A program made the position numbers and the translations under genes. Under the pieces are notes generated by a model. The model did no database searches. It was not told the origin of the DNA and saw nothing but the letters and a program-made list of their open reading frames with translations. Source: a virus. From it: a DNA stretch of 25,802 nucleotides. The stretch spans positions 1 through 25,802 of the IMG/VR virus record IMGVR_UViG_3300037585_001580; one strand, given 5' to 3'. Positions 1-25,802 of the stretch are shown piece after piece; the first letter of the stretch is position 1; every line of letters starts with the position of its first letter.

Positions 1-2
1 AA

Positions 3-794
3 ATTCGTGAATTAGGGGCTTCTGCTATTGACCCTAATGGTAAAATAAAAATGAATCCTTTTGGTATTGTTGGTGGTTTTAATGAATTTGTAACTAGATT
101 TGCATCTATTGGTCAAGATATCTTTGATAAAGAAGAAGCTACAGCAGCAGCTTATTTAAAGATGCCTGTCATTCCTGATAATAGAGCTTTATATGAATCT
201 TTAAGTAATATAAATACTTTTGTTCTAGAAAATGGTGAAGAAATTACAGGTGCTGCAGCTGGTTTAGAAATAGCTAAAAGATACTCTACAGAAATAAATG
301 ATGTAAGTAAAGAAATTGCGGATGCTTCTGATAAAGAAGTAAATAATTTTTTAAAAGATAATGAGTTTGTAAAAAACTCAACTCTTGAATTAGATCAAAA
401 AAGAGCTTTATTTAAAGCTATTAAAATAGCTCAAGTACAATTAAAATATTCTTTAGCTAACTCTTTTAAAGGTGAGGATAGATTAACAGAAAAAAACTTA
501 AATGAATTTGGTGAGTTGACTAGATTTATTGGAGGTTTTCAATCAGTAGCTGATGTTACTACTGCTTTAAGAGAACTAGAACAATTAGCTTATGGAAGAT
601 TAAAATTTGAATTTAGGACTTTAATAAATGCAGGAGCTTCAGAATCTTATATTAGAAGACAGATAGGGGATCAACAATTTAATGTTTTGAGTCAGGCTTT
701 AACAGGAAGCAAAAACAAATCTATTAAAGAACTTGATGCTAATACAATTTTTAACTTGATACCAAAAATGAGAAAAGGAATTACAGGTAAATAA
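3..794 (+). CDS. C-terminal part of a large phage protein (5' end outside the window), probably virion-associated
   Basis: The reading frame is open from the first bases of the window. The Met codon at 51 is internal-looking: 16 in-frame codons precede it and there is no Shine-Dalgarno sequence before it. I therefore treat this as a 5'-truncated gene of which 263 residues are visible. The visible part is soluble-looking and mostly helical by composition, with Ala/Lys/Glu-rich stretches and no Cys cluster or membrane segment. The stop overlaps the next start by one base (TAATG at 792-796), so the two genes are probably translationally coupled. Its position directly before a 1087-aa virion-like protein suggests an internal virion or ejection protein. 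I recognise no catalytic motif, so that function is inference from context. Confidence 0.7.
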   Translation: MRELGASAIDPNGKIKMNPFGIVGGFNEFVTRFASIGQDIFDKEEATAAAYLKMPVIPDNRALYESLSNINTFVLENGEEITGAAAGLEIAKRYSTEINDVSKEIADASDKEVNNFLKDNEFVKNSTLELDQKRALFKAIKIAQVQLKYSLANSFKGEDRLTEKNLNEFGELTRFIGGFQSVADVTTALRELEQLAYGRLKFEFRTLINAGASESYIRRQIGDQQFNVLSQALTGSKNKSIKELDANTIFNLIPKMRKGITGK

Positions 795-3700
795 TGAATG
801 AAGAATTACAAGAAATAGGACAAGCTATATCGGATGGTCGTTTTGATCCAAGTCAATTAAATGCTGAAGAACAACAAGGGTTAGATGCTTTGTTGCGTCA
901 AGGTCTCGTACCGGGATATAAAAGTTTATCGGATGTCGTAAAAGTAAGACAAGGTGCTAAAATCTCTAAAGCACGAGAATATGCCAGAGCTGCAAAACCA
1001 CTTGAAGCAGAAACTGGTGTTAGTGCGGGAATGTTTGAAGGAGCAGCCGCAACAGTTGCAGCTTTAACAAATTATTGGTTACGAGGAGATGATTTAACTA
1101 AAGCTAGTATAACAGAAGCTTATCAATCAAAATCAAAAGCAGGCTTATCAAGGTTTTTTAAATCAGCTGGTGATTTGTTTGAAGGAGTAAAAAAAGTACC
1201 TAAAAGTAAAAAAGAATTACTTGGAGCTGTTTTTAAAGGATTAGCAGATGTTGTTCCTAATACAAAGCAATACATGAAATTATCTAAACAACTATATAAT
1301 ATGTCCGATCCAACTGTAGTAAGAAGTAAAGTAGAGTTAGATACGATTGCTAAAACAGCTATCGCTTCAGGAGCTGCAGCAGGAGCATATAGTATAGGAA
1401 ACAGTGCTATGGATTTTGCTACAAACAATGAGTTAGATGTAGCTAAAGTAACAAATAATGAATTACTTAAACTCAGTGCTCCTGAACAAATGTTATATGG
1501 AGCTTTTGAAGCTACTAAAAATAGTTTATTATTTGATGGTGGTGCTTTAGGTTTATTTAGTATTGTAGGAAATGGTCTTTCTTTTGGGGCTAAGTTTTTA
1601 TCAGGTACAAGAGGAGTATCACCTAAAGAAGTTGTATTGCGTTCAAGGGAATTAGGTGCTCCTGTTGGTTTAACTATTGCGTCTGATCCTAATAGTACAA
1701 TGGGTCCTATTGTAAAAGGTTTTGGTGAGTTTATTGGTGCTCTTCCTTTACAGTCTTCTGCTTTAACAAAACAAAAACAAGCTTTTGCAACAGCTGTAAC
1801 AAGATCTTATTTAAAACCTTTTATGGAGCAAAGTGCTTTTGGTTCTTTAGCTCCAGTACAGCATATAGAAACATTTGGTTATCAAGCTTTACCTATAATG
1901 AAAGATGTTTACAAAGCTAGTGAAAATCAAATCGATGATTTATGGGAAGGTCTTGAAGGCTATTATAGAAGTTTTGACCCAGATGGGAACATGGATATTA
2001 TTGGTATGCCACAAACCGATAAGATGGTAAATGCTGTAAGAGCTAGATTTGAACAAGATATGCCTAAAGCCATGCGAGAGTCAATAGACCCAAACATACA
2101 AAATATAACTAATCAATTCTCTCCTTTTAACTCTTTGGTAAAAGTTTTAGATGATATGGGGCAACAAAATACACAGTATACTATGGGTCAATACATTCAA
2201 TTACGTAAATCAGTAAACGCAGCTTTACGAGATGCAAAGCCTAATGATAAATATATACCTATAGCAGAAAACTTAAGATATTCTATGGAAGTAGATTTAA
2301 ATAATATTAATGGTAAAGGTAAAGGTGGTAGTATCATTGATATGTTTCAAAAATCAAGAGTTGTACAAGATAATTTAAAAGCAATAGCAGATGGAGAAAC
2401 TGTAAAACTAGGGGCTTTTAAAACATATAAAGCAGACGTAACAAACCCACAAACTGTTGAAGTCATGCAACAAACTTATTTAGATGATTTAAAAAAAGCT
2501 GTTGGGGGTATGGAAGAAAAATTAACTAAAAGTAATTATATGACTACTAGAATTTTATCTCCTTATGATAGGTTAACAATTAAAAATCAATTAAAGAAAT
2601 ATGATAACTTAATATTTAGTCAAAAGATGTTAGCAAATGTAGTAGGTGGAGCAAATGCTGCACCAGAAACAATGTTTAATACTTTATTTAGAAACACTTT
2701 TGTAAAAGGTAATTCTGGTTCTGTAAACGAGTTAAAAAGAATGTTGGGTGTAAATAGAGCTACAGAAAAAGGAGCTATTAATCCTGGTAGAGAAGTTTAT
2801 AAGAGAGCTAAATCAAGGTTTATATTAGATGCGTACTTAAGAGCCTTTGATAACCCTCCTTCTGTAGATTATAAAAATGTGCAAGATTTTATGGAAGAAG
2901 CTATAGAAAAAGGTTATGTTCCTGATGAGTATGCTGATACTTTATTAATGAATATGAAGAATGGAGAATCTATTGATCCTTATACTCTATCTACAAAATC
3001 AGCAGAAGGTTTGGGTGAAATAGATATAAAGAATATTAACATTTCTGCTGAAGAGTTAGGTAATTTTAATTATGATAAGTTACTTAAAAACCTTGGTTTA
3101 GATAAAGGAGACGAAGGTTATAATAGATTAGTTAATGTTATGTCAGATGGAACTAGTAAAGCTGATTTAGAAAAAGGTAAACAAGCTTTAGATAACATAT
3201 TAGATCTTATGTATATAGCTAAAGAAGGGGACTCTTTCAAAGTAGGAAGTCCTGCAAAACTATTATCACGTTCCGTGGCTCTTGGTGGAGCAGGAAGAGT
3301 AACTAGTTTAGCTTACGGAACTGTTGGAAAAAGAGGAGTTCAAACTGCGTCAACTGGAGCGATAGCTATGATAGCAGGTTTACCTGCTGCAATCGTTACT
3401 CCTTTGCTTTTTAGAACTTTAGGTACTTTACTTACTAATCCTGATTTTGCTAAAAGATTATTAGATGCTTATACTACGGAAGAAAGATTAGCCAGAGCAG
3501 GTAAATTTAAATTACTACCAGAAAAAATTAGAGCTAAAAGAAAACTTATTGCTCAAATACTTAACGCTACTTTAGAAGAAGATAAAGATAAACCAAGAAT
3601 AGATCCTGATAAAGTTACAGACGAAGAAATTATGGAAGTTATTCAAAACATGGGTACTCCTGTGCCTGACACAAGAGTAAAAGTAGATATGTTACCTGAA

Positions 3701-4057
3701 GACCAACAACAAAAATTATTTCCTGAATATGTAATTTACAAAAATGCAAAAGGTAGAGATAAACAATTTTATGACCAGTATTTAGCAGGTATAGAAACCT
3801 CTACAGCTGAAATAAAACAAGATGATAAAGATGGTCAGATATCTTCTTTTGATTTGTTAAATTTAGTAAAACCTACTGAAGAAGAAGAGCAACCTGAACA
3901 ACCTATGCAAGCTCAACAACCAGCTATACAATCAACACAACAACCTACTGGGTTAGAGAATATTTTCTCTAGTGCTGATTATGGTAATTTATTTCCAGAC
4001 GACCCAATGGGTGAGATGATTGCTCAAAGAAGAGAGAAAGGCGTTAATCGTGGATAA
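794..4057 (+). CDS. Large internal-virion/DNA-ejection-like protein, 1087 aa
   Basis: This is a very long single ORF starting with ATG in a TAATG overlap with the upstream gene. It is helical, with Ala/Gly-rich apolar stretches near residues 75-92, 185-205 and 248-270, and a clear hydrophobic segment near 852-882. The C-terminal tail (about 1025-1050) is rich in Gln, Glu and Pro. Length, low Cys content, amphipathic segments and position at the end of a structural module resemble the large internal core or ejection proteins of podoviruses, which leave the capsid and help DNA cross the envelope. I cannot see a lytic transglycosylase or protease motif. The structural role is therefore inferred from size, composition and neighbours. 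Two small membrane proteins follow immediately with overlaps. Confidence 0.6.
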   Translation: MNEELQEIGQAISDGRFDPSQLNAEEQQGLDALLRQGLVPGYKSLSDVVKVRQGAKISKAREYARAAKPLEAETGVSAGMFEGAAATVAALTNYWLRGDDLTKASITEAYQSKSKAGLSRFFKSAGDLFEGVKKVPKSKKELLGAVFKGLADVVPNTKQYMKLSKQLYNMSDPTVVRSKVELDTIAKTAIASGAAAGAYSIGNSAMDFATNNELDVAKVTNNELLKLSAPEQMLYGAFEATKNSLLFDGGALGLFSIVGNGLSFGAKFLSGTRGVSPKEVVLRSRELGAPVGLTIASDPNSTMGPIVKGFGEFIGALPLQSSALTKQKQAFATAVTRSYLKPFMEQSAFGSLAPVQHIETFGYQALPIMKDVYKASENQIDDLWEGLEGYYRSFDPDGNMDIIGMPQTDKMVNAVRARFEQDMPKAMRESIDPNIQNITNQFSPFNSLVKVLDDMGQQNTQYTMGQYIQLRKSVNAALRDAKPNDKYIPIAENLRYSMEVDLNNINGKGKGGSIIDMFQKSRVVQDNLKAIADGETVKLGAFKTYKADVTNPQTVEVMQQTYLDDLKKAVGGMEEKLTKSNYMTTRILSPYDRLTIKNQLKKYDNLIFSQKMLANVVGGANAAPETMFNTLFRNTFVKGNSGSVNELKRMLGVNRATEKGAINPGREVYKRAKSRFILDAYLRAFDNPPSVDYKNVQDFMEEAIEKGYVPDEYADTLLMNMKNGESIDPYTLSTKSAEGLGEIDIKNINISAEELGNFNYDKLLKNLGLDKGDEGYNRLVNVMSDGTSKADLEKGKQALDNILDLMYIAKEGDSFKVGSPAKLLSRSVALGGAGRVTSLAYGTVGKRGVQTASTGAIAMIAGLPAAIVTPLLFRTLGTLLTNPDFAKRLLDAYTTEERLARAGKFKLLPEKIRAKRKLIAQILNATLEEDKDKPRIDPDKVTDEEIMEVIQNMGTPVPDTRVKVDMLPEDQQQKLFPEYVIYKNAKGRDKQFYDQYLAGIETSTAEIKQDDKDGQISSFDLLNLVKPTEEEEQPEQPMQAQQPAIQSTQQPTGLENIFSSADYGNLFPDDPMGEMIAQRREKGVNRG

Positions 4058-4280
4058 CATGATGTTGTGGAATATTTTACTAACCGTTCTTTTATCCGCA
4101 GTCGGTTGGGCATTCAATAGAATGTTTCATGAAGTAAAGAGATTACAAATACTACTCAATAAAACCAGGGAAGAGTACCTGCCTCGTGATGATGCACAGT
4201 CACAGACAAATCAAATACTCGAACATCTTCGTAGATTAGAGGATAAACTTGATCGTTTTATTGAGAGATCAAATGGTTGA
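4050..4280 (+). CDS. Small single-span membrane protein with C-terminal coiled coil, 76 aa
   Basis: I chose the GTG at 4050 because AAAGG at 4037-4041 sits 8 nt upstream. A TTG at 4020 lengthens the ORF but has no ribosome site, and ATG 4059 or 4062 would be further from the SD. The gene overlaps the end of the 1087-aa gene by 8 nt. The product has a hydrophobic N-terminal helix of about 15 residues, then a basic region, the short motif YLPRDD and a heptad-like C-terminus ending RLEDKLDRFIERS. Short proteins of this layout are common in marine podoviruses beside the next gene. They are sometimes considered holin- or lysis-associated, but no function is established from sequence here. Confidence 0.7.
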   Translation: MDNMMLWNILLTVLLSAVGWAFNRMFHEVKRLQILLNKTREEYLPRDDAQSQTNQILEHLRRLEDKLDRFIERSNG

Positions 4281-4923
4281 GCCAGTAAGTGCGGTTCTCA
4301 CGGGAATTGCTTTAGTTACCAAAAGTGTAGAGTTTGTTAAAAAAAATATCAGTACTTGTCAGGATATTGGTGAATTAATTAGTCATGTAGAAAACGCCTT
4401 TGAAGGACAGAAAAAAGTCATAAAAGAAAGAGAGAAGTCGGGGGCCGATCCGTTTTCGACACAAGAAGTGGCCAAGGAAGTAATAAATGCTCGTCTTGCC
4501 CAAGAAGCCCTCTACGAAATGAAACAGCTAATTAACCTTAGATTTGGTCACGGGACATGGGAATACATTTTAGAAGAGCGTAAAAAACGTATAGATAAAA
4601 GAAAAAAAGCGATCAAAGAAGCACGGGCCAAGGCTCATAAGAAACAACAAGAAATTATGGAGTATGTTAAGTGGGGTTTTATTGCTATAGCAACAATAGC
4701 TTTTATAGGTGTATCTGTGGGAGTTACATTAAAGTTTTTTGTTACCTTAAGTTCCCCTGTTTATGCTCATGAGGTAGAACATGATGACGGAAGTTGTCTT
4801 ATTTATCTTCCAAAGTATTATCTTATGTGTATAAATGAATCAAGAGAATTAGCTGACACTCAGGTATATTTAGATTATTTAAATAATCGCAGACAATGGA
4901 TTGAAATAGAGACAAATAAGTAG
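4273..4923 (+). CDS. Conserved phage membrane-anchored protein, unknown function, 216 aa
   Basis: I prefer the ATG at 4273 over the TTG at 4249: it has GAGAG 5-6 nt upstream and overlaps the previous stop. The N-terminus (MVEPVSA) and the middle part with WEYILEERKKRID followed by a long Lys/Glu/Ala-rich helix (about 105-132) resemble a family I associate with marine T7-like and HMO-2011-like phages. One transmembrane helix lies near residues 134-158. The remaining C-terminal domain of about 55 residues contains two Cys and begins near SPVYAHEVEHDDGS, so it may be periplasmic. The preceding gene also encodes a small membrane protein with a coiled coil, so the pair might act together at the envelope. 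No catalytic residues are evident. Confidence 0.7.
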   Translation: MVEPVSAVLTGIALVTKSVEFVKKNISTCQDIGELISHVENAFEGQKKVIKEREKSGADPFSTQEVAKEVINARLAQEALYEMKQLINLRFGHGTWEYILEERKKRIDKRKKAIKEARAKAHKKQQEIMEYVKWGFIAIATIAFIGVSVGVTLKFFVTLSSPVYAHEVEHDDGSCLIYLPKYYLMCINESRELADTQVYLDYLNNRRQWIEIETNK

Positions 4924-5012
4924 TACAATGATATGTATATAAATTCGTTTGACTTAGGTCGGAAGTAAGCATAAAGCTGAAGAAACGCATTATCTTGAAG
5001 GAGGTGATGTGT

Positions 5013-5126
5013 ATGACTAAAATGACTTTGTGGTACTTTAAAAAAGAACAGTATTTATATAAACAAAAAAAACTAATAAGGAGTTTATTATGTGGCAAAG
5101 ACCAGAAATCAAAGAAATTAACGTAG
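5013..5126 (+). CDS. Small basic ORF behind a near-perfect Shine-Dalgarno, overlapping pqqA, 37 aa
   Basis: The ATG at 5013 is preceded by AAGGAGGTGAT (4998-5008), an almost complete match to the 16S rRNA 3' end and the strongest ribosome site in the window. The peptide is basic and aromatic (MTKMTLWYFKKEQ, then Lys/Tyr-rich) and ends at 5126. It overlaps the pqqA start at 5090 in another frame. It may be a true small phage protein, or a leader whose translation keeps the pqqA ribosome site open. The 89-nt leader before it contains GGTCGGAAGTAAGC. Nothing homologous can be named from sequence alone. Confidence 0.5.
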   Translation: MTKMTLWYFKKEQYLYKQKKLIRSLLCGKDQKSKKLT

Positions 5127-5164
5127 GCTTAGAGATTAACTGCTACGCTTGTGCTGAAATATAA
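5090..5164 (+). CDS. pqqA: PqqA, pyrroloquinoline quinone precursor peptide, 24 aa
   Basis: A 24-codon gene with a good ribosome site (AAGGAG, 5078-5083, six nt before ATG). The peptide starts MWQRPEIK and carries GLEINCY followed by ACAEI. It matches the PqqA pattern position by position: Met1, Trp2, Pro5, Gly13, Leu14, Glu15 and Tyr19 fall at the same numbers as in the 23-residue Klebsiella PqqA. Glu15 and Tyr19 are the two residues that the radical-SAM enzyme PqqE crosslinks, with PqqD as chaperone, to begin making PQQ, the cofactor of periplasmic alcohol and sugar dehydrogenases. Two Cys (18 and 21) flank Tyr19, which is unusual. No pqqB, C, D or E is seen in the window, so the peptide would depend on host enzymes. 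It is likely an auxiliary metabolic gene. Confidence 0.9.
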   Translation: MWQRPEIKEINVGLEINCYACAEI

Positions 5165-5179
5165 ATAGAGGATATTATT

Positions 5180-5686
5180 ATGATGAAAAGTAAAGGATAC
5201 TCTAAAGGTGGAGCTAAAATGATGAAAGCCAGAGGCGGTAAGATGGCTAAAGGCTATTCTAAGGGCGGAGCTAAAATGATGAAAGCCAGAGGCGGTAAGA
5301 TGGCCAAAGGTTATTCTAAAGGTGGAGCTAAGATGATGCGAGCTAACAAGGGTGGTTTTGGTGATTCTCCTAGTTTTAAAGGTTATACTAAAAAGCCTAT
5401 TACTAGGGCTGGAGTAAAAAATCCTAACAAGGGTGGTTTTACAGATCCTAAAAAGCTTATCAATAGAGCTAAAGTACTTGGTGGATCTAGAGCAATGAAT
5501 AGTCGAGCAAATCAAATAAAAGCTTTTAAAGAATTTTTAGGAGCTTTGCCTTTGCCAACTAGAACTGCACTTGTAAAAAAAGGTATAAAAAAATTAGTAA
5601 ACCCTGCACTTAAAAATTTAGGTACTGTAGGTAAAAGTAAAGTAAAAACTTTAAAAGATTTTAGAAGTTTAAAAAAGAAAAAATAA
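5180..5686 (+). CDS. Lys/Gly/Met-rich repeat protein, 168 aa
   Basis: The start ATG 5180 follows AGAGGA at 5167-5172. The N-terminal third holds 19-residue tandem repeats (motif KGYSKGGAKMMKARGGKMA) covering residues 5-42 twice, with a third partial copy to about residue 55. The rest is strongly basic, with an NKGGF motif occurring twice (near residues 56 and 79) and ends RSLKKKK. The protein has very high net positive charge, no membrane span and no enzyme motif. Similar Lys/Gly/Met repeat proteins occur in marine podoviruses, to my knowledge without known function. Charge suggests nucleic-acid or membrane-surface binding, but that is inference. It follows pqqA by 15 nt on the same strand. 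Confidence 0.75.
   Translation: MMKSKGYSKGGAKMMKARGGKMAKGYSKGGAKMMKARGGKMAKGYSKGGAKMMRANKGGFGDSPSFKGYTKKPITRAGVKNPNKGGFTDPKKLINRAKVLGGSRAMNSRANQIKAFKEFLGALPLPTRTALVKKGIKKLVNPALKNLGTVGKSKVKTLKDFRSLKKKK
5192..5344 (+). repeat. 57-bp in-frame tandem repeat, two full copies and one partial
   Basis: Copy 1 is 5192-5248, copy 2 5249-5305, and a partial third copy runs 5306-5344. Copies 1 and 2 encode identical peptides but differ at silent positions (for example GGATAC versus GGCTAT), so the peptide is kept while the DNA has drifted. That points to selection on the protein repeat rather than a fresh duplication. Confidence 0.9.
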
Positions 5687-5696
5687 GGAAAATTAT

Positions 5697-5822
5697 ATGC
5701 CTACACTTCCAAGCGACAAAACACTTAAGAAATTAGGTTACAAAAAAAGAATGGTAAATAATAGATCTACTTACGTAAAAGTTAAAAAAATTAACTTAAA
5801 ACGTGGTATAAAGAAAAAATAA
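5697..5822 (+). CDS. Small basic protein, 41 aa
   Basis: ATG 5697 lies 10 nt after the previous stop, with AAGGAAAA just upstream. The peptide begins MPTLPSDKTLKKLGY and ends RGIKKK. About a third of residues are Lys or Arg, and the charge profile resembles the C-terminal part of the upstream repeat protein. It may act with it or be a nucleic-acid-binding micro-protein. No family is recognised. Confidence 0.65.
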   Translation: MPTLPSDKTLKKLGYKKRMVNNRSTYVKVKKINLKRGIKKK

Positions 5823-5831
5823 CTTGCAATA

Positions 5832-5854
5832 TATCCCATAAGTCTTATTATGGG
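5832..5854 (+). promoter_or_regulatory. Hairpin and degenerate copy of the 18-bp dyad directly before the 230-aa gene
   Basis: CCCATAA (5835-5841) pairs with TTATGGG (5848-5854) around a 6-nt loop. The same bases form a weak match (TATCCCAT-AA-GTCTTATT, 5832-5849) to the dyad found at the island promoters. The downstream ATG at 5857 has no ribosome site, so this stretch may control its translation, or be a promoter giving a very short leader. It could also be the end hairpin of the upstream transcript. Confidence 0.35.
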
Positions 5855-5856
5855 GT

Positions 5857-6549
5857 ATGGCATACTTAACATCCAATATTCCATACTTTAAAGTATGGGT
5901 TCGTAAAGAGTTTACAAACAACCACAGAGATTATCATGGAGAGTTCATACATGGACTTGCCATAGCTGTAACAGCTATACCTGATAAATCTTTGTCTTTT
6001 CAAATTGTATTTACAGGTTGTGAAGATGAAGACAATAGACTAGAGAGTCCTCATGGTGGGGCTATGTGGGCTCGTATGCCAATACAATCTTTAGTGGCTG
6101 ATGAACAATTAGATGTATGGCCTCCAAGAATACCTAATCATTTCATTCAGCCTTGGGATTGTTCTAGTAGACATTTTAGTATAGTTCGTTATGACAGAAC
6201 TAGTAGTAGTCCTTGGATTACTAAAATAGATGGTAACTTTTATAATGCTAAATATTACTTTACTATTGATTATACTAACGGAGATGAGTTAACTAGTTTA
6301 GGAGATGACGTTGCTCAACACAAACAAAGTCACATATTAGCTATAACTAGTGGTGAATTTAAAGGTCAAATCGTAGCTCAACCAAACAATAGAGTGCGTG
6401 TTACTAATCCTGCTTTATGGGTTACAGGAAAAGGAGCTCCTGATTTTATACCAAGTCAACATGAGTTTTCTGCTGAAGAAGATGAATCCTATTTAAATCC
6501 TGAGTACACATTTAATAATTTATATTCTGATGAAGATACAGACAAGTAA
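5857..6549 (+). CDS. Conserved marine-phage protein, unknown function, 230 aa
   Basis: The product starts MAYLTSNIPYFKVWVRKEF and contains conserved-looking blocks GGAMWARMP (about 68-76), QPWDCSS (about 98-104), PSPWITKIDG-type text, HKQSHIL and PNNRVRVTNPALW. I recognise this as a conserved protein family of marine podoviruses, without a known function. It is soluble and rich in aromatic residues and beta-type patterns, with an acidic C-terminus (EEDESYLNPEYTFNNLYSDED). The ATG at 5857 lacks a Shine-Dalgarno and no other in-frame start exists upstream (stop at 5839-5841). The 3' end overlaps the exonuclease gene by 20 nt, suggesting coupled expression with the replication module. Confidence 0.75.
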   Translation: MAYLTSNIPYFKVWVRKEFTNNHRDYHGEFIHGLAIAVTAIPDKSLSFQIVFTGCEDEDNRLESPHGGAMWARMPIQSLVADEQLDVWPPRIPNHFIQPWDCSSRHFSIVRYDRTSSSPWITKIDGNFYNAKYYFTIDYTNGDELTSLGDDVAQHKQSHILAITSGEFKGQIVAQPNNRVRVTNPALWVTGKGAPDFIPSQHEFSAEEDESYLNPEYTFNNLYSDEDTDK

Positions 6550-7258
6550 CCAACGAATTATACTCACCGATGTTGTATTTGATAAAAAATATAACTACAA
6601 AGAATTAAAACGTAATGACGAAGAGATACGTACTTATTCTGTAAAAGATAAAAAAGTACCAAGTGTAACTACTATATTGTCAGCAACACAAAGCAAACAA
6701 AAACAAGATTCCTTACAAGCTTGGCGAGATAGAGTAGGCAATGAAGAAGCTGCACGGATCACGAAACAAGCTTCTACAAGAGGTACTGAAATGCACTATG
6801 TGTTAGAACAGTATTTAAATGGCCAGGGTTATTTGAATTTATCTGAGAAAGGTGAATTAGCTCGTACTATGGCTCATACAGTATTAGAAAACATGAGTGA
6901 TATAAATGTTATATATGGAACAGAAGTTAATTTAGAATATAAACAAAGATGGGCAGGCACTTGTGATTTAGTGTGTGAGTCTAACGGTGTATTGACATTA
7001 GGTGATTTTAAACAATCAAATAAACCTAAAAGAGAAGAATGGATTACAGACTATTATTATCAGCTAGCGGCTTACTCTTTAGCCCATAGTCTACATTTTG
7101 GAGAAATAGATAGATGCTTAATATTAATGTGTACTCCTCAACTTGTTTTTCAAAAGTTTGTTATGAGTAAAGATTTGTTAAATGAATACCAAGATCGTTG
7201 GTTAGCTAGGGTTGAAAAGTTTTATGCTTTAGCTATCAAAGATGCTTTAGATTTTTAG
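6530..7258 (+). CDS. PD-(D/E)XK exonuclease (RecB/Cas4-like), 242 aa
   Basis: The product has the ordered motifs of the PD-(D/E)XK nuclease fold: RGTEMH at 84-89 (the GTxxH element of RecB-type nucleases), GTCDLV with catalytic Asp146, then GDFK with Asp159 and Lys161, and the QxxxY element (Gln178, Tyr182) in YYYQLAAY. Such proteins degrade DNA ends and serve phage recombination or host-DNA turnover during replication. The start ATG 6530 lies inside the upstream gene. The stop overlaps the end of the convergent helicase gene by 12 bp, leaving no room for a terminator between them. Length is typical for a stand-alone phage exonuclease. Confidence 0.87.
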   Translation: MKIQTSNQRIILTDVVFDKKYNYKELKRNDEEIRTYSVKDKKVPSVTTILSATQSKQKQDSLQAWRDRVGNEEAARITKQASTRGTEMHYVLEQYLNGQGYLNLSEKGELARTMAHTVLENMSDINVIYGTEVNLEYKQRWAGTCDLVCESNGVLTLGDFKQSNKPKREEWITDYYYQLAAYSLAHSLHFGEIDRCLILMCTPQLVFQKFVMSKDLLNEYQDRWLARVEKFYALAIKDALDF

Positions 7259-8404
7259 GATATCTTCTCCTAATGTTTGGGCTGACAATTTTAATTTATT
7301 ATTTAAAGCATGCAATACGAAGCTATCAATTGTATTTTCAGAAATTAAATTTATATAATTTACCCGATTTGTTTGGCCTTTTCTATGTGCTCTGTCTTCT
7401 GATTGTACTCGTTCTTCTAAATTAAAATTATTACTAAAATATATTACAGTAGTAGCCGCAGTCAAAGTTAAACCTCTTCCAGCAGTTGCAGGATTAGATA
7501 CAAAGAACTGTACATTAGAATCATTTTGAAAAGCATGTACGTTATCGTGTCGTTGTTGTACAGATACTTCTCCGTAATAAACCACTACAGATTTTTGTCC
7601 GTATTTTTTTACTAAACTATCTTGTATTTGTTTTATGTTATGTATGTAGTTAGCCCAAATAATTACTTTACCTGTAGTTTCTTCTAATACATTATGTAGT
7701 TCAGTAATCTTACTACAGGGCAAATCTTTTATAGTGCCATCATCTGTTACTACAAAACCATTAGCTACTTGATGTAACTTAATAATCTCTGTAAGTTTAT
7801 TAGCATAAGTTGCCTCCTCATCACCAAGCACGGCTCTTGCATAATTTTTTAAATGTTCATAAACTTCAGCTTGTTCTTTAGACATAGGTATAATTCTAGT
7901 GTGGTATATTTTATCTGGTAAATCTAAACAATCTTTTTTCAAAGCTCTAAAACTAAACTTTTGTAGCAAAGGTAACAAATGTTCAGTGTTGTGAAAGTTT
8001 TTAGGTATCTGTATGACTTTACCATTTGGTCTTGTTATAGGTATAAGAATAGAATACGTTGCTCTAAATACGTAAAAATTATCTGTTCCTAATAACCCTG
8101 GTTTTAAAAACTCACACTGACTAAATAAATCTAAAGGGTTTTTTGTAACAGGAAAACCACTAAGTATTCTTTTGTAAGGTATATTCTTACACGACTGTAT
8201 AACATTTTTAGTTCTTTTAGCCGATCTGTTCTTTATAGTTGTAGACTCATCAACAATTACACAAGCTTTGTTTTGTAATTCTTTTAATAAAGGTATTATC
8301 TTCTTTACTTGAGCACTGTGTGAAAAAGCTTCTACATTCATTAAATAGTAGTTTAAACTATCTTTTTTAAAGATAAATTTTTTATCTTTTATGTCTATAC
8401 ACAT
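7247..8404 (-). CDS. SNF2-like SF2 helicase, C-terminal part (motifs II-VI) of a frame-split gene
   Basis: This frame holds the second part of a SNF2-type DNA helicase/translocase: motif II VDES (51-54), motif III LSGFPVTKNP (81-90), and near the end NPATAGRGLTLTAA and QSEDRAHRKGQ, the motif V and VI signatures including the arginine finger region. The ATP-binding part (Walker A) is in the neighbouring frame 8382-8678. The start ATG at 8404 follows a stop in its own frame (TAA ATG), with AAGG just upstream. Either the two parts are made separately and assemble, or a one-base indel or ribosomal shift joins them. It is transcribed against the flanking replication genes, and its stop overlaps the exonuclease stop. 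Confidence 0.85.
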   Translation of the reverse strand: MCIDIKDKKFIFKKDSLNYYLMNVEAFSHSAQVKKIIPLLKELQNKACVIVDESTTIKNRSAKRTKNVIQSCKNIPYKRILSGFPVTKNPLDLFSQCEFLKPGLLGTDNFYVFRATYSILIPITRPNGKVIQIPKNFHNTEHLLPLLQKFSFRALKKDCLDLPDKIYHTRIIPMSKEQAEVYEHLKNYARAVLGDEEATYANKLTEIIKLHQVANGFVVTDDGTIKDLPCSKITELHNVLEETTGKVIIWANYIHNIKQIQDSLVKKYGQKSVVVYYGEVSVQQRHDNVHAFQNDSNVQFFVSNPATAGRGLTLTAATTVIYFSNNFNLEERVQSEDRAHRKGQTNRVNYINLISENTIDSFVLHALNNKLKLSAQTLGEDILKI

Positions 8405-8678
8405 TTACCTTAGCCTTACTATGTATTTCTATCTCGTCCCACCAATTCATATATACAGAATTAGGAGCTATTACTAATACAAAATCTACTAGCCCCTTAT
8501 GATACAAATAAGTCATGTTATCGATGCTAACTTTTGTTTTACCTGTACCCATCTCCATAAAGTATGCAAAATACTCTCTGTTAACCCCGTTTTCTAAGGC
8601 TTTTTGTTGGTGGCTCATTGGTTTAGTTTTATATACTTCAATACCCATATAAGATATATTACAAATAATTGTTGACAT
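8382..8678 (-). CDS. SNF2-like SF2 helicase, N-terminal part (Walker A), frame-split
   Basis: This 98-aa frame carries PMSHQQKAL (20-28, Q-motif-like), Walker A MEMGTGKTK (41-49) and VIAPNSVYMNWWDEI (motif Ia region, 69-83), then stops inside a 23-nt overlap with the downstream frame. It cannot be a helicase alone because motifs II-VI are in 7247-8404. Deleting one base from the T4 run at 8387-8390 (A4 on the coding strand) joins the frames and reads smoothly into the region before LMNVEAF, where related phage proteins continue. No clear Shine-Dalgarno precedes ATG 8678; a second ATG lies ten codons in. The start region overlaps the promoter of the divergent gene at 8725. Confidence 0.8.
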   Translation of the reverse strand: MSTIICNISYMGIEVYKTKPMSHQQKALENGVNREYFAYFMEMGTGKTKVSIDNMTYLYHKGLVDFVLVIAPNSVYMNWWDEIEIHSKAKVNVYRHKR

Positions 8679-8709
8679 TGCAAGTATTAAATATTATATA
8701 TGTCTTATA
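8672..8709 (+). promoter_or_regulatory. Sigma70-like promoter with overlapping dyad, divergent to the helicase gene
   Basis: TTGACA (8672-8677), a 17-nt spacer and TATATA (8695-8700) precede the gene at 8725. The -35 box lies inside the first codons of the opposite-strand helicase. TATTATAT-AT-GTCTTATA (8692-8709) matches the recurring 18-bp dyad and covers the -10 box and likely start site. On the minus strand the same stretch reads TATAAGAC-AT followed by ATATAATA, offering a -10 for the helicase gene. Confidence 0.5.
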
Positions 8710-8724
8710 ACTAAGGAGATAACA

Positions 8725-9267
8725 ATGGACTTAAGAGAAGAAGCGACAATAAATGTCGATATGAAGTTGTCAAAAACAATTTCAGATTCTTGTAATAAGT
8801 TATTGGAACTTCAGAATGAAATCGCTAAGAAGAAAGAAGAACTAAAGAAAACTGAATCTGATGAACGACACATTTCTGAAAAGATAATTCCAGAACTTAT
8901 GCAACAAGCGGGAATACAAATGCTTAAACTTTCTAACGGTGCTACTGTTGAAGTGAAGCCTTTTTATTCTGCAAAAATTCCTGTATCTAAGAAAGAAGAA
9001 GCTTTTACTTGGATGCGGGATAATGGTCTTGGTGGTATCATCAAGAACATTGTTTCTATGAAATTTGGTAAAGCTCAAGATAATATGGTTAGTAGTATTG
9101 TCGAAGATCTAAAAGAAAAAGGTTTCCAAGTTAATAGGGACGAGAAGGTAGAACCACAAACATACAAAGCCGCCTTAAAAGAAAAGATACAAAACGGTGA
9201 AAGTGTGCCAATGGATCTATTGGGATTATATGTATCAAGTAAAACAACAATTAAACGAAAGGACTAA
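8725..9267 (+). CDS. Conserved phage protein with N-terminal coiled coil, 180 aa
   Basis: The ATG at 8725 follows AAGGAG at 8713-8718. The N-terminal 60 residues are a strongly charged helix (LLELQNEIAKKKEELKK) typical of a coiled coil. The rest includes LKLSNGATVEVKPFYSAKIP and a C-terminal Lys-rich end. I recognise the overall sequence as a conserved protein of marine podovirus replication modules, but no function is known to me. A role as a recombination or nuclease-modulating accessory factor (Gam-like) is only a guess from the coiled coil and the neighbours. It is the first gene of the rightward replication operon and lies 2 nt before the next gene. Confidence 0.75.
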   Translation: MDLREEATINVDMKLSKTISDSCNKLLELQNEIAKKKEELKKTESDERHISEKIIPELMQQAGIQMLKLSNGATVEVKPFYSAKIPVSKKEEAFTWMRDNGLGGIIKNIVSMKFGKAQDNMVSSIVEDLKEKGFQVNRDEKVEPQTYKAALKEKIQNGESVPMDLLGLYVSSKTTIKRKD

Positions 9268-9269
9268 CG

Positions 9270-10103
9270 ATGCAAAAAGCAGTACAGACTAAACAAGACG
9301 ACAGTAACATAACTTCATTACGTGCACATGCGGGAGAGGGTACTGAGAATATTACAGCTAGAGATCAAAAGCTACCTATTCTTAAGATACTACATGCTTC
9401 TTCACCTGTGTTAGATGAATCCGAAGCTAAGTATAACGATAAAGCAAAGCAAGGAGATATCTATAATGAAATCACAGGAAGTTTATACAAATCTAAAAAT
9501 GGTGTATACGTTGTGCCATGTGGCTATGTAAATACTTTTAACGAGTGGGCTGACAGAGGAGATTCTCCGGGTAGACCTATTGGTGTACATAGAGACCCTT
9601 CTATTATGACTAAGACTACTCGTGATGGAGAGAACAAAGATAGGTTAGAAAATGGTCATTACGTAGAAGATACGGGTAATCATTTTGTATATATACTTAA
9701 TGATAAGTATGAGCCTATTGAAACGGCTTTAGTCACTATGAAATCTACACAGAGGAAAAAGTCTAAACTTTGGAATTCTATGATAAGTTCTAAAAGAATG
9801 AAAGATGACCAAGGTTTTTTCGTACCTCCGACTTGGTCTACTGTGTACAAACTTACTACTAACAAGGAATCCAATGGTAATAATAGTTGGTGGGGTTGGA
9901 ATGTAGAGTTTGAAAGATTTTTAGATAAACCTAGTGATGCTGATACTAGACAAATGACTAAAGATTTTCATTCATTTACAGAAAGCTCAGATATATTTGG
10001 TAAGGTTGCTTTTGATCCTAAGAAGGAAACTCCTTCTCCTGAACAAATACCTACTGAAACTGTGTCTGTAGCAAAAGATGATATAAATCAGTTTAAAGAG
10101 TAG
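9270..10103 (+). CDS. Conserved replication-module protein, possible ssDNA-binding protein, 277 aa
   Basis: The gene starts two bases after the previous stop and ends two bases before the primase gene, so it is firmly in the replication operon. The protein is rich in aromatic and polar residues in the core (YVVPCGYVNTFNEWADRG, then a WSTVYKLTTNK region and SWWGWNVEFERF) and ends in an acidic tail (DDINQFKE). An acidic C-terminus and this location are typical of phage single-strand DNA-binding proteins such as T7 gp2.5. No OB-fold motif can be proven by eye, so the SSB call is tentative. It is clearly a conserved phage protein by its neighbours and lack of membrane or enzyme signals. Confidence 0.72.
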   Translation: MQKAVQTKQDDSNITSLRAHAGEGTENITARDQKLPILKILHASSPVLDESEAKYNDKAKQGDIYNEITGSLYKSKNGVYVVPCGYVNTFNEWADRGDSPGRPIGVHRDPSIMTKTTRDGENKDRLENGHYVEDTGNHFVYILNDKYEPIETALVTMKSTQRKKSKLWNSMISSKRMKDDQGFFVPPTWSTVYKLTTNKESNGNNSWWGWNVEFERFLDKPSDADTRQMTKDFHSFTESSDIFGKVAFDPKKETPSPEQIPTETVSVAKDDINQFKE

Positions 10104-10105
10104 GT

Positions 10106-11686
10106 ATGCACAGCAAACTATTTAAGTTGTTTGCGGGATATCAAGAGTCACACGTTCAGTTCTCTCTGACCAACGAGAGAACTGAGAGTGGCAAGAGACA
10201 AGCAGAATATCGCACTGTCCACGAACCTGTGACCGCTAGTATTTGGAAGCAACACTTAGACGGAAAGATTGGTATTGGTATACGACCAGAACATGAAGGT
10301 AATTGTAAATGGTCTTGTATTGATGTTGATCCCGCAAATTATAAAGAATATAATCAAAAGAAGTATGTAGATATTATAGCTAAATATAAGTTACCTCTTG
10401 TACCTGTATTATCTAAAAGTGGAGGTTTACATATATTTGTATTTTTTACTAAGGCTTACCCTATTGATAAAGTAAAAGAAAAGTTGTGTGAGATAAACGA
10501 GCAATATTTTTTAGCTAATGAAGTATATCCGTGTAATAAAACAATTAATATGCCTTATAGTAATCATACTAGAACAAGAGAGATGGGTTATGATGATGAT
10601 AACACTCCATTATTATTAGAAAGATTTTTAGAAGAAGTAGAAAATAAAAAGGTAGATCCAGAAAAGTTTTGTGAGATATCTGTTAAAGAAAATGAAATAG
10701 AGCAAGATTGGGGACACTACCCTCCTTGTGTTCAAAAATTAATTCAAGAAGGTTGGTCTGGTACAAACAGACATCAGTTTTTATATAACGTAGTTGTATT
10801 AGAGATTAAAAAGAAACCTTCTATATCCTTACCTGATTTAGAAGCTTTGATGTTACAAAGAAACCATTCTATTTTTGTTAAACCTCTACCTGAACAAGAG
10901 GTTAGAACAATGACCAAGAGTATACATAAAGAAGGTTATAGTTTTCAATGTCCTCCAAAACATTTAGAATACCAACCTATATGTAACAAAGAATTATGTA
11001 AGACTAGAAAATTAGGTATAGGTGATTTTGTACCAGATATTATTGATGATTTTAAAAACATATCGTACATACAAGATACAAAAAATACTTTTTATGAATT
11101 TGATTTTAAAAGCCAACATGTAAGTGTCACACCAGAAGATATGAAAGATGAAAAGAGTTGGAGAGTTAAATTACTTCGTTACAGAATATATTGGTTAACT
11201 TTACCTAAACCTAGAAAAGGTCCTAGTCCTTTTGAATTACTAATGAAAGGTATAGTAGAAAAATCTGTAGAAAGTGTAGAGCATGCTTACAGTGATACAC
11301 TAGAAGAAGAAAGGTATTTAATACTAAAAGACTTTTTTGAATCACATATAGAACAAGATAAGTTTGATAAACTAAAGGATTCTTACATAGTTTTAGATAG
11401 TAAAACTAATATATGTTATTTTAAAAAATACACGTTAGATAGGTTTCTTAAAAAGAATAGTGCTAAAGCTTTTAACACTACGGCTGATGCTTTACGTATG
11501 CTAGGTTGTTCAAGAAAAGACTATCACGAAGGAGAGAAAAATGTTTGGTATGTAGAAATGCCAGAGTTTGTAAGGCACGAAACAATAATTAAAAAGAATA
11601 AAGAACCTGTAACAGAGATGGATGATGAGTACCACAAAAGATTTAGGACTTCTGAAGCAAAGTCAGATATACAAAAAAACAATTAA
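10106..11686 (+). CDS. Archaeo-eukaryotic-type primase with fused PriL-like Fe-S domain, 526 aa
   Basis: The N-terminal domain has the AEP catalytic pattern: CIDVD (71-75) with the metal-binding Asp pair, SKSGGLHIF (103-111) with the nucleotide-binding His, and NEVYPCNKTINMPY (138-151), like TOTE-type and PriS-type primases. From about residue 200 it resembles the PriL C-terminal domain: PPC (206-208), GTNRHQFLYNVVVLEI, then Cys282, Cys293 and Cys298, a plausible four-cysteine [4Fe-4S] ligand set. A further domain (310-500) of unknown role follows. It would synthesise primers for the family A polymerase. The 3' end overlaps the UvrD-like helicase gene by 65 nt. Confidence 0.85.
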   Translation: MHSKLFKLFAGYQESHVQFSLTNERTESGKRQAEYRTVHEPVTASIWKQHLDGKIGIGIRPEHEGNCKWSCIDVDPANYKEYNQKKYVDIIAKYKLPLVPVLSKSGGLHIFVFFTKAYPIDKVKEKLCEINEQYFLANEVYPCNKTINMPYSNHTRTREMGYDDDNTPLLLERFLEEVENKKVDPEKFCEISVKENEIEQDWGHYPPCVQKLIQEGWSGTNRHQFLYNVVVLEIKKKPSISLPDLEALMLQRNHSIFVKPLPEQEVRTMTKSIHKEGYSFQCPPKHLEYQPICNKELCKTRKLGIGDFVPDIIDDFKNISYIQDTKNTFYEFDFKSQHVSVTPEDMKDEKSWRVKLLRYRIYWLTLPKPRKGPSPFELLMKGIVEKSVESVEHAYSDTLEEERYLILKDFFESHIEQDKFDKLKDSYIVLDSKTNICYFKKYTLDRFLKKNSAKAFNTTADALRMLGCSRKDYHEGEKNVWYVEMPEFVRHETIIKKNKEPVTEMDDEYHKRFRTSEAKSDIQKNN

Positions 11687-13253
11687 GATATACGGTCCTC
11701 CGGGAACGGGTAAAACACATACCTTAATTGAAAGAATACTTAAACGATACCTAGACAAGGGTGTACATCCTATGGATATTGCTTTTATATCCTTTACTAA
11801 TAAAGCAGTGAACACGGCTCAAGACAGAGCCTTAGCTGCTTTTCCTAAGTATACAGAAGATGACTTTGCACGTTTTAAAACATTACATAAGTATTGTAAG
11901 CGATACTTTGAGGAAGAAGTATTTGATCCTAAAAACTGTATGTTAGACTATGCGTTGCAGGCAAAAATAATTAAAACAAGTGATTCTAGATTAGTTGATG
12001 ATAATTTTCAATATAAGGATTGGTCTTTAGGTATTTACGATAAAGCTAGAAATATGATGGAAGACCCTATACTAGTTTATAAAAAAGAAACTTATAAAAA
12101 AGATAGTCTTGATGTATTTGTTAGAAAGATAAATACATATGAGCATTATAAAAAAGATAGCTTTATTGATTTTACAGACATGATTGAAAGAACAATAGAT
12201 GAAGTAGAGTTTCCTAAATTAAAAGTATTGATATTAGATGAAGCTCAGGACTTCACTCCGTTGCAGTGGTCTGTTCTTTACAAAATGGCTGACAATGTAA
12301 GTAGAATTTATATTGCAGGAGATGATGATCAAAGTATATATAAATGGAATGGTTCTGACCCTAAATACTTTACTAAATACTTTCCTGGTAGAAGGGTCAT
12401 ATTAAGACAAACTAGAAGATTTGGTGAAGCTATACATCACTTCAGCCAGATTATAAGAAGAGGTATATTAGATAGTGTAGAAAAAGAATATTACCCTAGA
12501 TCTAAAAAAGGTTATGTAAAAAGATATTTAAACTTTAATGAAGTTCCTATAGGTGATTTACCCGGTACTTGGTATATTCTAGGTCGTATAAATACTACAG
12601 TTAATGAGTTACGTTTTGCCGCTAAAAATGCTGGCCTATATTATGCTGATAATAAAGTAAACAAATCTTTTGATACTAAACAATGGGAAGGTATTAAAGC
12701 TTGGACAAGAATTAGTAAGGGTAAAGGTATTACAAAACTACAAGCAGAGAACATGTATAAATACATACGTGCTCTAAAAGATTTAGAGTATAGAACTCCT
12801 AGGTTTTGGTCAGGTTGTGTAGATGTTAAGTTATATGATTTTAATGAATTAAGAGATTGGTGTGGTTTAGATATGCAAAAAGAAGATATGTCTAGACCTT
12901 GGTGGGAGATTTTAACTAGAAATTTTACACCCGCTCAAACAGAATATTTTGTTCGTTTATTAAAAAGATATGGTCAACAAAAACTTGATGAAGACCCTCA
13001 AATAATTATAGACACTATACATAGTGTTAAAGGAGGAGAGGCTGACAATGTATTATTATATTCAAAAGCAAACTGGCCTTCTAACTTTTATAATAAAAAT
13101 GTAGATGAGAAATCAGATGAACGTAGAGTGATATACACAGGAGCTACAAGGGCTAGAGATACTCTACATATACTATCTAGTGATTATAAATACAATTACC
13201 CTATTGGACAAGATTATTTAATATATTTAAAGGAGAAAGATAATGAATTTTAA
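11622..13253 (+). CDS. UvrD/PcrA-family SF1 DNA helicase, 543 aa
   Basis: All main SF1A helicase motifs are visible: Walker A GPPGTGKTHT (25-34), motif Ia FISFTNKAV, motif II LDEAQDFTP (205-213), motif III AGDDDQSIYKWNG (232-244), motif IV RQTRRF (262-267), motif V DTIHSVKGGEADNV and motif VI VIYTGATRARD near 506-516. It is shorter than bacterial UvrD (about 720 aa) because the accessory 2B-type region is reduced, as is usual in phage enzymes. It likely unwinds DNA at the fork or during repair; no DnaB-type helicase is seen in the window. The start ATG 11622 lies within the primase gene, followed directly by a second ATG at 11625. Confidence 0.93.
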   Translation: MMSTTKDLGLLKQSQIYKKTIKIYGPPGTGKTHTLIERILKRYLDKGVHPMDIAFISFTNKAVNTAQDRALAAFPKYTEDDFARFKTLHKYCKRYFEEEVFDPKNCMLDYALQAKIIKTSDSRLVDDNFQYKDWSLGIYDKARNMMEDPILVYKKETYKKDSLDVFVRKINTYEHYKKDSFIDFTDMIERTIDEVEFPKLKVLILDEAQDFTPLQWSVLYKMADNVSRIYIAGDDDQSIYKWNGSDPKYFTKYFPGRRVILRQTRRFGEAIHHFSQIIRRGILDSVEKEYYPRSKKGYVKRYLNFNEVPIGDLPGTWYILGRINTTVNELRFAAKNAGLYYADNKVNKSFDTKQWEGIKAWTRISKGKGITKLQAENMYKYIRALKDLEYRTPRFWSGCVDVKLYDFNELRDWCGLDMQKEDMSRPWWEILTRNFTPAQTEYFVRLLKRYGQQKLDEDPQIIIDTIHSVKGGEADNVLLYSKANWPSNFYNKNVDEKSDERRVIYTGATRARDTLHILSSDYKYNYPIGQDYLIYLKEKDNEF

Positions 13254-13416
13254 AAAAATAATGAAAGATAAAAAAATAGATGTGCATCAAATGGCTTCTG
13301 ATTTAGATGTTTCATCTACACACATAATAAATTTAATTGAAAAAAGATATAGTCCTAGTTTAAAACTTTTAACAAAGATTAGAAAGGTTTATGATATACC
13401 TTTAGGAGGAGAATAA
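13243..13416 (+). CDS. Small XRE/Cro-type helix-turn-helix protein, 57 aa
   Basis: ATG 13243 has AAGGAGAAAGAT just upstream and overlaps the helicase stop. The peptide reads as a minimal Cro/CI-type HTH: helix VHQMASDLDV (14-23), a turn, SSTHIINLIEKRY (24-36) as recognition helix, then PSLKLLTKIRKVYDIP. It has no extra domain, so it would be a small DNA-binding regulator. It is one of two DNA-binding candidates for the recurrent 18-bp dyad, the other being the RHH-like protein at 16488. It is the first of four overlapping small genes between the helicase and DNA polymerase. Confidence 0.82.
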   Translation: MNFKKIMKDKKIDVHQMASDLDVSSTHIINLIEKRYSPSLKLLTKIRKVYDIPLGGE

Positions 13417-13484
13417 TGGAGTTTTTATTAATATATACTTTAATTTATACAATTATAGGTTTACAAAATTCAGGAATTTTATAA
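13416..13484 (+). CDS. Predicted 22-aa membrane micro-peptide
   Basis: The ATG at 13416 overlaps the HTH stop (TAATG) and has a very strong ribosome site, GGAGGAG at 13405-13411. The peptide MEFLLIYTLIYTIIGLQNSG is almost wholly hydrophobic and long enough for one membrane span. It overlaps the following start by one base. The tight coupling and strong SD argue for real translation despite the tiny size. Confidence 0.55.
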   Translation: MEFLLIYTLIYTIIGLQNSGIL

Positions 13485-13657
13485 TGAACAAGTACGTTAT
13501 TAATTATAAAATGGAATTTAAAACTAGACCTACTAAACATGAAGTAGAAGGAAGATTATGGAATTTATTATCTAAAGGTTTTACTTTAAGAACAGTAGAA
13601 GAAAACGATTATTATGTAACTAGAAAAGAAGTAAGGGAGAAAAAAAATGTCAAGTAA
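13484..13657 (+). CDS. Hypothetical protein, 57 aa
   Basis: The gene starts in a TAATG overlap with the micro-peptide and ends 11 nt inside the DUF3310 gene. The product (MNKYVINYKMEFKTRPTK, then EGRLWNLLSKGFTLRTVEENDYYV) looks like a small alpha/beta protein with an FKTRP segment and a basic tail. No family is recognised. Overlaps on both sides support it as a real gene. Confidence 0.65.
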   Translation: MNKYVINYKMEFKTRPTKHEVEGRLWNLLSKGFTLRTVEENDYYVTRKEVREKKNVK

Positions 13658-13853
13658 AGTATGGGATAAAGGTAGTGATCATTATAAAGATTTTAAAATA
13701 CAACCTTCTAAGTTTGTTAACGATAACGAACTTTTGTTTGCAGAAGGTAATGTTATAAAGTATATTTGTAGACATAAACTAAAAGGTAAGAAGGAAGATA
13801 TTAAAAAAGCTATACACTATTGTGAAATGATAATAGAACGTGATTATGAGTAA
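13647..13853 (+). CDS. DUF3310 protein (T7 gp1.7-like family), 68 aa
   Basis: The product has the DUF3310 pattern: HYKDFKIQPSKFV (12-24), FAEGNVIKYICRHKLKGKKEDIKKA (31-55, cut here for length into EGNVIKYICRHK and EDIKKA) and HYCEMIIE near the end. This small family is widespread in phages beside DNA metabolism genes, and T7 gp1.7 is a nucleotide kinase of the same family. At 68 residues this is the minimal domain. GGGAG at 13636-13640 serves as ribosome site. Its place right before the DNA polymerase gene supports a nucleotide-metabolism role, though activity cannot be deduced. Confidence 0.85.
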   Translation: MSSKVWDKGSDHYKDFKIQPSKFVNDNELLFAEGNVIKYICRHKLKGKKEDIKKAIHYCEMIIERDYE

Positions 13854-13974
13854 TTTTCAAGGTATAATCATAAGCAAAGTATTTTTACATGCACTCAGAG
13901 GCCATTTAAACGGTTTTTTATCTCAAACACAAGCTCACAGGGGGTTTTATGGCAGCAATGCAGTTAGTTTTTAA
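13846..13974 (+). CDS. Possible small ORF spanning the gap before the DNA polymerase, 42 aa
   Basis: An ATG at 13846 overlaps the DUF3310 stop (ATGAGTAA) and the frame runs to 13974, inside the polymerase gene. It exactly bridges the 95-nt gap in a region where other genes overlap, but it has no ribosome site and an ordinary composition. A TATAAT at 13863-13868 could instead mark a promoter for the polymerase gene. I regard coding as uncertain. Confidence 0.25.
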   Translation: MSNFQGIIISKVFLHALRGHLNGFLSQTQAHRGFYGSNAVSF

Positions 13975-15814
13975 CTTAAAGAAGAATATATGGTCTGCAC
14001 CATTAGATTATAAAGATTTGTCGGAGGCAGATGAGATCGCAATAGATTTAGAAACCAAAGATGATGGTATAAATAATGGATTAGGTGCGGGGTGGGCTAC
14101 AGGTCGAGGAAAGATAGTTGGCTTTGCTGTAGCAACAGAAGGTTGGCAAGGTTATTACCCTATGGAACATTTTGGTGGTGGTAATTTAATTAAAGAACAA
14201 GTACTGCAATATATGAAAGACGTGTGTGCATTACCTTGTCGTAAGATATTCCACAATGCTCAATATGATGTAGGGTGGTTGAAGGCATATGGTATCGAAG
14301 TTCGTGGGGAAATTGTCGATACCATGATTGCTGGGGCTTTGATTAATGAAAACAGATATACTTATAAATTAAACGCTCTTGCTAAGGATTATTTAGGTGA
14401 GGTAAAAGCAGAGGGGGATTTAAATGAAGCGGCTCGTGCTCATGGTGTAGATCCGAAAGCTGAGATGTGGAAACTGCCAGCAGAATATGTTGGCTATTAC
14501 GCAGAGCAAGATGCACGGCTCACGTATCTTTTATGGCAAAGATTTAAACATGAAATTAGTAAGCAAGATTTACAAACAGTATGGGAACTAGAAAAAAACT
14601 TATTACCTGTGCTTATACAAATGCGTGAAAGAGGTGTACGAGTAGATGTTGAGAAAGCCGCTAAGTTACAAATAGATTTTGCACAAAAAGAAAAAACGGT
14701 ACTACATGCTATAAAAAAATTAAGTGGTGTAGATATTGATATATGGAATGCAAGACAGATTGGTTTTGCTTTTGATAAGTTAAATATTGACTATCCTAAA
14801 ACACCTAAAAGTGGAGAACCTAGTTTTACACAACAGTGGTTGTTAAGTGATTCTAATGAGATATCTAAACTTATTGTTCGTGCTAGAGAAGTAAATAAAT
14901 TTCATTCTACTTTTTTAGCTAGTGTTATGAAATATGAATACAAAGGACGTATTCATGCTGAGATACAACAGTTACGTAATGACTCCGGGGGAACAGTATC
15001 TGGCAGACTATCTATGTCAAACCCTAACCTACAACAACTACCAGCACGTAACAAGGAACTCGGCCCTTTAATTAGAGGTTTGTTCTTACCAGAAGAAGAT
15101 TGTAAATGGGGAAGTTTTGATTATAGTCAGCAAGAACCTAGAATGGCAGTACATTATGCTTCTGCAATTGGTTATGAAGGTAGTCAAGAACTCGTTGATT
15201 CTTACGCAAATGCAAGTGCGGATTTTCATCAAACTGTTGCAGACATCGTAGGTATTGACAGGAAACAAGCTAAGACTATTGGATTAGGTTTAATGTATGG
15301 TATGGGTAAAAATAAATTAGCTAATATGTTATCGCTACCTTTAGAAGATGCTACTAGTTTAATAAATAAATATAATCGTAAAGTACCTTTTATGAGAAAC
15401 TTATCTGAAAAATGTATGAGGCTTGCGTCAGACACAGGCACTATTAGAACTAAAAAAGGACGTAAGTGTAGATTTGATATGTGGGAGCCAAAAGATTTTG
15501 GAATACATGTAGCTGAACGATATGATAATGCTAGTGCTAAATATGGTAGAAATAATATTAAAAGAGCCTTTACTTATAAAGCCTTAAATAGATTGATACA
15601 AGGTTCTAGTGCTGATCAAACTAAAACTGCAATTATAGAATGTGCTAAAAAAGGTTATTTACCTATTCTGCAAATACATGATGAATTATGTTTTAATATA
15701 AAAGATGATGAAGACATAAAGAAAATAAAGAGAGAGATGGAGTCTTGTGTGGAACTGATAGTCCCATCTGTTGTCGATGTTGCCATCGGAGATGATTTCG
15801 GTCAAGCTACTTAA
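13949..15814 (+). CDS. Family A DNA polymerase with 3'-5' exonuclease, 621 aa
   Basis: The N-terminal proofreading domain has Exo I DLET (Asp33, Glu35), Exo II HNAQYD (Asn103, Asp107) and Exo III YAEQD (Tyr184, Asp188). The polymerase domain has motif A FDYSQQEPR (Asp391), motif B RKQAKTIGLGLMYG (Arg438, Lys442, Leu446, Tyr450) and motif C HDE (577-579). All catalytic acids are present. Leu446 corresponds to Phe762 of E. coli Pol I, which is Tyr in T7 polymerase. There is no 5'-3' nuclease domain, as usual for phage replicases. AGGGGG just upstream is the ribosome site for ATG 13949. It is the replicative polymerase, acting with the AEP primase and helicases. The stop meets a convergent small gene in an ACTTAAGT palindrome. 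Confidence 0.96.
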   Translation: MAAMQLVFNLKKNIWSAPLDYKDLSEADEIAIDLETKDDGINNGLGAGWATGRGKIVGFAVATEGWQGYYPMEHFGGGNLIKEQVLQYMKDVCALPCRKIFHNAQYDVGWLKAYGIEVRGEIVDTMIAGALINENRYTYKLNALAKDYLGEVKAEGDLNEAARAHGVDPKAEMWKLPAEYVGYYAEQDARLTYLLWQRFKHEISKQDLQTVWELEKNLLPVLIQMRERGVRVDVEKAAKLQIDFAQKEKTVLHAIKKLSGVDIDIWNARQIGFAFDKLNIDYPKTPKSGEPSFTQQWLLSDSNEISKLIVRAREVNKFHSTFLASVMKYEYKGRIHAEIQQLRNDSGGTVSGRLSMSNPNLQQLPARNKELGPLIRGLFLPEEDCKWGSFDYSQQEPRMAVHYASAIGYEGSQELVDSYANASADFHQTVADIVGIDRKQAKTIGLGLMYGMGKNKLANMLSLPLEDATSLINKYNRKVPFMRNLSEKCMRLASDTGTIRTKKGRKCRFDMWEPKDFGIHVAERYDNASAKYGRNNIKRAFTYKALNRLIQGSSADQTKTAIIECAKKGYLPILQIHDELCFNIKDDEDIKKIKREMESCVELIVPSVVDVAIGDDFGQAT

Positions 15815-15990
15815 GTGCTTGAATTGTGAAATCTTTTATGAGCAAGCTCTTGATCTTGAACAATTAATTTTTTAGTTATATTTTTTATTTTTAAAGTAAG
15901 GGGTATCATGTCTGTGGTATATACTCCGTTCTCTTTATATAACTTTGTCCATTTATGTTCGAGAGCTATTTTTTCATTTAATAGTTCCAT
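15811..15990 (-). CDS. Small basic protein on the opposite strand, 59 aa
   Basis: A minus-strand ORF begins with ATG at 15990 behind GAGGT and ends at 15811, its stop sharing 4 nt with the polymerase stop. The peptide (MELLNEKIALEHKWTKLYKE, then LTLKIKNITKKLIVQDQELAHKRF) is helical and charged. Upstream lies a TTGACA-type promoter divergent from that of the gene at 16111. Good ribosome site, own promoter and exact filling of the gap make it credible, but no family is recognised. Confidence 0.65.
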   Translation of the reverse strand: MELLNEKIALEHKWTKLYKENGVYTTDMIPLTLKIKNITKKLIVQDQELAHKRFHNSST

Positions 15991-16006
15991 TATTACCTCT
16001 AACTTA

Positions 16007-16069
16007 AATCTATAGATTTATGATAAGTATGTCAATATACCTTGACATTTATGCGATATTTCTTATATT
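16007..16069. promoter_or_regulatory. Divergent sigma70-like promoters with back-to-back -35 boxes
   Basis: TGTCAA (16030-16035), six bases, then TTGACA (16042-16047) form an inverted repeat made of two consensus -35 boxes facing away from each other. Rightward: TTGACA, 16 nt, TATATT (16064-16069). Leftward: TTGACA, 17 nt, TAGATT (16012-16007). The -10 of the rightward promoter overlaps TATGCGAT-AT-TTCTTATA (16050-16067), a degenerate copy of the recurring 18-bp dyad. These promoters would drive the packaging-side genes to the right and the 59-aa gene to the left. Confidence 0.65.
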
Positions 16070-16096
16070 TAGTATATACAATATAAGGAGTATTTT

Positions 16097-16114
16097 ATGG
16101 AATTGAAACAATGA
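16097..16114 (+). CDS. Five-codon leader ORF coupled to the 86-aa gene
   Basis: The clear ribosome site AAGGAG (16085-16090) is correctly spaced for ATG 16097, which encodes only MELKQ before TGA. That stop overlaps the ATG of the next gene (ATGA at 16111). The 86-aa gene has no ribosome site of its own, so its translation probably depends on re-initiation after the leader. Confidence 0.45.
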   Translation: MELKQ

Positions 16115-16371
16115 GTAGCCCTTCAGAAAATATGTTTAAAGTGCAAGAAAGTTTTTCTGCACCAAAAACACCTAAGTTTAGTGCCTGGTATAGTGGTTTA
16201 CAACGTATTTTACAAGAAGTACAAGATGAGGCTTTATCTACTGGGGAAGCTATGGATAAGTTAAAAGATATATATGGTTTAAGAATAGAAACTGCTGATT
16301 TTTTATGTAAAGAAGCTAAAGAATATGGTGAAGATATAAGAGAAAAGCTTAAAAATTTGCAGAGGTTTTAA
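16111..16371 (+). CDS. Hypothetical phage protein, 86 aa
   Basis: The start ATG 16111 overlaps the five-codon leader. The protein has a disordered-looking N-terminus (Ser/Pro/Lys rich) and a helical, charged remainder (WYSGLQRILQEVQDEALST, then EAMDKLKDIYG and a Glu/Lys-rich end). No family is recognised. It is the first sizeable gene under the rightward promoter at 16042-16069 and overlaps the next start by one base, so it heads the unit that leads to the terminase small subunit. Confidence 0.7.
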   Translation: MSSPSENMFKVQESFSAPKTPKFSAWYSGLQRILQEVQDEALSTGEAMDKLKDIYGLRIETADFLCKEAKEYGEDIREKLKNLQRF

Positions 16372-16478
16372 TGACTAAAATATATTTATCTTTGTTTTTG
16401 TTATTTTTACTTATGTTTCCTAAGTTATTTTTGCTATTGACAGCAGGTATCGTAGGTTTTTTTTATTATTTAATTTAA
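16371..16478 (+). CDS. Small hydrophobic membrane protein, 35 aa
   Basis: ATG 16371 overlaps the previous stop, with AGAGG 5 nt upstream. The peptide (MTKIYLSLFLLFLLMFPKLF, then LLLTAGIVGFFYYLI) has two short hydrophobic stretches split by a Pro-Lys pair, suggesting a helical hairpin or one long span. It could be a small membrane effector; there is no homologue I can name. Confidence 0.6.
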   Translation: MTKIYLSLFLLFLLMFPKLFLLLTAGIVGFFYYLI

Positions 16479-16487
16479 GGAGATTAC

Positions 16488-16691
16488 ATGGACACGACCA
16501 AATGGAGAAGTATTGCGATACGAATAAACACGTTTAAACTATTAAAAGGATTAGCTAACGATAAGTTTAGGACACCAGATCAACAAATAGCTAAACTTGT
16601 AGACGATAGTATTTCATACAGAGCAAAAAAAGAACACGTTAAAAAAGATGACTTGTTAAAGAATATATTAAAAAAAAGTGACATTACTTAA
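16488..16691 (+). CDS. Ribbon-helix-helix-like small protein, 67 aa
   Basis: TAAGGAG precedes ATG 16488. The sequence WRSIAIRINTFKLLKGLAND, then RTPDQQIAKLVDDS, has the beta-strand, helix, helix pattern of RHH/CopG-like DNA-binding proteins (short alternating strand at 6-13, helices about 15-25 and 30-45), followed by a basic tail. It may be a phage regulator. The RHH assignment rests on pattern only. The gene overlaps the HNH gene by 14 nt. Confidence 0.65.
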   Translation: MDTTKWRSIAIRINTFKLLKGLANDKFRTPDQQIAKLVDDSISYRAKKEHVKKDDLLKNILKKSDIT

Positions 16692-17037
16692 AAAAAAGTC
16701 GCTTGTTTATCGAAAAATAGCACAAGGAAAACGCCTCACGCCTCAAGAAAGACGGTTTTTATCTAATAGAAAACGTGATTCTGAGGTGTTTGTGGTAAAT
16801 TCACCCCACCCTAGACATAGAGTTAAAGATCGTATTATTTTGCAAAATTTATTAAATTATGTATGTTCTGTATGTAGTTTACAACCGATGTGGCGGAGCA
16901 GACCCTTGACTTTAGTGTTAGATCATATTAATGGTATTAATAACGATAATAGACTAAAAAATTTACGTTTTTTGTGTCCAAACTGTAATTCTCAAACAAA
17001 AACATTTAGTCGAGGACATAAAAGAATAAAAAAATAG
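16678..17037 (+). CDS. HNH endonuclease, 119 aa
   Basis: The protein has a zinc-binding pair Cys63/Cys66 (CSVC), the HNH core LDHINGINNDNRLKNLRFLC (81-100, with His83 and Asn91) and the second pair Cys100/Cys103 (CPNC). This is the classical HNH fold with both zinc knuckles intact. Small HNH proteins next to terminase genes take part in DNA cleavage during packaging in several tailed phages, so a packaging role is likely here, though a free-standing homing nuclease is possible. The start is a GTG at 16678, within the preceding gene; no ATG is available upstream of the conserved region and the ribosome site is poor. Confidence 0.87.
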   Translation: MTLLKKKSLVYRKIAQGKRLTPQERRFLSNRKRDSEVFVVNSPHPRHRVKDRIILQNLLNYVCSVCSLQPMWRSRPLTLVLDHINGINNDNRLKNLRFLCPNCNSQTKTFSRGHKRIKK

Positions 17038-17047
17038 GAGAAAAGTC

Positions 17048-17254
17048 ATGATGTTTAGGTTTTCAGATTTGTATGAAGCACACGAAATAGAGTTATATCA
17101 TTTTAGTCCTGAAGAAAAATGTGAATTTTTAGAAGAAATTTGTTGTGATTATTTAACTTTAAAAAAGAATTTATCTGATACAAAATTTGACAATCGTGTC
17201 CTAACACTATATAAGGAAATATTAGTGAGGTTAATTAAAAAATATGGACATTAA
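17048..17254 (+). CDS. Hypothetical protein, 68 aa
   Basis: AGGAGAAAAGTC precedes two adjacent ATG codons at 17048 and 17051. The product is acidic in the first half (LYEAHEIELYHFSPEEKCEF) with a Cys pair (CC) at about residue 32, and basic at the end. The sequence resembles no family I know. It overlaps the following gene by one base, so it belongs to the operon leading to the small terminase. Confidence 0.65.
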   Translation: MMFRFSDLYEAHEIELYHFSPEEKCEFLEEICCDYLTLKKNLSDTKFDNRVLTLYKEILVRLIKKYGH

Positions 17255-17724
17255 TGTATTTAGCACCAGAAGTATTAAGAACACTAGGCTATAGGATTAG
17301 TAAAACTTTAGTGCATGCAGATAATTTAACTGCTGAAGAAAAGTTATGGCGAGGTGTTTTGTTAAATGCCATTGAAGATGTGTTAATAAAACACTCTGAT
17401 AGAAAAAATTCAGTACAAAAAGGTAAAGCTCATAATTGGATCATATCTAATTGTAAAGATTTTCAAAAAGTTTGTGGTTGGGGTGATTTAGATTCGGAAG
17501 AAGTTTTAAATGCTTATATTGAATCTATAGAAAAAAGAAGAATACAGTTTACAATGCGGCAAATTATGTGGACAAAATATGATAACTTTAGTAAATCTAT
17601 TCAGGCTATTAAAGAAGTAAAAATTAGAAGACAACATAAAGGTAAAATAAAAAAATTTAGAAAATCTGTTGTTGAATCACCTACTTATTACGTTTCAACT
17701 TTATATACTTCGGTGATAACTTAA
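17254..17724 (+). CDS. Conserved phage protein before the small terminase, 156 aa
   Basis: The gene starts in a one-base overlap with the previous stop (TAATG) and ends the same way at the terminase gene. Conserved-looking blocks are AEEKLWRGVLLNAIEDVL (25-43) and AHNWIISNCKDFQKVCGWGDLD (cut: AHNWIIS and FQKVCGWGDLD), followed by a basic helix region. Similar tryptophan/Cys blocks occur in phage proteins encoded before terminase genes. The biochemical function is unknown. DNA binding is possible given the basic C-terminal part (KIRRQHKGKIKKFRK). Confidence 0.7.
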   Translation: MYLAPEVLRTLGYRISKTLVHADNLTAEEKLWRGVLLNAIEDVLIKHSDRKNSVQKGKAHNWIISNCKDFQKVCGWGDLDSEEVLNAYIESIEKRRIQFTMRQIMWTKYDNFSKSIQAIKEVKIRRQHKGKIKKFRKSVVESPTYYVSTLYTSVIT

Positions 17725-18227
17725 TGCCTCAAAAGAAAGCTATATTACGTTCAACTGATGACCTGACTATTAAACAAAAAACTTTTGTTGAAATATTAGT
17801 AAAAAATTGGGGTCAGATTAGTAAAGCTGATGCTTTAATCAAAGCTGGATATAAAACTAAAAACAGATCAACGGCAATGGTTCTCGCTAGTAAACTGACT
17901 AATTCTGATCTTAACCCTCACGTTTGTCGTTATCTAGAAGGGGAGCTGGCCCGAGAGCATGAAAAATATGAAAAAGATAAGCTCCGCCGCTATAAAACAT
18001 TTGAAAGACTTCGTGATGGTGCAGAAGCTAAAGGTCAATACACAGGAGCAATCAACTCTGAATATCGTTCTGGACAACTCGCTGGATTGTTCGTTGATAA
18101 AAAAGAAGTTACGCACAATACTATTGAAGGTATGAATAGAGAACAGTTAGAGAAGCGATTAGAAGAATTAGAAAGAAAGATAGGAGAAGGTGTGAATATA
18201 ATTGACATTACTCCAAAAAAAGAATAA
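17724..18227 (+). CDS. terS: Terminase small subunit, 167 aa
   Basis: The N-terminus LTIKQKTFVEILVKNWGQIS, followed by KADALIKAGY, is the HTH-like DNA-binding start of the Terminase_2 family (phage T1/Nu1-like small terminases): LTxKQxxFVxxxxxN-type pattern followed by AAxxAGY-type helix. A long charged helix (HEKYEKDKLRRYKTFERLRD) and a C-terminal coiled part EQLEKRLEELERKIG support oligomerisation. The small subunit recognises the packaging site and loads the large ATPase. Here the large subunit gene is not adjacent; it starts 6.85 kb further on at 25082, after the accessory island. A strong terminator follows at 18282-18315. Confidence 0.88.
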   Translation: MPQKKAILRSTDDLTIKQKTFVEILVKNWGQISKADALIKAGYKTKNRSTAMVLASKLTNSDLNPHVCRYLEGELAREHEKYEKDKLRRYKTFERLRDGAEAKGQYTGAINSEYRSGQLAGLFVDKKEVTHNTIEGMNREQLEKRLEELERKIGEGVNIIDITPKKE

Positions 18228-18281
18228 TGTTTAAAAGAATGTTTACTCATTATAAATATTCGTTTTTATTGTTAAAAAAGT

Positions 18282-18315
18282 AAGCAGTTTATTCTCCAAA
18301 TAAACTGCTTTTTTT
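18282..18315. terminator. Strong bidirectional rho-independent terminator
   Basis: AAGCAGTTTATT (18282-18293) pairs perfectly with AATAAACTGCTT (18299-18310) around a 5-nt loop. T-runs follow on the plus side (18309-18315) and, through the A-run before the stem, on the minus side. It lies between the convergent small-terminase and methyltransferase genes and so stops both transcripts. Confidence 0.92.
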
Positions 18316-18317
18316 GT

Positions 18318-19400
18318 TTAAAACATAGAAGGTTGTACTAAAGGTTTTAATAAATGTGCAATCACATCAATAGTCCAACCATTACCAATCATTTTGTATC
18401 GTTGTGTATTTGATACCCCTTCGGTATATTTATCTGGTAATGTTTGCAATCGTTCACATTCTAATGGAGTCAGTTTTCTCCAAGTTAGTTCCTCTGGATT
18501 TACTACTACATTATCTTTTTGTACTGTTGTTAGAGTATTGGTCTTTCCATCAATCCGTAATTCTAATTGTTGTTGGGTCATTCCTTTAACCGAATGTTTA
18601 TGATCTTGTCTTATCCCATCTATTTTGTAGCGACCTCTTACTGCTCCACAACATACTTTGGGTTCTCTATGTCCACCTTGCATAGTTGTTAATGTTGGTG
18701 CTTTGCCATCTGGTGAGTAAACTCGTTTAATACTATCGTGTCCTTTTATGTCTGCATCTCCAACTCGTAGACAACTATTAAAGACTAACTGCCTTCTAGA
18801 CTTTTGAATGTATTGTTTTAGATTACCACCCTTGAAATAGTTTGCATCAAGACAGTGGGACTTATCACGATCCACGCACCCACACTCTAATATATCTCGT
18901 AACAATATTTGTTGATCTTCTGGTTGAGAAACATTAGGTATGTTTGTCCAATATAATCTATTTCTATTTTGTGCAGACACCAAGGCACTATTAATGAGTA
19001 TAGGTTTTACTCCTAATTCTCGTGAAATCACATCTTGGTGTTCTTGTTTCATACGTACATTTTCAAGCAAAAAATATTTAGGTTTCATTTCATTTAATAC
19101 ACGTAAAAACTCCCAAAATAATTGACCTCGTTCATCTTCAAATGCTCGTCCCATTCCTGCAAAGCTAAATGATTGACACGGCGAACCACCCATAACCAAG
19201 TCAGGTGATTCTAGTTCCACTCCCCTCGAACCTAATTTCTGGATATCTCCTAAATGTTGTATATCTGGATAATTCTTGCTCGATATTTGTATCGCATATT
19301 TATCTATCTCCGAGGCTTGGTAGGATTCTACCTTTGCACCGATCTTGTCCAACGCAACACGACCACATGACATTCCGTCAAATAAAGATAACACTTTCAA
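18318..19400 (-). CDS. DNA cytosine-C5 methyltransferase (orphan), 360 aa
   Basis: All key C5-methyltransferase motifs are present: motif I LFDGMSCG (6-13), motif II-like SEID (30-33), motif IV GGSPCQSFSFAG (71-82) with catalytic Cys75, motif VI ENV (113-115), motif VIII QNRNRLYW (144-151), motif IX LTPLECERLQTLPDKYT and motif X RYKMIGNGWTIDVIAHLL. A recognition region lies between VIII and IX and includes several Cys/His. AAGGAGAAATAA gives a good ribosome site for ATG 19400. There is no restriction enzyme beside it, so it probably masks phage DNA from host restriction or regulates genes. It is the last gene of the leftward island operon. Confidence 0.95.
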   Translation of the reverse strand: MKVLSLFDGMSCGRVALDKIGAKVESYQASEIDKYAIQISSKNYPDIQHLGDIQKLGSRGVELESPDLVMGGSPCQSFSFAGMGRAFEDERGQLFWEFLRVLNEMKPKYFLLENVRMKQEHQDVISRELGVKPILINSALVSAQNRNRLYWTNIPNVSQPEDQQILLRDILECGCVDRDKSHCLDANYFKGGNLKQYIQKSRRQLVFNSCLRVGDADIKGHDSIKRVYSPDGKAPTLTTMQGGHREPKVCCGAVRGRYKIDGIRQDHKHSVKGMTQQQLELRIDGKTNTLTTVQKDNVVVNPEELTWRKLTPLECERLQTLPDKYTEGVSNTQRYKMIGNGWTIDVIAHLLKPLVQPSMF

Positions 19401-19401
19401 T

Positions 19402-19626
19402 TTATTTCTCCTTGTTATATATATCTAAGTCATTAAAGCATTGCTCTACTTTAGACAAGATATCATTAAAGATATCTTGTCCCTCTTCGGTGTAGCTAGT
19501 GTTTCCATCTACATTGTAGGTAACATACTTTTCATAGTCCTTACCATATTTTTTCTGCATTAACTCATCAGCCCACTCGCAAGTGTACTCGATATACTCC
19601 TCTACTTCCAATTCTTTAATTGCCAT
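19402..19626 (-). CDS. Hypothetical acidic protein, 74 aa
   Basis: AGAGGAGAAATAA precedes ATG 19626. The protein is acidic and tyrosine-rich (VEEYIEYTCEWADELMQKKY), with predicted helices and no membrane span. It has no recognisable family. It lies between the 49-aa gene and the methyltransferase gene in the leftward operon. An 11-bp perfect inverted repeat (19454-19481) lies in its coding sequence. Confidence 0.65.
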   Translation of the reverse strand: MAIKELEVEEYIEYTCEWADELMQKKYGKDYEKYVTYNVDGNTSYTEEGQDIFNDILSKVEQCFNDLDIYNKEK

Positions 19627-19776
19627 TTATTTCTCCTCTATATTGTCAAGTAATTTGTCTGATAAATCTTGAAATAAACAATGTATTATTTCTTTTTCTT
19701 TTTTATCTTTAATCTCTCCTATTACTTTTTGATAAATATTTTGTATTTCAGCAACATTTTTTGTAATGATACTCAT
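19627..19776 (-). CDS. Hypothetical protein, 49 aa
   Basis: ATG 19776 lies behind GGAG at 19784-19787 and overlaps the upstream stop (ATGA). The peptide MSIITKNVAEIQNIYQKVIG, then a Lys/Glu-rich helix and ILD-type end (LLDNIEEK), is helical and charged. The stop is immediately followed by the next start. Operon packing supports it as real; its function is unknown. Confidence 0.6.
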   Translation of the reverse strand: MSIITKNVAEIQNIYQKVIGEIKDKKEKEIIHCLFQDLSDKLLDNIEEK

Positions 19777-20036
19777 TTTTCATTCTCCTTAATTAAATTA
19801 ATGTCAAGATGACCCCCACCATTTCCTTCAGGATCACGCATAACTGCCACTTGATATTCTTTTCCTCTATACTTTGTTATTAAAATGGGAAAAGGTTCGA
19901 TATCATCATAGGTCGCATCAAAAAATATTTCTGTAATTGTATGACCTAATAATTGACTATAGTGTTCATTGTAATACTTTTTAAAATTATCACTTAATCT
20001 ATTATTAGTAGTTTCCTTCCATTGAATATTACTCAT
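19773..20036 (-). CDS. Hypothetical protein, 87 aa
   Basis: A gene of the leftward operon with ATG 20036 in a TAATG overlap with the preceding gene, behind GGGAGAGG. The product has DDIEPFPILITKYRGKEYQV and a Gly-rich PEGNGGGHLDIN segment, suggesting a small alpha/beta fold. No family is recognised. GGNGGGH might bind a metal or nucleotide, but this is weak. Confidence 0.65.
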   Translation of the reverse strand: MSNIQWKETTNNRLSDNFKKYYNEHYSQLLGHTITEIFFDATYDDIEPFPILITKYRGKEYQVAVMRDPEGNGGGHLDINLIKENEK

Positions 20037-20215
20037 TACACCTCTCCCTTTAAATGTATTTCGTATTCTTCTTTTAATAAATCAGCACAATGTTCCATAG
20101 CCATTGTGCCGTGCTTGTTTTCTATTTTACCTAAAGCTACATCATTGGTTGTGTCTTCAAGTAAGTTATAAAAGTCTTCTTCAACTTCCATTAAAAAGTT
20201 TTTAATGTTACTCAT
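20036..20215 (-). CDS. Hypothetical protein, 59 aa
   Basis: ATG 20215, preceded by GGTGGTGG; it overlaps the 53-aa gene by 8 nt and the 87-aa gene by 1 nt. The peptide (MSNIKNFLMEVEEDFYNLLE, later KIENKHGTMAMEHCADLLKE) is acidic and helical. No family is recognised; the overlaps are the main support. Confidence 0.6.
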   Translation of the reverse strand: MSNIKNFLMEVEEDFYNLLEDTTNDVALGKIENKHGTMAMEHCADLLKEEYEIHLKGEV

Positions 20216-20369
20216 CTGCCACCACCTTTTTTGTCATAATATAAGCATTAATACCTGATGTACTATTAAGATTAAAAAGAGAAGCAAATTTCTTACACGC
20301 ATTGTAAGTGTTTTTTGCCTCTATTGTTCTTACACCATGTTTGTTGTGTGATACATAATATAAATACAT
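20208..20369 (-). CDS. Hypothetical protein, 53 aa
   Basis: ATG 20369 follows AAAGGAGAAAAAT and overlaps the preceding stop (TAATG). The peptide starts MYLYYVSHNKHGVRTIEAKN, followed by TYNACKKFASLFNLN, which looks like a small alpha/beta protein of about one domain. No family is recognised. Confidence 0.6.
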   Translation of the reverse strand: MYLYYVSHNKHGVRTIEAKNTYNACKKFASLFNLNSTSGINAYIMTKKVVADE

Positions 20370-20539
20370 TATTTTTCTCCTTTGTTATAATGATCGTCTA
20401 CTAATTTAATAAATTTATTTCTTAAGCTATAAAACTTATCGACTTGTTTTTGATCGTTCCAATTAATTTCTATATCCATATTCTTATATAAAAAGTAAGG
20501 AAGGTCTTTATCCACTCTACTGAAATATATATCCTTCAC
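20369..20539 (-). CDS. Hypothetical protein, 56 aa, GTG start
   Basis: The GTG at 20539 has GGAGG at a suitable distance (7 nt) and overlaps the upstream stop TAG by one base. The peptide (MKDIYFSRVDKDLPYFLYKN, then DIEINWNDQKQVDKFYSLRN) is aromatic and charged. No other start is available upstream without a stop. Function unknown. Confidence 0.55.
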   Translation of the reverse strand: MKDIYFSRVDKDLPYFLYKNMDIEINWNDQKQVDKFYSLRNKFIKLVDDHYNKGEK

Positions 20540-20829
20540 TATTTATCCTCCTTCACTTTTTTAGGATCAAAAGCATCTGGGTGTGTAGGACTAACATAAT
20601 CACTATGCCAAAATTCTTGGTATTTACCATCACCACCGTACTCTGGTATACCACCTTGTTTTTTTAAATTATAAACTTTGATGGTGTCTAACATTGCATC
20701 TTCTAGATCATCTACTTCACCAAGTGTTATATATCTTCCACCACTTTCTCTTATACTTTCTAATATCCTTCTCATTGAGTTTACTGCTTTTAAAACTGTT
20801 TCATTTGATATTGGATTATTTTTCTTCAT
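20539..20829 (-). CDS. Hypothetical protein, 96 aa
   Basis: ATG 20829 lies behind GGAGAGAAAA and overlaps the preceding gene by 14 nt. The N-terminal half is a helix (VLKAVNSMRRILESIRESGG), then LGEVDDLEDAMLDTIKVY, and the C-terminus is polar with HSDYVSPTHPDAFDPK. The end has a WHSDY motif. No family is recognised. It is in the middle of the leftward operon of the island. Confidence 0.65.
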   Translation of the reverse strand: MKKNNPISNETVLKAVNSMRRILESIRESGGRYITLGEVDDLEDAMLDTIKVYNLKKQGGIPEYGGDGKYQEFWHSDYVSPTHPDAFDPKKVKEDK

Positions 20830-21022
20830 TTTTCTCTCCTAATTTAAGGTTTGTTAATTCTTGTCTTATTGCGTCTTCTACTTCCTTCCAATGGTTCAAT
20901 GCCCACGCATCAACCCAATGATCTGATAAGTTAGTTCTAAACTTTCTTATTGATTCAAGCTTATTCTCCAAGCCTATTTTTTTCATTACTTTAGTATCTG
21001 TTATATCCATGAAACTACACAT
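20816..21022 (-). CDS. Hypothetical protein, 68 aa
   Basis: ATG 21022 (MCSFMDI) lies within the 3' end of the DUF6915-like gene, with AAGGAGG about 10 nt upstream; ATG 21010 is an alternative. The protein is helical with a Trp-rich block (DHWVDAWALNHWKEVEDAIRQE, cut: DHWVDAWALNHWKEVEDA). Function unknown. Confidence 0.6.
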   Translation of the reverse strand: MCSFMDITDTKVMKKIGLENKLESIRKFRTNLSDHWVDAWALNHWKEVEDAIRQELTNLKLGEKNEEK

Positions 21023-21353
21023 TTTTTAGATACCCTCCTTTCATCATAAATTTTTGTGGTTGTATATGTTGAAACCAATCAATCATACTTGGTATATACC
21101 CTAGGTCTTCAATAATATGTCTTTCAGCAATTAATCTGACTGGCACTTTTTTACCATCTGAATTAGTAATGGTAGTACCAAACTTCTCCTCACAAGCAAA
21201 GCAACCTTCTGCATGATGTCTTAATGCTCTATGTCTGAAGTCTGCCATAATCTTTTTACTTTCATCAAACCAATCGTGAATAGGTTGGTAGTCCTCTGGA
21301 CTACCTCCCCACTTCTTTACAGATGATACTGCGTGATGATAACAATTAGCCAT
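21015..21353 (-). CDS. DUF6915-like protein, 112 aa
   Basis: The text HHAVSSVKKWGGSPEDYQPI (6-25), followed by HDWFDESKKIMADFRHRALR and HHAEGCF, is the characteristic start of a family I recall as DUF6915. It is shared by phages and bacterial mobile regions and has many conserved His, Trp and Asp residues. The second half has VPVRLIAERHIIEDLGYIPS. The concentration of conserved His/Asp/Glu suggests a metal-binding or enzymatic fold, but no activity is known. The name is from memory, so the number should be checked. AAGGAGG upstream serves ATG 21353. Confidence 0.75.
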   Translation of the reverse strand: MANCYHHAVSSVKKWGGSPEDYQPIHDWFDESKKIMADFRHRALRHHAEGCFACEEKFGTTITNSDGKKVPVRLIAERHIIEDLGYIPSMIDWFQHIQPQKFMMKGGYLKNV

Positions 21354-21525
21354 TTTTTACCTCCTTGAATGATTTACCAAGTCCATTCTCCCATGCCTCT
21401 GGGATAATCCAATTAGTCATATTTAATAACTCTACAAATTTAGGAAATAGCTTATCTTTATAATCTGGTTCATCTTTTAATCTATTAGATAACTCTAATA
21501 TGAAATCTCTAAATTCGTTATCCAT
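21346..21525 (-). CDS. Hypothetical protein, 59 aa
   Basis: ATG 21525 overlaps the stop of the DUF6878-like gene (TAATG), with AAAGGAGGAATT upstream. The peptide starts MDNEFRDFILELSNRLKDEP and includes TNWIIPEAWENGLGKSF. It overlaps the next gene by 8 nt. It looks like a small helical protein of unknown function. Confidence 0.6.
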   Translation of the reverse strand: MDNEFRDFILELSNRLKDEPDYKDKLFPKFVELLNMTNWIIPEAWENGLGKSFKEVKNG

Positions 21526-22037
21526 TATAATTCCTCCTTTCTTTCTGTTTCAATAATCTCATTGTAATCGTGAAAAATCTTACCTTTGCTAACATCAATA
21601 AGTACATTGCCACATTGTCCCTCATTGATCTCCCAACCTCCATGAAATGCTTCTAACAAATCATATACAATTTCTTCTATGTAATCTTGTATCTTTTGAG
21701 GTTTAGTTGTGGTTACATATACGTGTTTATCATAGTCCCATTCTGTTCTCTCTCCTCTATCAACTGTGATCTGCTCATCAAGGCTCACGGCACTTGAGCC
21801 TTTCTTGTATTCGATATCTTCAATAGAACCATCATCTCCAGAACCACTGTAATAACAATGTACCTCATCTATATCCACACTCTTAAGCATCTTAAGTACT
21901 TCTGGTTTACTTATAGCTATAAAGTCTCTTCTCTTCTTCTCTTGTTTAGCATGATACTCATTATGCCAGTTCTTATTCTCTTCTTCTGTTGTTGTAAACT
22001 TAATTACATTGTCTTTTTCTTTTGTAAATTCGACCAT
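21525..22037 (-). CDS. DUF6878-like protein, 170 aa
   Basis: Characteristic blocks are YYSGSGDDGSIEDIEY (62-77) and AFHGGWEINEGQCGNVLIDV, followed by DYNEII. I recall this YSGSGDxGxIEDI and HGGWE...GxxG pattern as DUF6878, present on phages and plasmids. The function is unknown; the conserved acidic Gly-rich loops may bind calcium or another metal. It is the first gene of the leftward operon; GGAGAA gives the ribosome site for ATG 22037. Its promoter region contains the best copy of the 18-bp dyad. Confidence 0.75.
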   Translation of the reverse strand: MVEFTKEKDNVIKFTTTEEENKNWHNEYHAKQEKKRRDFIAISKPEVLKMLKSVDIDEVHCYYSGSGDDGSIEDIEYKKGSSAVSLDEQITVDRGERTEWDYDKHVYVTTTKPQKIQDYIEEIVYDLLEAFHGGWEINEGQCGNVLIDVSKGKIFHDYNEIIETERKEEL

Positions 22038-22061
22038 TATATTCTCCTATAAATTAATAAA

Positions 22062-22099
22062 TATAAGATACATCTTATACTATATACGTATGTTGTCAA
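22062..22099 (-). promoter_or_regulatory. Promoter of the leftward operon with perfect 18-bp dyad operator
   Basis: On the minus strand TTGACA lies at 22099-22094, and 15 nt later begins TATAAGAT-GT-ATCTTATA (22079-22062), a perfect 8-bp inverted repeat around 2 bp. A weak -10 (TAAGAT, spacing 16) lies inside the dyad. The same dyad recurs at other promoters, so it is likely the binding site of a phage or host regulator. Confidence 0.6.
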
Positions 22100-22360
22100 A
22101 TCTATAATGTCATTCCTTACAACTTTTTTTTAAAAAGTAAGTGAAAAATAAGCAAATATTTTAGGAAACTAGGAAAATTAGCAGAAAACATAGTGTTACA
22201 GAGAAAAAGTTTTAGGAAAGTTTTAGGAAAAATTCCTAGTTTTTAGGAAAAATAACATAATTATTGTAAAAAACAGAGTATTTTATATACTTATCTTATT
22301 AGAGGGGGGTGCATTTTTTTTTAAAAAAAAAGTTCTAAGGAAGTGCATTAGAGTGTTTTT
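22100..22360. repeat. Non-coding control region with TTTTAGGAAA iterons and T9A9 tract
   Basis: No convincing gene lies between 22038 and 22361. TTTTAGGAAA occurs at 22159-22168, 22210-22219, 22221-22230 and 22241-22250, with a shorter AGGAAAA at 22171-22177. TTCCTA-GTTTT-TAGGAA forms an inverted repeat across 22233-22249. A CTTAC...GTAAG hairpin lies near 22116-22141, and a run of nine T followed by nine A lies near 22313-22330, flanked by GTGCATT twice. Iteron-like direct repeats in an AT-rich gap between divergent gene sets could be an origin, a packaging site or a regulator-binding array. Confidence 0.55.
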
Positions 22361-22774
22361 ATGACTATTACTGAATCAAAATTATGGGGTTGGATTAACC
22401 AGATTCAAAAGACAGAAAAGTCTTGGCATCTATTTAGAATTGAATCCTCTACAATCAATGGAATACCTGATGTTAATGCTTGTATTAATGGTAAGGATTT
22501 TTGGATAGAATTGAAGTGTAACAGAGGTAAGAATTTAGGTGTTAGCAAGTTTCAATCTGTTTGGCATCTTAAAAGAAAACAATCTGGTGGTAAATGTTTT
22601 ATTCTGAATGCGTCTAGCACGAAGAGAAGGCTTGAAGTTTTCGAGGTGCGAGAATCACGTTCTCGTTCTCGTTGCCCTTGCATCACGCATCTCGGTTCAG
22701 TTCAGTTTCAGTTCACTGCTGCTCCGGGGCTGGCCCGGGTCCGGGAATCAATATTATTAATGAGGGGTTTATAA
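22361..22774 (+). CDS. VRR-NUC-type PD-(D/E)XK nuclease with repeat-derived C-terminal tail, 137 aa
   Basis: The first ~95 residues have the VRR-NUC pattern: GIPDVNA (34-40, catalytic Asp37), WIELK (48-52, Glu50 and Lys52) and Gln65, as in small stand-alone phage nucleases thought to act on branched DNA. After about residue 96 (RESRSRSRCPC and onward) the frame runs into the first CTCGTT-type GC-rich element and continues for some 40 residues of unusual Ser/Arg/Gly composition. That tail probably results from the element lying over the original gene end. The weak AGAGTG before ATG 22361 is the only ribosome site. It is the first gene of the rightward half of the island. Confidence 0.72.
   Translation: MTITESKLWGWINQIQKTEKSWHLFRIESSTINGIPDVNACINGKDFWIELKCNRGKNLGVSKFQSVWHLKRKQSGGKCFILNASSTKRRLEVFEVRESRSRSRCPCITHLGSVQFQFTAAPGLARVRESILLMRGL
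22649..22747 (+). repeat. GC-rich CTCGTT element, copy 1 (inside the nuclease ORF)
   Basis: CGAGAA (22649-22654) can pair with TTCTCG (22660-22665). A short CGTTCT hexamer run (22658-22675) follows, then a linker with repeated TTCAG (TTCAGTTCAGTTTCAGTT, from 22696) and a GC-rich end with CCCGGG and CCGGG (22734-22745). Order and composition match copies 2-4, but here the hexamers overlap the 3' end of a coding frame. Confidence 0.7.
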
Positions 22775-22781
22775 AAAAAGA

Positions 22782-22810
22782 GTTGTAATGTGTCTTATAT
22801 CTGTTATGAT
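22782..22810 (+). promoter_or_regulatory. Promoter with half-site of the 18-bp dyad
   Basis: TTGTAA (22783-22788), 16 nt, then TATGAT (22805-22810), form a modest sigma70-like promoter before the gene at 22840. GTCTTATA (22792-22799) between the boxes is the conserved right half of the dyad; the left half is degenerate. Confidence 0.35.
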
Positions 22811-22839
22811 GATATTTTAACAATATAAAAGGTGAATGT

Positions 22840-23007
22840 ATGAAAGAAGAATTTTTAAAAGGGTTGCTGAAGTACGGCAGAGAAAAAGGTTTTATAGATG
22901 ACAAGCCTGAAGAAGGAAAAACTTATACCTTGGTGGGTGTGGGCAAGTGCATTGCTAACGGAAACAGTTGGCAAGACTCGGAGGTGAAGAAGAACGACAA
23001 AAAATAA
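22840..23007 (+). CDS. Hypothetical protein, 55 aa
   Basis: ATG 22840 is preceded by AAAGGTGA. The protein MKEEFLKGLLKYGREKGF, then EEGKTYTLVGVGKCIANGNS and a Lys-rich end, resembles a small basic alpha/beta protein. Base use becomes GC-richer towards the 3' end, unlike neighbours. The stop at 23005-23007 is followed within 9 nt by element copy 2, giving a promoter-gene-element unit. Confidence 0.65.
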   Translation: MKEEFLKGLLKYGREKGFIDDKPEEGKTYTLVGVGKCIANGNSWQDSEVKKNDKK

Positions 23008-23016
23008 ATCGTAACT

Positions 23017-23100
23017 CTCGTTCTCGTTCTCGTTCTCGTTGCAACGAGAACGAGGCTTTAGTTTAAGTTTCAGTTACCCGGCAGCTGGCAGCATGATCCG
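23017..23100 (+). repeat. GC-rich CTCGTT element, copy 2
   Basis: Four CTCGTT hexamers (23017-23040) are followed by GC and AACGAGAACGAG (23043-23054), which pairs perfectly with the last two hexamers in a 12-bp stem. Then comes an AGTT-rich linker (to about 23085) and a GC-rich part where CCCGG (23087-23091) can pair with CCGGG (23098-23102). The element starts 9 nt after a stop codon. Confidence 0.82.
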
Positions 23101-23102
23101 GG

Positions 23103-23130
23103 ACACAGGGAAGCTGTGTGATTTTTTTTT
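23103..23130 (+). terminator. Rho-independent terminator at the end of element copy 2
   Basis: ACACAG (23103-23108), 5-nt loop GGAAG, CTGTGT (23114-23119), then GA and nine T (23122-23130). It ends transcription of the 55-aa gene before the promoter at 23141. Confidence 0.75.
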
Positions 23131-23140
23131 ATTTTTTTAC

Positions 23141-23172
23141 TTGCTTTATTATTATATGAGATGTATCTTATA
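23141..23172 (+). promoter_or_regulatory. Promoter with near-perfect 18-bp dyad
   Basis: TTGCTT (23141-23146), 17 nt, TATCTT (23164-23169) give a weak sigma70-like promoter. TATGAGAT-GT-ATCTTATA (23155-23172) matches the perfect dyad at 22062 with one change in the arms and covers the -10 box, 26 nt before ATG 23199. Confidence 0.5.
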
Positions 23173-23198
23173 TATATAACTTATAGGAGAATAAAAAA

Positions 23199-23759
23199 AT
23201 GAACTTTGAAACTGAACAACAAATATATAATATGTTAACTGAAAGCACTGGAACGCACTTTCTAGATAGTGGGGGTGGCAGTGGTAGACATTGGCAACAA
23301 AACAAAAAAAGAACTTTGGAGGACTTCAAAAAAGATAAAGTTTTTATTTACGAACCTGATGATATTTATAGTATTTGTAAAAGTGTATTTCATCACTTGG
23401 TTGAAAGTGTCCGATATAATAAAGAGTTAAACGAGGATCTAGAAAACTTTTTAAAAGCTAGTAAAGAGGACAATTGGAGGGTACCCGTTGAACAATATCT
23501 ACAGTTACACAATAAAGATAAAAAAATAGATCATATAAATACATATAATGAGGAATGTGTATTATCCCAAACGTTGCAAATAATAACTATTGGGGACATG
23601 TACGAAAATGAAACTGTTGCTTTATCAATACACAACGGTGCAGATGTTAGGGGTGGATATACCGATTTTAAAATATTTGATATTGATACAGATATGTTTT
23701 ATATGTGGCATCCTGAACACTATGACTATTTAGTTAAAAGCGAGGGGGTGGGTTCATGA
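23199..23759 (+). CDS. Conserved phage accessory protein, 186 aa
   Basis: ATG 23199 follows ATAGGAGAATAA. The N-terminal block MLTESTGTHFLDSGGGSGRHW (cut: LTESTGTHFLDSGGG and GRHWQQN) is a conserved signature I have seen in phage-encoded accessory proteins of unknown function. The rest is acidic and aromatic (IYEPDDIYSICKSVFHHLVES; later ALSIHNGADVRGGYTDFKIF). It has no membrane span and no clear enzyme motif. The stop (23757-23759) is followed after 9 nt by CTCGTT element copy 3. It is a good example of the promoter/dyad, gene, element unit in the right half of the island. Confidence 0.75.
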   Translation: MNFETEQQIYNMLTESTGTHFLDSGGGSGRHWQQNKKRTLEDFKKDKVFIYEPDDIYSICKSVFHHLVESVRYNKELNEDLENFLKASKEDNWRVPVEQYLQLHNKDKKIDHINTYNEECVLSQTLQIITIGDMYENETVALSIHNGADVRGGYTDFKIFDIDTDMFYMWHPEHYDYLVKSEGVGS

Positions 23760-23768
23760 GTTCCCTTT

Positions 23769-23847
23769 CTCGTTCTCGTTCTCGTTGGGCAACGCAAATG
23801 CGTTGCCCTTTCAGTCTAGTTACAGCGGCCCGGGCCAGGGAAGCTGC
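23769..23847 (+). repeat. GC-rich CTCGTT element, copy 3
   Basis: Three CTCGTT hexamers (23769-23786), then GGGCAACGCA (23787-23796), two A, and TGCGTTGCCC (23799-23808), a perfect 10-bp stem. A short linker with CTAGTTAC follows, then GGCCCGGGCC (23827-23836), a self-complementary dyad enclosed by CAGC (23823) and GCTG (23843). The element begins 9 nt after the stop of the 186-aa gene. Confidence 0.85.
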
Positions 23848-23865
23848 AAGCTCAAGGAGGACAGT

Positions 23866-23979
23866 ATGATTTTTGTCGGTGTACTCATTGGGTTTGTGTT
23901 CTTGGTTTTCCTAGTCTTGCGGTGGTTTCTATTACTGACAATCGTGAGCCTTGCGATCTGGCTACTGGTGACACTGTGA
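23866..23979 (+). CDS. Very hydrophobic small membrane protein, 37 aa
   Basis: ATG 23866 has an excellent ribosome site AAGGAGGAC; a longer frame from 23785 would start inside element copy 3 and is unlikely. The peptide MIFVGVLIGFVFLVFLVLRW, then FLLLTIVSLAIWLLVTL, is hydrophobic except for one Arg (residue 19), giving two short or one long membrane segment. GC content is well above that of the neighbours, suggesting a recent acquisition. The stop (23977-23979) is followed after a single base by element copy 4. Confidence 0.7.
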   Translation: MIFVGVLIGFVFLVFLVLRWFLLLTIVSLAIWLLVTL

Positions 23980-23980
23980 T

Positions 23981-24057
23981 CTCGTTCTCGTTCTCGTTGC
24001 CGAAGGGAAATGGGCTTTTGATTAGTTATAGTTAGCTGCCTGGTACCAGGAAGCAGC
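23981..24057 (+). repeat. GC-rich CTCGTT element, copy 4
   Basis: Three CTCGTT hexamers (23981-23998), a G/A-rich stretch, an AGTTATAGTTA linker, then GCTG before the perfect palindrome CCTGGTACCAGG (24039-24050), AA and GCAGC (24053-24057). The outer GCTGC/GCAGC stem encloses the palindrome. It starts one base after the stop of the 37-aa gene. Confidence 0.82.
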
Positions 24058-24082
24058 AGAAATAAATATTTATGAGGACATA

Positions 24083-24153
24083 TATCTGATGTGTCTTATA
24101 GGATATTCCTATAGTAGATATAGGTTGCATCTATAAGACATATCTTATATACT
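24083..24153 (+). promoter_or_regulatory. Two dyad copies with promoter before the 83-aa gene
   Basis: TATCTGAT-GT-GTCTTATA (24083-24100) and TATAAGAC-AT-ATCTTATA (24132-24149) are two copies of the 18-bp dyad, 31 nt apart. A promoter TTGCAT (24125-24130), 17 nt, TATACT (24148-24153) overlaps the second one. GGATATTCC (24101-24109) separates them and is itself a small palindrome. Confidence 0.5.
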
Positions 24154-24192
24154 ATATTTATTATTAACAAATGAAATGACTTGGAGGTCAAA

Positions 24193-24444
24193 ATGAACAT
24201 AAAAAAAGAAACAGTATATATAGTAGATGATCATAACTTAGTTGGTGATCCATCTTTAGAATATTACACAGTCGATGATTTCAAAAAATGTATTGAGTAT
24301 TTTGAAAAGTTATACTGGACTAAAGATAGTAGATACCAACAACAATCTATCAGAGTATTTTGGGACTACAAGGAGGCATCAACATACCACGAAAAACTAA
24401 AAGATATTTGGGAAACCAAACATAAAAATAGAGAGAGTGCGTAA
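24193..24444 (+). CDS. Hypothetical protein, 83 aa
   Basis: I use ATG 24193 rather than the upstream TTG, because GGAGGT (24183-24188) is spaced for it. The product MNIKKETVYIVDDHNLVGDP is followed by EYYTVDDFKKCIEYFEKLYW, with VYIVDDHN like an edge-strand and acidic loop. It is acidic, soluble and of unknown function. It overlaps the next gene by one base (TAATG), and is first of a three-gene unit under the double-dyad promoter. Confidence 0.7.
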   Translation: MNIKKETVYIVDDHNLVGDPSLEYYTVDDFKKCIEYFEKLYWTKDSRYQQQSIRVFWDYKEASTYHEKLKDIWETKHKNRESA

Positions 24445-24719
24445 TGACTGATCTAACTACACAACTAAACAATAGACTTGAAGTTCTGGAAACAGAACTT
24501 CAAGAAATGCAGAAAGCCTTCGAGGTTCACAAGTCAAGCACTTCTGAACTAATCAATGGTACAATTAATTGGCAACATTTGTATAAAACTTTGGAGGCAG
24601 TTGTTGAAGAAACAATGGTTGCCTATCCTAATGCTGATACTATCCAATTATTAAAGCACAAGTTTATGCAAAGAGTCGAACCTTTGCTTTCAAGAATGAA
24701 TGGAGGAGATGATGAGTAA
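24444..24719 (+). CDS. Coiled-coil hypothetical protein, 91 aa
   Basis: ATG 24444 overlaps the previous stop. Residues 8-35 (NNRLEVLETELQEMQKAFEV) have the heptad spacing of a coiled coil; a second helix at 43-75 contains INWQHLYKTLEAVVEETMVA. It likely dimerises. No family is recognised. GAGAGAG just before the start may serve as ribosome site. Confidence 0.7.
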   Translation: MTDLTTQLNNRLEVLETELQEMQKAFEVHKSSTSELINGTINWQHLYKTLEAVVEETMVAYPNADTIQLLKHKFMQRVEPLLSRMNGGDDE

Positions 24720-24915
24720 GACATTGTATCAAGTAAATGAGATTAGCACCAATGAGCCAGATGATATTAAAGTGATTAGATTAACACCAAATAATTATCT
24801 TAACTTTAATGGTACACTTTTATTTTCGGATAGAAAAAAAGCAAAATCTTATTTACAAAAACATCAAGAATTGCACGAGAAATTCTTAGCTAGTAAGTTA
24901 AGAAAAATGAGATAG
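24712..24915 (+). CDS. Hypothetical protein, 67 aa
   Basis: I prefer ATG 24712 (MSKTLYQV); GGAGGAG at 24702-24708 is correctly placed, and the start overlaps the previous stop by 8 nt. An ATG at 24700 is possible but would lie upstream of the SD. The product is basic at the C-terminus (HEKFLASKLRKMR) with an LLFSDRKKAKSYLQK helix. The stop overlaps the first arm of the terminator. Confidence 0.65.
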   Translation: MSKTLYQVNEISTNEPDDIKVIRLTPNNYLNFNGTLLFSDRKKAKSYLQKHQELHEKFLASKLRKMR

Positions 24916-24972
24916 CCTCCAAGCTATCCGTTGCAACGGAGCCGAGCCTCTTCGGAGGCTCGGTTTTTTTTT
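24911..24972 (+). terminator. Triple-hairpin terminator with UUCG tetraloop
   Basis: Three hairpins in series: GATAGC/GCTATC (24911-24928), the palindrome CCGTTGCAACGG (24928-24939), and CCGAGCCTC-TTCG-GAGGCTCGG (24942-24963), a 9-bp stem with a TTCG tetraloop and nine T (24964-24972). The last is a strong rho-independent terminator. CGTTGCAACG is also the tip of the hairpin in element copy 2, so this may be a fifth, hexamer-less relative. Confidence 0.9.
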
Positions 24973-25081
24973 GGTTTACGTTTGCCGATCTCGATGCCGT
25001 TTGGCGTGACACGCCCCATAGTTATTAGACTTAGTAAAGTCTTGCAAGACAAATACATGTATGTATGCTATAAAAATATAG
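24973..25081 (+). promoter_or_regulatory. Palindrome-rich leader before the large terminase gene
   Basis: No gene is supported here. GGCGT-GAC-ACGCC (from 25003) is a small hairpin. AGACTT-AGTA-AAGTCT (25027-25042) and GTCTTGCAAGAC (25039-25050) share the GTCT arm, so only one of the two hairpins can form at a time. CTATAAAAATATAG (25068-25081) next to the start may hold a -10. The region could be a promoter/operator or a packaging recognition site. Confidence 0.4.
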
Positions 25082-25802
25082 ATGCAAAAAGAAAACTTAC
25101 CAGTAGAGAAACTGAGGCTCGAGGTTGAGAGGCTCTTGTTACAACACATCAAGCTTTGTCAAGATAATTTTTTATATTTTGTACAAGAGATATGGCCAGA
25201 TTTTATATGTAGAAAAGAAAAAAATAGAAAAAAGTGGGGCCATCATCAAATCATAGCAGATGAGTTTACTAATGTAGCAAAAGAAAAAAAAGGGAGGCTC
25301 ATTATAAATATGCCACCCAGACATACAAAATCTGAATTTGCTTCTGTATACTACCCTGCTTGGATGATAGGAAAGTATCCAAAAATGAAAATTATGCAAG
25401 TGTCTCATAATACAGAACTTGCAGTAAGGTTCGGTAGTAAGGTTCGTAACATTATTGATTCACCAGAGTATAAACAAATTTTTGGAGACGTGAGACTTCG
25501 TGAGGACTCCAAGGCAAAAGGAAGATGGGAAACTAGTCATGGTGGTGAATATTATGCAGCGGGCGTTGGAGCGTCCATCACGGGTCGTGGTGCGGACTTA
25601 TTGATTATTGATGATCCACACACGGAACAAGACTCTATGTCGGACATGGCAATGGAACGTGCTTATGAATGGTACACCTCAGGACCACGACAAAGATTAC
25701 AACCAGGAGGCTCAATTTTAGTGGTAATGACAAGATGGGCTGAAGATGATTTGACTGGTAGATTGTTAAAGGCTCAAACGGAACCTAAAGCAGATACATG
25801 GA
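25082..25802 (+). CDS. terL: Terminase large subunit, N-terminal ATPase part (runs off the window)
   Basis: The visible 240 residues include an early LCQDNFLYFVQEIWP region (25-39), HHQIIADEF (54-62), the Walker A-like MPPRHTKSEFAS (77-88), Walker B LLIIDDPH (173-180) with catalytic Asp177/Asp178, and the coupling motif VVMTRW (214-219). This is the usual pattern of phage large terminases with a PRHTKS-type P-loop. The C-terminal nuclease domain lies beyond the window. An in-frame TAG directly before ATG 25082 fixes this as the first ATG; the ribosome site is weak. It packages DNA with the small subunit at 17724, from which it is separated by the island. Confidence 0.92.
   Translation, partial: MQKENLPVEKLRLEVERLLLQHIKLCQDNFLYFVQEIWPDFICRKEKNRKKWGHHQIIADEFTNVAKEKKGRLIINMPPRHTKSEFASVYYPAWMIGKYPKMKIMQVSHNTELAVRFGSKVRNIIDSPEYKQIFGDVRLREDSKAKGRWETSHGGEYYAAGVGASITGRGADLLIIDDPHTEQDSMSDMAMERAYEWYTSGPRQRLQPGGSILVVMTRWAEDDLTGRLLKAQTEPKADTW

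Follow-up and report, generated by a model that had tools for sequence, protein, structure and literature searches.

PqqA is consumed one for one as the precursor of PQQ: it is crosslinked by PqqE/PqqD, after which PqqB, PqqC and peptidases act. Phages are already known to encode this peptide, as reported in 2020 and in 2026 (PMC7678222, PMC13188868). The 2020 case, phage VP_266 of a Lake Baikal methylotroph, also encodes a methanol dehydrogenase, and its PqqA was proposed to raise host PQQ (PMC7678222). The 2026 study dealt with pqqA, pqqE and pqqD in reservoir-sediment viruses and listed viral pqqA as an auxiliary metabolic gene; the part of that source considered here treats pqqA as a phosphate-solubilisation gene and holds no analysis of the peptide or its residues (PMC13188868). 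The text of a survey of auxiliary genes in HTVC023P-type phages makes no mention of PQQ (PMC9599517). Whereas VP_266 is a freshwater methylotroph phage, the locus described here is a lone pqqA, encoding an alphaproteobacterial-type peptide, in a marine phage of the HTVC023P type (PMC7678222). What is new concerns the breadth of pqqA across phages, the substrate-only arrangement, the residue conservation, the host inference, the lack of this pathway from SAR11 and a local glutamine riboswitch.

The window, i.e. the whole stretch of DNA analysed, comprises 25,802 nucleotides (positions 1 to 25,802 of IMG/VR virus record IMGVR_UViG_3300037585_001580). A reading-frame check showed that the 24-aa ORF and its stop occupy exactly the positions given for pqqA in Table 1, as an earlier note made from the sequence alone had proposed, and Met1, Trp2, Pro5, Gly13, Leu14, Glu15 and Tyr19 were all found where that note had placed them. 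Both curated family cut-offs were passed: the peptide scored 31.4 bits against TIGR02107, the NCBI PqqA equivalog model (cut-off 20, E 1.3e-7), and 25.9 bits against the Pfam PqqA model PF08042 (gathering score 21.1). A six-frame search located PqqA at one place only in the whole record (E 4.7e-8). Length, M-W-x2-P start and G-[LF]-E-x3-Y core are those of known PqqA; unlike known pqqA, the window gene does not lie beside pqqB-E, is phage-borne and is accompanied by no other detected PQQ gene. Adjacency to pqqB-E is nevertheless not essential for this family, several host-type genomes also having pqqA away from the operon. No PHROGs family matched the peptide, and named phages gave no useful match to the region by blastn or to the peptide by tblastn; phage homologues were recovered by HMM and pattern searches. 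Judged from its sequence, the ORF is a genuine PqqA. A length of only 24 aa might suggest a chance ORF, but the probability of this is next to nil and homology refutes it: the DNA pattern for M-W-x2-P-x7-G-[L/F]-E-[I/V]-x2-Y occurred once in the window and in 0/100 dinucleotide shuffles, and there are conserved syntenic homologues as well as matching ORFs on a large set of viral contigs (see below). The gene sits among phage genes (terminase, primase, helicase, polymerase) and has cellular homologues in a candidate host lineage, as is expected of an auxiliary metabolic gene.

Table 1. Features of the pqqA region (positions are those of the window)
Feature	Positions	Strand	Evidence
Glutamine riboswitch aptamer RF01739, 98 nt upstream of pqqA start	4944..4991	+	Rfam, 47.7 bits (gathering 35)
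Strong ribosome-binding region of leader ORF, GAAGGAGGTGATG	4997..5009	+	Near-invariant in aligned relatives
Leader ORF MTKMTLWYFKKEQ..., 37 aa, overlapping pqqA start out of frame	5013..5126	+	N-terminal part conserved
Shine-Dalgarno-like AAGGAG, 6 nt 5' of pqqA ATG	5078..5083	+	Read from sequence
pqqA, 24 aa, MWQRPEIKEINVGLEINCYACAEI, presumed crosslinked residues Glu15 and Tyr19	5090..5164	+	TIGR02107, PF08042, syntenic homologues
Repetitive K/G-rich ORF with KGYSKGGAKMMKARGGKMA repeats, downstream of pqqA	5180..5686	+	Sequence reading, comparison with relatives

Analysis of the distribution of this gene among viral contigs was also performed. One IMG/VR pattern scan returned at least 120 contigs; all of the 120 matches listed were ORFs of small size (23-24 aa where lengths are given), and among the matches listed GG-rich motifs lay upstream of nearly all the other phage pqqA ORFs. 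The search for PqqA-like ORFs of 20-30 aa in phages, extended over several pattern scans, yielded at least about 255 IMG/VR contigs with PqqA genes of 23-30 aa, an approximate total that allows for the same contig being returned twice. Three peptide types were distinguished among phages, that of the window being MWKSPVVKEVAVGLEINCYACAEI; representatives of the types passed TIGR02107 at 34-43 bits, the window type being represented there by a cellular homologue and a phage MWSKP variant. Within the window's own phage group the occurrence of pqqA was patchy (8/50 contigs), and five of these eight contigs carried the gene far from the window's site, as judged by position relative to the neighbour gene, which suggests repeated gain. 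Since hundreds of other aquatic phages carry pqqA, the provision of this raw material by phages to hosts that make PQQ appears to be common and little noticed.

The loss of Glu15 and Tyr19 in homologous phages, which the earlier note had named as an outcome contrary to its proposal, was not seen. With the two residues left free in the scan, both were present in 124/124 matches and 99/99 distinct contexts among the matches listed; some of the 124 had first been retrieved with patterns requiring Glu and Tyr, and all 35 loci new to the free-residue scan had both. Synonymous codons were both in use in the 99 contexts (GAA 79 and GAG 20 for Glu15, TAT 67 and TAC 32 for Tyr19). Syntenic copies were found through the neighbouring gene and are hence free of pattern bias. 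Their synonymous versus nonsynonymous codon differences were 8 vs 3 between the window and L029, 8 vs 1 between L043 and L029, and 2 vs 2 between the window and L043. At codons that the pattern leaves free, pN/pS was 0.25 for window-like copies and 0.52 for all type-c copies, which indicates that constraint lies mainly in the core.

Pfam showed neither pqqB-E nor a PQQ-dependent dehydrogenase in the 26 ORFs of the window to which it was applied, in agreement with the claim that the window holds no other pqq gene. The proposal that the phage supplies only the substrate was further supported among 50 PqqA phage contigs, many of them fragments in which absence is not proof for a given phage: PqqE occurred in 0/50 and a PQQ dehydrogenase in 1/50. 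The sole contig of the 50 also to encode a PQQ-repeat protein (likely dehydrogenase) was L143/G133, of 72 kb; its arrangement resembles that of VP_266, with PqqA and a dehydrogenase in one phage (PMC7678222). PqqA alone, without processing enzymes, is also the expected look of a competitive decoy, i.e. a peptide that would tie up host PqqD/PqqE, lower PQQ and redirect the cell. This reading is improbable, considering that both crosslinked residues are always kept, unlike in a dead-end decoy, that a wild-type-like substrate would simply be processed, and that several host-type genomes themselves hold extra normal pqqA copies. Even less probable is a PqqA-like peptide serving another radical-SAM pathway, or acting as a free peptide, rather than PQQ synthesis: a host homologue gave a weak, sub-threshold sactipeptide match (14 bits, cut-off 42), but the equivalog PqqA score was well above cut-off, identical peptides occur in genomes with PqqE, and no PqqE-type radical-SAM gene was present in the 50 PqqA phages.

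The elements around the gene follow one another as riboswitch, ribosome-binding site, leader ORF, pqqA with its own AAGGAG, and K/G-rich ORF. In the riboswitch alignment (11 sequences, 9 distinct) 94.9% of cells kept the three helices, and compensatory changes were present; these helix counts use the known three-way junction, as RNAalifold drew the first helix wrongly. The leader ORF begins MTKMTLWYFKKE, and its N-terminal part was conserved in relatives with and without pqqA; it had no family match, and the K/G-rich ORF had none in Pfam or PHROGs. Three near relatives (L008, L029 and L043) carry pqqA at the window's site, which is empty in other relatives. In L075 and L009 the riboswitch and small leader ORF are followed directly by the K/G-rich ORF with no pqqA between; because the two ORFs adjoin there, a pqqA unit of about 75-100 nt is absent from these contigs.

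A riboswitch scan over 200 viral loci, nearly all PqqA-bearing, gave 14 matches, about half of them distant or on the other strand, and the glutamine riboswitch was also found in pqqA-less relatives of the window phage. A role as general partner of pqqA was therefore rejected. As pqqA-less relatives have the riboswitch and most PqqA phages are without it, it belongs to the insertion site and its link to pqqA is local; pqqA apparently inherited it from that site. Its position suggests that the riboswitch may govern pqqA in the window phage. More widely in this pelagiphage-like group, it heads an operon with a conserved small ORF (MxKMxLWYxKKE...), with or without pqqA. In a tRNA-bearing phage (L329, 1141-1491; also L274 and L399), a glutamine riboswitch precedes pqqA by about 245 nt, which may be a second, independent case of the pairing. 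Marine phages such as Melnitz and Mosig carry the glutamine riboswitch RF01739; that of Melnitz sits in the tmRNA gene, whereas that of the window precedes the small ORF, pqqA and the repeat ORF (PMC9004378).

The large terminase was 82.7% identical to that of Pelagibacter phage HTVC023P over 92%, 64% to HTVC027P and 62% to 023Pt_psg01. Along the window, structural genes come first, followed by pqqA, the genes for an SNF2-type helicase, a primase, a UvrD-type helicase, DNA polymerase A and a C5 methylase, and lastly those for the terminases. The content shared with the three relatives comprises helicase, primase, DNA polymerase A and terminases, the terminase having been aligned and the HTVC023P replication genes compared by gene content. 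On these comparisons the window phage is a relative of the HTVC023P-type podoviruses (pelagiphages); unlike the window, the records of all three lack pqqA. Some further features of the genome, which has 33% GC, were recorded. The SNF2-type helicase (7247-8678, minus strand) is read in two frames, with a break near 8382-8404, and is a single ORF in HTVC023P; the split may be a true frameshift or may stem from an error in the sequence. At 22661-24060, in the stretch that separates the methylase module from the terminase, there are four interspersed composite elements; they combine TCTCGT repeats with a short hairpin, AGTTTCAGTTA-like sequence and a GC-rich imperfect hairpin. A 230-aa protein at 5857-6549 is frequent in this group of phages, with 298 IMG/VR stretches; it bears the PHROGs name 'ferredoxin' (phrog_3704) and has no Pfam match.

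The identity of the host bears directly on the use of the peptide. The window-type peptide was found at 29 loci in a genome scan, all alphaproteobacterial and mostly from small marine MAGs and SAGs. The nearest cellular PqqA, that of AG-430-C17, was identical to the window peptide at 18/23 positions; other phage types reached up to 23/23. The PqqE cut-off was exceeded in 22 of the 26 genomes bearing window-type PqqA, and in 24/28 genomes of the host-candidate order (the order of AG-896-G13). A PQQ alcohol dehydrogenase model exceeded its cut-off in 14 of 21 PqqA-bearing candidate genomes, a count that leaves out two SAR11 genomes, neither with such a match. Among SAR11-order genomes, PqqE and PqqA were found in 0/147; these scans had no internal positive control, and the same models match in other scans. 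The SAR11 order was set by two member genomes with exact matches to four 16S probes, whose sequences we take to be those that identify SAR11. Some NCBI titles name host-type MAGs 'Pelagibacterales', and those MAGs fall in the other order, not in SAR11. A tetranucleotide comparison did not separate SAR11 and the PQQ-making candidates as host. The earlier note's idea of a host that already makes PQQ thus held for the candidate order and failed for SAR11, the host of the cultured relatives; of its methylotroph-like host, the PQQ alcohol dehydrogenase was present in most candidates, with methylotrophy at most a possibility.

HTVC023P and HTVC027P both infect SAR11 strain HTCC1062. By terminase these are the closest relatives in culture (83% and 64% identity), and with neither PqqE nor PqqA in the SAR11-order genomes, the peptide would be useless if the host were SAR11. 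The gene could then be a real PqqA carried as dead weight, recently picked up from a previous host by a phage now in SAR11 and without present function. We regard this as unlikely, given that the syntenic copies retain the frame, the length and both Glu15 and Tyr19, that their differences are mainly synonymous, and that a ribosome-binding site precedes each of them. If the phage gene is useful, the lack of PqqA and PqqE in SAR11 implies a host other than SAR11 proper. The host of the window phage is probably a PQQ maker from outside SAR11, the likeliest being a streamlined marine alphaproteobacterium. Several small marine alphaproteobacterial genomes (L374-L376, L381, L384, L386-L388, L391 and L393) carry pqqA outside the pqq operon, as one or two extra copies per genome adjoining cysS-like, lysR-type and other genes. 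Such copies in host-type genomes fit an amount of PqqA that is limiting and worth raising.

Our preferred explanation, held with fairly good confidence, is that pqqA is a substrate-only auxiliary metabolic gene serving the PqqB-E of a PQQ-making alphaproteobacterial host. The patchy occurrence of pqqA in the phage group and the pN/pS of 0.52 for all type-c copies count against it. For expression, modification and benefit we infer the following course. The phage peptide would be translated during infection and would add to the host precursor pool; host PqqD and PqqE would bind it and crosslink Glu15 to Tyr19, and host PqqB, PqqC and peptidases would complete PQQ. As one peptide is consumed per cofactor, extra PqqA would mean more PQQ for the periplasmic alcohol dehydrogenases of the host, through which electrons would be fed to respiration while progeny are made.

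Because PqqA is a stoichiometric, consumed precursor, hardly any gene smaller than the 75-nt pqqA could serve a phage to raise a host cofactor. In phages pqqA goes uncounted, since its length is below what many gene callers accept and PHROGs has no match to it. A broader picture can be offered only tentatively, its chances being well short of even: aquatic phages, including a pelagiphage branch that switched from SAR11 to PQQ-making alphaproteobacteria, may widely deliver only the RiPP precursor, and in that branch the riboswitch may tie delivery to the glutamine level, so that PQQ supply would follow nitrogen state. If the gene is functional, hundreds of aquatic phages would tune PQQ-dependent alcohol oxidation. 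The gene may also serve to indicate the host: phages with PqqA would be expected to infect PQQ makers, and would in this way be set apart from near-identical-looking SAR11 phages.

Follow-up and report, generated by a model that had tools for sequence, protein, structure and literature searches.

The NUC-TerL interval and its elements

The DNA analysed here (the window, 25,802 nucleotides) is a 25.8-kb piece of an HTVC023P-like pelagiphage, whose DNA polymerase shares 69% identity with its counterpart in Pelagibacter phage HTVC023P. HTVC023P-type phages are the most abundant known virus group of the ocean bacterium SAR11. Over 7.5 kb, the window is 99.9% identical to a locus on a contig of 43 kb (L121). 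Four repeat elements, E1 to E4, all lie at 22641-24062, between a nuclease gene (NUC) and the gene for the terminase large subunit (TerL; 25082..25802, + strand, cut by the window end), which forms the downstream boundary of the variable locus. Elsewhere, the window carries a C5 cytosine DNA methylase gene on its minus strand (18318-19400; PF00145, 3.1e-46). In the window clade, TAGGAAA repeats form a cluster before NUC (window 22160-22255), and in HTVC023P they do so before terS (L115 11680-11780); counted over the whole sequence, they showed no excess.

NUC (22361..22774, + strand) is a PD-(D/E)XK (VRR-NUC-like) nuclease gene with the motif NGIPDV...FWIELK. It matched the profiles phrog_2165 (2.5e-15) and phrog_5702, a Holliday junction resolvase (0.0038), and weakly the phage nuclease 4qbo (E 0.073); in Pfam no family scored above the cut-off, and the curated VRR_NUC profile was unmatched. 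The conserved domain extends to about 22657, and the C-terminal tail (22641-22774) is translated from E1 (22641..22752, + strand), which consists of a (CTCGTT)n tract in frame, read as S-R-S-R-S-R, a hairpin, a TTCAGT linker and the GC dyad CCGGGGCTGGCCCGGGTCCGG. An earlier note, made from the sequence of this DNA, had described the first copy as overlapping the end of a nuclease ORF, and the E1 tract does lie inside the C-terminal coding end of 22361-22774. Among related loci, the first tract falls within the NUC reading frame in 57 of 60, usually 8-46 nt beyond the conserved domain, giving element-derived tails such as SRSRSR, PFPVSRFPF and similar. A nuclease tail translated from an element recalls the in-frame palindromic elements known in Rickettsia. 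NUC occurs also in relatives that carry no element at all.

The remaining features are likewise on the + strand. Gene A (22840..23007; 55 aa, function unassigned) has orthologues in L125 and L122 and a related family in 29 loci. It is followed by E2 (23017..23120), with (CTCGTT)4, a 12-bp hairpin (CTCGTTCTCGTT-GC-AACGAGAACGAG), a U-rich tail and a GC module, after which a second terminator-like hairpin with a T run is found (23103-23119). Gene X (23199..23759; 186 aa, phrog_11344, function unassigned) stands where L125 has gene B. E3 (23769..23860) contains (CTCGTT)3, the hairpin GGGCAACGCAAATGCGTTGCCC, a linker and the GC dyad CAGC-GGCCCGGGCC-GCTG, with a Shine-Dalgarno sequence directly after it. 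The next gene, TM (23866..23979), is predicted to encode a hydrophobic membrane protein of 37 aa; it has an orthologue in L125 (3506-3619), and a similar 37-aa protein is encoded at the equal place in L122. E4 (23981..24062) has (CTCGTT)3, a weak stem, a AGTTATAGTTA linker and the GC dyad GCTGCCTGGTACCAGGAAGCAGC.

All four elements of the earlier note were thus found in place and with the shared architecture it had given them, and its spacings were exact: the tracts of E2, E3 and E4 start 9 nt after the stop codon at 23007, 9 nt after that at 23759 and 1 nt after that at 23979, respectively. When up to two mismatches were allowed, CTCGTTCTCGTT had 12 matches in the window, 11 of them inside the four elements; the mean in 100 shuffles was 0.9 and the maximum 4. 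The elements are also GC-rich islands in AT-rich DNA, as had been noted, with a GC content of 0.57 (E1), 0.45 (E2), 0.57 (E3) and 0.46 (E4) against 0.324 in the rest of the window. The proposed 'AGTTA linker' needs rewording: it is better seen as a degenerate U-rich tail of the first hairpin, which reads TTTTTTTGTTTT in E2 of L341 and L342.

Dozens of contigs from related marine phages show the same element architecture between NUC and TerL, so that the elements form a family reaching beyond this phage. A scan of IMG/VR for (CTCGTT)3 gave 106 stretches; in most of the AT-rich ones, NUC lies a short way upstream of the first tract and, if the contig is long enough, TerL lies 2-4 kb downstream. 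Loci found in this way are selected for the CTCGTT unit. Loci fetched via TerL alone, with the repeat playing no part as a criterion, had a like architecture with other units (CCCGTT, CCGTCCCG). Many of the compared contigs are fragments, and their gene calls are automatic. In 91 non-redundant regions beginning at NUC, 194 tandem CTCGTT/CCCGTT tracts ran with the genes and 3 against them, the 3 being E2 hairpin arms (shuffles, 0), and 35 of 134 tracts started 0-10 nt after a stop codon.

The cultured phages HTVC027P and 023Pt_psg01 have GC-rich tandem repeats of their own in the NUC-TerL interval. When the elements were compared as DNA with cultured phages, they had no relevant match. In HTVC027P, where the NUC-TerL region spans about 16.2-20.4 kb, the repeats are of the CAAGCC/CAAGCT type and lie around the minus-strand genes gp32-gp34 (L119 16499-17877); the transcriptome of HTVC027P during infection has been published (PMC12753301). 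HTVC023P itself has threefold AT-rich direct repeats after NUC in the same interval (L115 12466-12560, CTTGAGAATACATACCGAAAATTTTT; 14940-15080, TTGAGAATAACAACGAAA). A search of viral contigs for the CCCGTT pattern plus AGTTA gave 0 matches, probably because the pattern was too strict. A bacterial origin was considered and rejected: in a pattern scan of genome contigs, the matches listed were scattered and chance-like, and the sole Pelagibacteraceae match among them (L263) has neither nuclease nor TerL and looks like chance. The main text of a pangenome study of HTVC023P-type phages (PMC9599517) seems not to describe the elements, since the words 'intergenic', 'hypervariable' and 'noncoding' do not appear there.

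Predicted terminator, promoter and operator signals

The E2 hairpin of the window, together with its T tail, scored as a terminator. Similarly, E2 and E3 of L125 both score as intrinsic terminators, as does E2 of L341, in which an 11-bp GC-rich stem is followed by TTTTTTTGTT. Over all elements, 17 terminator-like hairpins were counted on the + strand, where 6.8 were expected, and 5 on the - strand, where 8.2 were expected. By strict criteria, a canonical hairpin plus T run was present in only 17 of 189 element blocks. Promoter-like sites followed 26 of 115 element blocks (8.3 expected); the window's own promoters were weak matches, with no excess over shuffles. After E1 stands a sigma-70-like promoter, TTGTAA-16-TATGAT (22783..22810, + strand), with the operator-like sequence AATGTGTCTTATA at 22787. 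The promoter region after E2 (23141..23175, + strand), read by eye as TTGCTT-17-TATCTT, has the operator-like GATGTATCTTATA at 23160-23172, and an operator/promoter block, GATGTGTCTTATAGGATATTCCTATA...CTATAAGACATATCTTATA, which is conserved across the clade, follows E4 (24082..24160, + strand). GATGTATCTTATA had 10 matches in the window against 1.8 expected, clustered (22062-24149) after E1, E2 and E4 and before the minus-strand operon. The window also encodes a Cro/CI-type HTH protein (13243-13416). No promoter of TM's own is visible between E3 and TM; full termination at E3 would therefore silence TM.

Most likely, as judged from these sequence features, the modules punctuate transcription between small genes. 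The locus would then be an accessory-gene interval between NUC and TerL of HTVC023P-type pelagiphages, with the modules as its intergenic punctuation. Every module stands after a small gene and is made up of tandem tract, hairpin, U-rich tail and fast-changing GC-rich dyad. The hairpin, often made from the tract, forms with the U-rich tail a design of the intrinsic-terminator type, and many modules have a predicted promoter region with a shared operator behind them. A module may in this way end the transcript of the upstream gene and leave the next gene under its own control. Several points count against the punctuation reading: the small share of blocks with a canonical hairpin plus T run, the weak fold excess of E1 and its absence in E4, the expected silencing of TM, the weak promoter matches of the window, and a finding from E. 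coli that ribosomes can repress a terminator if it lies only a few nucleotides beyond the stop codon (PMC4824070).

It is conceivable, though unlikely, that the elements are REP/BIME-like protectors of mRNA 3' ends, the hairpins of which would block exonucleases and stabilise the upstream mRNA while transcription continues. The REP, BIME and REPIN sequences of bacterial chromosomes are likewise palindromes, short and rich in GC, that lie close to gene 3' ends in several copies per genome, and the place right after stop codons, the strand-fixed orientation and the GC-rich dyads of the elements would suit such a role, as would E3, which stands directly before TM and is seemingly co-transcribed with it. 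However, terminator-type T tails are in excess on the gene strand only and are plainly visible in relatives at E2 and E3, promoter-like sites follow the elements above chance, and the Y1 (RAYT) transposase (PF01797) was found in 0 of 7 related records. The elements also differ from REP/BIME/REPIN sequences in having no RAYT found with them and no established GTAG-type flank, in their few copies at one locus and single orientation, and in the tandem tract on their 5' side.

Rho-type termination appears less probable than mRNA protection. In this case, C-rich, G-poor repeats after the stop codon would load Rho, and the hairpins would mark the trimmed 3' end. The T run is missing from most elements, C exceeds G on the sense strand of the units in TerL-linked relatives (CTCGTT, CCCGTT, CCGTCCCG), and the tracts are mostly in untranslated RNA. 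On the other hand, this excess of C over G is partly given by the tract definition, the tracts are often sequestered within the hairpin (E2), and the E1 tract is translated.

Leader inserts of ~100-240 nt were observed between promoter and Shine-Dalgarno sequence in L040 (752-845), L091 (640-870) and L095 (868-1074), in coordinates of the NUC-started regions; they are absent in close relatives. It is possible that they are new leader RNAs; Rfam gave no match in these three loci.

Pairing and within-genome uniformity of the elements

Fold z-scores were -3.4 for E2, -2.4 for E3, -1.4 for E1 and about 0 for E4. Thus, an excess of structure is established for E2 and E3 only, and E1 and E4 stand on architecture, not on structure statistics. 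At the gathering score, Rfam had 0 matches in 11 related loci and, in the window, matched only a glutamine riboswitch elsewhere (RF01739, 4944-4991, + strand, 47.7 bits). The order of tract and hairpin differs between E2-type and E3-type elements, and MAFFT misregisters the stems; paired changes were counted on orthologous hairpins instead of with a covariance model over all copies. The E3 hairpin has the variants GGGCAACGCAAATGCGTTGCCC, GGGCTTTGCTTATGCAAAGCCC, GGGAAACGCAGTTGCGTTTCCC and GGGAAATGCAATCGCATTTCCC in four phages, in which 36 of 36 cells were paired and both sides had changed in 4 of 9 pairs. This covariation score was reached by 0 of 500 shuffles, in a test that favours the unslid structure, the stem having been defined from these same four sequences. 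The view that hairpin arms differ yet stay self-complementary was therefore upheld by E3, the pairing of which was kept through double-sided changes. The orthologous E2 hairpins covaried at 2 of 10 pairs; since the E2 arms are tract copies, this covariation may have a mutational origin.

Copies within one genome are uniform: 203 of 207 within-genome tract pairs shared the unit class, where a fraction of 0.57 was expected. A strongly supported clade unites the window, L120 and L125, which have CTCGTT, with L122 and L150, which have CCCGTT. It follows that the unit changed across several positions within that clade.

These data bear on a further alternative, which we consider about as improbable as Rho-type termination: selfish or mutational GC-rich hexamer satellites, expanded by slippage and template switching, spread by gene conversion, of little function and tolerated where they follow stop codons. 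Tandem units that are uniform within a genome, and E2 hairpin arms copied from the tract, speak for this explanation; so do the head-to-tail element arrays free of genes in L152 and L176 and an extra copy in L122 and L342. In contrast, E3 pairing is kept by compensatory changes unrelated to the tract, the strand bias is 194:3, and E1-E4 keep their positions in phages that have diverged, a fast-changing GC module lying beside a slower hairpin.

Gene exchange at the elements and the nearest known system

Comparison of related phages, as suggested in the earlier note, revealed directly a single exchange whose two breaks both fall in elements, one reversal of gene order, and the gain or loss of a whole element copy. 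Homology between the window and L125 covers NUC, E1, gene A and the hairpin and linker of E2, ending at 23075; it begins again at 23766, where the E3 tract starts. Between these breaks, the window has gene X (186 aa) and L125 has gene B (116 aa). The gene order is B-A, not A-B, in L122, L341, L342, L150 and L344. At E4, L122 and L342 have one extra whole element relative to L341 and L150. The X/B exchange and the A/B reversal are single events each. Fixed neighbours and a lack of covariation, which the note had taken to speak against its cassette idea, were not what we found.

The idea of gene-plus-element cassettes nevertheless held only in part: exchange and reordering occur in the window clade, but breakpoints show no enrichment at the tracts when the wider family is considered. 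Among close relatives there, 2 insertion/deletion breakpoints lay within 30 nt of tracts against 4.9 expected, and there was only a mild excess within 250 nt downstream of tracts (29 against 19.0 expected). Relatives free of elements change genes too. Element borders as cassette borders in general were not supported, given these unenriched breakpoints and the variation of element-free loci. Taken together, the elements may be homology joints, but they are not required for gene change.

Integron-like cassettes, mobilised on their hairpins by a dedicated recombinase or the neighbouring nuclease, are very improbable: NUC borders the array, with the first element in its 3' end in 57 of 60 loci, in some relatives NUC adjoins TerL with almost nothing between (empty loci), and the one exchange ends in elements on both sides, but a tyrosine integrase (PF00589) was found in 0 of 7 related records (controls, 14/14), although IMG/VR records may be incomplete, breakpoints of the wider family are not at tracts, and NUC is present where elements are not. 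The attC core pair RYYYAAC/GTTRRRY was in none of the elements, E3 having one lone GTTGGGC. The absence of these core sites, and of integrase and Y1 transposase in the seven records, makes an integron-like system unlikely, and an attC-like mechanism is not supported. As with attC sites, each gene is followed by an element able to form a hairpin, genes and elements come in series, and gene order varies; the differences are the missing integrase and core pair, an exchanged segment that includes the promoter, and breakpoints not generally at elements. The data agree better with the other suggestion of the earlier note, an RNA element that insulates transcription, or with one that terminates it.

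The reading of the elements as punctuation modules of terminator plus promoter, with a second role as homology joints, has, in our judgement, a probability of about 0.6. Within it, we infer transcription termination, promoter use and, as the route of exchange, homologous recombination. Since the copies of a genome all resemble one another and run in the same direction, the elements can act as homology joints, and promoter-plus-gene segments would be exchanged between phages through them as short stretches of homology. Far more speculative, and quite doubtful, is that NUC-TerL is a dedicated exchange locus, where NUC would cut the hairpins of its own repeats at co-infection, matching elements would let SAR11 phages trade promoter-gene units, and hexamer change would restrict partners to those with the same unit.

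Composite promoter/stem-loop motifs that shuffle genes of T4-like phages, termed PeSLs (promoter early stem-loops), were reportedly described by Arbiol et al. in 2010 and Comeau et al. in 2014. According to a further account citing this work, PeSLs are repeated intergenic stem-loop/terminator and promoter motifs, dense among small accessory genes and reported to mediate gene shuffling between related phages (PMC4503421). As far as that account goes, they are a phage system of the form for which the earlier note knew no example and, on present evidence, would be the nearest described one, apparently alike in working, without common sequence. The likeness includes a stem-loop/terminator between small genes, E2 and E3 scoring as terminators in the window or in orthologues, but terminator-type stem-loops occur in only a minority of wider-family elements. 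As to a promoter beside the stem-loop, promoter-like sites number 26 against 8.3 expected and the operator stands after E1, E2 and E4, but none was found after E3 and the window itself has no excess. As to shuffling that ends at the motif, the clade has one exchange and one reversal, and the wider family shows no enrichment. Unlike PeSLs, with their T4-type early promoter and T4-like genome, the elements belong to an HTVC023P-like SAR11 podovirus with plain sigma-70-like promoters; their stem-loop is made of a tandem hexamer tract that varies between phages, a second GC dyad is added, the first copy is fused in frame to a nuclease gene, and all lie in one hypervariable locus before TerL. The TAACTGA direct repeats of marine Beggiatoaceae are also short intergenic tandem repeats, with a proposed post-transcriptional role, but they stand before start codons in bacterial genomes, have another unit and are without hairpin plus GC dyad (PMC4679880).

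If the punctuation reading is right, it would explain the turnover and independent control of small accessory genes in a very abundant ocean virus group. It would also provide a second case of PeSL-like punctuation, one unrelated in sequence and found in phages other than the T4-like ones. A repeat that is uniform within a genome and changed between genomes would, moreover, make concerted evolution in phages measurable.
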